This document shows, in pieces, positions 1-64,000 of a stretch of DNA of 64,000 nucleotides. The DNA comes from an uncultured Bacteroidales bacterium (GTDB lineage: Bacteria; Bacteroidota; Bacteroidia; Bacteroidales; F082), in NCBI GenBank assembly GCA_900318085.1, contig ONJF01000006.1, positions 51,612 to 115,611 on the forward strand, written 5' to 3'. The position numbers were made by a program, and so were the translations under genes. The notes beneath the pieces are model-generated. The model was given only the letters and a program-made list of their open reading frames with translations, did not search any database and was not told where the DNA came from. The first letter of the stretch is position 1. Each line of letters opens with the position of its first letter.

Positions 1-1112
1 AAGCCGTCCATCTCGGTGAGCAGTTGGTTCAAAGTGCTCTCACGTTCGTCGTTGCCGCCTGTGATGGCACTCTTGCCGCGGGCACGACCGATGGCGTCAA
101 TCTCATCGATGAAGATGATGCACGGGGCTTTTTGCTTGGCGTTGTTGAACAAGTCGCGGACGCGCGAGGCACCCACGCCGACGAACATCTCCACGAAGTC
201 GGAGCCCGACAGGCTGAAGAAAGGCACGTTAGCCTCGCCTGCCACCGATTTCGCCAAAAGGGTCTTACCCGTTCCAGGAGGGCCTACCAGCAACACGCCC
301 TTCGGAATCTTACCGCCCAGTTTAGTATATTTCTCGGGATTCTTCAGGAAGTCGACGACCTCCATGATCTCCACCTTGGCTTCCTCCAGGCCAGCCACAT
401 CCTTGAACGTGACGTTAACACTGCTACTATTCTTGTCGTAGAGTTGTGCGCGCGACTTGCCGATATTGAAAACCGAGCCGGCACCGCCACCGCCACCCAT
501 ACCGCGACCCATGACACGCATGATGACAATCCAGAAAACCACCAGCAGCAAAAGCGGGACAATCCATCCCAAGATGTCGGTCAACCAGCTCCTGCGAGTA
601 ATGATCTTGATAGGAACGCCTTCATATTCTTCCTGCTGCACTTCTTCTACCACGGCGGATTCCCCAGTCTCTGCATCCACCGTCTCGTTTTTGACGACCT
701 TCTTATGGGCATTGTCTTGGACCTCCTTGACCATGGCATAAAAGATGTCGACATTGGGAATCGTGTAGACATAGCTAGGAGTCGAAGTCGTCCCTTCCGC
801 ATCGGTTTTCACGTTCGGAAAATAATTCGCTAATCCCTTTTGGTTCAGGTAAATCTCGGCGTCTTCCCTATTGATCAAGTCTATCCTTTGGATTTCCTCG
901 TTACGCAACAGCTCTTTCAGCTTGTTCTCGTCGATTTCGGTCTTGGTGACAGACGAATCCCTTCCCCAAAACTGAGCGGCAATCAGGCCCACTGCCAAAA
1001 TTGCATAAATCCAGTACAAAAACCTGCCACGATTTTTCCCGTTCGTGTTACGGTTGGGTTGAGACGGCTGGTTGGGCATTCCGCCCCCGCCGTTGGTCTC
1101 TTTGTTTTCCAT
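1..1112 (-). CDS. ftsH: ATP-dependent zinc metalloprotease FtsH, N-terminal part (cut by window edge)
   Basis: This is the first ~370 codons of the membrane-anchored AAA+ protease that degrades misfolded membrane proteins and regulatory proteins. It begins at ATG 1112; the reading frame is open to base 1, so the C-terminal part and the HEXXH zinc protease domain lie outside the window. Visible are a glycine/asparagine-rich cytoplasmic N-terminus, a first membrane segment at about residues 37-55, a periplasmic domain, a second membrane segment near 177-202, Walker A GPPGTGKT near 277-284 and Walker B with IIFIDEID near 331-339, followed by GRARG. All key ATPase residues seen are intact. rsfS lies 25 bp upstream on the same strand, as is common in Bacteroidetes, so the two are probably cotranscribed. 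Confidence 0.97.
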
Positions 1113-1137
1113 TTGTAAAATGTTGGTTATAAAACGA

Positions 1138-1515
1138 TTAATCTTCGTTCGCCTTCACGATTCTCTCGGCATCGGCCCAAAGCTCCTCGAGTTTGTAATA
1201 GCTTCGTGCCGACTCCAGGAACACATGGACGACGACATCCACGAAGTCAATCAAAATCCATTCCGTATTATCGCGGCCCTCCACATGGTAGGGTTTGCTG
1301 TGCGTCTTCTCGAAGACCAGTTCCTCCACCTTGTCGGCGATGGCGTCGACCTGCGTCTTCGAAGGCGCATGGCAGATGACGAAATAGTCCGTCACAGCGG
1401 TGGTGATTTCCCTCAAGTCGAGGGTGACGATTTCCTTGCCTTTCACGGCTTCCATGGCCTCGATAGTGGCGGCCACGATGGCTTCTACGTTATCGTTCTG
1501 ATGTCTAATTCTCAT
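1138..1515 (-). CDS. rsfS: Ribosome silencing factor RsfS
   Basis: RsfS binds ribosomal protein L14 on the large subunit and blocks subunit joining in stationary phase or starvation. The 125-residue product matches the family's usual size and carries the typical core: an [16 protein letters not shown] segment, a [18 protein letters not shown] segment and a C-terminal YYKLEELW. The open frame extends upstream to a non-ATG codon at 1710, but that extension is translated out of a dispersed palindromic repeat (about 1576-1677) and looks nothing like RsfS; ATG 1515 is therefore the better start. ftsH follows 25 bp downstream. A TAAATTTG box at 1730-1723 on this strand is a possible promoter. Confidence 0.93.
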
Positions 1516-1575
1516 ATACTTTTTGACTTCGGGACTACGAGACTTCGGGACTGGGAACCTCCCGCCTCTTGGCCT

Positions 1576-1677
1576 CATTGCAGGCTTGACCCGTAATCTC
1601 CCAAGCGAAAGGGATACGTCTTCGCAATTGGGAGATGGCGTTCCGCTTTCGCGGAATGACGGTCCCTCCGCCATGAG
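1576..1677. repeat. Dispersed three-hairpin palindromic repeat, copy A
   Basis: Begins CATTGCAGG and ends CCGCCATGAG, with an internal GGAGAT/ATCTCC pair. It is a diverged member of the family described for copy B and lies in the rsfS leader. Confidence 0.75.
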
Positions 1678-1722
1678 GCAATACAGCGTGGACTTGAAGT
1701 CTCGCGTCAATTATTAAGGGTG

Positions 1723-1730
1723 CAAATTTA
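1723..1730 (-). promoter_or_regulatory. Candidate -7 box (TAAATTTG) for rsfS-ftsH
   Basis: Matches TAnnTTTG on the minus strand, upstream of the repeat that fills the rsfS leader. No TTTG is found 19-21 bp further upstream, so only half of the consensus is present. Confidence 0.35.
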
Positions 1731-1771
1731 CGTATTTTTACGTTATCAAGTGGCATTTGACAAAAAAACCG

Positions 1772-1779
1772 TATTTTTG
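1772..1779 (+). promoter_or_regulatory. Candidate -7 box (TATTTTTG) for the KdsC-like gene
   Basis: TATTTTTG fits TAnnTTTG and lies 19 bp before ATG 1799. The nearest TTTG (1756-1759) is only 12 bp upstream, so the -33 element is not convincing. Confidence 0.4.
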
Positions 1780-1798
1780 AGCCTCAAAACGAGCATCC

Positions 1799-2314
1799 AT
1801 GAACGAAATCGACTTCTCCCCCATCACCACCTTCATTTTCGACTACGACGGCGTAATGACCGACGGCACCGTTTTCAGCGACCATGACGGACATCCTTGG
1901 CGTGCCACCAACGTGAAAGACGGCTATGCCTTGCAGCTGGCCTCCAAACTGGGCTACCATGTGGCCGTAATCTCAGGTGCCATCTGCCCCTCTATGGAAG
2001 TCAGGATGAACAGTCTCGGCGTAACCGATGTGTTCACCGGCATCCCCGACAAAGTATTGAAACTCAAGGAATATATGCAGGTGAAAGGCCTAAAGCCCGA
2101 GGAGATTGTTTTCATGGGTGACGACATCCCTGACCTCAATGTGATGAAAGTGGTTGGGCTCCCCGCCTGCCCTGCCGATGCCGTGCCCGAAGTGAAGGCC
2201 GTCAGCAAGTTCGTCAGCGACCGTCCTGGCGGTAAAGGAGCCGTGCGCGACCTCATCGAGCGCGTCCTCAAGGTGCAGGGCAAATGGATGACGGCAGAGG
2301 CTTACGCGTGGTGA
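1799..2314 (+). CDS. kdsC: HAD-family phosphatase, KdsC-like (KDO 8-phosphate phosphatase)
   Basis: A 171-residue single-domain HAD phosphatase without a cap domain. The catalytic loop DYDGVMTDG places the nucleophile at Asp15 and the acid/base at Asp17; a Ser/Gly motif follows in AVISG, and GDDIPD near residues 107-112 supplies the metal-binding acidic pair. Size, the VMTDG variant and the GDDIPDLNVM sequence are those of KdsC, which dephosphorylates 3-deoxy-D-manno-octulosonate 8-phosphate in LPS core synthesis. No other KDO gene is adjacent, so substrate assignment rests on family resemblance; another small phosphosugar is possible. It is transcribed away from rsfS. Confidence 0.85.
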   Translation: MNEIDFSPITTFIFDYDGVMTDGTVFSDHDGHPWRATNVKDGYALQLASKLGYHVAVISGAICPSMEVRMNSLGVTDVFTGIPDKVLKLKEYMQVKGLKPEEIVFMGDDIPDLNVMKVVGLPACPADAVPEVKAVSKFVSDRPGGKGAVRDLIERVLKVQGKWMTAEAYAW

Positions 2315-2387
2315 GAAACAAAGCAATCGTCCCCAGCATCGACGATGCCAGGGACGACTATTATCATTTTTCCATCAGTTCATTAGC

Positions 2388-3098
2388 TTACTCTTCGGGA
2401 GGGCAAAAAGTCGTAACGATGGTTTGCCACATCTCGGGCAGTGCTTCAATTTCATCGGTGGAATACAACACTTTGTCATCAGCATCCTTCAAGGTGTAGC
2501 GGTGCTCAACACCAATCGCACCATACGCTTCGGGATCCAAGACGATGGCGAGGTTTTCATCCATCATAATCATGCTTTTATTCCACTTGTTAAGGTAGAT
2601 GTCGGTCTCACAGTACGAACTGCTACCGCCCTCAATGAAGCTTTTGGTTGCAGGGTGAAGCATGGGGTTTTGGAGCGATGTGCCGCTAACCACTTGGAAC
2701 TGCTGCTCAAATTCGTCCCATACAAACAATGCGTTTAGCGTACGCGAAAAACCAGGCCCGAGGTAGATGTCGGTCTGGCCATCGAAGTTAGCGTCAAGGA
2801 AACGCACCGTGGCTTCGTCGGAGACCAAGCCCGTCTCGTCTTCGATAGTTTGGATTTCCTTACCGTCGTAGAAGATGGTGGCGGTGGTGAAGTCATCGGA
2901 GATCTTCACGGAAAGATGAGGGTCGGTGGTCAGAAACTGGTCAAGGAAAATGAATCCTGACGCATTGGGGTTCACTTGAGCTGCTGTCATATCTAGCTTA
3001 GCAGGAGTTTCCGGTTTGTTGTTGCCGTTGTTGCCGCAGGCCGTAAAGAGGCCCAAGCACAAGGCAAATGCACCAAGTAACAAAGATTTCGTTTTCAT
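2388..3098 (-). CDS. Lipoprotein of unknown function (XAC2610-like)
   Basis: A 236-residue exported protein. A hydrophobic signal ends in a lipobox LFTAC with the lipidated cysteine at residue 21, followed by an Asn/Gly-rich linker. The middle contains RFLDANFDGQTDIYL, a calcium-loop-like DxNxDGxxD motif of the kind found in XAC2610-related and FG-GAP-like exported proteins, and later an aromatic/Cys stretch SSSYCETDIYLNKW. No enzymatic residues are recognisable. It is the most downstream of four same-strand genes for small exported proteins (2388-5125); the 52-bp gap to the next allows cotranscription. Outer membrane or periplasmic localisation is inferred from the lipobox. Confidence 0.75.
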   Translation of the reverse strand: MKTKSLLLGAFALCLGLFTACGNNGNNKPETPAKLDMTAAQVNPNASGFIFLDQFLTTDPHLSVKISDDFTTATIFYDGKEIQTIEDETGLVSDEATVRFLDANFDGQTDIYLGPGFSRTLNALFVWDEFEQQFQVVSGTSLQNPMLHPATKSFIEGGSSSYCETDIYLNKWNKSMIMMDENLAIVLDPEAYGAIGVEHRYTLKDADDKVLYSTDEIEALPEMWQTIVTTFCPPEE

Positions 3099-3150
3099 CG
3101 TCTTTTGATATAAATAGCTTGTTTATTTGTTGGATTGTCTTTCTTAGAGA

Positions 3151-3693
3151 TTATCTCATCCATCCCTCAACGCGGTAGGTTTTGTCCATCAGCTTGGTCG
3201 CCACGCCCGTTTTGGCATCCTTGTGCCAAACCTCGATGCGGGCGGCGTAATAGTCGTCCCAATCGCCTTCGTAGATGGTGAATTGCTGCCCTTCGGCTAT
3301 AGGACCGAAGTCCGTGTGGTTTTTCACTTCCACCGTCGAAGCCTCTTTGAGCCTTGAGGCTGAGAGCTCGATGCCTTCGGTGGCCTCATAGCAGCGCAGA
3401 TACACCTCTCCGTCGGACAAAGCCGGATAGGAGAAGCTGTACAGATAGACACCGCCCTGTACGCCGTTGCGAAGCTGTAGATAGCTTTCGACATTCATAA
3501 TATCGGCGCTAGGTGCAGGAGCGTCTTCCTGCAAGGGAATTTCGTAGGCCATCCCATCTGGAATGGGGTGGTCTTTGCCGAATGAGTCTGACGAGGGTCC
3601 GCATGACGCGAAGAACCCCGCAACGACCAGACAAACGGCAAAGCCGAAGGCGGAAAGCCTCCGGCTATTTGTCGCAAAGATGTTGCTTTTCAT
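3151..3693 (-). CDS. Small lipoprotein, unknown function
   Basis: The ATG at 3693 gives 180 residues; the codons TTG and GTG just upstream could extend it by two. A basic start and hydrophobic core end in lipobox GFFASC with Cys31. The mature protein has a predicted all-beta character with SYPALSDGEVYLRCYE and ends EGWMR. I recognise no family. It sits 14 bp from the stop of the upstream lipoprotein gene (3708), so the two are almost certainly one transcription unit. Confidence 0.7.
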   Translation of the reverse strand: MKSNIFATNSRRLSAFGFAVCLVVAGFFASCGPSSDSFGKDHPIPDGMAYEIPLQEDAPAPSADIMNVESYLQLRNGVQGGVYLYSFSYPALSDGEVYLRCYEATEGIELSASRLKEASTVEVKNHTDFGPIAEGQQFTIYEGDWDDYYAARIEVWHKDAKTGVATKLMDKTYRVEGWMR

Positions 3694-3707
3694 CACCAAT
3701 GGTTTAC

Positions 3708-4343
3708 TTAGTCAGGATAGTTTTCGAAGTAGGTTTCAATTTGATCTCTTAAGCCATCAGAAGCTCTAACAGCATCTTCCTTTGAATAGCCTCTCTCCTC
3801 AAGTTCGTGGATCAATTCCAGCCAGTCGATGGATTTGTAGTACTTGCGGCTTTCCTTGATCTTGTCCCTCATATACTTCTGGGAGCAGTTTCCGACATCG
3901 TCAATCAACCATTCGCCATCAACAAACGAAAGGGAGAGTTCGTCTTTGCCATAATACTCACCTTCCCAAATGACCTTGGCTTTGTTGCCCGTCACTTTCA
4001 CTTCGATAACGGCCTCGAGGGTGCAGAGTTCGCCAGCGAACTCAACCCATTGCCAAGCGCTTGGTCCGTCGCCATCAATACCTTCGGGAAGTGCCAAAGA
4101 CTCTTTAAGCAAATTCCCATATTCATTTGTGAATGAATTATTAAAGGTGTAGACATTGTAGGGGTCGCTATTACAAAGTCTGTCAGCCAGAGTCAAGGAG
4201 CGCTCGCCGATGTATTCCTCTGTGAATTTCTCAGGATACTTGCTGCGATCCGAGTTATCATTCGACTTGTTTTGCTGCCCTGTTTGATTGTTGCATTGGC
4301 ACATCACGAAGGCCAATAATAGTAAAGCTAATACCTTTTTCAT
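3708..4343 (-). CDS. Small lipoprotein, unknown function
   Basis: ATG 4343 starts a typical lipoprotein signal, MKKVLALLLLAFVMCQC, with cysteines at 15 and 17 (either could be lipidated). The open frame extends 16 codons further upstream, but that part has no signal character. The 211-residue product has a Ser/Asn-rich linker after the signal, a central domain with VTGNKAKVIWEGEYYGKDE, and a helical acidic C-terminus containing LEERGYSKEDAVRASDGL, faintly like the helical repeats of Ltp-type surface lipoproteins. Function unknown. Confidence 0.7.
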   Translation of the reverse strand: MKKVLALLLLAFVMCQCNNQTGQQNKSNDNSDRSKYPEKFTEEYIGERSLTLADRLCNSDPYNVYTFNNSFTNEYGNLLKESLALPEGIDGDGPSAWQWVEFAGELCTLEAVIEVKVTGNKAKVIWEGEYYGKDELSLSFVDGEWLIDDVGNCSQKYMRDKIKESRKYYKSIDWLELIHELEERGYSKEDAVRASDGLRDQIETYFENYPD

Positions 4344-4421
4344 AGTTTTATAGATTTTAGAGGTTAAGAATTCAAGTATTAATACCGCCAAAGGGGCTTT
4401 CTAACAATCAACCTAAAGAAA

Positions 4422-4483
4422 GCTCCTACGGAGCATAACTTGTTGGATTATTATTTGTTATTAAACGAAAGCTCCTACGGAGC
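4422..4483. repeat. Pair of identical GCTCCTACGGAGC hairpins
   Basis: GAAAGCTCCTACGGAGCA occurs twice; the palindromic cores GCTCC-TAC-GGAGC lie at 4422-4434 and 4471-4483, 49 bp apart. Both sit in the 164-bp gap between two exported-protein genes. They resemble short dispersed hairpins of Bacteroidetes; the role is unknown. Confidence 0.8.
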
Positions 4484-4507
4484 AATTTTTGGAAATCCCA
4501 TAACATT

Positions 4508-5125
4508 TTATTTTTTATCTTTCAGCGTGAAACCTTTGCCGTTCCAGACCAGCGTTTTCTGGGTGCCGTCGGCGAACAGCACTTTGATGTCCTTACCCTG
4601 GCGAGGCAGAGTGAAGGAAATCTCGCCATGCAGTTCCTCGGTAATTCCGAGCAAGTCCTGATCGATGAAATAGAGCTTCTGGGTGGCATTGTCGTAAGCA
4701 TAGATGTAAACGCCGCTGAATTCGGTGTAGATGGGCTTGCCTTTTTGGCTAGCGACAACGTTTTCGGCGAACAGTTTGTGAAGACCGTCGTCGCAGTTCC
4801 AATAACACATCTCTGTAACGGATTTGAAACCTTCCTCGTCGGGTCCCGATTCAAAGCAGACATATCCGTTCTTGCTGTCAACGGTCACCTTCTCGCCTTT
4901 CGAGAGAGCTTCATTTTTGAGATGTTTTTTCCATATCCCATTCAGATAACTGGCATGTTCGTCCTGTGGGTCAGAGAGATAGCCTGTGACAAAATCCACG
5001 ATGCCAGGGACTTTGTAGGTGGCTACTGCTGGATTCTCCGTCAAGTTCTTGAAAGGGTTTTGAGCCTTTGCACCGAGGCAGCAAAACAGAACCGTTGCGC
5101 AAATGATGATAATACCTTTTTTCAT
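4508..5125 (-). CDS. Secreted protein of unknown function
   Basis: A 205-residue protein with a cleavable signal peptide: MKKG, a hydrophobic core to about residue 18, then AKAQ as a signal peptidase I site, with no lipobox cysteine after it. The mature part contains YLSDPQDEHASYLNGIW, several aromatic strands and ends with a lysine-rich KGFTLKDKK. No motif of a known enzyme is apparent. It is the first gene of the exported-protein group; two GCTCCTACGGAGC hairpins separate it from the next. A TATTTTTG box at 5209-5202 may be its promoter. Confidence 0.7.
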   Translation of the reverse strand: MKKGIIIICATVLFCCLGAKAQNPFKNLTENPAVATYKVPGIVDFVTGYLSDPQDEHASYLNGIWKKHLKNEALSKGEKVTVDSKNGYVCFESGPDEEGFKSVTEMCYWNCDDGLHKLFAENVVASQKGKPIYTEFSGVYIYAYDNATQKLYFIDQDLLGITEELHGEISFTLPRQGKDIKVLFADGTQKTLVWNGKGFTLKDKK

Positions 5126-5201
5126 AATTATGAAGTTTAAACTGTTGATAATGAATCTTTAATTATCGATAATAAGTAATAACAAATTATATCATTGAAT
5201 G

Positions 5202-5209
5202 CAAAAATA
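5202..5209 (-). promoter_or_regulatory. Candidate -7 box (TATTTTTG) for the 4508-5125 gene
   Basis: TAnnTTTG on the minus strand 77 bp before the start codon, in a very AT-rich stretch. No TTTG at 19-21 bp. Confidence 0.35.
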
Positions 5210-5260
5210 AATATTTTTCTTTTTGGACCTAGGGAATTTACAAAAAAAGAGAAAAAAGCC

Positions 5261-7576
5261 TCACTGCACGACTATCTTCCTATTCAGCTCCACGCCGTCC
5301 TCGTCAACGCAACGGAGGCGATAGGTGCCTTTCTCCACGTCGATGGGCATTTGGTGGTTGAGACGGGTCTGCCCCAAGAACTCATCGTTGAGCGTCCAAT
5401 AGATGGTCTTCTGGGGATTGCGATGTGCAATCTCGAAGATGACCTGTTGGCGGTCGCCACGGATACCGACCGGGATCGTCACCTTGGCGTCGCTCTTGGG
5501 ATAGACGAAGGCCATCACATCGTCGGGATGCGCCGTGCCACAGCCCGGATAGAAGGCGGGCATGGGCCGGAACATGGGCGAGTGTTTCTTGTAGAACCAC
5601 TCCATCACAGGCGGCAAGACATAATACACCTCATAGCATTTCTGATCGACGGGATAACAGTCGGGGCGCACCTGATATTGCCGCGTCTCGTCCAAAAACA
5701 CCTTCTTATGATAAGGGCAGACACCCGTTTGGTTCTCCACATTGGGTACACGAATCTTCTTGGTATGCGGACAGTATTCCGACTTGGGGTAGCCCGACTC
5801 GGCACAGACTTCCACCTCGATGCTCTCCATGGTGTTGGCAGGATAGTGATAACTATCGTTGAGTTTGCCGACCACATCGAAAAGTATCGGTGCCGCAACG
5901 CTCACGCCCGTCAGTCCCGGACGGCCTTCACCATCGGAGTTACCCACCCAGACGCCCACCACATAACGGTCGGTGAGACCCACCGCCCAGGCGTCCTTGA
6001 AGCCGAAGCTGGTGCCCGTCTTCCAAGCCACCTGTGCCGAAGAGGAAAAGCCACCCCACCCTATCTGGCTAACAGGGCGCGTCAGACCTTGCATCACGTG
6101 GAAGGTCTCGGCGATGGCCTCGGCAGAGAACGGCGACTCCTTCTCGCTGACTTTCTCATTATAGTCCTCATTCACATGCGCTGCCAACTTCCTACCCATC
6201 TTGGCATAGGCGTTGGAAATGTCGAACAGCGAAGCCTCGGCACCACCCACAATAAGCGACAAGCCATAATGCTCGGCGTCGAAAACGATGCCCTTCAGCG
6301 GCAACTGCTTCAGCAAGCCATGGAAGCGCTGCTGGCCATATTCGCGCAGCAAGTGGACAAAAGGAGCGTTCAGCGAATTCTGCAAGGCCTTGTCGGCAGG
6401 CACGGCACCCCAGTATTCGCCACTATAGTTCTTCGGTGTGAAGCCCGAGAGACTCATCGGGACATCGGGTACCACCATCTCGGGCAGCAGGGTGCCCTCG
6501 TCGAGCATGGCGGCAAAGAGGAATGGCTTCAAGATGCTGCCCGTCGAACGCTGCGCCTTCACCATGTCAACCATGGCGGCATCAGAGGCGTCGCTATTGT
6601 TGCCCACATAGACCACTATTTCATCATTCAGGTAATCCACCACATACACAGCCGCATTGTCGATATTGTTCATCATGTTGGACTCATGGTGACGATGCAT
6701 CACCTCCATCACCGAACGCTGCAGGTTGTAGTCGATGGTCGAGGTGATATGCTCGCCGTGACGATATCTGTCTTGGTCGGAGAGATAATGGTAGGCCAGC
6801 ATCGGCATATCGAAGGGCTTGTCGGGGATGTCTTCCATCATGGCCAGTTCAGCGTCTTCCTCCGATAGTTCGGGGACATGGAAACGCCTCGGTATGTATG
6901 CCTTGGCATCAGGCATGCGTCGTAACAACTCATCACGCTTGTGCTCCAAACGGTCGCGCGAACGTCCAGGGTGTATCAAAGCTGGCGAATTGGGCAGCAC
7001 GGCAAGGGTTGCTGCCTCGCCCCACGACAGGTTGTCGGGCGTGGTATGGAAATAACGCCATGCCGCCGCGTCGATGCCTACCACATTGCCACCGAAAGGC
7101 GCGTTGGCAGCATAGAGATCAAGGATGGACTTCTTGGAATAGTGCAGTTCCAGCCGCATGGCGAGTACCACCTCCCACATTTTCTCGGCATAGGTACGGG
7201 GTGGGTTGTCGCGCGACATGCGCACCACCTGCATCGAGAGGGTGCTGCCGCCACGAACCACCTCGCCCGCTTTCATGTTGTCGATGAACGACTTAACAAA
7301 CGACACGGGGTTGAAGCCTGGATGGAAGAAGAACCAACGGTCTTCATATTCCAGCAGGCAAGCGACATATTTCGGGGAATAGTTGTTGGTGGCGGGGAAA
7401 CGCCACTGTCCGTCGTCGGCAATCTTTGCGCCAAGCAGCTCGCCGTTTTTCGCCGTCAGCACGGTGGAATACGGCTTGTCGAAGCGCGGCACGGGGATGC
7501 ACAAAAAAGCAATGAAAAAGCCCGCAAGAAGCATAAGAATTATCTTTAATGTCTTATGTCTTACGGGCGTTTTCAT
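5261..7576 (-). CDS. pbpC: Penicillin-binding protein 1C (bifunctional peptidoglycan glycosyltransferase/transpeptidase)
   Basis: The 771-residue product has an N-terminal signal-anchor, a GT51 glycosyltransferase domain (catalytic EDRWFFFHPG region and RGGSTLSMQVVRM), a transpeptidase domain with the SILK active-site tetrad near residue 348 and KTGTS near 520, and the C-terminal PBP1C-specific domain (BiPBP_C). It acts at the outer face of the cytoplasmic membrane in peptidoglycan polymerisation. The large alpha-2-macroglobulin gene lies directly upstream on the same strand, an association long known from E. coli pbpC-yfhM and other bacteria, where the pair is thought to protect or repair the wall when attacked by host proteases. 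All catalytic motifs are intact. Confidence 0.96.
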   Translation of the reverse strand: MKTPVRHKTLKIILMLLAGFFIAFLCIPVPRFDKPYSTVLTAKNGELLGAKIADDGQWRFPATNNYSPKYVACLLEYEDRWFFFHPGFNPVSFVKSFIDNMKAGEVVRGGSTLSMQVVRMSRDNPPRTYAEKMWEVVLAMRLELHYSKKSILDLYAANAPFGGNVVGIDAAAWRYFHTTPDNLSWGEAATLAVLPNSPALIHPGRSRDRLEHKRDELLRRMPDAKAYIPRRFHVPELSEEDAELAMMEDIPDKPFDMPMLAYHYLSDQDRYRHGEHITSTIDYNLQRSVMEVMHRHHESNMMNNIDNAAVYVVDYLNDEIVVYVGNNSDASDAAMVDMVKAQRSTGSILKPFLFAAMLDEGTLLPEMVVPDVPMSLSGFTPKNYSGEYWGAVPADKALQNSLNAPFVHLLREYGQQRFHGLLKQLPLKGIVFDAEHYGLSLIVGGAEASLFDISNAYAKMGRKLAAHVNEDYNEKVSEKESPFSAEAIAETFHVMQGLTRPVSQIGWGGFSSSAQVAWKTGTSFGFKDAWAVGLTDRYVVGVWVGNSDGEGRPGLTGVSVAAPILFDVVGKLNDSYHYPANTMESIEVEVCAESGYPKSEYCPHTKKIRVPNVENQTGVCPYHKKVFLDETRQYQVRPDCYPVDQKCYEVYYVLPPVMEWFYKKHSPMFRPMPAFYPGCGTAHPDDVMAFVYPKSDAKVTIPVGIRGDRQQVIFEIAHRNPQKTIYWTLNDEFLGQTRLNHQMPIDVEKGTYRLRCVDEDGVELNRKIVVQ

Positions 7577-7611
7577 CGATACGATTTTCTCTCCGACCCT
7601 CTCTCCTGCGT

Positions 7612-7692
7612 CATTGCGGGCTAGACCCGCAATCTCCTGAATAATGGTCTTGCCTGTTTTCAGGAGATTGCGGATGTCCCTCCGCCATGACG
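7612..7692. repeat. Dispersed three-hairpin palindromic repeat, copy B
   Basis: Between pbpC and the alpha-2-macroglobulin gene. Three successive inverted pairs are visible: TTGCGGG/CCCGCAA, CTCCTGA/TCAGGAG around a short loop, and GCGGA/TCCGC, bounded by TCAT and ATGACG. This layout defines the family. Confidence 0.85.
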
Positions 7693-7718
7693 CCTAAAGA
7701 GAAGGTCTGACGGCATTA

Positions 7719-10700
7719 TTACTTCACCACGCACCCACGGGCGGGGATTTGGTAATAGATCTCGGCATTGTACATATCCTCGCAGCGGACGGCGGGAATC
7801 ATGTAGTTGCCTTCGTAGGTGGCGTTGGCCTTCAAGGTGAAGGTCTTCTTCGCACCCGGCATCAAGTCGAAATAGAAGTAGGCGCGGTCGTCACGCAAGT
7901 CGAGGTGTTTGGCACCTTCGTTGCCAGTCATGTCGCCCGTCAGGCGGTCGTTGACCAACTCCCAACCCGAAGGCAGGTAGTATGACAAGGCCAATTCGGT
8001 GACTTGCCACTCGCTCGGATTCTGCACCGTCATCTTCACCACAAGGTCGGTACCGGCATCCAGTGTAGTCAGGTTGACGGGAGCACCGTTCTTGTCGAAG
8101 TAGTTCACCGTCATCTTGATGAGGTTGCCACCCTCGTTCATGTCATACTCGGCCACCGAGGTCTTGGTGAAGATGTTGGCCACCATCTTCTGCTCGCCGT
8201 TGTTCTTGATCTCAACAGTGTTGCTGCCCAGCTTAGGCGTGAAGCCGTAGCCCACAGAGGCCATGTTGGTGTTGAGCGTGCGTTCCTCGCCGTTCACCTT
8301 CACGGTGGCGGAGAGGTTGGTGTTGGCAGCGACGTTCATCTTCTCGGCATACTTGCCCAAGACAAAGAGGGCGAAGGCTGTCGTCTGGGTGTCCATCCAG
8401 CGGTCGGAGCTCAGCATGCGGCACACCTTGTTGATGTTCTCTTGAACGATCTGCGGGTTGACGTCGCAAAGCATCTGCGTGTAGGCCAGGAAGGCGAGGT
8501 CACGGGTCCTGGAGCCGAAGGAGGTATAGTAGTCCGACATCGACTCGTTGTCATTGTAGGTGGGCAGCAGGTTCTGAGCGATGCTGGTCTTGCCCGTCTG
8601 GGCGAAGGCAGCAGCGGCCAGGGCCTTGGAGAGGCTGTAGTGCATCTCCAACTCCTTGAAGCGGTTCATGGCGCCCATCTCGGCCTTGCCAGCGAGAGCC
8701 AGCACGAAGAGACGATAGGCTTGGACGGTCTCGCCCGAGGGGTAGTCGGGATGGGACTTCCACTGTTTGGCGAGGTTGCTCTGGTAACTCAGCAGCCCGT
8801 CGAGGAAGTACTGAGGTACGTTGTAGCCTTGCTTGCTGGCTTCGACCAAGAAATGCAGCGCATAGATCTCGGTCCACGGGCTGACGTAGGTGCCGCCAGG
8901 CCAGTTGGTCATCGAGTTGTCGGACTTCTGGTACGCCTTCAGGTTGGTGATAGCCGCCTCCACGTTATTCTTCAGCTCAGCCTTGTCGTTGTCGTCAAGT
9001 TGGGCGAAGTAGTTGAGGTAAAGCTGCGGGAAGGCCTTCGAGGTGGTCTGTTCGAGGCAGCCGTGCGGGTATCCCAGCAGGTAGTCGATGCGGCCGAAGA
9101 GGTCGACAGGCAGCAAGCTCGACACGGTGATGTTGCCTTGTTGCGTGCCATCCATGCCTTCAAGTGTGAACGGCACACTCACCGTCTGACCGGCTTCAAC
9201 CTCCTTGGTGATGGTGTTGCGACGCTCGGCAAACGGCATGCGGATAGGCATCTCCGTCTCCGAAACAGCGGTGTAGCCTTCACCCGTCACCGATACTTTC
9301 ATCACGGCATTGCCCAAAGTCTTCGGTATGGTCGTCCTGACCGCCACAAGGCCTTCGCCGTTGCCGTCGATCTTCACCGAAGTGGGCAGCGTGCCCACAG
9401 GAGTGAGGTTCTTGTTGTCGAACTTCACCTCTAAGGTCTTGTTCTTCATTGTGGGGGCCTGCACCTGCACCTTCAGGTTCAGTTCATCGCCAGGCGCCAC
9501 CACACGCGGGGCCGAGGCATAGAGGTTGATCGGGTCGACCACGGTCATGCGTTTCTCCGATGCACCGAAGGCTTTGCCTTTGCCCTTGGCCACCACCATG
9601 AAGCGGAGAGCACCAGAGCATTGTGGCACTTCGAAGTTATGGGTGTTGGTCTCACCTGCCTTCAGTTCGAAAGGTCCCAAGGTGACCGCATAGGCCTTGA
9701 AGCGCTTGTCGAGGGTGATGTCCTGATTGAGGATACCGTCACCGCCGATGGCGTAGATGGAGCCCAACTCGCCGCTGAATGCGTCGACGATGTTGGCGTA
9801 GTTGTCCCAAGTGCGCACACTCAAAGCCTGCTTGCTGTTGAAGTATCCGTAAGGATTCGGGGTCTTGAAGTTGGTCAGACCAAGGATGCCTTCGTCAACG
9901 ATGGCCAAGGTGTAGGTCATGGCTTGCTTGTTGGTCTCGCTCACCTTCACCTCAAGGGTCTTCTTCGTATTAGCAGTCTCGGGCACCCCGATGTTGGGTT
10001 CCAGCTGCAGTTGCTTGTTCTCCACCTTCACGGGGATGACGCCATAGAGGCGGATGGGCAGGTCGTTGACAGCGTCGTGCGGCTGGATGAGGGCCACATA
10101 GACATAGACGTTGGGGATCATCTCTTCGGTAGCGGCGATTTCCACCTTGCCTTCTTCACCGAGATTCTCCACAAGTTGAGTTTGCAGCACACGGTCGTTG
10201 GCTTCCACTGTGACGAGAGCTTTGGCCTTGTCGTTAGCTGGGAAGGTCACCACGATCTTCTCACCCACCTGATAGCTGTCGGCAGTGGCTTTCAGAGACA
10301 GTTGCGCAGGTGCGCCCGAAGCGCTTGAGGAATGGCCATAGCCCCAGTCGAAATTGATGACCTTGGCGAAGGTGTGTCCACCTTGTCTGTCGTTGATGAC
10401 AAGCAAATAGCTGCCCCAATTGTCGTCATCAATGTTAAAGGTAACCGAAGTGGTGCCATTGCAAGTCAAGTTGCCGGTCTGCACAGGGGCCTTGTAGTTG
10501 CCCGAGGCATAGCGTTGCAGGCTATAGTCGTCTTCACTCGACCACCACCAGTAGTAATCCAACTTGTACAGGGCGTAAACCAATGATACAGTCGACTTGC
10601 AAGCGGTGCCGTTCTCGTTGACCATGGCGATATTGAACTTCCAGTCCTTGCCCGTGTCATAATAACTGCCGTATTTCGATGTAGTCTCGGGCAGGTCGAC

Positions 10701-13235
10701 ACCCACATAGCGGTTGTAGGGCGAAAGTTTCGAAGTAAACGAGGCGATGCTGAAGTCGCCACCCTGCTCGAAGACCTTCACCGTGAAGGTGCCGTCCATC
10801 ATCTGCGAGGCATAGATGTCGTCCAACGGGTCGAAGCCCACGCTGGTCAGGCCTTCGGAGTTCAGCTGGCCGCTAAAGAGCGCATACTCTTGGGTCTCAA
10901 ACTTTTGCATCTGGTTGTCAAAGCAGTAGTTGGCGAAGTTTTTAAATGTCGTCTCGCCGCCACGCAGCTTGACATCGACTTCGGTCTTCAAGCCATTGGC
11001 TTTCATACCGTTGAGCCATCTTGAGGTCAAGGCGACACGCTCGTTGCGCGTCAGGCTGACCACCTCGGGAAGGTCGAAGTTGATTTCCAAACGGTTGGGT
11101 TTCACCGTCTCCACACGGAGGTCCTTCGTGATGGTCTTGGTGCCCACCTTGAAGCGTGCTGACCAGAGACCCGTCTCGTCGGCCACATTGGTCTTCACAG
11201 TAAAGCAATAGATGTCGTTCACGGGTTTGGTGTTCACCTGTTTGGCATAGAGACGGCCCGTGGCATCGATGACTTCGAGGACCACAGGATAGTCGTCGGG
11301 CAGGCTCGACTCCATGTCGTTGAGCATGAGGTTGAGTTGCAGGTCATCGCCTGGACGCCACACACCACGGTTGGAGTAGGCAAAGGCGGAGACGCCTTTC
11401 TCAATGGCCTCGCCTGCGATGTCGAAGCGGCTGTACGACAGCGCATTGCCATCGCTCAACTTGATGACCGACTTGCTGCCTTTCCTATCGGTGGCCACCA
11501 CGAAGGCAGGACGGTTGGCGCATTGCAGCTGCACATGGCCATTGCCGTCGACGCTACCTTTGGTCAGCTCCTGTTTCTGGAAGTTGTAGGCAGTCACCGT
11601 GGCGCCCGTAGCGGGCTTTGCATCGGAGATCTGATAGACATAGACGTCGACCAAGTCGTTGCGACCCATCTTGGCGGTCACGGCGAGGTCGCTGACGACG
11701 ATGTTTTTCTTCACTTCCACATTATTATAATAGTAGAAACCGTTGGGGTCGCCCCATTCGCCGTCGTAGTTGTATTCCTTGTAGTCCCAGGCTTCGCCGT
11801 CCCAATAGTCAGCCTCGCGTTGCGGGTCGTCTTTCACGGCCAGCTTCATCTCGTCGGAGGCAAAGGTGTAGTCGGCGGGACCGAAATCGAGGGCCAACTG
11901 ATACATCGCACCAGGTTCCACCTTGATGTAGTCGGAAAGCACGATGGGGAAAGTCTTCCACTGGTTGGGATACGGGTTGTCGATAGCCATGCGCACTTTC
12001 TTCTCCAAGCGGCCCGCCTTGCGCACGCCGTAGGTCTCGCCCAGCTCGTTGTCTTGCAGGAACGACAGGATATTGTCGTCGAAGATACGCACCACCCTCA
12101 ACGTCACAGCGTTAAGGCAGATGGCATCAAAGTAGATGGTAGTCTCGTCGACGTTGGGGATGATGACGCCGTCATTGGTCCAACGCACCTTGGGCTGCAC
12201 CGTAGTGAGGTCCAAGCTGTAGGAGTAGTCACCTTGCAGCACCATGCCGTTGTCGGAGCGGATGCCACTACCCACACCCATGGTAAGATCGTCGAGCTGA
12301 TAGCGATATACATTGCTCTTGTCGAAGTAGAAGTCAATCTTGTTGCCCTTGATGTCGGCCTTGTAAGCCAGGTTGCTCGGCGTAGTGATGAAGCCTGTGA
12401 GGTTTTGGCTCTCCTTCAGCGGTTGGCTGAAGAACAGGGTGCCATGGTCGCTGGTACGATCGATGTCGAAGGTCAGCGGGATGAAGCTATCCTTGGCATA
12501 AATCGTCAAGTCGCGTTCCATCTTGGCTTTGGATTCAACGGCCTTGCCGTCGAGAACGACATGGACATTGTAGTCCTGGTTCTTACGCTCGAAGTTCTGG
12601 ATCTCGAAATCGTAGATGCCGTTGCCGACGAAGGTAGCCTGAACAGGATGGCTCTTGCGGAACGAGTTATCGAACATGTTGATGGCTTCTTCTTGGTCGA
12701 CAGGCACGGCAAAAGCGATGCGCAGGTTATAGTTCATCGTCTCATTGGAGAGGCAGATAGGCTGTTGTGCCACAAGGCTGAAGTTTTGGCGACGCACGCC
12801 GAAGCCGAATTCGAGAACCTGGTCGGAGCCACAGTCGACGAAGTCGGAGACTTTGAACTTGCACACATAGCTCTTCTCCTTGTCGATGTTATCGTACTTG
12901 AAACCGACGGTGTTCTCATCGATCCATACGGCCTTACCCTTCAGGGCAGGGGTGAACTCGAAGGCCTTGGCTGGGATGGCCTCGCCGAACTTCACTTTCA
13001 TCACAGCGGGGTCCTTGAAGCGTACCACGACGGGCTCGCCTGCGGCAACCACGCCCGAGGTGTAGCTGTCCAACAGAGGCAGCAGGGCCTCGTTGATGGG
13101 TTGGATGCGTTCAACAAAGGTGGTGTTTTGTCCACCCGTTCCCTTCTTGCCGCAAGAGGGCATGAAGGCAAGCAGCAACGCGCCTACGACAAGGCCGATG
13201 CCGCTGATTTTTTTCAAAAATTGTTTTGTGCTCAT
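7719..13235 (-). CDS. Alpha-2-macroglobulin family lipoprotein (MG/bait/thioester)
   Basis: The 1838-residue product from ATG 13235 begins with a lipoprotein signal ending LLAFMPSC (Cys28); the frame stays open 61 codons further upstream, but this adds a nonsense stretch before the signal. It has the bacterial alpha-2-macroglobulin plan: N-terminal macroglobulin-like beta domains, a bait/MG region, an A2M domain, and near residue 1392 the thioester motif GCLEQ, followed by an alpha-helical toroid (thioester domain) and a receptor-binding-like C-terminus. The intact CLEQ suggests it can trap proteases covalently. It is predicted to sit in the periplasm, tethered to a membrane. pbpC follows immediately, the classical partner. 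A TATTTTTG box lies 32 bp before the start. Confidence 0.94.
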   Translation of the reverse strand: MSTKQFLKKISGIGLVVGALLLAFMPSCGKKGTGGQNTTFVERIQPINEALLPLLDSYTSGVVAAGEPVVVRFKDPAVMKVKFGEAIPAKAFEFTPALKGKAVWIDENTVGFKYDNIDKEKSYVCKFKVSDFVDCGSDQVLEFGFGVRRQNFSLVAQQPICLSNETMNYNLRIAFAVPVDQEEAINMFDNSFRKSHPVQATFVGNGIYDFEIQNFERKNQDYNVHVVLDGKAVESKAKMERDLTIYAKDSFIPLTFDIDRTSDHGTLFFSQPLKESQNLTGFITTPSNLAYKADIKGNKIDFYFDKSNVYRYQLDDLTMGVGSGIRSDNGMVLQGDYSYSLDLTTVQPKVRWTNDGVIIPNVDETTIYFDAICLNAVTLRVVRIFDDNILSFLQDNELGETYGVRKAGRLEKKVRMAIDNPYPNQWKTFPIVLSDYIKVEPGAMYQLALDFGPADYTFASDEMKLAVKDDPQREADYWDGEAWDYKEYNYDGEWGDPNGFYYYNNVEVKKNIVVSDLAVTAKMGRNDLVDVYVYQISDAKPATGATVTAYNFQKQELTKGSVDGNGHVQLQCANRPAFVVATDRKGSKSVIKLSDGNALSYSRFDIAGEAIEKGVSAFAYSNRGVWRPGDDLQLNLMLNDMESSLPDDYPVVLEVIDATGRLYAKQVNTKPVNDIYCFTVKTNVADETGLWSARFKVGTKTITKDLRVETVKPNRLEINFDLPEVVSLTRNERVALTSRWLNGMKANGLKTEVDVKLRGGETTFKNFANYCFDNQMQKFETQEYALFSGQLNSEGLTSVGFDPLDDIYASQMMDGTFTVKVFEQGGDFSIASFTSKLSPYNRYVGVDLPETTSKYGSYYDTGKDWKFNIAMVNENGTACKSTVSLVYALYKLDYYWWWSSEDDYSLQRYASGNYKAPVQTGNLTCNGTTSVTFNIDDDNWGSYLLVINDRQGGHTFAKVINFDWGYGHSSSASGAPAQLSLKATADSYQVGEKIVVTFPANDKAKALVTVEANDRVLQTQLVENLGEEGKVEIAATEEMIPNVYVYVALIQPHDAVNDLPIRLYGVIPVKVENKQLQLEPNIGVPETANTKKTLEVKVSETNKQAMTYTLAIVDEGILGLTNFKTPNPYGYFNSKQALSVRTWDNYANIVDAFSGELGSIYAIGGDGILNQDITLDKRFKAYAVTLGPFELKAGETNTHNFEVPQCSGALRFMVVAKGKGKAFGASEKRMTVVDPINLYASAPRVVAPGDELNLKVQVQAPTMKNKTLEVKFDNKNLTPVGTLPTSVKIDGNGEGLVAVRTTIPKTLGNAVMKVSVTGEGYTAVSETEMPIRMPFAERRNTITKEVEAGQTVSVPFTLEGMDGTQQGNITVSSLLPVDLFGRIDYLLGYPHGCLEQTTSKAFPQLYLNYFAQLDDNDKAELKNNVEAAITNLKAYQKSDNSMTNWPGGTYVSPWTEIYALHFLVEASKQGYNVPQYFLDGLLSYQSNLAKQWKSHPDYPSGETVQAYRLFVLALAGKAEMGAMNRFKELEMHYSLSKALAAAAFAQTGKTSIAQNLLPTYNDNESMSDYYTSFGSRTRDLAFLAYTQMLCDVNPQIVQENINKVCRMLSSDRWMDTQTTAFALFVLGKYAEKMNVAANTNLSATVKVNGEERTLNTNMASVGYGFTPKLGSNTVEIKNNGEQKMVANIFTKTSVAEYDMNEGGNLIKMTVNYFDKNGAPVNLTTLDAGTDLVVKMTVQNPSEWQVTELALSYYLPSGWELVNDRLTGDMTGNEGAKHLDLRDDRAYFYFDLMPGAKKTFTLKANATYEGNYMIPAVRCEDMYNAEIYYQIPARGCVVK

Positions 13236-13266
13236 ATTGATAGGGTTTAAGATGATTTCAAGACTA

Positions 13267-13274
13267 CAAAAATA
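13267..13274 (-). promoter_or_regulatory. Candidate -7 box (TATTTTTG) for the alpha-2-macroglobulin gene
   Basis: TAnnTTTG on the minus strand, 32 bp before ATG 13235. The nearest TTTG is 15 bp upstream rather than 19-21. Confidence 0.45.
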
Positions 13275-13357
13275 GAAAACATCTTGAAACAAAAAAAGCC
13301 ATTTCCCAAAGAAAATAGCTTTTTGTTGAAATTTGCGTAATTTTACGGATAGGCAAT

Positions 13358-14035
13358 TCAATACTTTGCCTTCAATGTCATTCCAAAATAATACCTGTCC
13401 ACTGGATGCTTCACCCAAAGGTCATTGTCCATACGGGCAAAGGCAGAGAGGTAATAGCGTCTCGAAAGGCGGTAGTCCACCGAGAGCACGGTGCGCAGGT
13501 TGTCGAGGCCGCCTTTCTTGGGGTCGTTGGTGAGCCAGAACAATTCGGTGGAGAGCGCATATTTCCAGCGGCTGTTCATCGGCTGGTAGGTCACCTTCAA
13601 GCGGTTGCGCCAATACAACCGCGGATTGACGCGATGCTCGCCCGTGCGTTCGTCGAAGAAGGTACCGATGGCCTTGCTGCGCATCTGGAACTTGAAACGG
13701 CGCCACTCCTCGGTGTAGGTCACCTGCACGCCCAGACGGCCACGGTTCTCGTAATAACCTCTGTCGTTGTGGCGGCGGATGTAATCTGCCGTGAGCCCGA
13801 TGTTCATGCGGTTGTGCAGGCAAGTGTAGTCCACCCCCACCGAGTTGAGCCACCGGTCGAACTGCGAGAAGTTATTGTCGAAGCGCAACTCCTCCTCTGC
13901 CGACAAACCCCATGGCCCACCCAGACCTGCCTCCGCTTCAGCCGAGACAATGCCGCCGAAGTCGGTCGTACGCCCACTCTGCGCTAAGGCTCTAACCGAA
14001 ACCAACAATAATAATATGAGTAATAACCTCTTCAT
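13358..14035 (-). CDS. DUF2490 family outer-membrane-like protein
   Basis: From ATG 14035 a signal peptide (KRLLLILLLLVSVRALAQ, cut after ALAQ) leads into a 200-residue beta-rich domain with alternating aromatic strands (WLNSVGVDYTCLHNRM, LSRRYYLSAFARMDN) and a C-terminal strand ending YFGMTLKAKY, which is typical of beta-barrel proteins of the DUF2490 family. Location in the outer membrane is inferred. It ends the run 16863-13358, starting 4 bp after the DUF4956 gene, so translational coupling is likely. Function unknown; position suggests it works with the VTC/DUF4956 pair. Confidence 0.8.
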   Translation of the reverse strand: MKRLLLILLLLVSVRALAQSGRTTDFGGIVSAEAEAGLGGPWGLSAEEELRFDNNFSQFDRWLNSVGVDYTCLHNRMNIGLTADYIRRHNDRGYYENRGRLGVQVTYTEEWRRFKFQMRSKAIGTFFDERTGEHRVNPRLYWRNRLKVTYQPMNSRWKYALSTELFWLTNDPKKGGLDNLRTVLSVDYRLSRRYYLSAFARMDNDLWVKHPVDRYYFGMTLKAKY

Positions 14036-14039
14036 CAAA

Positions 14040-14765
14040 TCAATCGAAATCCTTCAGTTTGGTCACCGTGTCAATCGTATTCACCTCGCCGTCGATAGGC
14101 TTGTAGTACACCTTGACGAAGGCCACATCACGCAGGTAGTCGATGTGCCCCACCTCCACCTTCGAGATGTCGAGGCCCGTACGCTCGATGAGGTCGGCCT
14201 TCAGGTCTTCCTCTTTGCCGTGCTTGGTGTTCTCGATGCGGTCATAAAGGATAATCTTCGTGGCCGTATGTCTCAATATCTTCGTGCCGTCCAAGAGCCA
14301 TATCACCAACACCGTCAGCAAGTTGACCATAACCAGTTCAGCATAGCTCGTCGAGAGCGCCATGCCGTTGACGATGCTCAAGCCCATCACCACGAAGAGA
14401 TAGGTCATCTCACGGATCTTGATGGTCTCCGTTCGGTAACGTATCATGCCGAAGATGGCGAAGAGGCCCAAGGCATAGGCGATGTTCATCTTCATGTTCT
14501 CCATCAGCGAGATGATGAGGAAGATGACCACCGCAAACATGATGAAAGTGAAGTAATAGTCCTTGCGGTTGGCTTTCTTGTAATAGAAGCAGTGGATGAT
14601 GACCCAGCACACGATGAGATTGAAAACGAAGCGGAGAAGCATCGTCCACAGGCTCTGGGCGTCGAAAAGCGGTACACCCAAGAAGTCCATGCTCGAAGCA
14701 TCGCCGCCAAACTCGCGCGCAATGTCAGGATCGAAGTCCTGCATGTTGATTTGTAGTAGGTTCAT
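14040..14765 (-). CDS. DUF4956 integral membrane protein
   Basis: A 241-residue inner membrane protein with about four to five transmembrane segments (near residues 41-60, 70-88, 95-108, 120-150), and a cytoplasmic C-terminal domain with the conserved segment DRIENTKHGKEEDLKADL, matching DUF4956. Genes of this family are commonly next to VTC polyphosphate polymerase domain genes, as here (137 bp upstream), which points to a joint role in polyphosphate synthesis or transport at the membrane. No catalytic motif is evident. The gap to the VTC gene is filled by a CCAGAAG-type foldback with a half copy of the palindromic repeat inside. Confidence 0.88.
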   Translation of the reverse strand: MNLLQINMQDFDPDIAREFGGDASSMDFLGVPLFDAQSLWTMLLRFVFNLIVCWVIIHCFYYKKANRKDYYFTFIMFAVVIFLIISLMENMKMNIAYALGLFAIFGMIRYRTETIKIREMTYLFVVMGLSIVNGMALSTSYAELVMVNLLTVLVIWLLDGTKILRHTATKIILYDRIENTKHGKEEDLKADLIERTGLDISKVEVGHIDYLRDVAFVKVYYKPIDGEVNTIDTVTKLKDFD

Positions 14766-14778
14766 ATTGTTGTCTTTT

Positions 14779-14902
14779 TAGCTACTGGCTCTTGGCTACT
14801 GGCTCTTGGCCGTCCCCCTGTCTAAAGGAGATTGCGGATCAAGTCCGCAATGACACCATGGGGGAGAACTGCCAGAGGCCAAATGCCAGAAGCCAGAAGC
14901 AA
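14779..14902. repeat. CCAGAAG-word foldback (i) with a palindromic-repeat half copy inside
   Basis: The left arm has CTACTGGCTCTTGGC words and the right arm the complementary GCCAGAAGCCAGAAGC words. Between them, GGAGATTGCGGATCAAG and TCCGCAATGACA (14827-14854) is half of the dispersed three-hairpin repeat (copy C). Confidence 0.75.
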
Positions 14903-15664
14903 TTATTTCTGTATCTTTAGCTTTTCAATTCTACGTAACTTCTTCTTAAACCGGTTCTGCTTCACCTCGGGTCGGGTCATGCAGGTGCCGATGCAATATT
15001 TGCTGACCTTGAAGGGTCGGATTCTCAATTCAAAGAGCACGTCTTTCAACAGCGAGTGGGCACGTCCGTCTTGCTTCAGTTCCATCACAGCGAGAGGCGC
15101 CATCGAGGCGGTGTTGCCATTGCGCAGGTTCTCGAAACGCAAGTTGCAGTCGATGGTGAGACGCTCAGTCTTGTCATAGTTCACCAAAGTGAAGCGGTCG
15201 AAGATGGTAACCAGATGCGGACTCAACGAGCTGACCGGATAAGGCTGTCTCTCGGCCAAGAAGGCTGCTGCCTCCGGGTTGTCAAGGATGTTGGCGATGG
15301 GTTCCACCTCGATGCGTTTCTTCTTCGTCCGTCCCTTGTTGTTCTTGTGCTTCACCTCGCAGAAGGTCAGGTGGGAGTCGACATAGGTACGCACCCGCAC
15401 CTTGTCGCGCACCAGATGGCGGTCATGGTGGATGAGATACATCGTCAGCTCGGGTGTGTCGTAATACACCGTGCTGTAAGGCGACAGCCGGTGGCCTTCC
15501 ACCTCCTGGGCATAGTAGCTGTCCTTGATTCCCAACAGAATGGCACGAAGCTGGTCTTCCGTCACCACATATTTCGTGTCGATGCGGTTCATCAACTTCA
15601 CAGCACTCATCTCATCGAGTGTGATGGGCTTCATGCCTTGCACTATGTCGAGGATCTCCTCCAA
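14903..15664 (-). CDS. VTC-domain protein, putative polyphosphate polymerase
   Basis: A 253-residue soluble protein with the triphosphate-tunnel fold motifs of VTC domains: NRIDTKYVV near residue 27, TVYYDTPE, DKVRVRTYV, the ExK-type CEVKHKNNKGRTKKKRIEV, and a late VMELKQDG. In yeast and in several bacteria this domain builds polyphosphate from ATP. The frame has no ATG before residue 11; the conserved N-terminal sequence ILDIVQGMKPITLDEM appears to need the TTG at 15664, which is 7 bp after the stop of the preceding gene, so a TTG start is the best guess (ATG 15634 is the alternative). The DUF4956 gene downstream supports the assignment. Confidence 0.85.
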   Translation of the reverse strand: MEEILDIVQGMKPITLDEMSAVKLMNRIDTKYVVTEDQLRAILLGIKDSYYAQEVEGHRLSPYSTVYYDTPELTMYLIHHDRHLVRDKVRVRTYVDSHLTFCEVKHKNNKGRTKKKRIEVEPIANILDNPEAAAFLAERQPYPVSSLSPHLVTIFDRFTLVNYDKTERLTIDCNLRFENLRNGNTASMAPLAVMELKQDGRAHSLLKDVLFELRIRPFKVSKYCIGTCMTRPEVKQNRFKKKLRRIEKLKIQK

Positions 15665-15671
15665 GCCAACC

Positions 15672-16100
15672 TTATTTGGGGACGTATTCGTAGGTCTTCA
15701 CCGACTCCAGCTTGCCATTCGGATAATAGTTCTTCTGGCATTTCTTGGTGCCGTCTTCGTTGTACTCGTACTTCTTGATTCTCGACACCTTGTCGCGGTC
15801 GTTGTACTCGATTTCGCGCACCACCTTGGCAGTAATGTCACTATTTGCGGGATACTCGAAAACGATGCGCCATTTCTGTCCATAGCTGGCATATTCGATC
15901 TCCTCAATCTTGCGGCCCATCTCATCGTAGGTCGTCACGCGGTCGAGGAAGGCGCGCTTGTCGCCCGCCGCTGTGTTCCATTCCTTCAGCACCATGCCCT
16001 TGCGGTTCTCACGCTTGACGATGGTGCTCTCCGAGACCGACTGGGCAAAGCAACCGACACTAATGGCCACAAAAGCCATAATAACCAATAACTTCTTCAT
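15672..16100 (-). CDS. Small exported protein with repeated YD/MORN-like strands
   Basis: From ATG 16100 the product has 142 residues: signal peptide (MKKLLVIMAFVAISVGCFAQ) and a mature part made of short beta repeats, for example KWRIVFEYP, VVREIEYND, RIKKYEYNEDG, QKNYYPNGKLESVKTYEYV. Such strands recall the YwqK/MORN-like repeats of exported Bacteroidetes proteins. The last repeats end right at the C-terminus. It precedes the VTC gene by 7 bp, so it belongs to that operon. Role unknown; a periplasmic binding or scaffold function is only a guess. Confidence 0.72.
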   Translation of the reverse strand: MKKLLVIMAFVAISVGCFAQSVSESTIVKRENRKGMVLKEWNTAAGDKRAFLDRVTTYDEMGRKIEEIEYASYGQKWRIVFEYPANSDITAKVVREIEYNDRDKVSRIKKYEYNEDGTKKCQKNYYPNGKLESVKTYEYVPK

Positions 16101-16149
16101 ATTCAATTTCTATATTTAAAATTCATCACTCTGCATTCATCATTCTGCA

Positions 16150-16863
16150 TTACACATTAATGATCACTTCAAATTGTTCAAGAAACTCATAGACCTGTCC
16201 CGCCTCTTCCACCATAATGGTCTGGAACACGAAATCAGGCACCTCGTTGAAGTCTTGGGTCACCGTATAGACCTCATATTCACCAGGTTGAAGTTTCTGG
16301 AAGGCAAAATACCCATCGGGACCCACACGGGTATCGTCGAAGGGGATGTCGTCGCCCACACGGCGGATGTAGACACGGTGTTCGCAGGCCCAACCCTCGC
16401 CACGATAGCTGCCGTTATGGTAATAGGCGGCATGCACGCGACCTTTCACCACGGAAGTGCCATAGGCCTTGCCGTCGTGGATATAAAGTGTCGGTACATT
16501 TGCAATGGTTCCACGCTGCAGTTCCACGGTCTCACTCACCGCCATCTTCTCGCCAGAAGGCAAAGTGGAATACGCAAATACGGTATAGTTGCCTGGACGC
16601 AGATATTCAAACCGATACATGCCATTGGCATTGGTCTCGGCATCGTCGCCGAAATAAGCTTCATCGCCATAAATGATGAAGACATCGGTCTTGGCCGCAA
16701 CCATCGTATCGGGGGTCAGGGTGTAGTCGTCATCGGGATGGTGGACAAGTTTCACGAAACCTTGCACCGTACCCGTACCGCCCTCACCAGGGCCTTTGTT
16801 GCAGGCGGACAAAAGCAGTGCCGTCACTGCCAGAATCAAGAATGACTTGAAAGTTTTCAACAT
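16150..16863 (-). CDS. Lipoprotein with two carboxypeptidase-regulatory-like domains
   Basis: From ATG 16863 (a TTG lies three codons upstream) a signal ends in lipobox LLSAC (Cys21). The mature protein has two beta-sandwich modules: first TVQGFVKLVHHPDDDYTL ... NGMYRFEYLRPGNYTVFAY, second VVKGRVHAAYYHNG ... DGYFAFQKLQPGEYEVYTV. Both show the GxYxFxxLxPGxYxV signature of carboxypeptidase regulatory-like or prealbumin-like domains, which bind carbohydrate or serve as stalks on the Bacteroidetes surface. It is the first gene of the VTC/DUF4956 run; a TATCTTTG box is located 22 bp before its start. Confidence 0.8.
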   Translation of the reverse strand: MLKTFKSFLILAVTALLLSACNKGPGEGGTGTVQGFVKLVHHPDDDYTLTPDTMVAAKTDVFIIYGDEAYFGDDAETNANGMYRFEYLRPGNYTVFAYSTLPSGEKMAVSETVELQRGTIANVPTLYIHDGKAYGTSVVKGRVHAAYYHNGSYRGEGWACEHRVYIRRVGDDIPFDDTRVGPDGYFAFQKLQPGEYEVYTVTQDFNEVPDFVFQTIMVEEAGQVYEFLEQFEVIINV

Positions 16864-16884
16864 ATTCCTCAAATTTTAAGTCTG

Positions 16885-16892
16885 CAAAGATA
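16885..16892 (-). promoter_or_regulatory. Candidate -7 box (TATCTTTG) for the 16863-13358 operon
   Basis: TATCTTTG on the minus strand, 21 bp before ATG 16863, in the gap after the MarR gene. It would drive the lipoprotein-VTC-DUF4956-DUF2490 run. No -33 TTTG at the consensus distance. Confidence 0.5.
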
Positions 16893-16931
16893 GTGTTTCA
16901 ACGCATTGAACGAGAAAATAGTATCCAATTT

Positions 16932-17372
16932 TTATGCCAAATCGAAGCCGCTGATATTGGAGCACACCTTTTTCAGCACATTGACAAAAGTCTCAACATC
17001 TTCCTCTGGGATACCCTCCAAGGCCTGGTTCATCGTGTCAATAGCCAATTGTTTGGTCGAATCCTTGAGCGCCATGCCTTCAGGAGTGACCACGATATTG
17101 TTTACGCGACGGTCTTCCTTGGCCACCGAGCGCGTCACAAGACCTTTCTTCTCCAGATTGTCGATAAACTGCGTCACCGAGTTCTTGTCCTTCTGGATGA
17201 TGAAGGCGATGGCCTGCTGGGTGAGGGTGCCTTCATTCCACAGGGTGTCCATGACGAGGTATTGTTCCGCAGTCAGATTGACACCGTTCTTCTTAAACAC
17301 CTCAGCGAGATGCTTCTTGAGTCTGCAGTTCAGGATGTTGACATAAACACCAGCTTGTTTTACGAGTATCAT
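16932..17372 (-). CDS. MarR-family transcriptional regulator
   Basis: A 146-residue winged-helix protein. The DNA-binding domain is seen in LTAEQYLVMDTLWNEGTLTQQAIAFII, followed by NSVTQFIDNLEKKGLVTRSV (recognition helix) and KEDRRVNNIVVTPEG (wing with the conserved DRR). Such dimers usually repress neighbouring genes and respond to small ligands. It is upstream of the VTC lipoprotein run on the same strand, 68 bp away, and downstream of the serine palmitoyltransferase gene; which it controls cannot be decided. TATATTTG at 17419-17412 is a possible promoter. Confidence 0.9.
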   Translation of the reverse strand: MILVKQAGVYVNILNCRLKKHLAEVFKKNGVNLTAEQYLVMDTLWNEGTLTQQAIAFIIQKDKNSVTQFIDNLEKKGLVTRSVAKEDRRVNNIVVTPEGMALKDSTKQLAIDTMNQALEGIPEEDVETFVNVLKKVCSNISGFDLA

Positions 17373-17411
17373 ATTATCCTATTTTTATGATTATATTCTT
17401 TTACGGAAATG

Positions 17412-17419
17412 CAAATATA
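17412..17419 (-). promoter_or_regulatory. Candidate -7 box (TATATTTG) for the MarR gene
   Basis: TAnnTTTG on the minus strand, 39 bp before ATG 17372. No clear -33. Confidence 0.4.
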
Positions 17420-17466
17420 GGGATAATACTTGAATTGAGAAAGAAAAAACACAATACATACAAAAT

Positions 17467-17577
17467 GTCATTGCGGTCTTCATCGCGGTCTCAGAACCGC
17501 GATTGACCCGCAATCTCCTAGTCGAAAATGAATCGTCTCCGTACGCAGGGGATTGCGGATCCTTGTCAGCAATGACG
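17467..17577. repeat. Dispersed three-hairpin palindromic repeat, copy D
   Basis: Bounded by GTCATTGCGG and CAGCAATGACG. The left arm carries an extra palindrome (CGCGGTCTCAGAACCGCG) not present in other copies. It fills most of the gap between the serine palmitoyltransferase stop and the MarR start. Confidence 0.8.
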
Positions 17578-17615
17578 TTAAAAGAGTCAGAATAGTCCTT
17601 CGTTGTGAAAGATTG

Positions 17616-18875
17616 CTATTCAATCCTCATGTTCGGGACCTCAGTGCCATCGTAATAGCCCTTGTCAAGTTTCTGACGGACCTCGGCGAAGGCATTCAAC
17701 GTGTAGTTGACGTCATCCATGGTGTGGGCAGCCGTCGGGATGATGCGGAAGATAATCATGCCCTTGGGAATGACGGGATAGGTGATGACCGAGCAGAAGA
17801 TACGGTAGTTCTCGCGCAGGTCCATGGCAATGTTGGTGGCTTGCACCACATCGCCTTGCACGTGCACCGGCGTCACGCAAGCCTCTGCGGGGCCAATGTC
17901 GAAGCCCAGGTCACGGAAGCCCTTTTGCAAGGCGCGGGTCACCTTCCACAACTGGGCACGCAAAGCGTCACCTTCGGCGCTGCGGATGATCTCCAAACGC
18001 TTCTCGCAGCCCTCCACAATAGCCAGCGGCAGGCTCTTGGCATACATCTGCGAACGCATATTATAACGCAGATACTCGATGACATACTTCGGACCGGCAA
18101 CGAAGCCACCGATGATGGCCATGGCCTTGGCATAGGCACCGATATAAATGTCGATGTCATCCATCACGCCGAAATGCTCGGAAGTACCGCGTCCGTTGGG
18201 ACCCATCACACCGAAGCCGTGGGCATCGTCGATGAGGATGCGGAAGCTATACTTCTTCTTCAAGGCCACGATGCCTGCGAGGTCGCCCAAGGCACCCGTC
18301 ATGCCATACACGCCCTCGGTGATGACGAGGATGCCACCGCCAGTCTTGGCCACCACCTCCGTGGCGACCTTCAGCTTCTTCTCCAGGTCTTCCATATTGT
18401 TGTGGCGGTACTTGTACTTGTTGCCGATATGCAAACGGATACCGTCGAGCAAGCAGGCATGAGCCTCGTTGTCGTAGACGATGACATCATGCGGGCTGGT
18501 CAAGGTGTCGATGGTCGACACAATGCCCTGGTAACCGAAGTTGAACAGATAGGCGGCTTCCTTCTTCTCGAAATCGGCAAGCTCATGCTCGAAATGCTCG
18601 TGCATGCGGGTGTGACCCGTCATCATACGGGCACCCATGGGGGCAGCAAGGCCGTATTTGGCAGCCGCTTCAGCATCCACGCGACGAATCTCGGGGTGGT
18701 TGGCCAAACCCAGATAATTGTTCAAGCTCCAGCAGAGCACTTCCCTGCCGTTGAAGGTCATACGCGGTCCGAGTTCGCCTTCCAGACGCGGAAATGCGAA
18801 ATAACCATCGGCGCGTTCGCGGTATTGCCCGATCGGGCCACCGGAATCCTTTGATATTCTTTCGAAAATGTCCAT
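17616..18875 (-). CDS. spt: Serine palmitoyltransferase (alpha-oxoamine synthase)
   Basis: A 419-residue PLP-dependent enzyme of the alpha-oxoamine synthase group. Signatures: SLNNYLGLANHPEI, a YGLAAPMGARMMTGH glycine segment, IDDAHGFGVMG near residue 217 (Asp/His contacting PLP), and the PLP-lysine in YIGAYAKAMAIIGGFVAG near 248. The overall length and the bacterial SPT-like C-terminus (ITYPVIPKGMIIFRIIPTA) fit Bacteroidetes serine palmitoyltransferase, which condenses serine and an acyl thioester to 3-ketosphinganine. KBL and 8-amino-7-oxononanoate synthase are alternatives, but no tdh or biotin gene is near. A short-chain dehydrogenase gene reads away from it, matching the next step of the pathway. 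Confidence 0.88.
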   Translation of the reverse strand: MDIFERISKDSGGPIGQYRERADGYFAFPRLEGELGPRMTFNGREVLCWSLNNYLGLANHPEIRRVDAEAAAKYGLAAPMGARMMTGHTRMHEHFEHELADFEKKEAAYLFNFGYQGIVSTIDTLTSPHDVIVYDNEAHACLLDGIRLHIGNKYKYRHNNMEDLEKKLKVATEVVAKTGGGILVITEGVYGMTGALGDLAGIVALKKKYSFRILIDDAHGFGVMGPNGRGTSEHFGVMDDIDIYIGAYAKAMAIIGGFVAGPKYVIEYLRYNMRSQMYAKSLPLAIVEGCEKRLEIIRSAEGDALRAQLWKVTRALQKGFRDLGFDIGPAEACVTPVHVQGDVVQATNIAMDLRENYRIFCSVITYPVIPKGMIIFRIIPTAAHTMDDVNYTLNAFAEVRQKLDKGYYDGTEVPNMRIE

Positions 18876-18886
18876 TGAGATATGTT

Positions 18887-18950
18887 TAATTGTTGATTGT
18901 TGAATTGTTGAATTGTTGAAACGTTGTAAAGACGCAATGCTTTACGTCTC
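18887..18950. repeat. TTGAATTG word repeat and degenerate hairpin
   Basis: TTGTTGATTGTTGAATTG words (18892-18916) are followed by a degenerate copy of the GTAGAGACG hairpin (TAAAGACGCA ... TTTACGTCT). It occupies the leader of the serine palmitoyltransferase gene. Confidence 0.55.
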
Positions 18951-18963
18951 ACACAACGAGCCA

Positions 18964-18971
18964 CAAAATTA
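18964..18971 (-). promoter_or_regulatory. Candidate -7 box (TAATTTTG) for serine palmitoyltransferase
   Basis: TAnnTTTG on the minus strand, 88 bp before ATG 18875, with GTTG 19 bp upstream in place of TTTG. The leader contains TTGAATTG word repeats and a degenerate AAAGACG hairpin. Confidence 0.5.
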
Positions 18972-19010
18972 GTAAATATATTGATTATCCCAACATGAAG
19001 GAATTATTTT

Positions 19011-19018
19011 TATCTTTG
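19011..19018 (+). promoter_or_regulatory. Candidate -7 box (TATCTTTG) for SDR and VOC genes
   Basis: Exact TAnnTTTG in the commonest form of this window, divergent to the box at 18964-18971. It gives a leader of about 160 nt before ATG 19185, which contains the foldback described separately. Confidence 0.55.
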
Positions 19019-19034
19019 CAGCGTAGAAAAGGAG

Positions 19035-19158
19035 ATTCCCTTCGGGAATGGAATATGTGGCATTTTTAGAATGCGGCGGCTTGTGGAGCCAACATACCAC
19101 ATGACGCTTGAAGCCGCCGCTGAAAACGAAACAAACAGCTCTCCATTCCCGCAGGGAA
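19035..19158 (+). promoter_or_regulatory. Foldback leader with alternative pairings (leader RNA or miniature element)
   Basis: Long-range arms GGGAATGGA (19044-19052) and TCCATTCCC (19142-19150) enclose an exact 10-bp pair GCGGCGGCTT (19073-19082) / AAGCCGCCGC (19111-19120), extended by GTGG/CCAC. The outer arms can instead form local hairpins, ATTCCC-TTC-GGGAAT (19035-19049) and TTCCC-GCA-GGGAA (19146-19158). The two states exclude each other. It may be a regulatory leader or a miniature foldback element with imperfect ~50-bp inverted ends. Confidence 0.6.
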
Positions 19159-19184
19159 ACCCCATTAGAACAAACTTGCAAGAA

Positions 19185-19976
19185 ATGCTTAACCTCAAAA
19201 ACAAAACCGCCCTCATCACTGGTGGCGGGACAGGTATCGGACAGAGCATCGCGCTGCATCTGGCCCAAGAAGGCTGCCACGTTGTGCTGACAGGCTTGGG
19301 CATCGACGACCTGAATAAGACCAAAGAGATGTGCGAGCAATACGGCGTGAAAGCCTATGCCACCGAGACGCAACTCGATGACTACAGTTCCATCGACCGG
19401 CTTTATGACTATGTCATGGAGCAAGGTCTCAGCATCGACCTCTTCGTGCTCAACGCGGGCATCTCGCAGCGCGAGAAGGCCCTGGACACCGACTTCAGCG
19501 TCGACGAGAAAATCCTGAAGATAGACTTCCTCAGCGGCGTCTACCTGGTGAAAAAGTTCAAGGAGATGATTCTCGCCAAGGATCATGTGCAGTTCAGCGT
19601 CACCACTTCCCTATCGGGCTTGTTCGGTTTCCCGCTGCGTTCGGCCTATTGCGCCGCCAAGCACGCCTTGTTCGGCTTCTACGAGTCGCTCGAGCTAGAA
19701 TACGACAATATCAATGTCACCTTCCTCATCCCTGGGCGTATCAACACGCAAATCAGCAAGAGTGCCCTTCATGGCGACGGCACGGCCCATGCCAAGATGG
19801 ACGCGGGACAAGCCAACGGCCTCAGCGTGGAGAAATGCGGAGCCATCGCCGTGCGCGCCATCAAGCGGCAGAAACACCGCAAGCTCATCGGGCGTACGGA
19901 ACTGCTGATGGCATACATCCATAAATATTGCTTACCTTTGTATTATAAACTATCTAAGAAAATATCGGCGACTTAA
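19185..19976 (+). CDS. Short-chain dehydrogenase/reductase, putative 3-ketosphinganine reductase
   Basis: The start ATG 19185 (MLNLKNKTALITGG) fits the SDR family; the frame runs open upstream through the foldback leader but without SDR sequence. The product has 263 residues with cofactor motif TGGGTGIG (residues 12-19), LNAG near 90, and the catalytic YCAAK near 155-159 (SAYCAAKHALFGFYESLE). A C-terminal basic/aromatic helix, RTELLMAYIHKYCLPLYYKLSKK, may be membrane-associated, as in ketosphinganine reductases. Its position divergent to the serine palmitoyltransferase gene suggests reduction of 3-ketosphinganine, but the family alone does not establish the substrate. Confidence 0.82.
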   Translation: MLNLKNKTALITGGGTGIGQSIALHLAQEGCHVVLTGLGIDDLNKTKEMCEQYGVKAYATETQLDDYSSIDRLYDYVMEQGLSIDLFVLNAGISQREKALDTDFSVDEKILKIDFLSGVYLVKKFKEMILAKDHVQFSVTTSLSGLFGFPLRSAYCAAKHALFGFYESLELEYDNINVTFLIPGRINTQISKSALHGDGTAHAKMDAGQANGLSVEKCGAIAVRAIKRQKHRKLIGRTELLMAYIHKYCLPLYYKLSKKISAT

Positions 19977-20064
19977 GGCTTCTGGCACCTGGCTTTTGGC
20001 ATCTGGCAGACCTTACCCACAGACAGGAGAACTGCCAATGGCCAGTAGCCAGCAGCCAGTGGCC
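19977..20064. repeat. CCAGAAG-word foldback (ii)
   Basis: GGCTTCTGGCACCTGGC words face complementary GCCAATGGCCAGTAGCC words. It lengthens the VOC frame with a false start at 19996. Confidence 0.7.
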
Positions 20065-20082
20065 CCAAAAAAACAACCAACC

Positions 20083-21150
20083 ATGAAAGAGAAAATCATC
20101 TGCGGCATACAACAAGTGGGCATCGGAGTCAACGACTTCGTGGAAGCCTGGAAATGGTATTATGACAACTTCGGCTTCGAGGTCAAGATCGTCGATGACG
20201 AAGGCGTAGCAGAGCGCATGCTCCCCTACACGGGTGGCAAGCCCCAGCCGCGTCGTTCGGGCATCGCCGTCAACATCCGAGGCGGCGGCGGCTTCGAGAT
20301 CTGGCAACCCAAAGGCCGCGAACTCAACTACCTGAAAGAACCCGTCAAATTAGGCGACTTGGGCATCCTCATCGCCAAGGTGAAGACCCCAGACATCGAA
20401 ACGGCCTACAACACCTTTGTAAATAAAGGGCTCGATGTCATCAGCCCCGTCATGACCTCACCAGCGGGACAGAAGGAGTTCTTCATGAAAGACCCCTATG
20501 GTAACCTTTTCCAATTGGAGCAAGACGACTATGTCTTCATCAACGATAAGAAGACCACGGGCGGTGCTAACGGCGCCGTCATCGGCGTGAGTGACATCGA
20601 GCGTTCGCTACCCTTCTACACCCAGCTGTTGGAATATGACAAAGTGGTCTTCGACCAGACCGGTATCTTCGAAGATCTCCAAGCCATTGAAGGCGGCAAA
20701 GGCACTCTGCGTCGTGTCATCTTGGAGCGTTCCAAGCCCATCGAAGGCCCCTTGAGCCGCATTATGGGCACCTCGCATCTCGAGCTCATCCAAAGCGTTG
20801 ATGCACCAGGCAAGAAACTCTATGAAGGCCGCTATTGGGGCGACCCGGGCTACATCCACCTCTGCTTCGATGTGCGCCACATGGACGCCGTCAAGGAACA
20901 GACCGAAGCCATGGGGCATCCCTTTGTCTGCGACAGCGGCGCCGACTTCGGCATGGGTGATGCCAACGGCCACTTCACTTATGTGGAAGACCCCGACGGC
21001 ACCCTCATCGAGTTCGTCGAGACCTTCAAGATACCGATTGCGAAGAAGTTTGGCCTCTACCTCAACCTGGCCAACAAAGACGACCGCAAGCCTTTGGGCA
21101 TCCTCAAGCTGCTCCGATTTGCAAAAGTCAAACGCGAGAGCATCAAATGA
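20083..21150 (+). CDS. VOC (glyoxalase-fold) family protein, HPPD-like
   Basis: From ATG 20083 the product has 355 residues; the earlier in-frame start lies in a repeat and is rejected. Two pairs of betaalphabetabetabeta modules are seen. In the second half, GTSHLELIQ, YIHLCFDV and DGTLIEFVET give a His-His-Glu set like the iron ligands of 4-hydroxyphenylpyruvate dioxygenase; in the first half the usual His is replaced by Gln (GIQQVGIGV). It is the second gene after the SDR, 106 bp downstream, and may be part of the same unit. Whether it acts on sphingoid bases or on an aromatic keto acid cannot be told. A strong terminator follows. Confidence 0.78.
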   Translation: MKEKIICGIQQVGIGVNDFVEAWKWYYDNFGFEVKIVDDEGVAERMLPYTGGKPQPRRSGIAVNIRGGGGFEIWQPKGRELNYLKEPVKLGDLGILIAKVKTPDIETAYNTFVNKGLDVISPVMTSPAGQKEFFMKDPYGNLFQLEQDDYVFINDKKTTGGANGAVIGVSDIERSLPFYTQLLEYDKVVFDQTGIFEDLQAIEGGKGTLRRVILERSKPIEGPLSRIMGTSHLELIQSVDAPGKKLYEGRYWGDPGYIHLCFDVRHMDAVKEQTEAMGHPFVCDSGADFGMGDANGHFTYVEDPDGTLIEFVETFKIPIAKKFGLYLNLANKDDRKPLGILKLLRFAKVKRESIK

Positions 21151-21156
21151 CAACAA

Positions 21157-21190
21157 AAAAAACAGCCGGCTCATCGAGTCGGCTGTTTTG
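21157..21190. terminator. Bidirectional intrinsic terminator
   Basis: AAACAGCCG / CGGCTGTTT with inner GCTC-ATC-GAGT, an A-run before and TTTTG after. It separates the VOC gene from the convergent skp-like gene. Confidence 0.9.
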
Positions 21191-21212
21191 TTGATCTGGA
21201 TTTCAACAATCC

Positions 21213-21731
21213 TTATTTGGTGATGCCCAATTTGGCCTTCACATCCTTGGTGCAATCAACGGCGTTGTCGCCAACGAAGACGGCAGCACCAGTGGCGAGG
21301 TCGAGGACATAGGTATAACCCTTCTCCTTACCCACTGCATTGATGGCATTTTGGATCTTGTCGAGGATGGGCTTCAGCAACTCGGCACGCTTGTTCTCAA
21401 ACTCACCTTCAGCGTTGACTTGGAACTGCTGGATACGGGTCTGCAGGTCAACGATTTCCTTCTCCTTCGACTGCTTCACCAGGTTCGACATAGTGGCTTG
21501 GTTGGCCTCATAGTCCTGCATCTTGGTTTGATACTCCTTGGCCATGGTCTCCAGCTGGCTCTGCAGCTCACCATAATACTTCTCCAAGCTCTTCTCGGCC
21601 TTGGCCTTGTCAGGCATGGCGTCGAGAATCTCGGCCGTATTGACATGTGCAATCTTCACTTGGGCTTGAGCCACACCGCTCATCACGAAAAGGGCAACAC
21701 CCAGAAACAATACTTTGAATAACTTGTTCAT
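21213..21731 (-). CDS. OmpH/Skp-family periplasmic chaperone (copy 1)
   Basis: ATG 21731 (MNKLFKVLFLGVALFVMSG, signal cut after AQA) gives 172 residues. A short N-terminal beta strand (VKIAHVNTAEILDAMP) is followed by a long coiled coil (residues ~45-120) and a C-terminal strand (GYTYVLDLATGAAVFVG), the Skp/OmpH plan. The trimeric chaperone escorts unfolded outer membrane proteins through the periplasm to BamA, whose gene lies 0.9 kb upstream in this cluster. A paralogue is next to it. TATCTTTG lies about 50 bp before the start. Confidence 0.92.
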   Translation of the reverse strand: MNKLFKVLFLGVALFVMSGVAQAQVKIAHVNTAEILDAMPDKAKAEKSLEKYYGELQSQLETMAKEYQTKMQDYEANQATMSNLVKQSKEKEIVDLQTRIQQFQVNAEGEFENKRAELLKPILDKIQNAINAVGKEKGYTYVLDLATGAAVFVGDNAVDCTKDVKAKLGITK

Positions 21732-21780
21732 TTTATTGACTTTTAACGATTTAACTCTATTTTTCAAGACAATTGAGCCG

Positions 21781-21788
21781 CAAAGATA
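21781..21788 (-). promoter_or_regulatory. Candidate -7 box (TATCTTTG) for skp copy 1
   Basis: Minus-strand TAnnTTTG, 49 bp before ATG 21731, in the gap between the two paralogues. It allows separate transcription of copy 1. Confidence 0.5.
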
Positions 21789-21820
21789 CAAATTATTTGC
21801 TTTCAATCGGACTTTATCGC

Positions 21821-22471
21821 TTATTTCTTACTAGGTTTGACATTGCCTCTGCCACCACCCGAGGTGCCGCTGTTGGAAGAGCCCGTGCCAGTGCCTGCAC
21901 TAGCTCTGCGACGGTCTTCACGGCGAACGGTCTGCATGACATTGCCGAGTTGGTCGAGTACATCATCGCTGACATCGTTCTTGTCGGAGGCATACAATAC
22001 TGAAGTACCCGAAGCCAGGTCAAGGATGAAGGCATAATTCTTGGATTGTGCCAGATCCTTCATCGCGGTGTAGACCTTCTCCTGGATGGGTTGGATCAAT
22101 TCAGTGCGTTTTTGGTAGAGTTGGCCTTCGGCACCGAAATATTGCATCTGCAAGTTCTTGGCTTCTTGCTCCTTGTCGACGATGGCTTGCTCACGGGCAC
22201 GCTTCTGGTCTTCCGAGAGGAGCAACATGTCGGTCTGGTACTTGCTGTACATCTCCGACACCTTGTCGTAAACGGCCTTCACTTCTCTTTGCCATTTCTC
22301 CGAAAGGGCATTCAGTTCAGCTTGTGCATCACCGTATTCCGGAATGTTCTCCATGATGTATTCCGAGTCGACGTACACGATTTTCTGTCCACCGCCAAGC
22401 TGTGCATTGGCAGTCATGATGCCGCCACAAACCAAGGCAGCAGTCAAGATTAAAGTTTTTAATGCTTTCAT
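21821..22471 (-). CDS. OmpH/Skp-family periplasmic chaperone (copy 2)
   Basis: A 216-residue paralogue with a signal peptide (AALVCGGIMTANAQ), an N-terminal strand (KIVYVDSEYIMENIPEYG), a coiled coil (~residues 50-125), and the same NYAFILDLASGTSVLYA strand as copy 1. It carries an extra C-terminal tail of about 35 residues rich in Gly and Ser ending in KPSKK, absent from copy 1. Tandem Skp genes directly after bamA are typical of Bacteroidales. The role is outer membrane protein chaperoning; what distinguishes the copies is unknown. Confidence 0.92.
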   Translation of the reverse strand: MKALKTLILTAALVCGGIMTANAQLGGGQKIVYVDSEYIMENIPEYGDAQAELNALSEKWQREVKAVYDKVSEMYSKYQTDMLLLSEDQKRAREQAIVDKEQEAKNLQMQYFGAEGQLYQKRTELIQPIQEKVYTAMKDLAQSKNYAFILDLASGTSVLYASDKNDVSDDVLDQLGNVMQTVRREDRRRASAGTGTGSSNSGTSGGGRGNVKPSKK

Positions 22472-22539
22472 TGTGTTATAGTGTTTCTAATTGTTTTCTT
22501 GTTTGCTATATCAATAATCGTTCCATTTTTTCTGACGCG

Positions 22540-22617
22540 GGACCGTGAGACACGAGACGCAATCCCCAATCCCCATTCCTCATTCAGCATTCAGCATTCC
22601 TCATTCAGCATTCAGCA
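22540..22617. repeat. CATTCAGCATTC word repeat
   Basis: CATTCAGCATT words occur repeatedly (CCTCATTCAGCATTCAGC twice) between bamA and skp copy 2. A similar CATTCTGCATT run is at 16118-16155. Low-complexity intergenic filler, function unknown. Confidence 0.7.
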
Positions 22618-25266
22618 TTAATCAATGGATCCTCCAATGGAGAAGTGGAACTGACTATGATTATTGCCAGATGAGCCGTAGACATCGTCGAAGCCGTAGC
22701 CCCAGTCAAGACCCAACAGGCCGAACATAGGCAGATAGATACGCACGCCAAGACCTGCCGAACGCTTCACATCAAACGGGTTGAAGTTATTGAACCCAAG
22801 CCAACAGTTGCCTGCCTCAAGGAAGGTCAAGGCATAGATGGTAGCCTGTGGATTCAAGGAGAGCGGATAACGCAGTTCCAAGGTGTATTTAGTCATAATG
22901 TTACCGCCATTGCCTCCCGTTCCAGTATTGCTGTAATAGCCTGGAGTAAGCGAATTGTTGGCATAGCCACGCATACCGACGAGTTCACGACTGTCGACCG
23001 AATAGGTGGCCAAACCGTCGCCACCAAGGAAGAAACGATGGAAAGGCGTGGGGCCGATTTGATCGTTGTAATGACCCAGATAGCCGAAACGCACACGGGT
23101 CATCATGACGAGTTTTTCATACAACTCCGTATACCAAGCCGCCTTGAAGGTCCAGCGGTGCATCTCAATCCACTTGTACTTCTCGTTCTCCGAGAGACTG
23201 CTGTAGTTCTTATCCGAAAACAGCGAATAGGGCGGCGTGATCTCAAGGCTCAACTGGAATTCAGAACCATTACGCGGATAGATGGGCTGGCTCACCGAGT
23301 TACGAGACAATACAAAGTTGTAACTAATCAAATTGAACTTGCCATTACCATCACCGACATTCAGATAGCCTGACTGGTAGTTGTTCAGACTGTAGCGCTT
23401 GAAGTTGAGGCCTTGGTACACGGAGAAATAGTCGTCCGGCCAGGTCAAACGGCGGCCCAAACCCACGGTGCCGCCCGTCATATTGAACCAGCCATTGTCG
23501 GTTGCTGTTTTTTCCCCGTATTTGGAATAGAACGACTGGTAGATAGAGAAGGTGAACGCGTTGGGTTTCTTGCCACCGAGCCAAGGTTCGGTGAACGACA
23601 GGCCATAATAGAGGTAATAGCGGCCCAAAGTGCTCACATTGAGCGATAGTTTCTGTCCATCACCCATCGGCAACGGTTTCCATGCCTTCTTGTTGAAGAT
23701 GTTGCGCATCGAGAAGTTGGAGAACTGCAAACCTGCTTCCAGCATCAGGTAACCGGCGGCGAAACCTGCCGAGAAACGGATCTGGTCGGCAGCGGCTTCT
23801 TCAACGCTATAACCGATATCCACAGTGTTGTCTTCCATATTGGGCTGCACATCAGGAGGGGCAATCTCTTGGTTGAAGAAGCCCAATGTAGCCAATTCAC
23901 GGATGGAGCGCACCACATCGCTGCGGCTGTAGAGCTGGCCAGGACGGGTGTAGAGCTCACGCAGCACCACATGGTCGTATGTCTTCGTGTTGCCAGATAG
24001 CGTCACATTGCTGATACGGGCCTGCTTGCCTTCGGTGAGACGCAGTTCGAGGTCGATGGAGTCATTCTCCACAGCCACCTCCACGGGGTCGACGCGGAAG
24101 AACAGGTATCCGTCATCCATATAGAGCGAACTGATGTCGAGATTGGTCTCACTATAGTTCAGGTTTTTGTCGAGCAACTCCTTATTATATACGTCACCGG
24201 GACGCACGCCTAAAATAGAATTGAGGGTCTCGTCGCTGTATTTCGTGTTGCCCGTCCAAGTGATGTTGCGATAGTGGTATTTGTTGCCTTCGTCGATGAC
24301 GATGTCGATGCCCATATTCTTGTCATCGATCATATAGACCGAGTCGCTGACAATGCGGGCGTCGCGGAAGCCTTTCGAGTTGTATTTCTCGACGATGAGT
24401 TTCTTGTCGGCTTCGAAATTGCTTTCAAGGAAACGCGACGACTTGAAGATGCGCGGGCGATAGTTATCGTAGAAATACTCCTCAACTCCGGTGATAGCCC
24501 TCAAGGGATGCAGGGTGACCACATCGGCAATGGTATTCACCACCAATGGCCCCAACGGGTTAAGCGGGTCGAAATGGCCGCGCTGCTTGGTCTCCTTCAT
24601 GGCAGCAAGCACCTGACCCTCGGTAAGGTTTTCGTTGCCCATCACATTGATCTTCCCGATTTTCACCTTGTTGCCCTTATCGATGTTGATGACCATGTCG
24701 ATGTAGTTATCGCGGGCTGTGTCGGCCACTTGCTGGATGTCGATGTCGACCTTGCGATAGCCCTTCTCATAATAGAAGTTTTCAATGATGCGGGTTGTCT
24801 TGGTCAGCAGGTGGTCGGTGGCGATGTCGCCTCGCGACAGGTTGATCTTGTTGCGGATATCATCGGCTTCGCTTTTCTTGATGCCTTTGAACGAGAATTT
24901 CGACACGCGCGGTCGCTCTTTGATGACGATTTGGAGAAACACCTTGCCACCCACGATGTCGGTGGCGTTGATGGCCACATCCTCAAACAGACCTTGCTCC
25001 CAAATCTTGCGGATGCCATTCGAGATTTCGTCGCCGGGGATGGAGATGGTCTCGCCTACCCTCAAGCCGGCAATCATGCTCAACATGGAGGCATCGACAT
25101 ATTTGGCGCCCTCGACGACGATGCCGCCAATCTCATATTTCTGCGGACGCGCATAGTCGATCTCCGAAAGGTCGTCACCGATTTGGATTTGGGCAAAGAC
25201 GCTGTTTCCGAAACCAAGAAAAGCCAGCAGCAACAGCGTTATAGGTAAATATCTCAATCGCATCAT
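22618..25266 (-). CDS. bamA: Outer membrane protein assembly factor BamA
   Basis: From ATG 25266 the 882-residue product has a signal peptide (LLLLAFLGFGNSVFAQ), five POTRA domains (about residues 40-450, e.g. KIGKINVMGNENLTEG and ISNVTLSGNTKTYDHV), and a 16-stranded barrel with the lid-loop region FHRFFLGGDGLATYSVDSR and a C-terminal strand ending HFSIGGSID. It inserts beta-barrel proteins into the outer membrane. uppS ends 12 bp upstream and the two skp genes follow, the standard Bacteroidetes envelope cluster. The TTG-initiated extension of four codons is possible but unneeded. Confidence 0.96.
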   Translation of the reverse strand: MMRLRYLPITLLLLAFLGFGNSVFAQIQIGDDLSEIDYARPQKYEIGGIVVEGAKYVDASMLSMIAGLRVGETISIPGDEISNGIRKIWEQGLFEDVAINATDIVGGKVFLQIVIKERPRVSKFSFKGIKKSEADDIRNKINLSRGDIATDHLLTKTTRIIENFYYEKGYRKVDIDIQQVADTARDNYIDMVINIDKGNKVKIGKINVMGNENLTEGQVLAAMKETKQRGHFDPLNPLGPLVVNTIADVVTLHPLRAITGVEEYFYDNYRPRIFKSSRFLESNFEADKKLIVEKYNSKGFRDARIVSDSVYMIDDKNMGIDIVIDEGNKYHYRNITWTGNTKYSDETLNSILGVRPGDVYNKELLDKNLNYSETNLDISSLYMDDGYLFFRVDPVEVAVENDSIDLELRLTEGKQARISNVTLSGNTKTYDHVVLRELYTRPGQLYSRSDVVRSIRELATLGFFNQEIAPPDVQPNMEDNTVDIGYSVEEAAADQIRFSAGFAAGYLMLEAGLQFSNFSMRNIFNKKAWKPLPMGDGQKLSLNVSTLGRYYLYYGLSFTEPWLGGKKPNAFTFSIYQSFYSKYGEKTATDNGWFNMTGGTVGLGRRLTWPDDYFSVYQGLNFKRYSLNNYQSGYLNVGDGNGKFNLISYNFVLSRNSVSQPIYPRNGSEFQLSLEITPPYSLFSDKNYSSLSENEKYKWIEMHRWTFKAAWYTELYEKLVMMTRVRFGYLGHYNDQIGPTPFHRFFLGGDGLATYSVDSRELVGMRGYANNSLTPGYYSNTGTGGNGGNIMTKYTLELRYPLSLNPQATIYALTFLEAGNCWLGFNNFNPFDVKRSAGLGVRIYLPMFGLLGLDWGYGFDDVYGSSGNNHSQFHFSIGGSID

Positions 25267-25278
25267 ATTATCAATCAA

Positions 25279-26037
25279 TCATTTGTTGGTTATTTGTTCG
25301 CTCGTCTTCCCGAATCGGCGTTCACGACGCTGGTAATTGAGGATGGCCTCATAGAGGTCGGCCTTGCGGAAGTCGGGCCAATATTTAGAGGTAAAATAGA
25401 GTTCGGAATAGGCCAGTTGCCACAGCAGGAAGTTGCTGATGCGTTCCTCGCCGCTGGTGCGGATGAGCAACTCGGGGTCGGGCATGCCCGCCGTGGAGAG
25501 ATAGGATGAGACCAATTGGTCATCGACCGCCTCGGGCTGCAACTTCCCCGCCTTCACATCCTCTGCCATGCGTCTTGAGGCCTGGGTGAGGTCCCAACGC
25601 CCCGAATAGCTCAAGGCTAAGGTAAGCGTCATGCGAGTGTTGTGGCTCGTGTCGGCAATGGCCTGCATGAGTTGTTCGTAGTTGGCTTTGGGCAGACTCT
25701 TCAAGTCACCGATGGCGTTCAACTTGATGCTGTTCTTGTTCATCGTGACCACCTCTTTCGTGATGGTGGTGGCCAGCAATGACATCAGACCGCTGACTTC
25801 TGCCAAGGGGCGGTTCCAGTTCTCGGTGGAGAAAGCGTAGAGCGTCAGGTACTTCACCCCGATTTCAGCCGAAGCCTCGCTCACCTCGCGCACCGACTGG
25901 ATGGCACTCTGATGGCCAAAGAGGCGTTGTTTGCCGCGTTCCTTGGCCCAACGGCCGTTGCCGTCCATGATAATGGCGATGTGCTGCGGCAGACGCTCAC
26001 GGTCGATTTGTTGCATCAGTTGGTCTTTCAGTTCCAT
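25279..26037 (-). CDS. uppS: Undecaprenyl diphosphate synthase (cis-prenyltransferase)
   Basis: A 252-residue UppS. The substrate motif IIMDGNGRWAKERGKQ (catalytic Asp near 25), YAFSTENWNRP, LIRTSGEERISNFLLWQ and YFTSKYWPDF are the five conserved regions. It makes the C55 lipid carrier used for peptidoglycan and O-antigen by adding eight isopentenyl units to farnesyl diphosphate. It lies between the DUF6089 gene (2 bp) and bamA (12 bp), so it is cotranscribed with envelope biogenesis genes. Confidence 0.97.
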   Translation of the reverse strand: MELKDQLMQQIDRERLPQHIAIIMDGNGRWAKERGKQRLFGHQSAIQSVREVSEASAEIGVKYLTLYAFSTENWNRPLAEVSGLMSLLATTITKEVVTMNKNSIKLNAIGDLKSLPKANYEQLMQAIADTSHNTRMTLTLALSYSGRWDLTQASRRMAEDVKAGKLQPEAVDDQLVSSYLSTAGMPDPELLIRTSGEERISNFLLWQLAYSELYFTSKYWPDFRKADLYEAILNYQRRERRFGKTSEQITNK

Positions 26038-26039
26038 GG

Positions 26040-26885
26040 TCAGAATTTGCTTAAGTTACAGCCTCTGCCATCAGGCAGGTTGAATTTCCAGGTCAACGAC
26101 ACCCGCGCCATGCCGAACCAATCGTTGAAGGCGGCATTGCCACGCTGTTGGCCAGCAAGGTACTTGCCCGTCGGATCGGTCAAATCGTATTTATTCCCTT
26201 CATCGTCGGTGTACCAAGCGTGTTCCTCGGGATAAACCGTGGCCACATCGTCAAGGTAGTCTGTGAAGGTCTTCTGCATGCGCCATTCCATCGTGGCGGC
26301 CATGTGGCGTGAGAGCGAGAACTTCACGCCGAAGCCAAAGGGAATCGACACACCGATGGGACTGGTCTTGCCAAACATCTTGTTGTACCACTTGGCATTG
26401 GGGTCTTCAGGACCTTCCGTAGCATGGTCGCTCAAGTCGACCAGCACATCACCCACAGTGGCGTAGGCCGTATATTGAAACACCGAGATGCCACCGAAGA
26501 TATAAGGCGACACATTCTTTTTGGGGTTGCCAGTGTAGTATTCCAAGAAGTTGAACTCCGCCACGAGGCTGAAGTCGTTAATCGTGGAGGTGAAGTTCAA
26601 GCCACGCTCGGGACGCCAGTTGAGTTTGGTGTCGTCAGCCTTCACCTTGGCGCGGCTGTAGTCGAAGCGGAATGTCCAGCGGTTGTTATAGTTGAACCTC
26701 ACAAGGCCACCATATTGCAGGTCGGCCATGGCAAAAGGAATGACTGGGTTGAGGTCTCCCATATAGTAACTCGCGCCTCCATGAGGACCGATTTCCAGCG
26801 TTTTGGGGTCGTCAAATTGGGCATTGGCTTGGACAAATATTGCCAAGCAACTCATTATCAATAAAATACGAATCTTTCTATACAT
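26040..26885 (-). CDS. DUF6089 outer membrane protein
   Basis: 281 residues with a signal peptide (KIRILLIMSCLAIFVQANAQ) and a barrel-like beta domain: EIGPHGGASYYMGDLNP, YGGLVRFNYNNRWTFRFDYS, FNFLEYYTGNPKKNVSPYI (16-20 residue amphipathic strands), ending with SLTWKFNLPDGRG. This matches DUF6089, the outer membrane protein always found next to uppS and bamA in Bacteroidales. It sits 2 bp before uppS. Function is undefined; the position suggests a role in envelope assembly. TAATTTTG is found 13 bp upstream of the start. Confidence 0.88.
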   Translation of the reverse strand: MYRKIRILLIMSCLAIFVQANAQFDDPKTLEIGPHGGASYYMGDLNPVIPFAMADLQYGGLVRFNYNNRWTFRFDYSRAKVKADDTKLNWRPERGLNFTSTINDFSLVAEFNFLEYYTGNPKKNVSPYIFGGISVFQYTAYATVGDVLVDLSDHATEGPEDPNAKWYNKMFGKTSPIGVSIPFGFGVKFSLSRHMAATMEWRMQKTFTDYLDDVATVYPEEHAWYTDDEGNKYDLTDPTGKYLAGQQRGNAAFNDWFGMARVSLTWKFNLPDGRGCNLSKF

Positions 26886-26897
26886 AGTTCAAGCCTG

Positions 26898-26905
26898 CAA
26901 AATTA
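26898..26905 (-). promoter_or_regulatory. Candidate -7 box (TAATTTTG) for DUF6089-uppS-bamA
   Basis: Minus-strand TAnnTTTG in the 48-bp gap after nadK, with TTCG 19 bp upstream at the -33 place (one mismatch). This could start the envelope cluster independently of nadK. Confidence 0.5.
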
Positions 26906-26933
26906 GGAATTTTTCCAATGAAAACGAAATTAA

Positions 26934-27806
26934 TCAGTTTCTATTGTCTTTTCCCCACATCAATTTGTTACGAATGGTGCCGAAGAAGTCTTCGCCGCGC
27001 ATCCTGACCAGGTTGAGGCAGAAGCCTGCCTTGCGCACCTCCAATTGCACGGAAGTATCTAATGTACAGCTCCTTGAGTCCATGCTGAAGACGAATTTCT
27101 TCTCGCGTCCCTCCACTTGGATACGGATAGTACTGTCGTCAGGGATGACCACAGGACGCACCGTCAAATTGTGCGTGGCAATAGGCGTGATGACGAAGTT
27201 CTTCGCGTTCGGGGCAATGATAGGTCCGCCGGCACTCAACGAATAGGCTGTGGAACCTGTCGGGGTGGCCAAAAGGATGCCATCACCCCAATAGGTGTTA
27301 AGATATACATCATCGACGAATACCTTGATAGCCAGCAGGCTATGCTCTGGGTTACGGATGACATTCAACTCGTTGAGGGCATATTTCACATCTTCGAAAA
27401 CCTTCTCGGGCGAAACCAACTCCAGAAGGGTGCGCTGCTCCACGGAGTAATCGCCCGTGAGCACGCTATTGACGGCCATGTCAATCTCGTTTTTGGAGAT
27501 GCTAGAAAGGAAACCTAGGCGTCCCATGTTGATACCCGCCACAGGAATGCCTGAATCGAGGACGAATGGCACCGTGTCGAGGATGGTGCCGTCGCCACCA
27601 ATGGAGAACAACAGGTCTGCCTTCAGGTCTTCATGGGAATGGAAGGTCATGTATTGTACGCCTACGGGGACATAGGCGGTGACAATAGCGGCAAAAGGTT
27701 GGTAAACAACGATTTCAATGTGATTGTCGGCCAACATTTTGAACAGTTGTCGCATATATTCCCCATTCTCTGGGGCGATGGTTTTTCCAAACAGGGCGAT
27801 CTTCAT
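26934..27806 (-). CDS. nadK: NAD kinase
   Basis: 290 residues. The GGDGTILDTVPFV motif (GGDGT, catalytic Asp), the LNVIRNPEHSLLA segment, and TPTGSTAYSLSAGGPII (conserved NAD-kinase GGP motif) are intact. It phosphorylates NAD to NADP. It is the first gene of the cluster nadK-DUF6089-uppS-bamA-skp conserved in Bacteroidales. The start at ATG 27806 gives MKIALFGK, the usual beta strand of the N-terminal domain. Confidence 0.97.
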   Translation of the reverse strand: MKIALFGKTIAPENGEYMRQLFKMLADNHIEIVVYQPFAAIVTAYVPVGVQYMTFHSHEDLKADLLFSIGGDGTILDTVPFVLDSGIPVAGINMGRLGFLSSISKNEIDMAVNSVLTGDYSVEQRTLLELVSPEKVFEDVKYALNELNVIRNPEHSLLAIKVFVDDVYLNTYWGDGILLATPTGSTAYSLSAGGPIIAPNAKNFVITPIATHNLTVRPVVIPDDSTIRIQVEGREKKFVFSMDSRSCTLDTSVQLEVRKAGFCLNLVRMRGEDFFGTIRNKLMWGKDNRN

Positions 27807-27832
27807 TAGCTTTTTTGTTTTTACCCTGACCG

Positions 27833-27870
27833 CTGACCCTGACCCAGACCTATCGGCTGGTCAGGGTCAG
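27833..27870. repeat. TGACCC hexamer foldback
   Basis: CTGACCCTGACC (27833-27844) pairs exactly with GGTCAGGGTCAG (27859-27870). It is in the 80-bp gap between the rsgA stop and the nadK start. Another short-word foldback. Confidence 0.8.
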
Positions 27871-27886
27871 GGTCAATGGTCATGGT

Positions 27887-28825
27887 TTAATATCCTTCTT
27901 CTTTCACAGAATCATGGCTTTCATCGGTCATCATGCGGATGTAATTCACATAACGCCAATCGGCGATGTCACCGTTTTCAACGGCGGCCTTCACAGCGCA
28001 GCCGGGCTCATGGGTATGGGTGCAATTGGCAAAGCGGCACTCGCTCATCAGGTCGCGCATCTCGGGGAAACGCTGGGCCAAGGTCTCCTTCTCAAGGTCA
28101 TACAACACAAATTCCTTAATGCCAGGCGTGTCGACAATCCACGCACCAAAATCGAGATGATGCATCTCGGCGAAGGTGGTGGTATGTTTGCCTTTTTCGT
28201 GGTAGTCGGATATGGCTCCAATGCGGACATCCAGCGAAGGGTCAAGGGCTTTCACAAGGGCTGACTTGCCCACACCGGAATGGCCCGAGAACAAGCAAAT
28301 CTTATCTTGCATCAAGGCCTTCAACTCCTCTATCTGGAAGCCCGTCTTGGCCGATACACCGAACGAGGTATAGCCAAGGCCTTGGTAATATTCCATCAAT
28401 ACGCACATCTCCTCAATCTGCTCATCGGTGTAGAGGTCACACTTATTGAAAATCAAGGCAGCGGGGATATGATAGGCTTCGGCGGTGACCAGAAAACGGT
28501 CGATGAAACCCGTGGAGGTGCGTGGCTGTGCGATGGTGGCCACCACGATAGCCAAGTCAACATTGGCAGCGATGATGTGCGAGGCCTTGCTCAAGTTGAC
28601 CGATTGGCGGACAATCACATTATCACGAGGCTCAATCGTCTTGATGACGCCCGTGTCCTTGCCGGGTTCCTGTTCAAACTCCACATTGTCGCCCACGGCC
28701 ACGGGATTGGTGCTGCGGATGCCATCCAAACGGATCTTGCCGCGCAGGCGGCACTCCCACTGTCGTCCCTGTTCGTCGAGGACGATGTACCAGCTGCCCG
28801 TCGATTTGATGACCTTGCCTAACAT
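27887..28825 (-). CDS. rsgA: Ribosome small subunit-dependent GTPase A
   Basis: 312 residues: N-terminal OB fold (WYIVLDEQGRQWECRLRG), a circularly permuted GTPase domain with order G4 (IFNKCDLY), G1 (GHSGVGKSALVKAL) and G3 (DTPGIKEF), and a C-terminal zinc finger (CRFANCTHTHEPGCAVK, Cys-Cys-His-Cys). It assists 30S maturation. It overlaps dprA by 7 bp and both run on the same strand, so they are translationally coupled. Confidence 0.97.
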   Translation of the reverse strand: MLGKVIKSTGSWYIVLDEQGRQWECRLRGKIRLDGIRSTNPVAVGDNVEFEQEPGKDTGVIKTIEPRDNVIVRQSVNLSKASHIIAANVDLAIVVATIAQPRTSTGFIDRFLVTAEAYHIPAALIFNKCDLYTDEQIEEMCVLMEYYQGLGYTSFGVSAKTGFQIEELKALMQDKICLFSGHSGVGKSALVKALDPSLDVRIGAISDYHEKGKHTTTFAEMHHLDFGAWIVDTPGIKEFVLYDLEKETLAQRFPEMRDLMSECRFANCTHTHEPGCAVKAAVENGDIADWRYVNYIRMMTDESHDSVKEEGY

Positions 28826-29916
28826 TTCTGGTATCTTTTTCCCGGCAATGCCATTAGCACGCCGTCGAATTCCAAGGTGAGCAATAAGGCTGCTATCTTT
28901 GTGGTCGACAACTCCGACTTCACGATGATGTCGTCAAGACTGATGACGGCATTATTGCCGAAGCAGTCCATGATGAGTTTTTCCTCATCGGTGAACTCAC
29001 GGAACAAAGCCGTTTGTTTCTCGCTCTTCGACTCCGAGTCCCAGCGCATGATATAACGCAGGTTGAGCACGCTCTCCATGAGGTGGGCGCGGTTGGTGCG
29101 GATGAGGTAGTTGCAGCCTTGGCTGTAGATGTCCATCACGCGGCCGGGATAGGCAAACACATCGCGGCTATACGAGTTAGCCAAATCAGCTGTAATGAGC
29201 GAACCGCCTTTCATCGCTGACTCGATGACTATCACGGCATCTGCCATACCCGCGATGATGCGGTTGCGACGCGGGAAATTCTCTCGATCAGGCAAGGTGC
29301 CGCTCATGCACTCCGTCAGGATGCCACCACCTTGCTCCACCATATCGGTAGCCAGTTTCTTGTTTGGTGCAGGATAAATTTGTTGCATACCACTACCCAT
29401 CACGCCAACCGTCGGGATGCCATTTTTTACAGATGCCTTGTGTGCACAAGTGTCAACTCCATAAGCCAAACCACTTACAATCAACACATTGTCTCCCTTC
29501 AAATCCTCCACCAGCTGATTACAGTTTTCCTTGCCGTATTCGGTAATGTTACGGGTTCCGACGATGGCCACCACGCGGTTGGCGTTGAGGTTAGCCTTGC
29601 CTTTGTAATACAGCATCATCGGGGCGTCATCGCATTGTGACAGTCGGCGCGGATAGTCAACATCCAGGAAAAACAAAGGCTGAATGCCATTCTTCTCGAC
29701 GAATGCAATCTCCTCCTCTGCCCTTTTCAGGTATTCCTTGGGCTTACAGATGGCGTCAATGGAGGCCTCGCGCATTCCCGTAATCTTCTCTAGTGACTTA
29801 CGCGTCTCCTTGAAGATGGCCTCGGCGCTACCGCAATACTGCACGAATTTCTTCCCGCTGATATCACCGATACCAGGGAGTAACGTCAATGCTATTTGAT
29901 ATTGGAGGTCGGTCAT
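28819..29916 (-). CDS. dprA: DNA-processing protein DprA/Smf
   Basis: 365 residues with an N-terminal SAM-like helical region, a Rossmann-like DprA core (VAIVGTRNITEYG, VSGLAYGVDTCAHK, NGIPTVGVMGSGMQQIYP, FPRRNRIIAGM) and a C-terminal winged helix (SLDDIIVKSELSTTKIAALL). It loads RecA on incoming single-stranded DNA in transformation; in non-competent bacteria its role is less clear. It follows lepA after a GTAGAGACG hairpin and overlaps rsgA. All core motifs are intact. Confidence 0.95.
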   Translation of the reverse strand: MTDLQYQIALTLLPGIGDISGKKFVQYCGSAEAIFKETRKSLEKITGMREASIDAICKPKEYLKRAEEEIAFVEKNGIQPLFFLDVDYPRRLSQCDDAPMMLYYKGKANLNANRVVAIVGTRNITEYGKENCNQLVEDLKGDNVLIVSGLAYGVDTCAHKASVKNGIPTVGVMGSGMQQIYPAPNKKLATDMVEQGGGILTECMSGTLPDRENFPRRNRIIAGMADAVIVIESAMKGGSLITADLANSYSRDVFAYPGRVMDIYSQGCNYLIRTNRAHLMESVLNLRYIMRWDSESKSEKQTALFREFTDEEKLIMDCFGNNAVISLDDIIVKSELSTTKIAALLLTLEFDGVLMALPGKRYQKC

Positions 29917-29931
29917 AACAATTCTAGGTTT

Positions 29932-29959
29932 GTAGAGACGCGGCGTGCCACGTCTCTAC
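29932..29959. repeat. GTAGAGACG hairpin, copy 1 (GGC/GCC inner stem)
   Basis: GTAGAGACG...CGTCTCTAC with an inner GGC-GT-GCC stem, between the lepA stop and dprA start. It may act as a terminator or attenuator for the lepA transcript. Confidence 0.8.
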
Positions 29960-29964
29960 AAAGA

Positions 29965-31752
29965 TTAATCCAGTTTCAGGACTGCAAGGAACGCCGACTG
30001 CGGCACCTCGACGTTGCCGATTTGTCGCATGCGTTTCTTACCTGCCTTTTGTTTCTCCAGAAGCTTGCGCTTACGGGAGACGTCGCCACCATAGCACTTC
30101 GCCGTCACATCCTTGCGCACCTGACGCACCGTCTCGCGGGCGATGATCTTCGCGCCGATAGCGGCCTGGATGGCGATGTCGAACTGGTGTCTTGGTATCA
30201 ATTCCTTCAGCTTCTCGCACATGCGACGGCCGAAGTCGTAAGCATGGCCGCGGTGGATCAAGGTCGACAAGGCGTCAACGGACTCGCCGTTGAGCATGAT
30301 GTCGAGTTTCACCAAGTCGGCATCTTGATAGCCAGCGATATGATAGTCGAAGGAAGCATAGCCCTTCGAGATGGATTTCAGCTTGTCGTAGAAGTCGAAG
30401 ACGATTTCGCTCAACGGCATCTGGAAGGTCAGCTCCACGCGGTCGGTGGAGAGATAGACCTGATTCTTCAGCACGCCACGACGGTCGATGCAGAGCGTCA
30501 TGATAGGTCCGGTAAACTCGTTCTTCGAAATAATCTGCGCGATGATGTAAGGCTCCTCGATGTGGTCAATCTTCGTCACCTCGGGCAATCCGCTAGGGTT
30601 GTGCACCTCGATCATCTCGCCATCGGTCTTGAAGCACTTGAACGAGACATTGGGCACCGTGGTGATGACATCCATGTCGAACTCGCGGTCGAGGCGTTCC
30701 TGCACAATCTCCATGTGCAAAAGACCCAAGAAGCCACAACGGAAACCGAAGCCCAAGGCTGCCGACGACTCTGGTTCCCAAACCAAGGAAGCGTCGTTGA
30801 GTTGCAGCTTCTCCAGCGAAGCACGCAGCTCCTCGTAGTCATCCGCGTCAACGGGATAGATACCCGCAAACAGCATAGGTTTGACATTCTCGAAGCCCGC
30901 CACCGGCTCTGCACAAGGGCGTTCGACATGGGTGATGGTGTCGCCCACCTTGACCTCCTTGGAGGTCTTAATGCCCGAGATGATATAGCCCACGTCGCCT
31001 GCAGAGAGCTCTTTCTTAGGCACTTGCTTCAGTTGCAGCACGCCGATTTCGTCGGCGTTGTATTCCTTGCCCGTGGCAAAGAACTTCACCAAGTCGTTAG
31101 TATGCATGGTGCCGTTCATGATGCGGAAATAGGCGATGATGCCGCGGAACGAGTTGAACACCGAGTCGAAGATGAGGGCTTGCAGCGGTGCTTCAGGGTC
31201 GCCCTTAGGGCAGGGAACACGTTCCACAATGGCATCAAGCACGGCGGGCACGCCTTCACCCGTGCGGGCGCTGACCTTCAGGATTTCCGAAGGGTCACAG
31301 CCCAAGAGGTCAACCATCTGGTCTTCAACAATATCGACCATGGCGCTGTCCATGTCGATCTTGTTCATCACGGGGATGATCTCGAGGTCGTGTTCAAGGG
31401 CTGAATAGAGGTTGGCAATCGTCTGGGCCTGAATGCCTTGCGTGGCATCCACCACCAGCAAGGCGCCTTCGCAGGCCGCGATGCTGCGCGACACCTCGTA
31501 GGAGAAGTCGACGTGGCCGGGAGTATCGATGAGATTAAGGGTGTATTCCTCGCCCTTATAGTTGTATTTCATTTGGATGGCGTGGCTCTTGATGGTGATG
31601 CCGCGCTCGCGCTCAAGATCCATGTCATCGAGCACCTGGTCGACGAGTTCTTTGTCGTTGAGCGTATGGGTCAGTTCCAAAAGCCTATCGGCCAAGGTCG
31701 ATTTGCCATGGTCGATATGGGCTATGATGCAAAAATTTCGGATGTTTTTCAT
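29965..31752 (-). CDS. lepA: Elongation factor 4 (LepA)
   Basis: 595 residues, normal for EF4. G-domain motifs: [16 protein letters not shown] (P-loop), RERGITI (switch), DTPGHVDF and NKIDM, then the LepA-specific C-terminal domain with [24 protein letters not shown]-type ending (basic loop contacting the ribosome). It back-translocates stalled ribosomes and aids assembly. It lies alone except for the hairpin repeat before dprA. TATTTTTG with a TTTG 22 bp further upstream lies about 8 bp before ATG 31752, so the mRNA would have a very short leader. Confidence 0.96.
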
Positions 31753-31759
31753 TGGGCTG

Positions 31760-31793
31760 CAAAAATAGGAAAAATTTCGTTTGCAGCCTCAAA
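31760..31793 (-). promoter_or_regulatory. Candidate lepA promoter (TTTG-N22-TATTTTTG)
   Basis: Minus strand: TTTG at 31793-31790, TATTTTTG at 31767-31760; spacing 22 is one more than usual. The start codon is only 7 bp beyond the -7 box, so the leader would be very short. Confidence 0.45.
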
Positions 31794-31816
31794 AACACAA
31801 GAATGCGTTTGTAATC

Positions 31817-32239
31817 TTAATACGAAAACAATCCTTCGAACCAATCTGTCTCTGAAAGCGCTGCACCAATTCCTCCTAAAACAAGGATGATGACCAAGAT
31901 GCTAATCACAGAGATAATCAAGCCAGCGATGGCTTTCCCTCTCGGGCGTTTGAACACGCCGATAAACGAGAACAGGAAGCCGAGGAACCAAAGGATAACA
32001 TCCACAATAGGTATCCAGCACAAGGCCAGGCCGAGAATCGACAAAACCAGTCCTGCCGTTGCGATACCGTTACTCCGTCTAACAGGTTGAGGTTGGGGTT
32101 GAACCGGCTGAGGTTGTTGCACAGGTTGGGGTTGTGCCGTTGCTTTTGGGTCGTTCAACCAAGCCGAGCAATACATACATTTCGTGGCACTCTCAGGAAT
32201 TTCTTCGCCACAATAGGGGCATTTTTTGTATCCTTCCAT
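31817..32239 (-). CDS. Zinc-ribbon and DUF4190 membrane protein
   Basis: 140 residues. The N-terminus has a zinc ribbon, CPYCGEEIP...CMYCSAWL (two CxxC pairs), then a Gln/Pro-rich linker (PQPVQQPQPVQPQPQPV), and two hydrophobic helices with the GLVLSILGLALCWIPIVD and GKAIAGLIISVISILVIIL signature of DUF4190. It is probably a small inner membrane protein with its ribbon in the cytoplasm. Function unknown. It stands alone between lepA and the divergent relA/spoT gene. Confidence 0.85.
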   Translation of the reverse strand: MEGYKKCPYCGEEIPESATKCMYCSAWLNDPKATAQPQPVQQPQPVQPQPQPVRRSNGIATAGLVLSILGLALCWIPIVDVILWFLGFLFSFIGVFKRPRGKAIAGLIISVISILVIILVLGGIGAALSETDWFEGLFSY

Positions 32240-32262
32240 GTTTTTTACGATTGATGAAAAGG

Positions 32263-32270
32263 CAAAGATA
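32263..32270 (-). promoter_or_regulatory. Candidate -7 box (TATCTTTG) for the zinc-ribbon gene
   Basis: Minus-strand TAnnTTTG, 23 bp before ATG 32239. No -33 TTTG at the consensus distance. Confidence 0.5.
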
Positions 32271-32345
32271 CAATTTTTTCCAAAAATCCCACCTAAACCT
32301 TCAAAAAATTCCGTTCAAGATGCCCACAATACAAAGGATTATCCC

Positions 32346-32353
32346 TAATTTTG
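32346..32353 (+). promoter_or_regulatory. Candidate -7 box (TAATTTTG) for relA/spoT
   Basis: TAnnTTTG, 23 bp before ATG 32377. Divergent to the box for the zinc-ribbon gene. Confidence 0.5.
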
Positions 32354-32376
32354 CAGTCTGAAAAAGAAGATTGCCT

Positions 32377-34572
32377 ATGACGCCCATTTTACCCGACACC
32401 TATTCCAAAGAAGAAAAAGAAGAAATCGAGCGACGACACCAGCGCCTCATCGACGCCTGGCAGACGCGCAAGGAAGCCCAAGACTTGGCCGAAGTCGACA
32501 AGGCGTTTTACTTCGCCGTAGAGGCCCATAAGGACCAACGCCGTCGTTCGGGCGAGCCCTATATCTACCATCCCATCGAGGTGGCCACCATCGCTGCCCA
32601 CGACATCGGGCTGGGCCGCACCTCCATCATCTGCGCCCTGCTCCATGATGTGGTGGAAGACACGAAATACACCCTCGACGACATCCGTGAGATGTTTGGC
32701 GAGAAGGTGTCGCGTGTGGTGGACGGCCTCACCAAATTCGCCAACCTCGAAGGCGCCGAGAGCGCCCAGGCCGAGAACTTCAAGAAGGTCATCTCCTCGC
32801 TGTCGTACGACATACGCGTGGTGCTCATCAAGCTCTCCGACCGTCTGCACAACATGCGCACCTTGGACTCGATGCCCAAGCACAAGCAACTGAAGATCGC
32901 CTCGGAGACCACCTATATCTACGCCCCCCTCGCCTATCGTCTGGGACTTCATGCCATCGAAATCGAGTTGGAAGACTTGTCCTTCAAATACACCAACCCC
33001 ACCATCTACAACAACATCCGCAAGCGCATGGACGATGTGCGTGGCAAACGCATGGGCGAATTGCGCAGCTTCATCGCGCCCATCGAGGCTGAATTGGAGA
33101 AAAACGGCATCAAGGCAAGAGCTGAAATCAAGGAACGCTCGGTCAACTCGGTATGGAAACGCATGATGGACAAGGAGTTGGCCTTCGAAGACCTCTATGG
33201 CTCCTTCATCGTCCGCCTCATCACCGACTGCCCGAAAGAGCAGGAACGCATGGAGTGTTGGAAGATCTATGCCGTGCTCACCAACTGCTACCGTCCCTAC
33301 ACCAAGAAGCTGAAGGACTGGATCTCGTTCCCGAAAGCCAACGGCTACGAGAGCCTGCACGCCGTGGTGATGGGCCAGACCGGCAACTGGGTGGAGGTGC
33401 AGATCCGCAGCCAACGCATGGAGGAGATTGCCGAGAAGGGCTTTGGCGCCTACTGGAAATACAAGACCGATGACGACAAGACAGAGAGCGGCTTCGACGA
33501 ATGGCTGAAGAAAGCCCAAGACCTCATCAGCAACGAGTCGGACAACGCCATCGAGTTTGTCGATAATTTCAAGCTCGACCTTTTCTCCGACGAAATCTAT
33601 GTCTTCACCCCACAGGGCAAGATGATCACGCTACCCAAAGGCTCCACTGTACTCGACTTCGCCTATAACATCCACAGCGAAATCGGCGACCACAGCATCG
33701 CGGCCAATGTCAACAACCAGCTTTCACAACTCGACCGCAAACTCACCAAGGGTGACCAAGTGGAGATCATCACCTCCGAGTCGCAACACCCACAGGAGAA
33801 ATGGTTCGAGTTCCTCGCCACGGCCACAGCCAAGTCGCGACTCAAGAGCGGCATCAAGGAATATCGCCGTGGCTTCCGCGAAGAGGGCGAGCAGAAATTT
33901 GAGGCCATCATGAAGAAACTGGGCATGGAACCCTCGAAGGCCAACCGCAGCACCGTGATGAGCGCCGAAGGGCTTACCAGTTCCATCGACTTCTACTATA
34001 ATGTCGCTACTGGTAAAATCGACGAACGCCTTGTTCGAAGCGTGCTGAAGCCGCAATCCAGCAGTAGTAGTTTTGTGCGCTACATCACCTTCGGTCTCTT
34101 GGGCAACAGCAGCAAGGAAAAAGATGAGACGCCGTCCATCACCACCTCGGGCGAGTTCGACTTCAACGTGTCGACCTGCTGCAACCCCATCCCCGGCGAC
34201 GATGTCATCGCATTCAGCTTCCCCGGAGAACCACTACAAATCCACAGGAGCAATTGTCCCAAGGCCATCCAACTCTCTTCGCGCTTCGGCAACAACATCG
34301 TGAAGGCCAAATGGCAACCCAAGAGCGAGATTGCCTTCCTCGCCGAGCTGAAAATCACGGCTTTGGACACCAAGGGACTTCTCAACCGCATGACCAATCT
34401 CCTCTCCAACGAGATGCAACTTAACCTGCACTCGCTCCACATGGAGGCCAAGCAAGATGTGGTGGAAGCCGCCATCTCCATCTATGTGCACAACACCAAG
34501 GAACTTGATGACTTGATTGCCAAACTGAACCAGCTGAAGGAAATCCAGAAAGTGGTGCGCAAGAGCAATTAA
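32377..34572 (+). CDS. rel: Bifunctional (p)ppGpp synthetase/hydrolase (RelA/SpoT, Rel type)
   Basis: 731 residues from ATG 32377 (a TTG two codons before is also possible). Domains in order: HD hydrolase with HDVVEDT near residue 90, RelA/SpoT synthetase (FEDLYGSFIVRLI, SFPKANGYESLHAVV, VEVQIRSQRM), TGS (IYVFTPQGKMITLPKGSTV), a conserved Cys-containing ZFD/RIS region (NVSTCCNPIPGDDVIAF), and a C-terminal ACT domain (ELKITALDTKGLLNRMTN). The HD motif is intact, so both synthesis and hydrolysis of the alarmone are expected. It precedes fur-like and purA, a conserved order; purA makes GMP-branch competitor AMP and is inhibited by ppGpp. Confidence 0.95.
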   Translation: MTPILPDTYSKEEKEEIERRHQRLIDAWQTRKEAQDLAEVDKAFYFAVEAHKDQRRRSGEPYIYHPIEVATIAAHDIGLGRTSIICALLHDVVEDTKYTLDDIREMFGEKVSRVVDGLTKFANLEGAESAQAENFKKVISSLSYDIRVVLIKLSDRLHNMRTLDSMPKHKQLKIASETTYIYAPLAYRLGLHAIEIELEDLSFKYTNPTIYNNIRKRMDDVRGKRMGELRSFIAPIEAELEKNGIKARAEIKERSVNSVWKRMMDKELAFEDLYGSFIVRLITDCPKEQERMECWKIYAVLTNCYRPYTKKLKDWISFPKANGYESLHAVVMGQTGNWVEVQIRSQRMEEIAEKGFGAYWKYKTDDDKTESGFDEWLKKAQDLISNESDNAIEFVDNFKLDLFSDEIYVFTPQGKMITLPKGSTVLDFAYNIHSEIGDHSIAANVNNQLSQLDRKLTKGDQVEIITSESQHPQEKWFEFLATATAKSRLKSGIKEYRRGFREEGEQKFEAIMKKLGMEPSKANRSTVMSAEGLTSSIDFYYNVATGKIDERLVRSVLKPQSSSSSFVRYITFGLLGNSSKEKDETPSITTSGEFDFNVSTCCNPIPGDDVIAFSFPGEPLQIHRSNCPKAIQLSSRFGNNIVKAKWQPKSEIAFLAELKITALDTKGLLNRMTNLLSNEMQLNLHSLHMEAKQDVVEAAISIYVHNTKELDDLIAKLNQLKEIQKVVRKSN

Positions 34573-34613
34573 AAATAATGTTGGTTATTTAGAATCTGTC
34601 TGAAAAATATTCT

Positions 34614-34621
34614 TATCTTTG
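34614..34621 (+). promoter_or_regulatory. Candidate -7 box (TATCTTTG) for the fur-like gene
   Basis: TAnnTTTG, 22 bp before ATG 34644, with a TTTA 22 bp upstream. The gene can thus be transcribed apart from rel. Confidence 0.55.
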
Positions 34622-34643
34622 CGCCTCATCACGACGTTAAAAA

Positions 34644-35090
34644 ATGAAAGATTCGTTTGACAATACCTATCTGGCCGTCAAGAAGTTATTCATCGATTAC
34701 CTGCAGCGGAGGAAGTTGCGCAAGACTCCCGAGCGCTTTGCTATCCTGAAGGAGATTTACTCGACCAACGGGCACTTCGACATCGACTCGTTGTATAACC
34801 AGATGAAAGACAACAAGTACCGCGTCAGTAGGGCTACACTATACAATACCATTGATCTCCTTCTGGACTGTGGGCTTGTCATCAAGCACCAGTTTGGACA
34901 CAACTGCGCACAATACGAGCGCTCCTACAAGTTCCGCCAGCATGACCATTTCATCGATTTGGAGACGGAGACCGTCATGGAGTTTTGTGACCCGCGTTTG
35001 CTTGAGATCCAAAGATCTATTGAGGAACAGTTGGGTGTTGAGATTACGCATCATTCACTTATTTTTTACGGACATAAAAAGAAAGGTTGA
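34644..35090 (+). CDS. Fur-family transcriptional regulator lacking the Cys pair
   Basis: 148 residues: winged-helix domain (KTPERFAILKEIYSTNGHFD, YRVSRATLYNTIDLLLDCGLV) and dimerisation domain with the metal motif QHDHFIDLETE. The CxxC pair that normally holds structural zinc (HHDHLICLDCGKVIEF type) is replaced by Asp and Thr here, and only a single Cys occurs in MEFCDP. Metal ligands of the regulatory site (His-Asp-His, late HHS) remain. It may be a Fur/PerR/Zur variant; the metal cannot be called. Location between rel and purA is conserved in the phylum. Confidence 0.85.
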   Translation: MKDSFDNTYLAVKKLFIDYLQRRKLRKTPERFAILKEIYSTNGHFDIDSLYNQMKDNKYRVSRATLYNTIDLLLDCGLVIKHQFGHNCAQYERSYKFRQHDHFIDLETETVMEFCDPRLLEIQRSIEEQLGVEITHHSLIFYGHKKKG

Positions 35091-35225
35091 TGGTTACTGG
35101 CCTATAGCTATTTGCAACTTCAACCGAGTACGTCATTGCGGTTCCGCCTCCGCGGAATGAGGCGACCCGCAATCTCCTAAATGCGGCGGAGCTGCCAGAA
35201 GCCAGAGGCCAAAAGCCAAAAGCAA
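35089..35225. repeat. CCAGAAG-word foldback (iii) with palindromic repeat copy E inside
   Basis: ACTGGCCTATAGCTATTTGC words on the left and GCCAGAAGCCAGAGGCC words on the right flank 35132-35180, a complete GTCATTGCGGTTCCGCC copy of the dispersed palindromic repeat. The inner copy is nearly identical to that at 52076-52123. Confidence 0.78.
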
Positions 35226-35262
35226 TAACAAACAAGAAAACAACACTGAAATATAATTGAAA

Positions 35263-36540
35263 ATGAACAAATTAGATATCTTACTCGGCTTACAATGGGG
35301 CGATGAAGGCAAAGGCAAGGTGGTCGATGCCCTCACCCCGAACTATGACATCGTCTGCCGCTTCCAAGGCGGTCCCAATGCCGGACACACCATCGAGTTT
35401 GAAGGCAAGAAATTCGTGTTGCACAACATCCCTTCGGGTGTACTCACCCCAGGTTGCGTCAACCTCATTGGCAACGGCGTCATCATCGAGCCCCATATAT
35501 TAAAAGGTGAGATCGAAGGCCTGCGTGAAGCTGGCTTCGACCTGCGTAAAACCTTGATGATCGCCAATCGCGCCCATCTCATCCTGCCCACCCACCGCGC
35601 CATGGATGCCGCTAATGAAAAGGCATTAGGTAAGATGAAAGTCGGCACCACGCTGAAAGGCATTGGCCCGACCTATACCGACAAGACCGCCCGCAGAGGC
35701 CTGCGCATCGGCGACATCAACTCCGCCGACTTCCGCGAGAAATACGAAAACCTGAAGAAGGCCCATCTGCAACAAATCGCTGGCCTCGGCTTCGAGATGC
35801 AGGGCTTCCAACTCGACGGCCTCGACTTCGCCGAGTACGAGAAGTTGTGGTTCGAAGGCATCGAATACCTAAAACAATACCAGTTCGTTGATGGCGAGTA
35901 CTTCATCAACGAGGCCCTTGACAACGGCAAGAAAGTGCTGGCCGAAGGTGCCCAAGGCTCCATGCTCGATGTGGATTTCGGCAGCTATCCTTTCGTGACC
36001 TCATCCAATGTCATCGCCGCTGGCGTCTGCTCCGGTTTGGGCGTTGCTCCAAGCAGAGTCGGCAAGGTGTATGGCATCTTCAAGGCCTACTGTACCCGCG
36101 TGGGCACAGGTCCCTTTCCCACCGAACTGTTCGATGAAACCGGTGAGATGCTCCGCCAGAACGGACACGAGTTTGGCGCCACTACTGGTCGTCCGCGTCG
36201 CTGCGGCTGGCTCGACCTGCCTGCATTGAAATATGCCGTCATGCTCAGCGGCGTCACCGACCTGATGATGATGAAATCTGATGTCATGGATGACTTCGCC
36301 ACCCTGAAAGTCGCCACTGCCTACCGCTACAACGGACAAGAGACCAAACAGCTGCCTTTTGCTGCTTGTACTGAAACCATGGAACCCGTTTACACCGAGA
36401 TCCCTGGCTGGCAACAGAAGATAGAAGGCAAGATTCCGCAGAAGCTGGAAGACTACATCAAATTCATTGAGGATTATGTCGGCGTGCCAATCAAATTCGT
36501 TTCATACGGTCCCGACAGGACGCAGAATATTATCAGATAG
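35263..36540 (+). CDS. purA: Adenylosuccinate synthetase
   Basis: 425 residues from ATG 35263 (a TTG two codons earlier is less likely). Motifs: GLQWGDEGKGKVVDAL (P-loop; catalytic Asp/His region), GGPNAGHT, THRAMDAANE, IGPTYTDKTARRGLR, KVLAEGAQGSMLDVDFG, GRPRRCGWLD. It makes adenylosuccinate from IMP and aspartate in AMP synthesis. It follows fur-like after the nested repeat, and precedes an ATP-grasp gene after a GTAGAGACG hairpin. No regulation other than the repeats is seen. Confidence 0.97.
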   Translation: MNKLDILLGLQWGDEGKGKVVDALTPNYDIVCRFQGGPNAGHTIEFEGKKFVLHNIPSGVLTPGCVNLIGNGVIIEPHILKGEIEGLREAGFDLRKTLMIANRAHLILPTHRAMDAANEKALGKMKVGTTLKGIGPTYTDKTARRGLRIGDINSADFREKYENLKKAHLQQIAGLGFEMQGFQLDGLDFAEYEKLWFEGIEYLKQYQFVDGEYFINEALDNGKKVLAEGAQGSMLDVDFGSYPFVTSSNVIAAGVCSGLGVAPSRVGKVYGIFKAYCTRVGTGPFPTELFDETGEMLRQNGHEFGATTGRPRRCGWLDLPALKYAVMLSGVTDLMMMKSDVMDDFATLKVATAYRYNGQETKQLPFAACTETMEPVYTEIPGWQQKIEGKIPQKLEDYIKFIEDYVGVPIKFVSYGPDRTQNIIR

Positions 36541-36550
36541 AACCATCTCT

Positions 36551-36578
36551 GTAGAGACGCGGCGCGCCACGTCTCTAC
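36551..36578. repeat. GTAGAGACG hairpin, copy 2 (GGCGCGCC inner stem)
   Basis: GTAGAGACG-CGGCGCGCCA-CGTCTCTAC, between purA and the ATP-grasp gene. The inner core differs from copies 1 and 3 but stays palindromic. Confidence 0.8.
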
Positions 36579-36602
36579 AAACCGCACAACAACAATTAAA
36601 CA

Positions 36603-37754
36603 ATGATCATTTTAGAAAAACCATACGTTTCCGCCCCGTTGGTGGCGTATTTGGAAGAAAAACAAATCCCCGTTTTACATAACGACATGGCCGAGGTGCT
36701 GGAAGGCCAAGGCCATCACCTTAACCTTTTGGACGACAAGGCTTTCGTCGAGAAATACGAGCAAAGCCATCAGTTGTATGCCGTCTCCGAGAATGCCTTG
36801 GTGTGGCTCTATGCCCAGCTGCCCGAGTCGGAGCTGGTGAAAAAGGTCAAAATCCTGAAAGACAAGGCCGCTTTCCGTCGCATCTGCCAGCAGATCTATC
36901 CCGATTTCTATTACAAAGAGGTGGAGATGAAAGCCTTGCGCAGCCTCATCCCCGACGAGTTGCCGCTGCCCTTGGTGCTGAAACCCGCAGTGGGCTTCCT
37001 CAGCGTGGGCGTGTACATCGTCCGCAACAAGGCTGAATGGCAGGCCGCTTTGGATGACATCGACCAAAACTTTGCCAAGCAGTGCGCCGTGTTCCCCGAG
37101 ACCGTGGTGCGCAGCGAGAAGTTCGTGCTCGAGCAGTTCATCGAAGGCGAGGAATATGCAGTAGATGCCTATTATGATGCCGAGGGCAAGCCCAACATCA
37201 TCAACATCTTCCACCACATCTTCAAGAACGAGACTGATGTGAGCGACCGCCTCTACTGCATGAGCAAGCAGATCTTCGAGGCTAACTATCCGGCTTTCAA
37301 CCAGTTCTGCATCGACCTGAACGGCGTACTCGGACTGAAGAACTTCCCGATGCATGTGGAGTTCCGCGTCGACAAGCACACGGGTCGCGCCATCCCGATC
37401 GAGGTCAACCCGCTGCGTTTCGCTGGCATGTGCCTCAACGACCTGACGCGCCACACCTGCCACCTACTGCCCGTGCAGTGCTATTTCGAAGGCATTCGCC
37501 CCGACTATGCCACTATGTGGAACGGCATCGAGAACGATGTGTTCAGCTTCATCGTCTTGGACAAGCCTTACGATACCAACCGCGCCTTGGACTTCGAGCG
37601 CATCAAGCGGCATTTCCACGGCGTGCTCGAGACCCGCGACATCATGAATCCCGCCATGAGCGTGTGGGGGTTCCTTTTTACGCAGACCACGCCCGAGCAC
37701 AAAGAGGAACTGAAAGAGATTTTGTTCTCCTCGTTGGAAGAGTTTATGGTATGA
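36603..37754 (+). CDS. ATP-grasp family protein of unknown substrate
   Basis: 383 residues. An N-terminal Rossmann-like domain (IILEKPYVSAPLVAYLEE) precedes an ATP-grasp core: LPLVLKPAVGFLSVGVYIV (Lys and glycine-loop), KFVLEQFIEGEEYAVDAYY (Glu/Asp) and the metal-binding end HVEFRVDKHTGRAIPIEVNPLRFAGMC (Glu and Asn; 20-residue parts of the conserved IxVNxR motif). Such enzymes join a carboxylate to an amine or thiol using ATP. It resembles carbamoyl-phosphate/biotin-carboxylase-like ligases in Bacteroidetes, but I recognise no exact family. It is between purA and a transglutaminase-like lipoprotein gene; a strong terminator follows. Confidence 0.82.
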   Translation: MIILEKPYVSAPLVAYLEEKQIPVLHNDMAEVLEGQGHHLNLLDDKAFVEKYEQSHQLYAVSENALVWLYAQLPESELVKKVKILKDKAAFRRICQQIYPDFYYKEVEMKALRSLIPDELPLPLVLKPAVGFLSVGVYIVRNKAEWQAALDDIDQNFAKQCAVFPETVVRSEKFVLEQFIEGEEYAVDAYYDAEGKPNIINIFHHIFKNETDVSDRLYCMSKQIFEANYPAFNQFCIDLNGVLGLKNFPMHVEFRVDKHTGRAIPIEVNPLRFAGMCLNDLTRHTCHLLPVQCYFEGIRPDYATMWNGIENDVFSFIVLDKPYDTNRALDFERIKRHFHGVLETRDIMNPAMSVWGFLFTQTTPEHKEELKEILFSSLEEFMV

Positions 37755-37776
37755 TAATGAAACAAAAAGTAGGCGA

Positions 37777-37803
37777 AAAGGTGGTAGGTCTACCACCTTT
37801 TTT
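37777..37803 (+). terminator. Intrinsic terminator after the ATP-grasp gene
   Basis: AAAGGTGGTA-GGTC-TACCACCTTT followed by a T-run: strong stem with a four-base loop. A TACCTTTG box for the next gene starts 12 bp later. Confidence 0.92.
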
Positions 37804-37814
37804 GCATTAATTAC

Positions 37815-37822
37815 TACCTTTG
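37815..37822 (+). promoter_or_regulatory. Candidate -7 box (TACCTTTG) for the transglutaminase-like gene
   Basis: TAnnTTTG, 17 bp before ATG 37840; directly after a terminator, so the gene seems separately transcribed. The -33 region overlaps the terminator stem and lacks TTTG at 19 bp. Confidence 0.55.
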
Positions 37823-37839
37823 CACAAAATAATCCATCT

Positions 37840-40392
37840 ATGAAAAACATCTTCCTTACTTTATTTGCTCTTTCCGCCCTCCTCTTTTCCGCCTGCTCAA
37901 CCGAAAAGAAAATGACTTTCAACGAAAAGGCAGCTTTGGAATTCCTTTACCAATACATGCCGCTCGGCGATAGTGTGGACTACACCGAGGACTATTACCG
38001 CGAGTGCGTGCACTATGCCTTCCTAGCCAAACAAGAAATGCCATGGGGCAATAGCATCCCAGAGCGCGAGTTTAAGCATTTTGTGGTGCCTGTGCGCGTC
38101 AACAACGAGAACCTCGACCGCTTCCGCGCCACCTATTACGAGGAGCTGAAAGGTCGTGTAAAAGACATGTCGCTTTACGATGCCGTACTCGAAGTGAACC
38201 ATTGGTGCCACGAGCATGTGAACTATAAAGGCAGTGACAGCCGCACCAGCGCCCCAATGGCCACCATCAAGACCTCGTGGGGTCGCTGCGGCGAGGAGTC
38301 GACACTGTTAGTGACCGCCTTGCGCACCGTGGGCATCCCGGCAAGACAAGTTTACACACCTCGTTGGGCGCACTGCGACGACAACCACGCCTGGGTGGAG
38401 GCTTGGGTTGACGGCAAATGGCACTTTCTTGGTGCCTGCGAGCCTGAGCCCGTCCTCGACTTGGGCTGGTTCAACGAGCCCGCCTCGCGCACCTTGTTAT
38501 TACACACTCGCGTCTTCGGCGATTATGATGGCCCCGAGGAAGTCATCAGCCGCAGCGCCAACTACACAGAAATCAATGTGGTGGATAATTACGGAAAGAC
38601 AGCGAAGACCACTTTCACTGTCGTAGACGAGAATGGCAATCCTCAAACCAACTTGCCCGTGGAGTTCAAGATCTACAACTATGCCGAATTCTGCACCGTG
38701 GTCACGAAGGCTACCGACGAGAATGGCCAGACCTGGCTCACATCCGGCTTGGGCTGCATGATGGCCTACGCCGCCAAAGACGGCAAGTTCGGCTTCCAAG
38801 TATTCAAGTCGGGCGAACAGGAGAATGTCACCATCACCCTCAACCATGAGGAAGGCACTGAAGAAGTCTTTGAATTCGATATGGTGCCGCCCGCCCCGAC
38901 CAGCGTCTTGCCCGAGGTGACGGCCGAGATGCGTGCCGAGAACGACCGCCGCATAGCCTTTGAAGACTCGTTGCGCAATGCCTACATCGCCGACTGCAAG
39001 AAAGCCCAGATGAATGTCATCATGAATACAGGCAACAAAAAGCTCTGCAGCATTCTTGAAAAGACCTGGGGCAACTACCAGACCATCGCCGACTTCGTGA
39101 AGTACGCCCAAGAAAAGAACCAAGAGATCAAGGCCGTGGAGCTGCTCAGCAACATCTCCGACAAGGACCTGCGCGATGTCAGCCTCGAAGTGCTCAAAGA
39201 CCATTTTGACAACACACCTGGTCTCGAGCAATCCATCATCTCCATGCCGCCTGAGCATTATGCACAATACATCCTCAGCCCGCGCGTGAGCAACGAAATG
39301 CTCGTCCCTTACCGCAAGGCCCTTTCCGAGTTCTTCCCCGAAACGGAGAGACGACAATACCACGACAATCCCGCCCTTTTGGTGGAATGGGTGAAAAACA
39401 ACATCAATACCGATGACAACCTGGCTTTACAACGCATCCCGATTTCGCCTTTGGGCGTGTTGAAGGCACGCAAGGCCGACCGCCATTCGCGCGATATCTT
39501 TTTCGTCAGCATGGCACGTAGTTTGGGTATCGCCTCACAAATCAACCCCGTGAACGGCAATGTGCAATACTACGGCAAGGAGTGGACCAATGTGGACTTT
39601 GAAGCCTCCGAACCTGCCAGCACCGCATTGGGATATCTGGACATCCAATACTACCCCATCGCTTCCGTATCTGACCCGAAATACTACACGCATTTCAGCA
39701 TCAAGAAGTTCGACGGACAGAGTTTCCGCCTCTTGGCCTACGACGCCAAGGATCCCGGCATCGACGATGGCATGATGCTCTCCGCTTTCGAGCATCCCAC
39801 GCCTTTGGACGAGGGTTATTACATCCTCACGGCTGGCACCCGCTTGGACGACGGCACTGCCTTGACCCACAGCCAGTTCTTCAGCATCAAAGCGGGTGAG
39901 ACCACGCAAGTGAACCTCGTGTTGCGTCAGCCTAACGACGAGCTTCAAGTCGTCGGCAGCTTCTATGCCGACAGCAAGTTCACCGACCCAGAGACAGGCG
40001 AGGTGGGCAACGCCAAACAACTCATCCAAGACGAGTATTTCATCCTCGGCCTCCTGGACCAGGGCAGCGAGCCCACCACCCATGCCATGCAGGACATCGC
40101 CGCCTTCCGCAAGGACTTTGAGGCCAGCAACCTGCCAATGATCTTCATCTTCAGCAGCAAAGAGGAATATGACAAGTTCAAGCTAAAGAACTTCAGCGAG
40201 TTACCCGAAGGCATTGTCTACGGCATCGACGACGGCTCCATCCGTGACGACATCGCCGCCGGGCTCCACCTCAACACCGACAGCCGCCCCGTCTTCCTCA
40301 TCGCCAACGCCAACAGCGAGGTGGTATTTATGAAGCAGGGCTATACCATCGGTTTGGGAGAGCAGTTGCTGAAGGTGATGGCAAAGTTATAG
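37840..40392 (+). CDS. Large transglutaminase-like lipoprotein
   Basis: 850 residues. Lipobox LLFSAC (Cys19). Residues ~110-200 form a transglutaminase core: TSWGRCGEESTLLVTALRT (catalytic Cys ~150), WAHCDDNHAWVEAWVDGKW (His ~182); the expected Asp of a DPT motif is replaced by FLGACEPEPVLD. The middle is beta-rich, possibly an Ig-like or invasin module; a second alpha region follows. The C-terminal ~110 residues look thioredoxin-like (MIFIFSSKEEYDKF, RPVFLIANANSEVVFMKQG) without a CxxC. Probably a periplasmic or surface protein acting on peptides or glycans. It has its own promoter. The product is much longer than typical core enzymes. Confidence 0.84.
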   Translation: MKNIFLTLFALSALLFSACSTEKKMTFNEKAALEFLYQYMPLGDSVDYTEDYYRECVHYAFLAKQEMPWGNSIPEREFKHFVVPVRVNNENLDRFRATYYEELKGRVKDMSLYDAVLEVNHWCHEHVNYKGSDSRTSAPMATIKTSWGRCGEESTLLVTALRTVGIPARQVYTPRWAHCDDNHAWVEAWVDGKWHFLGACEPEPVLDLGWFNEPASRTLLLHTRVFGDYDGPEEVISRSANYTEINVVDNYGKTAKTTFTVVDENGNPQTNLPVEFKIYNYAEFCTVVTKATDENGQTWLTSGLGCMMAYAAKDGKFGFQVFKSGEQENVTITLNHEEGTEEVFEFDMVPPAPTSVLPEVTAEMRAENDRRIAFEDSLRNAYIADCKKAQMNVIMNTGNKKLCSILEKTWGNYQTIADFVKYAQEKNQEIKAVELLSNISDKDLRDVSLEVLKDHFDNTPGLEQSIISMPPEHYAQYILSPRVSNEMLVPYRKALSEFFPETERRQYHDNPALLVEWVKNNINTDDNLALQRIPISPLGVLKARKADRHSRDIFFVSMARSLGIASQINPVNGNVQYYGKEWTNVDFEASEPASTALGYLDIQYYPIASVSDPKYYTHFSIKKFDGQSFRLLAYDAKDPGIDDGMMLSAFEHPTPLDEGYYILTAGTRLDDGTALTHSQFFSIKAGETTQVNLVLRQPNDELQVVGSFYADSKFTDPETGEVGNAKQLIQDEYFILGLLDQGSEPTTHAMQDIAAFRKDFEASNLPMIFIFSSKEEYDKFKLKNFSELPEGIVYGIDDGSIRDDIAAGLHLNTDSRPVFLIANANSEVVFMKQGYTIGLGEQLLKVMAKL

Positions 40393-40400
40393 GAATAGTC

Positions 40401-41693
40401 TCATTCCTTAATGCATGCTAGAGGAATAATCTTCACGCCATCCGGACGAGTGTAGGCCATCTTGCCGCCTGTAATCACTATCAGTAGGTCAGGTTCGCGC
40501 AGGGGCATTTGTTTCTCCTTTTTATTGTATTCGCGGATAAGGCGTTTCAGTTCCAAAAGATGTGATGCGCCATCTTCAATCTCTTTACTGCCCAACTTGC
40601 ATTCAATCAGTGCATAACGGCCATCACCAAGATGCAATACGAGGTCGGACTCCAACCCGTAACGGTCTCTGTAATGTGAAATATGCGAGTCAAAATCAAG
40701 CGTATATGCCTTAAAGTCACGAATGCACATCTGCTCAAAGATGAAGCCGAAAGTTTTCAGTTGATTCAGCAACGCCTCAGGTGTAAGACCCAATGCCGCT
40801 ACTGCAATGGACGGGTCAACAAAAGAGCGCTTCGGACCTGTACGAATAGCGGTCTTGCTACGAATGGCTGGGCACCAAGCGCCAATGTCGCAAACCACAA
40901 AGAGTTTCCTCAATGCTCCGACATAGTCATCAAACGTGGGCTCAGAACACGACACCTCGCCAGAGGCTGCGACATCCGCAATCAGTGTAGACTTCTTTGA
41001 CAACGTGGAGATGTTGCGTGCGTAAGCGCGTAGAATCATCCTTGTGAGCAGTTCATCGCGCGACACTCCGTCCACACGGCTGATATCATCTGAGCACATT
41101 GTCTTAACATAGTTACGCGCCACCAGCAGCTTTGCTTTGTCACTTTTAACATTCATCGTTGCAGGCCATCCTCCACGACATCCGCAAAAAACTAATTCTT
41201 CAACCGACATATCGGACTCAACGCCATCAATATCCAACTCGGGATTATCGAACAACTCCAACAATGAAATCTTGCCATTTGAGTCACCAGATTCCCACAA
41301 ACTCATCGGCAACATGGTTAACTTGGAAATGCGGCCAGTGCCAGAGTGGTGAATTTGTGACTTGTCCACCGCATTCGATCCAGTCAGAATGAACTGCCCC
41401 GGTTCCACCCTTTTATCAACCATGGTTCGTACGGCATCCCACAACACAGGAGCATCCTGCCATTCATCAATCAGACGTGGCGTAGCACCATTCAACAACA
41501 GGGAAGGTTTCGTTGCAGCGGTGGCGAGATACTCATCGCGCATATCGGTGTCTTGCAACTTAATGACACTCTTGGCCACCTGCTCGGCGGTAGTCGTCTT
41601 TCCACACCACTTCGGTCCTTCAATCAATACGGCGCCAAAGGCCTCAAGATGTTCACGAAGGACGACATCAGCAGTTCGTTTCAAATAACCCAT
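40401..41693 (-). CDS. AAA ATPase with DUF4143 (AAA_14/DUF4143)
   Basis: 430 residues. N-terminal AAA_14 ATPase with Walker A GPKWCGKTT (residues 25-33), Walker B-like RLIDEWQDAPVLWD, ILTGSN (sensor), and a C-terminal DUF4143 domain with RYGLESDLVLHLGDGRYALIECKL (20-residue segments of the conserved PD-(D/E)xK-like region: Glu-Cys-Lys). This family is widespread in Bacteroidetes and Archaea; its function is not established, and links to toxin-antitoxin-like or DNA-related roles are only suggested. It converges on the transglutaminase gene with 8 bp between stops. A perfect -33/-7 promoter and iterated 23-bp repeats precede it. Confidence 0.88.
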   Translation of the reverse strand: MGYLKRTADVVLREHLEAFGAVLIEGPKWCGKTTTAEQVAKSVIKLQDTDMRDEYLATAATKPSLLLNGATPRLIDEWQDAPVLWDAVRTMVDKRVEPGQFILTGSNAVDKSQIHHSGTGRISKLTMLPMSLWESGDSNGKISLLELFDNPELDIDGVESDMSVEELVFCGCRGGWPATMNVKSDKAKLLVARNYVKTMCSDDISRVDGVSRDELLTRMILRAYARNISTLSKKSTLIADVAASGEVSCSEPTFDDYVGALRKLFVVCDIGAWCPAIRSKTAIRTGPKRSFVDPSIAVAALGLTPEALLNQLKTFGFIFEQMCIRDFKAYTLDFDSHISHYRDRYGLESDLVLHLGDGRYALIECKLGSKEIEDGASHLLELKRLIREYNKKEKQMPLREPDLLIVITGGKMAYTRPDGVKIIPLACIKE

Positions 41694-41718
41694 ATTATAT
41701 CACTTTTGAATTACGCGA

Positions 41719-41749
41719 CAAAGTTACTAATAATAAATGGATTAACAAA
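41719..41749 (-). promoter_or_regulatory. Consensus Bacteroidetes promoter TTTG-N19-TAACTTTG for the AAA gene
   Basis: On the minus strand TTTG (41749-41746), 19 bp, TAACTTTG (41726-41719), the exact consensus spacing, 25 bp before ATG 41693. It is the best-formed primary promoter in the window. Confidence 0.82.
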
Positions 41750-41760
41750 ACTATTTTTGA

Positions 41761-41817
41761 TTTTTGCGGTATTTTACTTTTGTTTTTTGCGGTATTTTAC
41801 TTTTGTTTTTTGCGGTA
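41761..41817. repeat. 23-bp tandem iterons upstream of the AAA promoter
   Basis: TTTTTTGCGGTATTTTACTTTTG is a 23-base period; here it is written as TTTTTTGCGG plus TATTTTACTTTTG. GCGGTA occurs at 41766, 41789 and 41812. The array begins 11 bp upstream of the -33 box, as expected for activator or repressor sites. Confidence 0.85.
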
Positions 41818-41910
41818 ATAACAATCACTCCAAATCCCCAAGGACCATCTCATGATAATCGCGGATGGAGTCCCTATTTAGGCTTGCATAAAGACGGATA
41901 TCGCTTTTCA

Positions 41911-42005
41911 GCATCCGCCATCTCCTGAGCAAGAAAGATAATCCTTGTTTTCAGGAGATTGACTACGTCGAATCTTCGATTTGCGGATCAAGTCCGCAAT
42001 GACGG
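41911..42005. repeat. Dispersed three-hairpin palindromic repeat, copy F
   Basis: GCATCCGCCATCTCCTGAG to TTTTCAGGAGATTGACTACG, then TTGCGGATCAAGTCCGCAATGACGG. It also contains a TCGAATCTTCGATT insert shared with copy G. It lies between the AAA gene and the 42049 gene. Confidence 0.85.
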
Positions 42006-42048
42006 TAAAAGGAAGAGTGCCACAATCTATTATAACTAACAGAAAACC

Positions 42049-42612
42049 ATGCAGAAAACCAGTCCGGAAATCTCCGAACTCAAACAGCAAATTGAGGAAA
42101 GCGTAGGCCGCAAGATGAAGACCTCCAACGACTTCACCTTCCTCAGCGGTGCTATTTGGGAACGCATACACGAAAACCTATGCGCCTCGACACTTAAGCG
42201 TATCTGGGGCTATGTGGACGGTCCCGACACTGCCCGCAACAGCACGCTTGAAATCTTGTCAAAATTCTTGGGTTTCAAAGATTGGGATGGTTTCCTGGAG
42301 CATATCAGCCAAGGCAACGGCTCTGACCGCGTCACCAAGCAGCATATCAAGACGGACGACTTGAAAGTAGGCGACCACATCTCCGTGTCATGGAAACCCA
42401 ATCGTCACTGCACATTCCGCTATCTTGGCAACTACCGTTTCATCGTTGAGCAATCCGAAAACTCCAAACTGAAGGTGGGCAACACCTTCCGCTGTGCACT
42501 CTTCATCCTCGGTGAGCCACTTTACTTGAACAACCTAGTGCAGGGTGACAATCCGCCCGTGGCTTTTGTGGTAGGCAACAAAGATGGGCTTTGCGAATTG
42601 ACCTCGCAATAA
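42049..42612 (+). CDS. Bacteroidales-type protein with N-terminal helical (HTH-like) domain
   Basis: 187 residues. The N-terminal ~85 residues (SELKQQIEESVGRKMKTSND, LCASTLKRIWGYVDG, STLEILSKFLGFKDWDGFLEHI) form a helical motif I have seen in many Bacteroides/Prevotella proteins and which may bind DNA. The C-terminal half is beta-rich (LKVGDHISVSWKPNRHCTFRYL, in part), resembling a small SH3/OB-like barrel. No enzymatic site. It is divergent to the AAA gene with a palindromic repeat between; no promoter box is clear. Function unknown. It has no neighbours in the same transcript. Confidence 0.7.
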   Translation: MQKTSPEISELKQQIEESVGRKMKTSNDFTFLSGAIWERIHENLCASTLKRIWGYVDGPDTARNSTLEILSKFLGFKDWDGFLEHISQGNGSDRVTKQHIKTDDLKVGDHISVSWKPNRHCTFRYLGNYRFIVEQSENSKLKVGNTFRCALFILGEPLYLNNLVQGDNPPVAFVVGNKDGLCELTSQ

Positions 42613-42656
42613 AAACAGTAGAGACGCGATAAATCGCGTCTCTACAAAGTTTTTGC
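42611..42656. terminator. GTAGAGACG hairpin copy 3, likely bidirectional terminator
   Basis: GTAGAGACGCGA-TAAA-TCGCGTCTCTAC (42618-42645) with an A-run before and GTTTTTG after, between the convergent 42049 and infB genes. It is the third copy of the hairpin family. Confidence 0.85.
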
Positions 42657-42668
42657 ATTTAATCTGAA

Positions 42669-45575
42669 TTACAGTTTCCTCGCGACTTCCTTCTCGGTGT
42701 AACCCTCGATGATGTCGCCGACCTTGATGTCGTTGAAGTTCTCGATGTTCAAGCCGCAATCCATGCCGGCACTGACTTCCTTGACGTCGTCCTTGTAACG
42801 CTTCAAGGAACCCAACATGCCCGTGTAGATGACGATGCCGTCGCGGATGACACGGATCTTGGTATTGCGCGTGATCTTGCCGTCCAAAACCATACAGCCA
42901 GCGATGGTGCCGACCTTGCTGATCTTGAAGGTCTCGCGGATCTCGAGGTTACAAGTGACCACCTCCTCGATGTCGGGTGCCAACATACCTTCGATAGCGG
43001 CCTTGATTTCTTCGATGGCAGTGTAGATGATGGAGTAGAGACGGATGTCGATCTTCTCATTCTCGGCCATCTTACGCGCTTGCGCGGTAGGACGCACGTT
43101 GAAGCCCACGATGACGGCGTTGGAAGCCGAAGCCAACATGACGTCTGACTCACTGATGGCACCCACCGACTTGTGGATGACATTGACCTGCACCTCCTCG
43201 GTGGAGAGTTTCAGCAAGCTGTCTGACAGAGCCTCCACGGAGCCGTCCACGTCGGCCTTGACGATGATGTTCAACTCCTTGAAATCGCCAATAGCGATAC
43301 GACGGCCAATCTCGTCCAAGGTGATGTGCGGGCTGGTGCGGCGCGTCTGTTCGCGCTGCAGCTGCTCACGACGGTTGGCGATGGCTTTCACCTCGCGCTC
43401 GTCAGTCATCACATTGAAGGCGTCGCCCGGCATAGGAGCGCCATTCAGACCCAGCAACAGCACCGGCGTAGAAGGACCAGCCTCCTTGACGGGACGGTTG
43501 TGGTCATCGAACATAGCCTTCACCTTACCATAGGTGGTGCCAGCCAGCACCATGTCGCCAATCTTCAAGGTGCCGTTCTGCACCAAGATCTTGGCCACAT
43601 AGCCACGGCCTTTGTCCAAAGCTGACTCGATGACGGTACCCTTGGCCAGACGGTTGGGGTTGGCCTTCAGGTCGAGGAACTCGGCCTCAAGCAACACCTT
43701 TTCAAGCAGTGCATCGACGTTAAGACCAATCTTAGCGGCGATTTCCTGGTCTTGGTACTTACCGCCCCAGCTCTCGACGAGGATGTTCATATTGGCCAGT
43801 TGCTCACGGATCTTGTCGGGGTTGGCCGTAGGCTTATCGATCTTATTCAGTGCGAAGACAATCGGAACGCCAGCGGCTTGGGCGTGGTTGATGGCCTCGA
43901 CGGTCTGCGGCATCACGCTGTCGTCGGTAGCGATGACGATGATGGCGACGTCGGTGATCTTGGCACCACGGGCACGCATGGCTGTGAAGGCTTCGTGACC
44001 CGGGGTATCCAAGAAGGTGATTTTCTTACCACTCTCGGTGGTTACCTCGTAGGCACCGATGTGCTGGGTGATACCACCTGCCTCACCGGCCACCACGTTG
44101 GTGTTACGGATATAGTCCAAGAGTTTGGTCTTACCATGGTCGACGTGACCCATGACAGTGACAACGGGAGCACGTGGCACGAGATCCTCTTCCTTATCGA
44201 CCTCTTCGGTCTCGGCGATGGCCTCTTGCACGTCAGCACTGACGAAGTCGACTTGGAAGCCAAACTCCTCCGCTACCACCGACAAGGCTTCAGCATCAAG
44301 ACGTTGGTTGATGGAGACAGGCATACCAAGGCTCATGCAGGTGCCGATGACCTTCACCACAGGCACGTTCATCATCGTCGCCAACTCGTTGGCGGTGACG
44401 AACTCGGTCACCTTCAAGACCTTCTTGTCCTCTTCCTGACGCATCATCTCCTCCATCATGCTGCCAGCCACCTGCTGACGCTTCTCGCGGCGGTGCTTGG
44501 AGGTCTTCGACTTGCCCATGGGGGCGAGACGTGCCAAGGTATCCTTGATCTGCTTCGAAATCTCCTCTTCGCTCAGTTCAGGCTTCTCCTCTCGTTTCGA
44601 CCTCTTGTCTTTCTTGCCAGGTTTCGTGCTATCCTTCGGGCCTTTCTTGCCAGCTTGGTCGCCAGGCTTCTGGCCCTTACCAGGCTTGCCGCCCTCCTGT
44701 TTCTTACCGCCAGCATTCACATTGGAGCCTGTCGGGTTCTCCGACGAACCTTCGGGTTTACCACCTGCAATACGCTTGCGTTTTCTCTTCTTTGCATCAC
44801 CCTTGCCGCCTTTCTTCTCGACAGGCAGTTCCAAGGTTCCGAGCACTGTGGGGCCCGTCAGTTTGGGAGCTTCCAGTTTGATCACTCTAGGCTCGGCAGG
44901 TTTCTCCTCGGCCTTGGCAGATTCTTCCTTCTTGGGCTCTTCCTTCTTCTTCTCCTCAGGCTTTTCCTGCTTGGGTTCCTCGTGTTTCTTCTCCTGGGGC
45001 TTCTCGGGTTTCTCGGCTTTCTTTTTCTCTTTCTCCTTCTTCTCGCGCGGTTTAGGCTCAAGGTCAATCTTGCCTAGAATCTTCAGCGGGCTGTCGGAAG
45101 TCTTGGGCTTCTCTTCTGCCACGGCCTTGTCGGATTCAGCCTTTTCCGTGACAACAGGAGTCTCCTTTTGAGGAGTTTCTTCCTTGACCTCTTCTGTTTT
45201 TTCCTCCTTCTTAGGTTCAGTTGCAGCTGCCTTGGTAGCCTTTTTGGTAGGCGACGCTATCGTATTCGTTCGGATAATCACCTCTTCGTGGTCATCCTCT
45301 TCGACGGGTTTTGCCGATTGCAATGCCGAATCAACGGAAACACTACCACCTTTATAAGAGAGGTTGCCCAACTTCATGGCCTCGTTCTTCACTTCCTTCT
45401 CGCCCTGATATTCCTTCACAAGCAGGGCATACATCTCTGCTGTGAGCTTCGTGTTGGGTGAAGGATCCACCTTAAAGCCCTTCTTGGCGAGGAACTCCAC
45501 AATGGTGTCCTTTCCCACGTTGAATTCTTTTGCCGCTTTCGACAATCGAATCGTAAAATTAGTTTCTTCGGACAT
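42669..45575 (-). CDS. infB: Translation initiation factor IF-2
   Basis: 968 residues. An N-terminal winged-helix domain ([20 protein letters not shown]) is followed by a long Lys/Glu/Pro-rich low-complexity linker (about residues 110-330), then a G domain with [15 protein letters not shown] near 475, DTPGHEAF and NKIDKP, and C-terminal beta-barrels and the fMet-tRNA-binding domain. It brings initiator tRNA to the 30S subunit. nusA precedes it by 41 bp and rimP is first, the conserved rimP-nusA-infB order. Long acidic/basic linkers are normal for the phylum. Confidence 0.97.
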
Positions 45576-45616
45576 AGTTTCTTCTTTGTTTCTCGTTAGT
45601 TGGTTATTGCAATTGC

Positions 45617-46873
45617 TTATTCGGCGTCTTCAAATTCAGCCTTGAGGATCTCAAACACTTCGTTGACGGTTTCCATCTCCAGGTCGGCACGTGCGGCCAC
45701 GTCTTCAGGTGTGTGTTTCAACACATCCTTGGCGGTGTTACAGCCCATACCCTTGAGGGCATCGAGGATCCACTGGTCGATTTCGTCGGCGAACTCGGGC
45801 AGGTCAACGTCTTCTTCGACATTGTCGACCTCGCTGTTGCGGTAGACGTCAATCTCATAGCCAGTCAGCTTACCGGCCAACTTGATGTTATAACCGCCCT
45901 TGCCGATGGCAAGACTGATCTGGTCGTTCTCCATATACACATTCGCCATGGTATTGTCATCGCTGAAGCGAATCTCGGTAATCTTGGCGGGACTAAGTGC
46001 ACGCTGGATGAAGAGTTTCGGGTTGTTGGTCCAGTTGATGATGTCGATGTTCTCGTTGCGCAGCTCACGCACGATGCCGTGGATACGGGTGCCCTTCATG
46101 CCGACGCAGGCGCCAACAGGGTCGATGCGATCGTCATACGACTCCACTGCCACCTTGGCACGCTGGCCAGGTTCACGAACAATTTTCTTGATGGTGATGA
46201 GGCCGTCATAAATCTCGGGGACTTCGGCTTCGAGCAGACGCTGCAGGAACACTTCGGAGGTACGCGACAGCGTAACCACCGGCGAGCCATTGACGCTCTC
46301 GACGCTCTTCACGATAGCGCGGATGGTGTCACCTTTCTTATAGATGTCGCTCGGAATCTGCTCCATCTTGGGCATAAGCAGTTCTATGCCTTCATCGTCG
46401 ATGACGACAATCTCGCGCTTCCACACATGGGCCACCTCGGCGGTGATGATCTCACCCACCTTGTCCTTGTATTTCTGGAAGATGTTCTCCTTCTCATACT
46501 CCGACACTTTGGTTTGGAGGTTCTGGCGCAGTGCAAGGATATCGCGGCGACCGAAGCTCTCGATGCGGAGTTCCTCGTTCACCTCCTCGCCCACCTCGAA
46601 GTCGGGCTCAATCTTGATGGCGTCTGACAGTCTGATCTCGCGGAGCGGGTCGGTCAGTGCATCGTCCTCAACCACAGTGCGGTTGTGATAGATCTCGAAG
46701 TCACCCTTGTCGACGTTCACGATGATGTCGATGAAATCGGTGGTGTCGCAGTCAAACTTCTTGTTCAGCATACCACGGAACACATCCTCGATGATGCGCA
46801 TCATGGCTTCGCGGTCGATGTTCTTGAATTCCTTGAATTCCGAGAAAGTCTCTACTAATTTGTAGTTATCCAT
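45617..46873 (-). CDS. nusA: Transcription termination/antitermination factor NusA
   Basis: 418 residues: NusA N-terminal domain ([20 protein letters not shown]), S1 domain ([19 protein letters not shown]), two KH domains ([40 protein letters not shown], with [13 protein letters not shown] in the GxxG position), and a C-terminal helix-hairpin-helix segment ([21 protein letters not shown]). It binds RNA polymerase and nascent RNA. The gene lies between rimP and infB in the standard operon. Confidence 0.97.
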
Positions 46874-46906
46874 TTTTTATGTTGATTGTTTATTGTTTTT
46901 CTTGTT

Positions 46907-47000
46907 TGGCTTCAGGCCTCTAGCTTTTGGCTTCTGGCAGCTCAACTTTCACTTCCGTCCAAGCGGCCAAAAGCCAGTTGCCAAAAGCCAACAGCCTAAA
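46907..47000. repeat. CCAGAAG-word foldback (iv)
   Basis: GGCTTCAGGCCTCTAGC words on the left face AGCGGCCAAAAGCCAG words on the right, in the 130-bp gap between rimP and nusA. No palindromic-repeat core. Confidence 0.75.
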
Positions 47001-47003
47001 AGG

Positions 47004-47459
47004 CTAAAAGATTATGGCGGGTTTGATTTCCACTTTCTTACGTTCAAAAAACAGGTTGGCAGGTTCCTCCACGGGTTTCTTCTTCGAGGCTTTCTTGGGG
47101 GCGGGGGCAAACTCCACCTTCTCGGCATCAAAACTCACCAGCTTGCCTTGCATCTTACCTGTCTCCTTCGTCTTCACCTCCACATCCTTGCCCACATATT
47201 TCTGCAGCTGACGGTCCATCTTCAAGGCACCCGAAAGGCCCCATGAGAACACGGTCAGTTCGTAGTCTTCCACATCACGGTCAAGTCTCTCGTTGACATA
47301 TCGGCTCAACTCAGCGCAATGGTCGATATTGACGGCCGTGTCGGAGTCGACATAGACCTCAATCACGTTGTTGGGCTTCACCTTCACTTCCACGAGGAAG
47401 CGGTCGGTATTGGCGAGGGCTTCTTCACAGAGGGTTGCTACTTGTTCTTTTGTTATCAT
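47004..47459 (-). CDS. rimP: Ribosome maturation factor RimP
   Basis: 151 residues; an N-terminal domain (KEQVATLCEEALANTDRFLVE) with NVIEVYVDSDTAVNIDHC and ELTVFSWGLSGAL (the conserved GLxxPL region varied to SGAL), and a C-terminal SH3-like domain (VEVKTKETGKMQGKLVSFDAEKVE). A Lys-rich linker and FFERKKVEIKPAIIF end form a typical Bacteroidetes tail. It matures 30S subunits. First gene of the rimP-nusA-infB operon; palindromic repeat copy G lies upstream. Confidence 0.94.
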   Translation of the reverse strand: MITKEQVATLCEEALANTDRFLVEVKVKPNNVIEVYVDSDTAVNIDHCAELSRYVNERLDRDVEDYELTVFSWGLSGALKMDRQLQKYVGKDVEVKTKETGKMQGKLVSFDAEKVEFAPAPKKASKKKPVEEPANLFFERKKVEIKPAIIF

Positions 47460-47508
47460 AATGCTAATGTTATGCCACTCTTATTTCGTATTTGCCTTCC
47501 TCTTGGCC

Positions 47509-47614
47509 TCATGGCGGAGTAACATCCGCCATCTCCTGAACCTTAAGATTTGCCTTTCGTTCAGGAGATTGACTACGTCGAATCTTCGATTTGCGGGTCA
47601 AGCCCGCAATGACG
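47509..47614. repeat. Dispersed three-hairpin palindromic repeat, copy G
   Basis: CTCATGGCGGAGTAACATCCG to CGGGTCAAGCCCGCAATGACG; shares the TCGAATCTTCGATT insert with copy F. It lies between the rimP start and the tRNA remnant. Confidence 0.85.
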
Positions 47615-47651
47615 CCAAGAAGGCAAGGCTTACGTCCTTTTCAACAATAAA

Positions 47652-47685
47652 AAAACCTGTTACTCAAAGTAGCAGGTCTTTTCTT
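47652..47685. terminator. Hairpin with T-tracts both ways, after the tRNA remnant
   Basis: ACCTGTTACT-CAA-AGTAGCAGGT with TTTT on both sides. On the minus strand it is 12 nt after the tRNA 3' half and looks like that gene's original terminator. Confidence 0.75.
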
Positions 47686-47695
47686 CCACCTTAAG

Positions 47696-47731
47696 TTGTC
47701 GAGCAAGGATTCGAACCTTGACAGGCAGAAC
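47696..47731 (-). pseudogene. 3' half of a tRNA gene (remnant)
   Basis: Minus strand reads GTTCTGCCTGT then CAAGG-TTCGAAT-CCTTG, an intact T arm, then CTCGACAA, the 3' acceptor strand and discriminator (no CCA encoded, as usual in the phylum). The D arm, 5' anticodon stem and acceptor 5' strand are missing; the preceding bases are AT-rich. The break falls in the anticodon loop. A terminator follows. The amino acid cannot be read because the anticodon is absent. Confidence 0.72.
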
Positions 47732-47829
47732 GCAAGTATTTTTTTCATTTTTTTGGAAAAAAAGTTGCATTTCGACAATACAAAGCGCGTTTTTGGTGTT
47801 TTTCGGTTAGGGACAAAACAAAAAAGCCG

Positions 47830-47837
47830 TATCTTTG
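47830..47837 (+). promoter_or_regulatory. Candidate -7 box (TATCTTTG) for the DUF2723 gene
   Basis: TAnnTTTG, 57 bp before ATG 47895, with TTAG 19 bp upstream in the -33 place. Between tRNA remnant and gene. Confidence 0.55.
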
Positions 47838-47894
47838 CAGTTTGGCAAATAGCAATATTTCGAAGAATTATCAACAAATTGTTTTTATATCATC

Positions 47895-50800
47895 ATGACT
47901 TTCAAAAGGTTAAACACGATTACAGGATGGCTGGTAGCCATTATTGCCGCCGTCGTGTATTTTCTCACGCTTGAACCTACCGTGAGTTGGTGGGACTGCG
48001 GCGAGTACATCTCAACGGCTTATAAACTGCAAGTGGGTCACCCACCTGGGGCACCTCTTTTCCAAATGCTCGGGCGTTTCTTCTCGCTCTTTGCAGGCGG
48101 CGACGTCACCAAGGTGGCCATGATGGTCAATGTGATGTCGGCCTTGTGCAGTGCCCTCACCATCGCCTTCCTTTTCTGGACCATCACGATGATGGCCCGC
48201 AAAGTTTGGATGAAGGAGGGCGAAGACGCTCCTTGGGTAAATAAAATAGGTGTGTTGCTGGCCGGCTTCGTCGGCGCGGTGGCCTACACTTTCACCGAGT
48301 CGTTCTGGTTCAACGCCGTGGAAGGCGAGGTCTACGCCATGTCGTCGTTCTTCACCGCCGTCACCTTCTGGGCCATCCTGAAATGGGAACAGGTGGCCGA
48401 CGACCCGAAGAGCACCCGATGGATCATCTTCATCGCGTTCCTCATCGGCTTGTCCATCGGCGTACACCTGCTCAACCTGTTGTGCGTGCCCGCCTTCGTG
48501 TATGTGGTATATTTCAAGAAATGGAAGAAGACTTCGTTTGGAGGCTTCGTATTGGCAGGCCTGGTTTCGGTGGTCCTGCTGTGGTTCCTTAACATGTTCC
48601 TCGTGCCGCAAGTTATCAACTTGGCAGGCAAGACAGAGCTGTTCTTCGTGAACTCACTCGGCGCCCCGTTCAATGTAGGTGCCATCGTGTTCTTCACCGT
48701 CGTCATCGCCCTTATCATCTTCGGGCTGTGGTTCTCGGCTAAGAAGAAACATGTGATCGCCAACACGGCAATCCTCTCGCTGATGTTCATTCTCATCGGC
48801 TATTCCTCGTTCTTCATGTTGATCATCCGTGCCAACACCAACACGCCCATCAACGAGAACGAGCCCAAAGAGGCCCTTTCGATGCTGGCTTACATCAACC
48901 GCGACCAATACGGCAGTTGGCCCTTGCTCTATGGTCCTTACTACAACGCCCCTGTCACCGACCTCGTCGACGGCACGCCCATCTATGTGAAGGACAAAGA
49001 GGCTGGCAAATATGTCATCACCGATGACAATAAGCGCAGCAAACCCGACTATCCCGACGAGCTGAAGACCTTGTTCCCGCGTATGTGGAGCACACAAAGA
49101 GGCCCGCACTCCGACATGTACGACAGCTACCGCAAGGACAAGAAAGGCAACATCGTAGGCAATAATGTGCGCGTGACCAACTATCGAGGCCAGACGCTCA
49201 ACGTCAGCAAGCCCACCTTCGGACAAAACCTCAAGTTCTTCATTGATTACCAGTGCAATTGGATGTATTGGCGCTACTTCATGTGGAACTTCGTGGGCCG
49301 TCAAAACGACATCGAAAGCCAAGGCGAACTCAACCACGGTAACTGGATCAGCGGCATCAATGCCATCGACAGCGCCCGTCTCGGCGACCAGAGTAACATC
49401 CCTGCCAGCCTAAAGAACCCGGGACGCACCACCTATTATTTCCTGCCGCTCATCCTCGGCCTCATCGGCTTGGTTTGGCTGCTCAAGAGAGATTGGAAGC
49501 AGAGTTGGATCATCTTCCTGCTCTTCTTCATGACGGGTTTGGCCATCGTCATCTACCTGAACCAAACGCCCAACCAACCTCGTGAGCGCGACTACAGCTA
49601 TGCTGGCTCGTTCTATGCCTTCGCCATCTGGATCGGTTTTGGTGTCATCGCCCTCATCGACTGGATCAGCAAGCTAGTGAAGAAAAACACGATGGTCACC
49701 ACCGTGGCCGTCGGCTTGGTTTGCTTCCTCGCTGTGCCTTGTGTGTTGGCCGCCAACGGTTGGGAGGAACACAACCGCTCGGGCAAGACCTCGGCCCGCG
49801 ACTGGGCAAAGAACTATCTCGCCCAACTACCGCCCAACGCGGTCATCTTCACACGCGGCGACAACGACACCTTCCCCTTATGGTATGTACAAGAGGTGGA
49901 AGGCTTCCGCACCGATGTGCGCGTGTGCAACTACATGCTGTCGGGTGGCTACTGGTATGTCCACCAGATGGGCCGCAAGGTGTATGAGTCGGAGAAACTC
50001 CCGCTCTCGTTAAGCCCAAAAGAATACGACAACGGCGTCAATGAGTCGATAATTGTGGAGGAGGAAGACTACTTCAAGGGCAAAGATGTGGAACTGAAGC
50101 AAGTGATTGACTTCATCCATAACCCCAAGGCGGTGAAACGCTATGCAGGTGGCACCTATAACTATGTGCCCTGCCGCAACATCAAGCTCACCGTCGACAA
50201 AGAAGCCTGCATCCGCAACGGCATCGTGCCCGAAAGCATGCAAGACCGCATCGTCGACGAGATCACTTGGGAAATCAAAGACGACTACCTCTACAAGAGC
50301 GCCATCATGCTCCTGGACTTCATGGCCACCAACAATTGGGAGCGCCCGGTGTATTTCACCTCGTTCAGCGACATGTCGCGGGTGCTTGGCATCGACAAGT
50401 ACCTCCACATGGAAGGTCTTGCCTACCGTTTCATCCCCGTCGAGGCCGAAGACTTCGTGAAGGCCTACCGTGGCGGTGTCTACCGCGAGGGCAGCTACGA
50501 CCTGTTGGTCAACAAGGCCAACGAAGGCATCGTCAACTGGGGCAGCATGAACCAGGACGGTGTAGTGCCCGACCGTGAGAGTGTGCGTAACATGAGCTAT
50601 GCACAACTGGCATACTCGCGTCTGGCACAAGCCTTGGTCAACCACAACCAGCTGGATTCCGCCGTCATCGTGATGGACAAGTTCCAAGAGTTCTTCCCCA
50701 ACGAGAAGTTCCCCGTAGAGATCCACACCTACCAGTTCCCAGAGATGTACTACATCTGCGGTGCCATCGACAAAGGCGACACCTACATGAGGAACTTGGT

Positions 50801-50999
50801 CGACAACTACAGTGACAAGGTGCGGTATTATGGCGGTATGAAGCCCAAGTTCAGGAAATACTACCAGGAAGACATCGACGAGGCCATGAGCCTGCTCAAG
50901 CACTTCAACGGCGTAGCCAAGAAGTACAACCGCAACGAACTGGCACAAGACATCGAAGACCGCATGATGGAGTACTTCACTCTGTATTACGACGAGTAA
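47895..50999 (+). CDS. DUF2723 multipass membrane protein, GT-C-like
   Basis: 1034 residues. N-terminal TM segments start with MTFKRLNTITGWLVAIIAAV and carry the conserved loop SWWDCGEYI (residues 31-39), with Asp34 and Glu37 in the place of the catalytic acid of GT-C transferases. About 12 TM segments cover residues 1-620; the C-terminal 400 residues are soluble and rich in Tyr/Asp, with TPR-like helices at the end. DUF2723 proteins are thought to be glycosyltransferases using a lipid-linked sugar, but the acceptor is unknown. It is alone in its transcript; the bidirectional terminator lies 25 bp after its stop. Confidence 0.85.
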   Translation: MTFKRLNTITGWLVAIIAAVVYFLTLEPTVSWWDCGEYISTAYKLQVGHPPGAPLFQMLGRFFSLFAGGDVTKVAMMVNVMSALCSALTIAFLFWTITMMARKVWMKEGEDAPWVNKIGVLLAGFVGAVAYTFTESFWFNAVEGEVYAMSSFFTAVTFWAILKWEQVADDPKSTRWIIFIAFLIGLSIGVHLLNLLCVPAFVYVVYFKKWKKTSFGGFVLAGLVSVVLLWFLNMFLVPQVINLAGKTELFFVNSLGAPFNVGAIVFFTVVIALIIFGLWFSAKKKHVIANTAILSLMFILIGYSSFFMLIIRANTNTPINENEPKEALSMLAYINRDQYGSWPLLYGPYYNAPVTDLVDGTPIYVKDKEAGKYVITDDNKRSKPDYPDELKTLFPRMWSTQRGPHSDMYDSYRKDKKGNIVGNNVRVTNYRGQTLNVSKPTFGQNLKFFIDYQCNWMYWRYFMWNFVGRQNDIESQGELNHGNWISGINAIDSARLGDQSNIPASLKNPGRTTYYFLPLILGLIGLVWLLKRDWKQSWIIFLLFFMTGLAIVIYLNQTPNQPRERDYSYAGSFYAFAIWIGFGVIALIDWISKLVKKNTMVTTVAVGLVCFLAVPCVLAANGWEEHNRSGKTSARDWAKNYLAQLPPNAVIFTRGDNDTFPLWYVQEVEGFRTDVRVCNYMLSGGYWYVHQMGRKVYESEKLPLSLSPKEYDNGVNESIIVEEEDYFKGKDVELKQVIDFIHNPKAVKRYAGGTYNYVPCRNIKLTVDKEACIRNGIVPESMQDRIVDEITWEIKDDYLYKSAIMLLDFMATNNWERPVYFTSFSDMSRVLGIDKYLHMEGLAYRFIPVEAEDFVKAYRGGVYREGSYDLLVNKANEGIVNWGSMNQDGVVPDRESVRNMSYAQLAYSRLAQALVNHNQLDSAVIVMDKFQEFFPNEKFPVEIHTYQFPEMYYICGAIDKGDTYMRNLVDNYSDKVRYYGGMKPKFRKYYQEDIDEAMSLLKHFNGVAKKYNRNELAQDIEDRMMEYFTLYYDE

Positions 51000-51020
51000 T
51001 AACACCTCGTCAAATAAACA

Positions 51021-51056
51021 AAAAAAACAGCGTTTGGAACCCAAACGCTGTTTATT
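51021..51056. terminator. Bidirectional intrinsic terminator
   Basis: AAACAGCGTTTGG-AAC-CCAAACGCTGTTT with A-run before and T-rich after; between DUF2723 and the convergent lgt gene. Confidence 0.92.
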
Positions 51057-51059
51057 TGT

Positions 51060-51971
51060 TTATGCTTGGTTTTCCATTTTTCGCCTGTGCGCGAAGCTCC
51101 AAACAATCATCACAACGCCAATGACCACGAAGGGAACGCTCAACCATTGCCCCATGTCAAAGGTCATGTTGCGCTCAAAGTCGACTTGAACGTTCTTCAG
51201 GAACTCGATAGCGATGCGCGAGCCAAAGATGATGATGAGGAAGGTGCCGAACATCAGGCCAGGCTGCTTGTGGCCGAGGTCACGCTTGTAGTACATCCAC
51301 AACAGGATGCCCATGGCAACGAGGCAGAAGAAGGCCTCATAAAGACCCGTGGGGTGACATGGCAGCCACTCGCTTTGAGGGCAGCAGTTGCCTGTGGAGC
51401 AAGCCGTGTAATTGTCCACCGTGCCACAGAACTGTTCCTGTCCGCGCAGGAAGACGAAACCCCATGGCAACGAGGTGGGCGTGCCGTAGATCTCATGGTT
51501 CATCACATTGCCGCAACGGATCAAGGCACCCACGAGACAAACGGGCACCACGATGCGGTCAAGAATCCAGATATAGTTGATGCGCTGCAGGTCGGTCTTT
51601 TCTTTCTTTGTCGACTTGTTGTAGCTCCGCACATAGAACCATAGCCCCAGCAAGATGCCGATGGCGCCACCATGGCTGGCGAGACCGCCTTCCCACACAG
51701 CCAACATCTTCAACGGGTTGGAGAGATAATAGTCGGGTTCATAAAACAGGCAATGACCCAACCGAGCACCCACGATAGTGAAGATGAGCATGATGAACAG
51801 CAGTTTGTCCAACGCATCGGCAGCCATCTTCTCGCGACGGTAGATGCGACGCATGACAAAATAGCCGATAAAAAAGCCCAAGGCCCACAACAGGCCGTAC
51901 CAACGGACATGGATGTTGCCGATGGAGAACAGAACGGGATCGACGTTCCAGGTGATGTAGTTTAGAATCAT
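51060..51971 (-). CDS. lgt: Prolipoprotein diacylglyceryl transferase
   Basis: 303 residues with seven TM helices. Signature: YGLLWALGFFIGYFVMRR, EGGLASHGGAIGILLG, and LIRCGNVMNHEIYGTPT (the Lgt signature with catalytic Arg). It transfers diacylglyceryl from phosphatidylglycerol to the lipobox cysteine, the first step for the many lipoproteins of this window. It converges on DUF2723 at a shared terminator. A TACTTTTG box lies 17 bp before the start. Confidence 0.97.
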   Translation of the reverse strand: MILNYITWNVDPVLFSIGNIHVRWYGLLWALGFFIGYFVMRRIYRREKMAADALDKLLFIMLIFTIVGARLGHCLFYEPDYYLSNPLKMLAVWEGGLASHGGAIGILLGLWFYVRSYNKSTKKEKTDLQRINYIWILDRIVVPVCLVGALIRCGNVMNHEIYGTPTSLPWGFVFLRGQEQFCGTVDNYTACSTGNCCPQSEWLPCHPTGLYEAFFCLVAMGILLWMYYKRDLGHKQPGLMFGTFLIIIFGSRIAIEFLKNVQVDFERNMTFDMGQWLSVPFVVIGVVMIVWSFAHRRKMENQA

Positions 51972-51988
51972 AGTTTAGTAATTTGCCG

Positions 51989-51996
51989 CAAAAGTA
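51989..51996 (-). promoter_or_regulatory. Candidate -7 box (TACTTTTG) for lgt
   Basis: Minus-strand TAnnTTTG, 17 bp before ATG 51971. No TTTG at 19-21 bp; TTGAATTG words lie upstream. Confidence 0.5.
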
Positions 51997-52003
51997 AGGA
52001 TAA

Positions 52004-52170
52004 TTGTTGAATTGTTTGTTGTTGAATTGTTTAATTGTTTGGCTGCTGGCTACTGGCAGCTTCTTCCCCACCGTTGTCATTGCGGTTCCGCCTCCGCGGA
52101 ATGAGGCGACCCGCAATCTCCTAATGAGGCAGCCAGAAGCCAAAAGCCAGAGGCCAACAGCAAAAAAACT
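52004..52170. repeat. TTGAATTG words and CCAGAAG-word foldback (v) with palindromic repeat copy H inside
   Basis: TTGTTGAATTG words (52004-52041) are followed by GGCTGCTGGCTACTGGCAGC, then GTCATTGCGGTTCCGCC (52076-52123, copy H), then GCCAGAAGCCAAAAGCC. This is the same nesting as at 35089-35225. Confidence 0.8.
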
Positions 52171-52180
52171 TTCTTCAAAA

Positions 52181-52210
52181 TGTAACTTTTTCAGCATTTC
52201 TCCGTAATAC
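52181..52210 (+). promoter_or_regulatory. ECF-type promoter of the sigma operon (TGTAAC-N16-CGTAATAC)
   Basis: TGTAAC at 52181-52186 and CGTAATAC at 52203-52210, separated by 16 bp with a T-run after TGTAAC, 11 bp before the start codon. The same arrangement lies in front of the convergent gene at 53911-55350, pointing to autoregulation by the sigma factor encoded here. Confidence 0.75.
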
Positions 52211-52221
52211 ATTCGTAAAAG

Positions 52222-52722
52222 ATGGACAGAAGTCAATTCAACCAGTGCGTGGAGCAATATGCCGACCGGCTTTTCCGCTTCGCGTTCGCAAGCCTCCGCA
52301 ACCGCGAGCAGGCCGAGGACGTGGTGCAGGAAAGCTTTGCACGCGTTTGGGAGAAGGCCAAGACGGTGGACTTCGCCAAGGCGAAATCCTACCTCTTCAC
52401 CACCGCCCACCACGTCATGATTGACGAAGCCCGTCTGCGACAACGTTTTGTGAGTGCCGAAGACCACGCACCCGCCGAAGAGAAAACCCAAGCAGTCCCC
52501 TACCCTGATGTCAACGACATCCTACACAAGGCCTTGACCACCCTGCCCGAAGCACAACGCAACGCCTTGCTTTTGCGCGATTATGAGGGATACAGCTACC
52601 AAGAAATCGGCGACATCACGGGGATGACCGAGGCACAAGTCAAGGTCAACATCTTCCGCGCCCGCACCGCGCTGAAAAACAAACTGAAAAGCATCGACAA
52701 CCTTATTGACATAGAGCCATGA
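52222..52722 (+). CDS. ECF RNA polymerase sigma factor
   Basis: 166 residues. Sigma region 2 (FNQCVEQYADRLFRFAFASL, REQAEDVVQESFARVWEKA, AKSYLFTTAHHVMIDE) and region 4 (LTTLPEAQRNALLLRDYEGY, YQEIGDITGMTEAQVKVNIF, RARTAL). It is a small extracytoplasmic-function sigma factor of the phylum. Its gene overlaps the next by four bases (ATGA), so sigma and anti-sigma are translationally coupled. The ECF-type promoter 11 bp upstream suggests it drives its own expression. Confidence 0.94.
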   Translation: MDRSQFNQCVEQYADRLFRFAFASLRNREQAEDVVQESFARVWEKAKTVDFAKAKSYLFTTAHHVMIDEARLRQRFVSAEDHAPAEEKTQAVPYPDVNDILHKALTTLPEAQRNALLLRDYEGYSYQEIGDITGMTEAQVKVNIFRARTALKNKLKSIDNLIDIEP

Positions 52723-53579
52723 AGACAAACATCACCATCGACAACTACGAGGCCTACCTCCTGGATTATATGGAGGGCAACCTCGGTCCCGACGAAGCAG
52801 AGCAGCTGAAAGCCTTCGTCGCGGCACAAGGTCTGGACTGGAATGAGCTCACTGAGGAACTTCCGCATTTGGAGGCACCTCAAATTGAGTTCGAGGACAA
52901 AGAGCGCTTGAAGAAAAAAGGCGCCCTCGTGCCCCTCTATGTCAAGATTGCCTCGGCTGCCGCTGCTGCCGGATTGCTGCTCACTGTCACCTTGTGGCCC
53001 GACAAATCGATGCCGAAAGTGGAACCTATCGCCACCCTAAAACCCATTGAAGTCAGCCGCATCAACACTAACGAGTCCACAACCTTGTTGCCGAGACGAG
53101 CCACAGAAAACACGCTTTCCGAACAAAGGACGATGCCCAACAAAGCGACTATGCGTCATGCAACTAACACAAAAGAACACAGCGTTCCGGCAAGAGAGAC
53201 AACGCCTTTGTTGGCTCAATTACCGGTAAGAACCACTACCGCTATAGAAGCCAACCTGCCTTGGACCGACTTCGATGAGCCCTACTTCGACATGATTGCC
53301 TATCGCATGAACAACGAGTTGGCCATGACGCAACTCAATAAAAACACTGTTTCCGATGATGCCGAAAACGAGCAAGGACTTTCGCTCATCGGCCGAGGCA
53401 TATACCGCCTAACCAACGGTCGCCACGACAGTTTTGCCAGCATCATCTCCACGGGTTTAAGCACTGCCAAGAAGGAGATTAGCCTCGCCGCCACCGACGC
53501 AGCCTTGACAGCCTACTACCGCGCCGACGAACACTTTGAGGAAGTGAAAGAGAACTGGCAGGACAAACGGGAAGAATGA
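52719..53579 (+). CDS. Membrane-anchored anti-sigma factor
   Basis: 286 residues. The first ~60 residues are acidic and helical (DNYEAYLLDYMEGNLGPDEA), like the cytoplasmic sigma-binding part of Bacteroidetes anti-sigma factors. One TM helix is visible (about residues 68-88: YVKIASAAAAAGLLLTVTL). The rest, about 195 residues, would be periplasmic, rich in Thr/Asn, with a helical C-terminus (AALTAYYRADEHFEEVKEN). ATGA overlap with the sigma gene supports the pair. What it senses is unknown; the convergent surface protein is a candidate. Confidence 0.82.
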   Translation: MKTNITIDNYEAYLLDYMEGNLGPDEAEQLKAFVAAQGLDWNELTEELPHLEAPQIEFEDKERLKKKGALVPLYVKIASAAAAAGLLLTVTLWPDKSMPKVEPIATLKPIEVSRINTNESTTLLPRRATENTLSEQRTMPNKATMRHATNTKEHSVPARETTPLLAQLPVRTTTAIEANLPWTDFDEPYFDMIAYRMNNELAMTQLNKNTVSDDAENEQGLSLIGRGIYRLTNGRHDSFASIISTGLSTAKKEISLAATDAALTAYYRADEHFEEVKENWQDKREE

Positions 53580-53880
53580 ATAAAAGCACGCAGAATCCGC
53601 TGAATTGTGGGAAGCGCAAAGCGACGCAAACTTAGTGCCCGATAGGCTTTTGCAAATTAACCTCATTGAAATCCCCATTAACCTCATTGAAATCCCCGAT
53701 TGATTACATCGAATGCGAGGCATTTCGGCGGAGCCAATCTACGATTTCTGTGTGAATTTTCTGCGTGGAAAACCGGGGAGAACGAATAAAAGCACGCAGA
53801 ATCCGCTGAATTGTGGGAAGCGCAAAGCGACGCAAACTTAGCGCCCGATAGGCTTCTGCGAATTCTGCGGATTCTGCGTG
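53575..53880. repeat. Two copies of an 80-bp element and a 21-bp tandem repeat
   Basis: ATAAAAGCACGCAGAATCCG starts at 53581 and again at 53786; about 75 bp are nearly identical. The second copy is a complete palindrome: CACGCAGAATCCGC to GCGGATTCTGCGTG. Between them TTAACCTCATTGAAATCCCC occurs twice (53657-53698). The first copy overlaps the anti-sigma stop codon. This fills the 331-bp gap before the convergent gene; no other gene is seen. Confidence 0.85.
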
Positions 53881-53910
53881 AAAAGAAAACTATATCCTGC
53901 GTGAAACTAA

Positions 53911-55350
53911 TCAGAAATTGACGCTAAACCCAAGCATGAGCGGGTGTGCCTTGGCTGCATCACGTCCTTTAACGAAAGTGGGCACAAGTGCATAGTTGAC
54001 AAAGAAACCCAGATTATCACCGCCAACGCGCAGCGAGGCGTCGCATTTGAATAGATTCGTCAGATAGTTTGAGTAGGTCTTGTTGTTTTCACCATCACCA
54101 TATTTGATACGATTCCATGCGGCAAGACGGATGCCTCCTGTTACACCCAGGTCGATATAGAGATGGCGCGCTGGTCTCACTTCCACCATCAAGGGAGCCT
54201 GAAGATAGAGCAGCCCAAACTTGCTGTTTTTCACGGGGCGATCGTCAGGAATCAGGGTGTTGACCAATTCTCCGTCTTGGACCGTCATCCTGATATAGTT
54301 TTTCCAACTATAGTTGTTCCAGCCAAGACCGATACCGGTAAACATTCCCACTTTATGCTTGCGGTCAAAAGCGACACCGACATCAGCGATATTGAAACCA
54401 AAATACCAACTACGCAGAGGACGGATGGCCATTGACTCATTGGGACCAGTATACACATTCATTTCAGACGGGTCAAGGAGCATATTCAGGCCAGCCTCGA
54501 AGCCATTCCAATGGGCATCGAAAAGGAGGTCCTTTTTTCTGGAACGACTGCCCTTGAATTTGCCTTCCTTTGACGATGTGTTTTCCACAACATTCGATTT
54601 CACAACATTCAAACCGTCGACATTCAAGTCACCACTTCCAAGCAGTATGGTTTCCAACACATTGCATCTACCTTGAAGGATGATATCACCCGAACCATTC
54701 AGAACAACATGGACGGTATCGTAATCCAACTTCATAACCATGTCGCCCGATCCACCATTATATACATTGATATAGTCACCTTTTATAGTGTTCCTGCAGA
54801 TGACATCGCCAGACGAAAGCAATTGGATGTTTTCAAGTTGTGAGACTTCAACTTCATAGTCGTCTGAACTGGAAAGAAGTAGCATCCCCGACTCCGTACG
54901 GTTGTCGGAGACTATCTTGCCCTCTTTCTTCAACGAAAACTGTCCTGGAGTCTGGCTGATAACGACATCGCCCGAGCCCGTTACTCGAATGACGCGAACT
55001 GGGGAATCGTCTTTTTTAGCAGGACGATAGTTGTCCGGCATATCATACTTTTTCTCAAACTCTGCACCCCATTGCTCCATCTTGCGGCCCCATTCTTCCA
55101 TTTCTGCGCCCCATTGCTCCATGTCTTGTTCAAAAGTCTTCCAATCAATTGAATCCGAAAGATATTGGAGGTTCATACCCAATTCACGCATCCGTTCGGA
55201 AAACTGTTCTTGGGCTTGCTTTATTTCAGCCATTCGGCTTTTCATGATGCTATCCGTTTTGGGATCAATTGTTTTGGGTTCATTTACTTGTGCCTTCACC
55301 GTTCCGAAGGCCAGCAGCAGCAAGGCTGCGAAAAATAATCTTGTTTTCAT
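53911..55350 (-). CDS. Exported GIN-type beta-helix/beta-barrel protein with W-heptad coiled coil
   Basis: 479 residues from ATG 55350 (an upstream extension of 42 codons crosses a palindromic repeat and is rejected). A signal peptide (LFFAALLLLAFGTVKAQ) is followed by heptads with Trp: MEQWGAE, MEEWGRK, MEQWGAE (residues ~85-110), a GIN/DUF2807-like domain of SGD-containing strands (VTGSGDVVISQ, LSSGDVICRN, GGSGDMVMK, NGSGDIILQG, LLGSGDLNVDG), and a C-terminal barrel with ~8 strands ending HPLMLGFSVNF. Thus an exported coil-helix-barrel, likely outer membrane. Its ECF-type promoter matches that of the sigma factor, so it is a probable target. Confidence 0.83.
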   Translation of the reverse strand: MKTRLFFAALLLLAFGTVKAQVNEPKTIDPKTDSIMKSRMAEIKQAQEQFSERMRELGMNLQYLSDSIDWKTFEQDMEQWGAEMEEWGRKMEQWGAEFEKKYDMPDNYRPAKKDDSPVRVIRVTGSGDVVISQTPGQFSLKKEGKIVSDNRTESGMLLLSSSDDYEVEVSQLENIQLLSSGDVICRNTIKGDYINVYNGGSGDMVMKLDYDTVHVVLNGSGDIILQGRCNVLETILLGSGDLNVDGLNVVKSNVVENTSSKEGKFKGSRSRKKDLLFDAHWNGFEAGLNMLLDPSEMNVYTGPNESMAIRPLRSWYFGFNIADVGVAFDRKHKVGMFTGIGLGWNNYSWKNYIRMTVQDGELVNTLIPDDRPVKNSKFGLLYLQAPLMVEVRPARHLYIDLGVTGGIRLAAWNRIKYGDGENNKTYSNYLTNLFKCDASLRVGGDNLGFFVNYALVPTFVKGRDAAKAHPLMLGFSVNF

Positions 55351-55431
55351 TTTTATTGGTGTTTTTGATGTTTGTTGTTCTTCCTGTACTATTGACACTT
55401 CAATGGAAATCACATCCCTAGAGCCTTGACT

Positions 55432-55518
55432 GTCATGGCGGAGGGGCATCCGCCATCTCCTATGCGCGAAGGCCATGCCCTCCCGTTCAGGAGATTGCGG
55501 GTCAAGCCCGCAATGACG
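55432..55518. repeat. Dispersed three-hairpin palindromic repeat, copy I
   Basis: GTCATGGCGGAGGGGCATCC to GGGTCAAGCCCGCAATGACG. It sits in the leader of the 53911-55350 gene, between promoter and start. Confidence 0.85.
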
Positions 55519-55563
55519 GTTTAAGGGTGAATGAAGTGCCTCCCATTTGAGTGTCTTTCAATC

Positions 55564-55593
55564 GTAATACGAAGAAACAGCAAAAAAGTTACA
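55564..55593 (-). promoter_or_regulatory. ECF-type promoter (TGTAAC-N16-CGTATTAC) of the GIN/barrel gene
   Basis: Minus strand: TGTAAC at 55593-55588 and CGTATTAC at 55571-55564, 16 bp apart, with the same T-run after TGTAAC as the sigma promoter. The leader would be ~205 nt and contain repeat copy I. Confidence 0.72.
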
Positions 55594-55597
55594 GCCC

Positions 55598-57898
55598 TTA
55601 CTCAAAAAAAGCGGAAAAATAGCATTTGCGCTCTGCGGTGAGGGTGTCTCCTTCGGTCAATTGCAACTTTACATAAACCTTTTGCAAGTCGGCATTTCTC
55701 AAATAATCACCTAGGCCTTCCACCGTGTATTTCCGGTTTTCGTTCGCATCCATCTCCACCTTCACTTTTTGTTCAAACTTTGGGTGGTCTTTGAGCCTAT
55801 CAAGTTTGAGGTCTTCAAGGTCGCACACCGCAACGGTCAGCGTGCCATCAATGTCGCGAAGCAAGTCGGATGTGACGAAAACGCCATAGTCTTTCTTGTC
55901 GAGGCTTAAAAGCACGGGTGCATAAAGTGTCTTGAGTCTTTCGTAAAACACTTTGGGATTACCATAATAATCGATGGACGACCACGAAGTCACGGGCCAG
56001 GCATCGTTGAGTTGCCAATAGAGCGTGCCCATATTATAGGGTTTCGCCGTGCGGTGTGCCTCAATCGCGACTTCCATGCCGTAGGCCTGTGAGAGTTGGC
56101 TCAAATGCACATATTCCTCAAAGTCCTTGGGCTTAACATTAGGGAAATACCGTTTGATGAAGTCATCGATTTGCCGCGTGCCACGCGGGTGTTTCTGATG
56201 TGCCGCAATGACTTTGGCATCCTTACTCAACGCCTTACCCTGCGCGATTTTCTGCAAGGTAGAATAGTCAGGATAACTCTGGTAACCGTACTCGCTGTTG
56301 AAGCGCCCCACCTTCTCGCGGTACATCTCGTAAGGCTGCTCGCCCCACCAAACACCCCAATAATGCACATCGCCTTCCGTCAAACTCTCGGGTCGACCCC
56401 AGCCTTTCGAGGGTGAACTGGGCCAATAGGGCCGCGAACCGTCGTAGATCTCGACGGACCATGGCAAGATGCCCTCAAAGAGTCGGTCATAACCTGCCTT
56501 GACAGCCTTGTCATCCTCTTCGCTCCAACCCAAGGACTGTTGCCAACCCCAGTTATAGTAGCCTTCCGAGATTTCGTTGCCACCGCACCACAAGGCCAGC
56601 GATGGATGCGAAGCCAAGCGTCTCACCTGCTCCTCCGCTTCAATCCGAGCGTTTTCGAGGAAAGTCTCGTCGAAAGGATACATCGAACCTGCATACATGA
56701 AGTCCTGCCATACCAAGATGCCCAACGAGTCGCAGATATTGAAGAAATCATCCGAGGGATAGATGCCGCCGCCCCACACACGCAGCATATTGAAATGGGC
56801 ATCCTTGGCCATTTTGAGCAACTTCAGCGTGTTGTCGACGTTAATCCAAGTCTCTATCATCTCCTCGGGAACATAGTTCGCGCCTTTGGCATACATCGGC
56901 ACGCCATTCACCTTGAAATAGAAGGCGCGACCGATGCTGTCGGGCTCATCGACCATCTCGAAGGTACGGATACCCGTCTTGAACTTTTTGGTGTCCAGCA
57001 CCCTATCGTCTTTTTTCAACACCACTTCAAAGTCATACAGCGGTTGCTCGCCCATCTCGTTGGGCCACCAAAGTTGAGGGTCTTGTATAAAAACAGGAAA
57101 CACCTTATGATGACGGCCTTTCGACAGGCTCAAGGACCTGTTGGCTAAAATCGTTGAACCTGTTGAGACGATAACTTCATATTCCCCGTCCGTTGCATTC
57201 TCAACATCCAAATGCAGCGTCAACATGGCATGTACCGAATCAGCGATTCCTGTGACGGCATAGGCGTCTTCCAAACGCACCTCATTCCAGCCCATCAACT
57301 TCACGGGTTTCCAGATGCCCACATTCTTATACTTCGGCGCCCAGTCCCATCCATGTTGATAGGGGGCCTTGCGACTGACAGCATACTTCTCTGGCAAAAC
57401 AGGCAGGACCTGTTCGTATAAATCCGTCATAACGCTGTCGTATCCAGTGAAATGCACTTCAAGCAGGTTGTCTTTCTCCTTCAAATAGCGTTTTACATCC
57501 ACTTTCCATTCACGGAATTGGTTGTCGGTGGAGATCAACTCATAGCCATTCAAAGAGATATCGGCATAAGTGTCAAGGCCTTCAAAAACCAGTTCGACAA
57601 ACTCTTTTTCGAGCAGTCCCTCATCCACATCAAAGCGCAAAGCGTAATCCCACACATGGTCGGAAATCCAGAGCAATTGGTTTTCCACCGTGCCGAGATA
57701 GGGATGGGGAATCACTCCGTTTTCGTATAGGCTCTGCTGCACCACCGAGGGTACATCGACCTGCATCTTTATAGATAAGGTGTCTCCCGTAAGCGTCCAG
57801 CCTTGGTTGAGGCTTTGCTCGATGACATTTTGGCTTTCCGCCTTTTGGCAGCCCATGAAAGCAAACAGCAGCAATAATAATGGAAAGGGTTTTTTCAT
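55598..57898 (-). CDS. GH2 glycosidase, beta-mannosidase-like lipoprotein
   Basis: 766 residues. Lipobox LFAFMGC (Cys17). Domain order of GH2: sugar-binding jelly roll (VDVPSVVQQSLYENGVIPHP), immunoglobulin-like domain, then TIM barrel with acid/base WCGGNEISEGYYNWGW (Glu ~441) and nucleophile RFNSEYGYQSYPDY (Glu ~535). QHGWDWAPKYKNVGIWKPV is typical of beta-mannosidases. The C-terminal part has further beta domains. The enzyme probably removes mannose from host or plant N-glycan or mannan oligosaccharides at the cell surface or periplasm. cutC lies upstream, with repeat copy J between. Confidence 0.88.
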   Translation of the reverse strand: MKKPFPLLLLLFAFMGCQKAESQNVIEQSLNQGWTLTGDTLSIKMQVDVPSVVQQSLYENGVIPHPYLGTVENQLLWISDHVWDYALRFDVDEGLLEKEFVELVFEGLDTYADISLNGYELISTDNQFREWKVDVKRYLKEKDNLLEVHFTGYDSVMTDLYEQVLPVLPEKYAVSRKAPYQHGWDWAPKYKNVGIWKPVKLMGWNEVRLEDAYAVTGIADSVHAMLTLHLDVENATDGEYEVIVSTGSTILANRSLSLSKGRHHKVFPVFIQDPQLWWPNEMGEQPLYDFEVVLKKDDRVLDTKKFKTGIRTFEMVDEPDSIGRAFYFKVNGVPMYAKGANYVPEEMIETWINVDNTLKLLKMAKDAHFNMLRVWGGGIYPSDDFFNICDSLGILVWQDFMYAGSMYPFDETFLENARIEAEEQVRRLASHPSLALWCGGNEISEGYYNWGWQQSLGWSEEDDKAVKAGYDRLFEGILPWSVEIYDGSRPYWPSSPSKGWGRPESLTEGDVHYWGVWWGEQPYEMYREKVGRFNSEYGYQSYPDYSTLQKIAQGKALSKDAKVIAAHQKHPRGTRQIDDFIKRYFPNVKPKDFEEYVHLSQLSQAYGMEVAIEAHRTAKPYNMGTLYWQLNDAWPVTSWSSIDYYGNPKVFYERLKTLYAPVLLSLDKKDYGVFVTSDLLRDIDGTLTVAVCDLEDLKLDRLKDHPKFEQKVKVEMDANENRKYTVEGLGDYLRNADLQKVYVKLQLTEGDTLTAERKCYFSAFFE

Positions 57899-57958
57899 AT
57901 ATGTACAAGTTTAATCAAAAGAAGTCGTCATTGCGAGCAACAGAACCCAACCCAAAAC

Positions 57959-58044
57959 GTCATTCCGGACTTGATCCGGAATCTCCTACGCTTAATGGTT
58001 CGTCTTCGAGCGCAGGAGATGGCGGATGTTCCTCCGCCATGACG
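57959..58044. repeat. Dispersed three-hairpin palindromic repeat, copy J
   Basis: GTCATTCCGGACTTGATCCG at the left, GGAGATGGCGGATGTTCCTC to GCCATGACGG at the right. The left arm uses CCGGA instead of GCGGA, with the partner changed as well. Between GH2 and cutC. Confidence 0.85.
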
Positions 58045-58080
58045 GTAAAAGGGTTATGTTCGTATTCCCATGCAATAGAA

Positions 58081-58815
58081 TCAAAACGGATTCAATATCT
58101 TTTCCATCTCGTAAATCAAGTCCTTGTTCGACTCGGTCCAGACCATCGTTGCGCCAGTCGCATCCTTTTGGTTAGGATAGAGTTTCTCGTTGAAGCGCGG
58201 CACCCAATGCGCCAGCGAGGCGTGGCAATGCACCACACCCGTCATGTCAAGGATCTCCTTCACATTGCCGAGGTTGATGCCGCCGCCAGGCATGATACCG
58301 ATCTTGTCGCCATAGCGCAGCTGCATCTCAGCAATCATCGGGACACCTTCCAAAGCCGTAGGCTTGCCGCCCGAAGTGAGGATTTTGTCGAAGCCAAGTT
58401 CTATCAGTTGCTCCACTGCCTCGAAAGGCTTCACACAGGCATCGATGGCGCGGTGGAAGGTGAACTTCAAGCCTTCTCCCGCTCCCATCAAGGCCTTAAT
58501 CGTCTCATGGTCGAGTTCTCCCTTGTCGTTCAAGGCACCAATGACCACGCCCTCAAAGCCGAGTTTCTTGCAAAGCATGATATCGGTCTTCATCATCTCG
58601 ACTTCTTCCTCGTCGTAGATGTAGTTGCCCGGTCGCGGACGAATGAGCACGCGCATCGGGATAAAAGAAATGTCGATGGCCTTGGCCAAAGTTCCAAACG
58701 ATGGCGTGACACCGCCCACTTCGAGGCATTCACACAACTCAACGCACTGGGCGCAGCCATCCATCGCGTTCTGCAACGACTTGATGCCGTTGGCACAGAT
58801 TTCCAATCTAATCAT
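58081..58815 (-). CDS. cutC: CutC family protein (copper homeostasis)
   Basis: 244 residues of a single TIM barrel. Motifs of the family: IRLEICANGIKSLQNAMDG, ISFIPMRVLIRPRPGNYIY, KLGFEGVVIGALNDKGELD, KFTFHRAID, KILTSGGKPTALEG and GIMPGGGINLGNV. CutC was linked to copper tolerance in E. coli, yet its biochemical role is still unclear, and in Bacteroidetes it is often next to glycosidases, as here. TATATTTG at 58863-58856 may be its promoter, overlapping in region with that of the divergent GH20 gene. Confidence 0.93.
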   Translation of the reverse strand: MIRLEICANGIKSLQNAMDGCAQCVELCECLEVGGVTPSFGTLAKAIDISFIPMRVLIRPRPGNYIYDEEEVEMMKTDIMLCKKLGFEGVVIGALNDKGELDHETIKALMGAGEGLKFTFHRAIDACVKPFEAVEQLIELGFDKILTSGGKPTALEGVPMIAEMQLRYGDKIGIMPGGGINLGNVKEILDMTGVVHCHASLAHWVPRFNEKLYPNQKDATGATMVWTESNKDLIYEMEKILNPF

Positions 58816-58855
58816 AGTCCTAGAAATGTCTAATTCAACGAAGTTAATTTTGTGG

Positions 58856-58863
58856 CAAATATA
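58856..58863 (-). promoter_or_regulatory. Candidate -7 box (TATATTTG) for cutC
   Basis: Minus-strand TAnnTTTG, 40 bp before ATG 58815, 13 bp from the divergent -7 box of the GH20 gene. Confidence 0.45.
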
Positions 58864-58876
58864 GCAGTTTTGTTGT

Positions 58877-58884
58877 TATCTTTG
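58877..58884 (+). promoter_or_regulatory. Candidate -7 box (TATCTTTG) for the GH20-like gene
   Basis: TAnnTTTG, 16 bp before ATG 58901, with a TTTG 24 bp upstream (58849-58852), slightly further than usual. Confidence 0.55.
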
Positions 58885-58900
58885 CAGAAATTTTCCAACT

Positions 58901-61513
58901 ATGAGAGCCCGACTCCTGATTATCCTCTGCCTTTTCAACCTATGCACCTTCGCACAGAACACTCATATCCTCCCCACTCCTCAACAAGTCGAAACCACCG
59001 AAGGCCACTTTGTATGGGACGATGAGGTTGTCCTCACTTATGATGCCTCCGACAACGGAATCAACCAGATGGTCACTTTATTCCGTAACGATTTGGACCA
59101 AATCAGCGGGAAAAAAGTGCAGTTTTCGCGTGGCGTCATCAAAGGCAAGAAATTCATCGAACTCATCAAGACGGACCACCTCGGCGTCAGCGAAAACGAG
59201 GACCAGGCCTACCGTCTGACGGTCAACAACAACTTCATCCGCATGGAGGCCACTACCAACACGGGACTTTTCTATGCCACGCAAAGCCTGAAACAACTCT
59301 TCCGCTACTCTATTTTAAGCAACAAAGGCGAAATCGTCATCCCTTGCATGACCATCACCGACTGGCCCAACTTCAAGATTCGCGCCTGGCAAGACGACAT
59401 CAGCCGCGGCCCCATCGTCAGCATGGACTACCTGAAACGCCTCATACCGCAGTTGGCTGAATGCAAACTCAACGCCTTCTCGCTTTACACCGAGCACTCC
59501 TTCAAAACCCAATGTCATCCCGACATCGCACCAACCGATGCCTTCACCGCCGAAGAAATCAAGGAATTGGAGGATTTCTGTAAGCCCTACCACATCCAAA
59601 TCATTGGAAACCAGCAATGTTTTGGGCATTTTGAGGAAATACTGTGCAACCCGTTCTACAGCGACTTGGCCGACACGAAATGGAACCTCAACCCCGCCAA
59701 AGAGGAGACCTACAAATTCCTTGAAGACCACTTGCACGAGGTGGCAAGTGCCTACAAGTCACCGTATTTCAACATCAACTGCGACGAGACGGAGAGTTTA
59801 GGTCAAGGCGCAGCCAATTCCTATGTCGATTCGTTGGGAGCAGAAACCGTTTACTATCAGCATGTCAATCGCGTCAACCGCATGCTGCGTCCTTACCGCA
59901 AGCGCGTGATGATGTGGGGCGACATCGCCGACCAGCACCCCGAAATCCTTGAAAATTTGGATGACGACATCATCCTTATCGCATGGAGCTATGTGGGCAT
60001 CGACAGCTTTGACGAATTCCTTCAACCCTATGTCAAATCGGGGCGCAACTTCTTTGTCGCACCCGGCGTGAGCCTTTCGGAACGCGTCTGGCCCAAGCAT
60101 TATGAATTCAGAAAGAACATCAGCAACCTTTGCCGCGACGGTTACAGAAACGGAGCTTTGGGCGTCATCAACACCTGTTGGGACGACTTCGGCGAATCGT
60201 TGATTAACAGTGCCCTATATGGCTTGGCATTAGGTGCCGAGATGAGTTGGAACGCTGCTTCACAACAAGAACGCAGCACTGAAACCGACTTCACCATCCA
60301 TTTCATGGGCAGCCTCGCCAGCGACATCATCGAGCATCTCGACGCGCTTTCAGAGTGGACGAAAATCGACGGCATCGGCAAGTTCACTGCCATGACGGAG
60401 CCCATAGCACCCTTCTACCCTGTCCTTGTCAACGACTCCATCAAAGCCTTGAACCAAAGAGCCTCCGTGGCACTGTCTGCATTAGAGAAGGACCTGAAAA
60501 ACGACAAAAACAAAGTGAAACACAACGCCGACCTCTTCGACAACGCACTCTATGCCGTGCACCGCATGCAGTGGTGTGCCAAACGCAACGCAACCCGAAT
60601 CCAGCTTTATCGCACCTATAACGAGCCAACGAAAGCCAACATCGCGGAAAGCAAAAAACTGATCCAAGAGCTGACAACCTCGCTCCACAGCCTGAAAAAC
60701 GAGTATGTCCATGTTTGGAACCTTGAGAGCCGTCCCTATTGGTTGGATGTCAACATGGGGAATTATGATGACATTGCCGAAGAGCTACAGCAACTTGAAT
60801 ATCTGCCATTTATCGAAACCGTCACCGATGACAAAGGCAATGCTGCCGTAGAACTGAAGACCGTTTTCAATGACAAGAGCATTCATTTTACCATTGACGG
60901 AAAAGAGGTTTCGCCAAACGATTCCATCTATAGCAAACCCATCGTTTTGGAGCGGCCTTGCCTCTTGAAAGCAGCTTGTTTCAACGCATTGGGCGAACCA
61001 GTTTGCGCCGAGCGCTATTTCTGCTACCACAAGGGCATGGGCAAACTGAAGCAACTCAACAGCCCGGCGGGCAACTACCGCCCCGAATACTCGGGCGGCG
61101 GCGACAATGCCCTACTTGATGGTAACCTCGGAAGTGACAACTATACAGATGGACATTGGCAAGGCTTCTACGGCATCGATGCTGACCTTGAGCTTGACTT
61201 CGGCAAAGTCCAAAGAATCAATGCTTTGAATATCGGATTTTTGGTCAATGCCCACGATTGGATTCTGCGTCCCGATGAAGTTGAAGTCTACACTTCTAAT
61301 GACGGCAAGAACTATAAACCCTTCAAGACCTTCTGCCTGAAAACGAAGATACCTATGACAGGCAACCACACCTTCCGCGAGCGTTTCGAATTGCCTAATC
61401 TTTCAACGCGTTACCTACGCGTCGTGGTAAAGAATCCCGGACTATTGCCCGAAGGCCTGCCCGGAGCTGGATATGACTCATGGATCTTTATGGACGAAAT
61501 GATGGTGGAATAA
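58901..61513 (+). CDS. GH20-like hexosaminidase with C-terminal discoidin-like domain
   Basis: 870 residues. Signal peptide (MRARLLIILCLFNLCTFAQ). GH20b N-terminal domain (HILPTPQQVETTEGHFVWDD; AYRLTVNNNFIRMEATTNTG), catalytic TIM barrel with Asp-Glu in FNINCDETESLGQG (~293), WSYVGIDSFDEFL and INTCWDDFGES; then a linker helix region (residues ~560-640), a beta module (HFTIDGKEVSPNDSIYSKPI) and a C-terminal F5/8 type C (discoidin)-like domain (GIDADLELDFGKVQRINAL). It should release N-acetylhexosamine from glycoconjugates outside or in the periplasm. It is the companion of the GH2 mannosidase across cutC. Confidence 0.86.
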   Translation: MRARLLIILCLFNLCTFAQNTHILPTPQQVETTEGHFVWDDEVVLTYDASDNGINQMVTLFRNDLDQISGKKVQFSRGVIKGKKFIELIKTDHLGVSENEDQAYRLTVNNNFIRMEATTNTGLFYATQSLKQLFRYSILSNKGEIVIPCMTITDWPNFKIRAWQDDISRGPIVSMDYLKRLIPQLAECKLNAFSLYTEHSFKTQCHPDIAPTDAFTAEEIKELEDFCKPYHIQIIGNQQCFGHFEEILCNPFYSDLADTKWNLNPAKEETYKFLEDHLHEVASAYKSPYFNINCDETESLGQGAANSYVDSLGAETVYYQHVNRVNRMLRPYRKRVMMWGDIADQHPEILENLDDDIILIAWSYVGIDSFDEFLQPYVKSGRNFFVAPGVSLSERVWPKHYEFRKNISNLCRDGYRNGALGVINTCWDDFGESLINSALYGLALGAEMSWNAASQQERSTETDFTIHFMGSLASDIIEHLDALSEWTKIDGIGKFTAMTEPIAPFYPVLVNDSIKALNQRASVALSALEKDLKNDKNKVKHNADLFDNALYAVHRMQWCAKRNATRIQLYRTYNEPTKANIAESKKLIQELTTSLHSLKNEYVHVWNLESRPYWLDVNMGNYDDIAEELQQLEYLPFIETVTDDKGNAAVELKTVFNDKSIHFTIDGKEVSPNDSIYSKPIVLERPCLLKAACFNALGEPVCAERYFCYHKGMGKLKQLNSPAGNYRPEYSGGGDNALLDGNLGSDNYTDGHWQGFYGIDADLELDFGKVQRINALNIGFLVNAHDWILRPDEVEVYTSNDGKNYKPFKTFCLKTKIPMTGNHTFRERFELPNLSTRYLRVVVKNPGLLPEGLPGAGYDSWIFMDEMMVE

Positions 61514-61517
61514 GAAC

Positions 61518-62549
61518 CTATCGCGTTTTTCTGTACTGCATTTCCAGCGTCGAAACTTGCGGAGTAATCTCCGTGCCTGTCAGTTCAACTTCCAAAACGC
61601 TATTCGCCTTGATGAGGCTCTTCAATGAGAGCGTCTCCGTGCGTTGTTCACCTTCCTGCAGATTGCGGAGCGAATAGTATTCTTCAGCCAACAGGCGATT
61701 ATGCTTCCCCCTTTCAATAACCCTCACATGAAGCCGTACATTCGTCACCTTACCAGGTCCGAGATTGTGTAAATCGACTTTCAAAATGCAGGAAGCCTTT
61801 TGGTAGGCCAATGCCCCCTTCGACTCGAAACTCACTCCTTTGACCAGAACACTTGGCGTATCGTCCACAGGAACGACCTCCATTTCAGCTTTCAAATAAT
61901 CGTCAGGAATCTGCCCGATTTGCCAATTGGGCATTGTCGTCTCCATGTAATAGTATTTATTGTCCTGGAACAGCAGATAACGGTTGGCCTCCACCTCGTC
62001 GCAATGTACGCCCAAGGCCATGTGCTCGGGCAAGACCAAAAGAACAAAGTCGATGTCCATCTCGTAGAGCAAAGCCACTAGCAAAGCCACCTTGTCTTCA
62101 CAGTCACCACAGCCGTCCACCAGCGTCTCAACGGGATAACGCACATACTCATCCTTGCCTTTTGAGTCAGCATCGAAGGCATATCGCAATGATTGGACGA
62201 AAGTGAGTGCCAGTTCGATACGGTCCTTCTCGGTCAGCGCATAACGACTGAATTCTTGCGCAATGGATTGCATCACAGGGCGGTCGTGCTCCGACAGCAT
62301 GAAACTGTAGTAATTGGGTGGCAGCTCACCATCGTTGAATTGATAGACATAGGCCAAATGCTCGCGGTCGTTTCGGTAATAATTATACAGATTCTTACTA
62401 ATATTCAAGGTAATAGAGCACTCCTTACCCTTGTATTTCCAGGAATGTTCCACCTCATAATAGTCATCCCATTCCTCCACCGAATGAGCCAAGGTGGTGA
62501 AGCTGAAACTGACCAATAATAATATGATAAGGTGCAAACGGAAACGCAT
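61518..62549 (-). CDS. Transglutaminase-like exported protein
   Basis: From ATG 62549 (MRFRLHLIILLLVSFSF) a signal peptide ends near TLAHS; ATG 62570 would add seven residues. The 343-residue product has a transglutaminase-like core, with Cys in LVDGCGDCEDKVALLVALL (residue ~150), His in LPEHMALGVHCDE, and an acidic strand KYYYMETTMPN as the third residue. The C-terminal ~110 residues are a beta-sandwich (SCILKVDLHNLGPGKVTNV) as found in CARDB-type modules. Probably a periplasmic peptidase or transferase. It converges on GH20 with 4 bp between stops. Confidence 0.8.
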   Translation of the reverse strand: MRFRLHLIILLLVSFSFTTLAHSVEEWDDYYEVEHSWKYKGKECSITLNISKNLYNYYRNDREHLAYVYQFNDGELPPNYYSFMLSEHDRPVMQSIAQEFSRYALTEKDRIELALTFVQSLRYAFDADSKGKDEYVRYPVETLVDGCGDCEDKVALLVALLYEMDIDFVLLVLPEHMALGVHCDEVEANRYLLFQDNKYYYMETTMPNWQIGQIPDDYLKAEMEVVPVDDTPSVLVKGVSFESKGALAYQKASCILKVDLHNLGPGKVTNVRLHVRVIERGKHNRLLAEEYYSLRNLQEGEQRTETLSLKSLIKANSVLEVELTGTEITPQVSTLEMQYRKTR

Positions 62550-62606
62550 GGGACGTGCTGTATTTCCCATGTTAACGCAAAAACCGTGCAAAAATTGTGA
62601 ACGGGT

Positions 62607-62679
62607 TGTAGGGCTGTCGTATTACGGCAACCGCGCTAAAATGTTTTATTAGCGGCTGCCACGATGTGACAGCCCTACA
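62607..62679. repeat. 73-bp palindromic element (TGTAGGGCTGTC ends)
   Basis: Exact 12-bp ends TGTAGGGCTGTC (62607-62618) and GACAGCCCTACA (62668-62679); the interior GGCAACCGCGCTAA faces TTAGCGGCTGCC. It lies between the transglutaminase start and the tricorn stop. Confidence 0.85.
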
Positions 62680-62682
62680 GCC

Positions 62683-64000
62683 TTATTTTCCCCAATAATG
62701 GAATTCCTTCACCTCTTTCAGCAATTCCTTCACGGCAGCTTCCAGCTGTTCATCGACGCCAGCAGCCATCTTCTCAGGTGTGTTGCGCACTTTGACATCA
62801 GGTTCCAATTGCGTGTTTTCCAACCAGTTGCCTTGTTCGGTGCGATAGCCCACCACGGGCAAACCGAAATACAATGACGGGTCTTGCAAGGTCTCCCAAG
62901 TCACGCTCGACATGGTGCCAGGCACGGGCATACCGACAAGGCTGCCCATCTTCTTGTATTTATAGACCCAAGGCGTGCCATGTGCATTGCTGTAGTTGGC
63001 CTCGCCGATAATCATCACCGAAGGCTTGTTGTAGCGTCGCGAAGGCATCACGCAGGCCACGCTGTCGTTGACGACTTGCTCCAAGTATTTCTCACCACTG
63101 AACAGGATTTCGATGTCCTCGTGCAGGCGACCGCCGCCATTGAAGCGCGTGTCAATAACAATGCCATCGCAGAGATTGTATTTGCCGAGGATTTGAGAAT
63201 ATACATCGCGATAGCTAGCGTCGCCCATGCTGCGGATGTGGACGTAACCAAGGCGGCCGTTGGAGAGTTTCTCCACGGTCTCTTCGTTGTGCTTCACCCA
63301 ACGGTTGTAAAGCAGTTCATTCATCGCGCCATGGCTGATAGGCTTCACGGTCTCGTCCCAAGTCTTGCCGCCATCGGAGACGGTCACCAAAACGGTCTTG
63401 TCGCGTTTGTTGTTAAGCAAAGGATAGTAGTCCATGCCTTTCGTAATCTCCACGCCATCAATCTTTTGGATGATAGAGCCCGCTTTCACTTTGGAGTTCT
63501 TCTTGTCGAAAGGACCGCCTTCCACCACCTCGGCAATCTTCAAGCCGTCGCCTTTGTAGTCGAGATCGAGAAGCACGCCGAACTCTGCCGTGGCGTCGCC
63601 GCCTCGACTTGAAGGACGGTAACCCGAGCCCGTATGCGACACATTCAGCTCACCCAAAATCTCGCTCAACATCTCGGAGAAGTCGTAGTTGTTGTTGATA
63701 TGCGCCAAGAACGGTTGGTAGGCCTCCTTCATCATGTCGAGGTCCACACCGTGATGGTCTTTCATGAAGAAACGCTTCTCGGTTTGCAGGAAGACGTGGT
63801 TGAACATGTACTCACGTTCGGCGGCGAGGTCGAGTTCCATGGTAGCATCAAATTTAATCGGCGTCGACTTGCCACCCTTGTCCACCTTTTGCAGGTTGCC
63901 ACCCGAAAGCAGGAAGATGTTGTCGTCCTTCACGACCAAATGGGCACCACCCTGCCCCATCTTCTTCGTGATCTTCATCGACTTCTCGCGGACGTCCATC
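62683..64000 (-). CDS. Tricorn-type protease/S41 peptidase, C-terminal part (cut by window edge)
   Basis: The C-terminal ~438 residues of a larger protein; the frame is open to the window end, so an ATG at 63999 is only internal. Visible: end of a beta-propeller, a C1-like helical part (YDFSEMLSEILGELNVSHTG), a PDZ domain (GVLLDLDYKGDGLKIAEVVE), and the S41 catalytic core with GIVIDTRFNGGGRLHEDIEI and a Ser in GEANYSNAHGTPWVYK. These are the features of tricorn core protease and homologues, which in bacteria are exported oligomeric endo/exopeptidases. The N-terminal propellers and any signal peptide are outside the window. Confidence 0.88.
   Translation of the reverse strand, partial: MDVREKSMKITKKMGQGGAHLVVKDDNIFLLSGGNLQKVDKGGKSTPIKFDATMELDLAAEREYMFNHVFLQTEKRFFMKDHHGVDLDMMKEAYQPFLAHINNNYDFSEMLSEILGELNVSHTGSGYRPSSRGGDATAEFGVLLDLDYKGDGLKIAEVVEGGPFDKKNSKVKAGSIIQKIDGVEITKGMDYYPLLNNKRDKTVLVTVSDGGKTWDETVKPISHGAMNELLYNRWVKHNEETVEKLSNGRLGYVHIRSMGDASYRDVYSQILGKYNLCDGIVIDTRFNGGGRLHEDIEILFSGEKYLEQVVNDSVACVMPSRRYNKPSVMIIGEANYSNAHGTPWVYKYKKMGSLVGMPVPGTMSSVTWETLQDPSLYFGLPVVGYRTEQGNWLENTQLEPDVKVRNTPEKMAAGVDEQLEAAVKELLKEVKEFHYWGK

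Follow-up and report, generated by a model that had tools for sequence, protein, structure and literature searches.

Does an ECF sigma factor operon form one regulatory system with a convergent GIN/beta-barrel gene that carries the same promoter motif, and how far does such a system reach? The question is raised by a locus in a 64,000-nucleotide stretch of DNA from an uncultured Bacteroidales bacterium, which is called here the window. The features of the locus are as follows:

52181 to 52206, + strand: ECF-type promoter of the sigma operon, TGTAAC-N16-CGTA; conserved stretch to 52210, CGTAATAC
52222 to 52722, + strand: ECF sigma factor, 166 aa, with sigma-70 regions 2 and 4 only (Pfam)
52719 to 53579, + strand: 286-aa protein, putative class I anti-sigma factor; start codon (ATG) overlapping the stop codon of the sigma gene
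53911 to 55350, − strand: GIN/beta-barrel protein, 479 aa; probable ATG at 55350; Pfam PF10988, 2e-15
55568 to 55593, − strand: ECF-type promoter of the GIN/barrel gene, TGTAAC-N16-CGTA; conserved stretch to 55564, CGTATTAC

At both promoters, the coordinates and 16-bp spacing noted beforehand proved correct to the single base. On the + strand, TGTAAC (52181-52186) is followed after 16 bases by CGTAATAC (52203-52210), and on the − strand TGTAAC (55593-55588) is followed after the same distance by CGTATTAC (55571-55564). These are the only two exact matches of TGTAAC-N16-CGTA in the window. In 100 shuffles of the window, the pattern, which had been picked after the pair was seen, occurred 0.05 times on average, and no shuffle contained two matches. 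When 51972-55650 was searched de novo for repeats, three inverted repeats of at least 25 nt were found, among them the pair, with arms at 52181-52210 and 55564-55593. The −10 box of the GIN gene ends 217 nt upstream of the probable ATG; an unusually long leader was ruled out, as leaders of 47-239 nt were found in 31 relatives. The original prediction set the pair apart from the TAnnTTTG promoters of the window. The contrast stood: no TAnnTTTG box was found on the gene's own strand upstream of the sigma gene (51972-52222, +) or the GIN gene (55350-55650, −), and the box is over-represented across the window (39 against 24.3, sd 5). The idea of an exotic class did not stand, because ECF promoters in general are marked by AAC at −35 and CGT at −10 (PMC8103513).

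The sigma factor matched the Pfam models Sigma70_r2 (residues 10-75, 9.5e-15) and Sigma70_r4_2 (100-151, 5.3e-17). With domains 2 and 4 only, a short linker and an AAC/CGT promoter at its own operon, it belongs to the ECF (group IV) sigma factors. Against NCBIfam NF058625, the GFO_1088/PG0214 family of ECF sigma factors, it scored about 134 bits (133.2 in a second run), which is barely above the cut-off of 130. Promoters of the TGTAAC..CGTC type are common among the family members fetched, similar to the CGTA form at the window sigma gene. The sigma factors of 29 other NF058625 loci scored 35-83 bits against the window sigma, and those of 80 homologous loci scored 159-358 bits. A phmmer search of 1.5 kb on each side of the 29 loci revealed no GIN or anti-sigma homologues. 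At the four NF058625 loci tested (L184, L190, L199, L201) the neighbours are DUF4252 proteins, and L197 has a DUF4097 Toastrack-type neighbour (23.2 bits; cut-off 22.9). Because of these neighbourhoods, the window sigma is filed as a marginal NF058625 relative rather than as an equivalog.

In the case of the 286-aa protein, no Pfam or NCBIfam match was obtained up to E 0.1, and no meaningful sequence match in the PDB (best E 0.29, unrelated). Its layout consists of N-terminal helices (~10-45), a probable transmembrane helix (~73-92), a low-confidence linker and C-terminal helices. The AF2 model places helices at 10-18, 24-36, 41-45 and 73-92, with pLDDT of 80-88 in the first 40 residues and 58.9 overall. 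A Dma protein was ruled out, since the model has a helical C-terminus and neither strands nor a barrel; the overall confidence of this model is low, with pLDDT of 69-81 in the C-terminal blocks. In an alignment of 37 anti-sigma proteins, helices 1-3 are missing from one subclade, where inhibition would have to work in another way.

The 479-aa protein is composed of a signal peptide, a helical coil (30-102), a GIN beta-helix (~115-256) and a C-terminal beta-barrel (~283-478), with an AF2 pLDDT of 78.1. It is a member of PF10988 (GIN, DUF2807/Toastrack), scoring 57.5 bits against a cut-off of 24.2. Foldseek aligned the GIN part with the solved GIN 'putative adhesins' 4ygu (4.8e-05), 3lyc and 3pet, and the barrel with the OmpA barrel 1bxw; a profile search with the protein returned 3pet at 2.7e-16. 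The partners in three distant loci tested (L054, L061, L066) are barrels without GIN (PF13568 only), which makes the barrel the most constant part.

Conservation of the motif at orthologous loci had been set beforehand as a test, and the motif is kept at both genes and through rearrangements. Among 37 convergent loci, the window counted, the sigma-gene site is present in all, the GIN-gene site in 34 (in the remaining three, the contig ends, the gene start cannot be read, or the site differs by one base), and TGTAAC-N16-CGT[AC] at both genes in 34. The flanks are less conserved than the sites. The T-run noted after TGTAAC belongs to the conserved motif, as TGTAACTTTTT, and conservation extends on to TCTCCGTATTAC. 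In the GIN-first layout, the site precedes GIN in 7/7 loci and sigma in 0/7; thus, the promoter moves with gene order. In the same-strand layout (sigma, anti-sigma, and a GIN/barrel or barrel-only gene), the sigma site was found in 15 of 17 loci and the partner-gene site in 13, one of them GGTAAC. Across all 80 homologous loci, 123 of 124 matches of TGTAAC-N15-18-CGT[AC] precede sigma (70) or a GIN/barrel gene (53); in the same 889 kb, the reversed pattern gave 17 matches and five first-order Markov simulations 1-8. The site is conserved down to ~46% sigma identity. No GIN/barrel neighbour was detected at 20 of the 80 sigma loci, some of which lie on short contigs.

The proposed search of related genomes, carried out on 60 same-genus genomes, revealed that the motif co-occurs with the sigma gene. 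The extended motif in its CGTA form was found in 29 of 37 sigma-positive versus 1 of 23 sigma-negative genomes (Fisher p 1.5e-8), and in the CGTA or CGTC form in 35 of 37 versus 4 of 23 (p 7.5e-10). Because these genomes are related to one another and partly coincide with the ones that supplied the 80 loci, the p values are overstated, and the genome and locus tests do not count as independent. The reversed patterns match in 5 and 7 of the same genomes. Neither exact form occurs in the sigma-positive genomes G013 and G036. Sigma-negative G038 (73% complete) retains a site at an M13-peptidase gene, the matches in G009 and G011 overlap opposite-strand ORFs, and the G047 match is identical in sequence to that of G009. 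Within the window's genome, the motif is rarer than its reversed control, both as bare TGTAAC-N16-CGTA (5 matches versus 12) and as the extended pattern with up to two mismatches (23 versus 57), and significance therefore depends on the comparative tests.

Further exact sites number 0 to 4 per same-genus genome, and most genomes with the pair have another exact CGTA or CGTC site, which rules out a closed two-promoter module. The prediction of a small autoregulated module with the surface protein as target thus held for the self-site and the GIN site and failed for closure; the extra sites point to a wider envelope regulon. Of 56 non-module sites listed, 54 were read. An ORF begins within 200 nt at 48 of these, in 33 cases at 23-37 nt. 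These 48 ORFs include 19 GIN homologues, and by a crude rule 44 have an N terminus that resembles a signal peptide or lipobox or is hydrophobic in some other way. Pfam analysis of representative targets identified PspC, lipocalin, M13 peptidase and carboxypeptidase-regulatory-like outer-membrane proteins. Three relatives have this promoter at PspC genes (L111, L113 and L154; Pfam was run on L111). A GIN lipoprotein gene of the window's genome (L141/L214) is preceded by a site of the CGTC type. Among the best loci fetched per genome, GIN lipoprotein loci at least 56% identical to this protein have the site in 9 of 10 cases, and same-genus loci at 40-48% identity in 2 of 11. The window's genome yielded 6 GIN genes, of which 2 have the site, and the assumption that every GIN gene is in the regulon was rejected.

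The last base of the −10 box varies together with sigma residue 69, which is acidic at 43 of 47 A/T-ending promoters versus 1 of 61 C-ending ones, or 1 of 55 once rows L272-L277, which duplicate the contigs of L042-L045, L047 and L050, are removed. On supported branches, 5 independent pairs were found, of which typically 3 are informative, in the same direction (p 0.25). The placement of residue 69 relative to the published contacts is presumptive. The flipped last −10 base is described as contacting the specificity loop (PMC6411747). Direct reading of this base by residue 69 is not claimed, given the few independent pairs and the contacts in the specificity loop.

The comparisons show that the promoter is conserved, shifts with gene order and co-occurs with the sigma gene, and they show which kinds of genes carry the site. 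It is probable that the locus is an autoregulated ECF sigma/anti-sigma envelope switch that drives its own operon, the GIN/barrel gene and a small envelope set. We infer recognition of these promoters by this sigma, its inhibition by the 286-aa protein and envelope stress as the signal; promoter conservation supports GIN as a probable sigma target. The anti-sigma would keep sigma at the inner membrane via its N-terminal helices, and its periplasmic part would sense envelope or outer-membrane trouble and free sigma. The freed sigma would bring RNA polymerase to TGTAACTTTT-N12-CGTA promoters, and the own-operon promoter would provide positive feedback as well as extra inhibitor for the reset. 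The adjacent target would be an outer-membrane protein in which a coil in the periplasm is joined to a GIN/Toastrack beta-helix and an OmpA-like barrel. Further targets would be a few envelope lipoproteins and outer-membrane proteins that vary between lineages, chiefly a second GIN lipoprotein.

Since the motif is general for ECF promoters and the window's genome has seven sigma-family matches at E 0.001, a paralogous ECF could read some sites. It is even conceivable that one or more other ECF sigma factors of the genome read the promoters and that the adjacent sigma is merely one target; TGTAAC..CGTC also stands upstream of other, more distant Bacteroidota ECF operons that have no GIN neighbour, and overlapping ECF regulons were considered for F. 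psychrophilum (PMC9723704). We regard this as quite improbable, however, as the extended motif tracks this sigma gene across the 60 genomes, and in each layout the site lies at the sigma's own operon or at the GIN gene heading it. A non-functional pair that arose by chance or by recent duplication would be in keeping with the rarity of the pattern relative to its reversed control in the genome, but the comparative data contradict it: conservation at both genes over less conserved flanks, in other gene orders and down to distant sigma factors makes it extremely improbable.

The GIN/barrel protein might also be the outer-membrane half of the sensor, spanning the periplasm and touching the anti-sigma as a two-piece counterpart of Dma. 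The linkage of sigma, anti-sigma and barrel protein persists through three gene orders, the constancy of the barrel in GIN-less partners would fit such a role, and the modelled window protein has a long predicted coil between signal peptide and GIN domain. In Dma proteins, parts of these kinds are combined in a single chain, ASD-TM-tether-barrel (PMC13088901), and a barrel-bearing Phocaeicola anti-sigma is linked to envelope stress (PMC9308784). Nevertheless, regulated effectors are equally well linked to their regulators, and the sigma loci at which no GIN/barrel neighbour was detected also speak against this arrangement, which we consider rather unlikely. A broader proposal joins four elements: a split two-protein trans-envelope sensor, in which the coil-GIN-barrel protein is the outer-membrane arm and the single-span anti-sigma a separate protein; a regulon centred on exported GIN/Toastrack proteins, joined in some species by PspC; an ECF sigma in place of the two-component or other regulators of Lia/PSP systems; and a last −10 base (A for C) shifted together with one acidic sigma residue. 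It is speculative and, as a whole, unlikely.

An ECF sigma with a cognate class I anti-sigma is the organisation of the E. coli RpoE/RseA type. The switch proposed here resembles that type in having regions 2 and 4 only, an AAC/CGT promoter, an overlapping anti-sigma-like gene, a self-site and envelope targets, and differs in an anti-sigma that Pfam and NCBIfam do not recognise and in a GIN/barrel protein as the linked putative target. The Das/Dma and EcfO/Reo systems of Bacteroides and Phocaeicola likewise have an ECF sigma, an envelope-spanning inhibitor and an outer-membrane barrel, and their described output is envelope stress or vesiculation (PMC13088901, PMC9308784). However, their barrel is the C-terminus of the anti-sigma, whereas the window barrel belongs to a separate, probably sigma-controlled GIN protein; a cognate ECF21 sigma is a trait of the Dma family. 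GIN is among the merged Toastrack models (DUF4097/DUF2154/DUF2807), and an operonically linked sigma factor is mentioned for some Toastrack contexts (PMC11237479). The likeness to Toastrack-PspC/Lia systems lies in the Toastrack model and the shared promoter of the PspC genes, and the difference in the proposed ECF sigma control instead of a two-component or other regulator. PspC in the same genome, the criterion for a PSP/Lia-like system, gave no match in the window's genome and was found with the promoter in the three relatives. GIN is predicted here to be exported, on the grounds of a signal peptide or lipobox and of the fusion to a barrel, in contrast to the intracellular Toastrack inferred in PMC11237479.

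In the open-licence PMC main text, we found no paper that ties DUF2807/GIN to such an ECF regulon, and envelope-stress control in Bacteroidota is described there mainly for Bacteroides and Phocaeicola (EcfO/Reo, Das/Dma). The suggestion that the trio may be a separate type has to be divided: the switch is an ordinary ECF one with canonical boxes, and its tie to GIN/Toastrack and barrel proteins is what sets it apart. It looks like a little-described envelope-stress regulon of gut and rumen Bacteroidales. Its promoter code makes the regulon readable from sequence in uncultured members of this group. The code links the widespread, mostly unexplained GIN/DUF2807 proteins with one particular ECF sigma and, in certain species, also with PspC. 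The Toastrack fold is put, by prediction, outside the cytoplasm in this Bacteroidales lineage.

The locus under study lies in a Bacteroidales genome of 3.24 Mb (93 contigs), and its genes are arranged in the window as follows:

51060-51971, minus strand: lgt, the leftmost gene of the locus
intergenic stretch of 250 nt between lgt and the ECF sigma gene
52222-52722, plus strand: ECF sigma gene
52719-53579, plus strand: gene for a 286-aa protein, the presumed anti-sigma factor, overlapping the sigma gene
53911-55350, minus strand: GIN/beta-barrel gene, from its probable start
55598-57898, minus strand: GH2 family gene (Pfam)

A 98-nt direct repeat (93%; 53561-53658 and 53767-53864) was observed between the anti-sigma and GIN genes, and its region has ten more partial matches elsewhere in the genome.

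The original prediction placed a shared promoter, TGTAAC-N16-CGTA, upstream of the sigma gene (52181..52206, plus strand) and of the GIN gene (55568..55593, minus strand). Both boxes were found at exactly these bases, and the exact pattern occurs at only these two places in 64 kb. The whole genome contains 5 matches, against 12 for the reversed pattern; when the pattern was extended and as many as two mismatches were allowed, the counts were 23 and 57. Taken by itself, the window genome gives motif counts that are not beyond chance, and it is the comparative data that settle the question. In the window genome and the 80 homologous loci described below, promoter-like TGTAAC..CGT sites outside their genes look rarer than the reversed controls. 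This scarcity might reflect avoidance; the Markov controls are lower too.

For the comparison, the best 80 of 265 sigma homologues (L006-L085, 46-99% identity) were retrieved with their neighbourhoods. Within this set the closest homologues come from ruminant gut MAGs; the L006 sigma, from goat abomasum, is 99% identical to that of the window, and the L019 sigma ('bacterium F082') is 83% identical. Four layouts were distinguished: 36 loci are convergent like the window, 7 are GIN-first (GIN immediately upstream of sigma on the same strand; L043 and L050 were counted here by coordinates), 17 are all-forward (sigma, anti-sigma and a GIN/barrel or barrel-only gene, all reading the same way), and 20 have no detected GIN/barrel neighbour. 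In the case of the convergent loci, window included, the sigma-side site was present in 37 of 37 and both genes carried the site in 34, so the predicted conservation in orthologues was borne out. The GIN-side site was missing at a contig end (L008), where the GIN start was unreadable (L013), and where CGTAAC replaces TGTAAC (L028). The consensus is approximately TGTAACTTTTTCnCCnnnTCTCCGTATTAC upstream of sigma and TGTAACTTTTTTnnTGTTTCTCCGTATTAC upstream of GIN, and most flanking columns are much less conserved than the motif.

The site moves with gene order. In the GIN-first layout it was found upstream of GIN in 7/7 loci and upstream of sigma in 0/7. In the all-forward layout it precedes sigma in 15 of 17 loci, and a second site precedes the partner gene in 13 of 17, once as GGTAAC; in L054, L061 and L066 the partner is a barrel without GIN (PF13568). 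Loci without a GIN/barrel neighbour kept the sigma site in 19 of 20 cases. An open scan of the 80 loci for TGTAAC-N15-18-CGT[AC] returned 124 matches: 70 at sigma, 53 at GIN/barrel genes and 1 elsewhere. Reversing the pattern yielded 17 matches, and five Markov simulations gave 1, 5, 5, 7 and 8. In L052 (G016:C25:919-1390) the sigma gene is broken by stop codons, and the sites of both promoters are still there. Where the GIN gene is absent, as in L063 (Pfam) and in L046 and L048 (by eye), the next neighbour is still a GH2 family gene. In distant loci a 595-aa GTPase-like gene, probably LepA, is instead often found upstream of sigma.

The motif also goes with the sigma gene across 60 same-genus genomes (the window's own and 59 others), of which 37 have a detected sigma gene and 23 do not. 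The form TGTAACTTTT-N12-CGTA was present in 29/37 sigma-positive and 1/23 sigma-negative genomes (Fisher 1.5e-8), and the CGTA or CGTC form in 35/37 and 4/23 (7.5e-10); both p values are overstated, because the genomes are related, several are incomplete, and many also lie behind the 80 loci, so that this test partly repeats the previous one. With the two patterns reversed, matches occurred in 5 and 7 genomes. Among sigma-negative genomes, G038 (73% complete) has its site at an M13-peptidase gene, the sites of G009 and G011 overlap ORFs on the opposite strand, and the site sequence of G047 is identical to that of G009.

Sites outside the module were then considered. Of 56 further exact same-genus sites, 54 were read; the other two are near-repeats, one of a G014 sequence and one of the G009 sequence. 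An ORF of at least 60 aa starts within 200 nt of the site in 48 of the 54 cases, 33 of them at 23-37 nt. Kinds of target other than GIN were assigned from Pfam matches of one or two members each and from sequence clusters; L152/L162 were paired by eye.

Kinds of target among the 48 ORFs at non-module sites
GIN homologues: 19 (the L131 site, 221 nt from a GIN start, falls outside this count)
carboxypeptidase-regulatory-like outer-membrane proteins: 5
M13 peptidase lipoprotein: 4
lipocalin: 4
PspC: 3 (L111:496, L113:3468, L154:528)
426-aa lipoprotein without Pfam match: 3
PF00144 lipoprotein: 2
small barrels, Pfam match under its cut-off: 2
S41 peptidase: 1
remaining targets: 5 (L107, L145, L147, L150, L160)

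Four of the sites (L145, L146, L147, L160) are probably noise, since they overlap with other ORFs. In the three relatives with PspC-like proteins the site lies 23-32 nt upstream of the ATG, and the L111 protein combines Pfam PspC with a LiaI-LiaF-like TM region; a search for PspC in the window's own genome found none. That genome has the site at 2 of its 6 GIN genes, including TGTAACTTTTTGGGCATAACTCCGTC located 30 nt upstream of a 274-aa GIN lipoprotein gene (L141/L214). Loci for this lipoprotein were surveyed in 60 genomes, namely the window's own, 35 of the same genus and 24 others, with a single locus taken from each. The site was present in 9/10 loci at ≥56% identity, in 2/11 same-genus loci at 40-48%, and in 3/9 from other families.

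The window sigma is a two-domain ECF factor that barely passes the NF058625 cut-off. The 29 other loci retrieved with this model have different neighbours, with DUF4252 in 4 of 4 tested. One of them, a distant locus of another genome (L197:1-506, minus strand), has a DUF4097 Toastrack-type gene, borderline against the Pfam cut-off, after an anti-sigma-like gene, and is a possible further ECF-Toastrack pairing. Residue 69 of sigma was compared across 108 loci, those among 115 examined whose promoter could be read; six of them duplicate the contig of another row. The residue is Glu or Asp with 43/47 promoters ending in CGTA or CGTT and with 1/61 ending in CGTC, the exceptions being L039 (G, CGTA), L083 (D, CGTC), and L254, L261 and L262 (neutral, CGTT). 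The apparent association of the last -10 base with an acidic residue is a lead only, because independent changes are few (typically 3 informative pairs of 5, agreeing in direction, p 0.25).

Neither Pfam nor NCBIfam gave a family match for the presumed anti-sigma factor. Its model has three confident N-terminal helices and a probable TM helix, with low confidence between. Helices 1-3 are absent from the homologue in six of the seven GIN-first loci (L041-L045, L047), where the reading frame leaves no space for them upstream; the helix-4-equivalent stretch and the TM helix are retained, and these loci also keep sigma and a GIN-first operon complete with promoter. The lost helices should be the part that grips sigma. 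In known class I pairs the contact with sigma4 is made by helix 1 and that with sigma2 by helix 4 (PMC7406223), so inhibition in these loci may be partial.

The GIN/barrel model shows a signal peptide, a coil, a GIN beta-helix and a barrel (pLDDT 78), and matches solved GIN 'putative adhesins' and OmpA. According to PMC11237479, GIN (DUF2807) belongs to the models that were merged as Toastrack, a PspC partner, for which that paper infers an intracellular location. In contrast, GIN here is probably exported, because signal peptides or lipoboxes precede GIN and it is fused to a barrel.

The locus is most likely an autoregulated ECF switch, for which we infer recognition by the adjacent sigma, inhibition and the signal. 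The presumed anti-sigma factor would hold sigma until an envelope signal frees it, and the freed sigma would read the promoters of its own operon, of the GIN/barrel gene and of a small set of envelope genes. The conserved sites at the sigma and GIN genes, which move with gene order and co-occur with the sigma gene, support the predicted autoregulated module, and the further exact sites point to a regulon wider than the module. Among working systems, EcfO/Reo and Das/Dma come closest; they are linked to envelope stress or vesiculation (PMC13088901, PMC9308784). There the anti-sigma factor has its own barrel, whereas inhibitor and barrel are two separate proteins in the window; the GIN/barrel protein may therefore be output only or possibly also the sensor arm of the switch.
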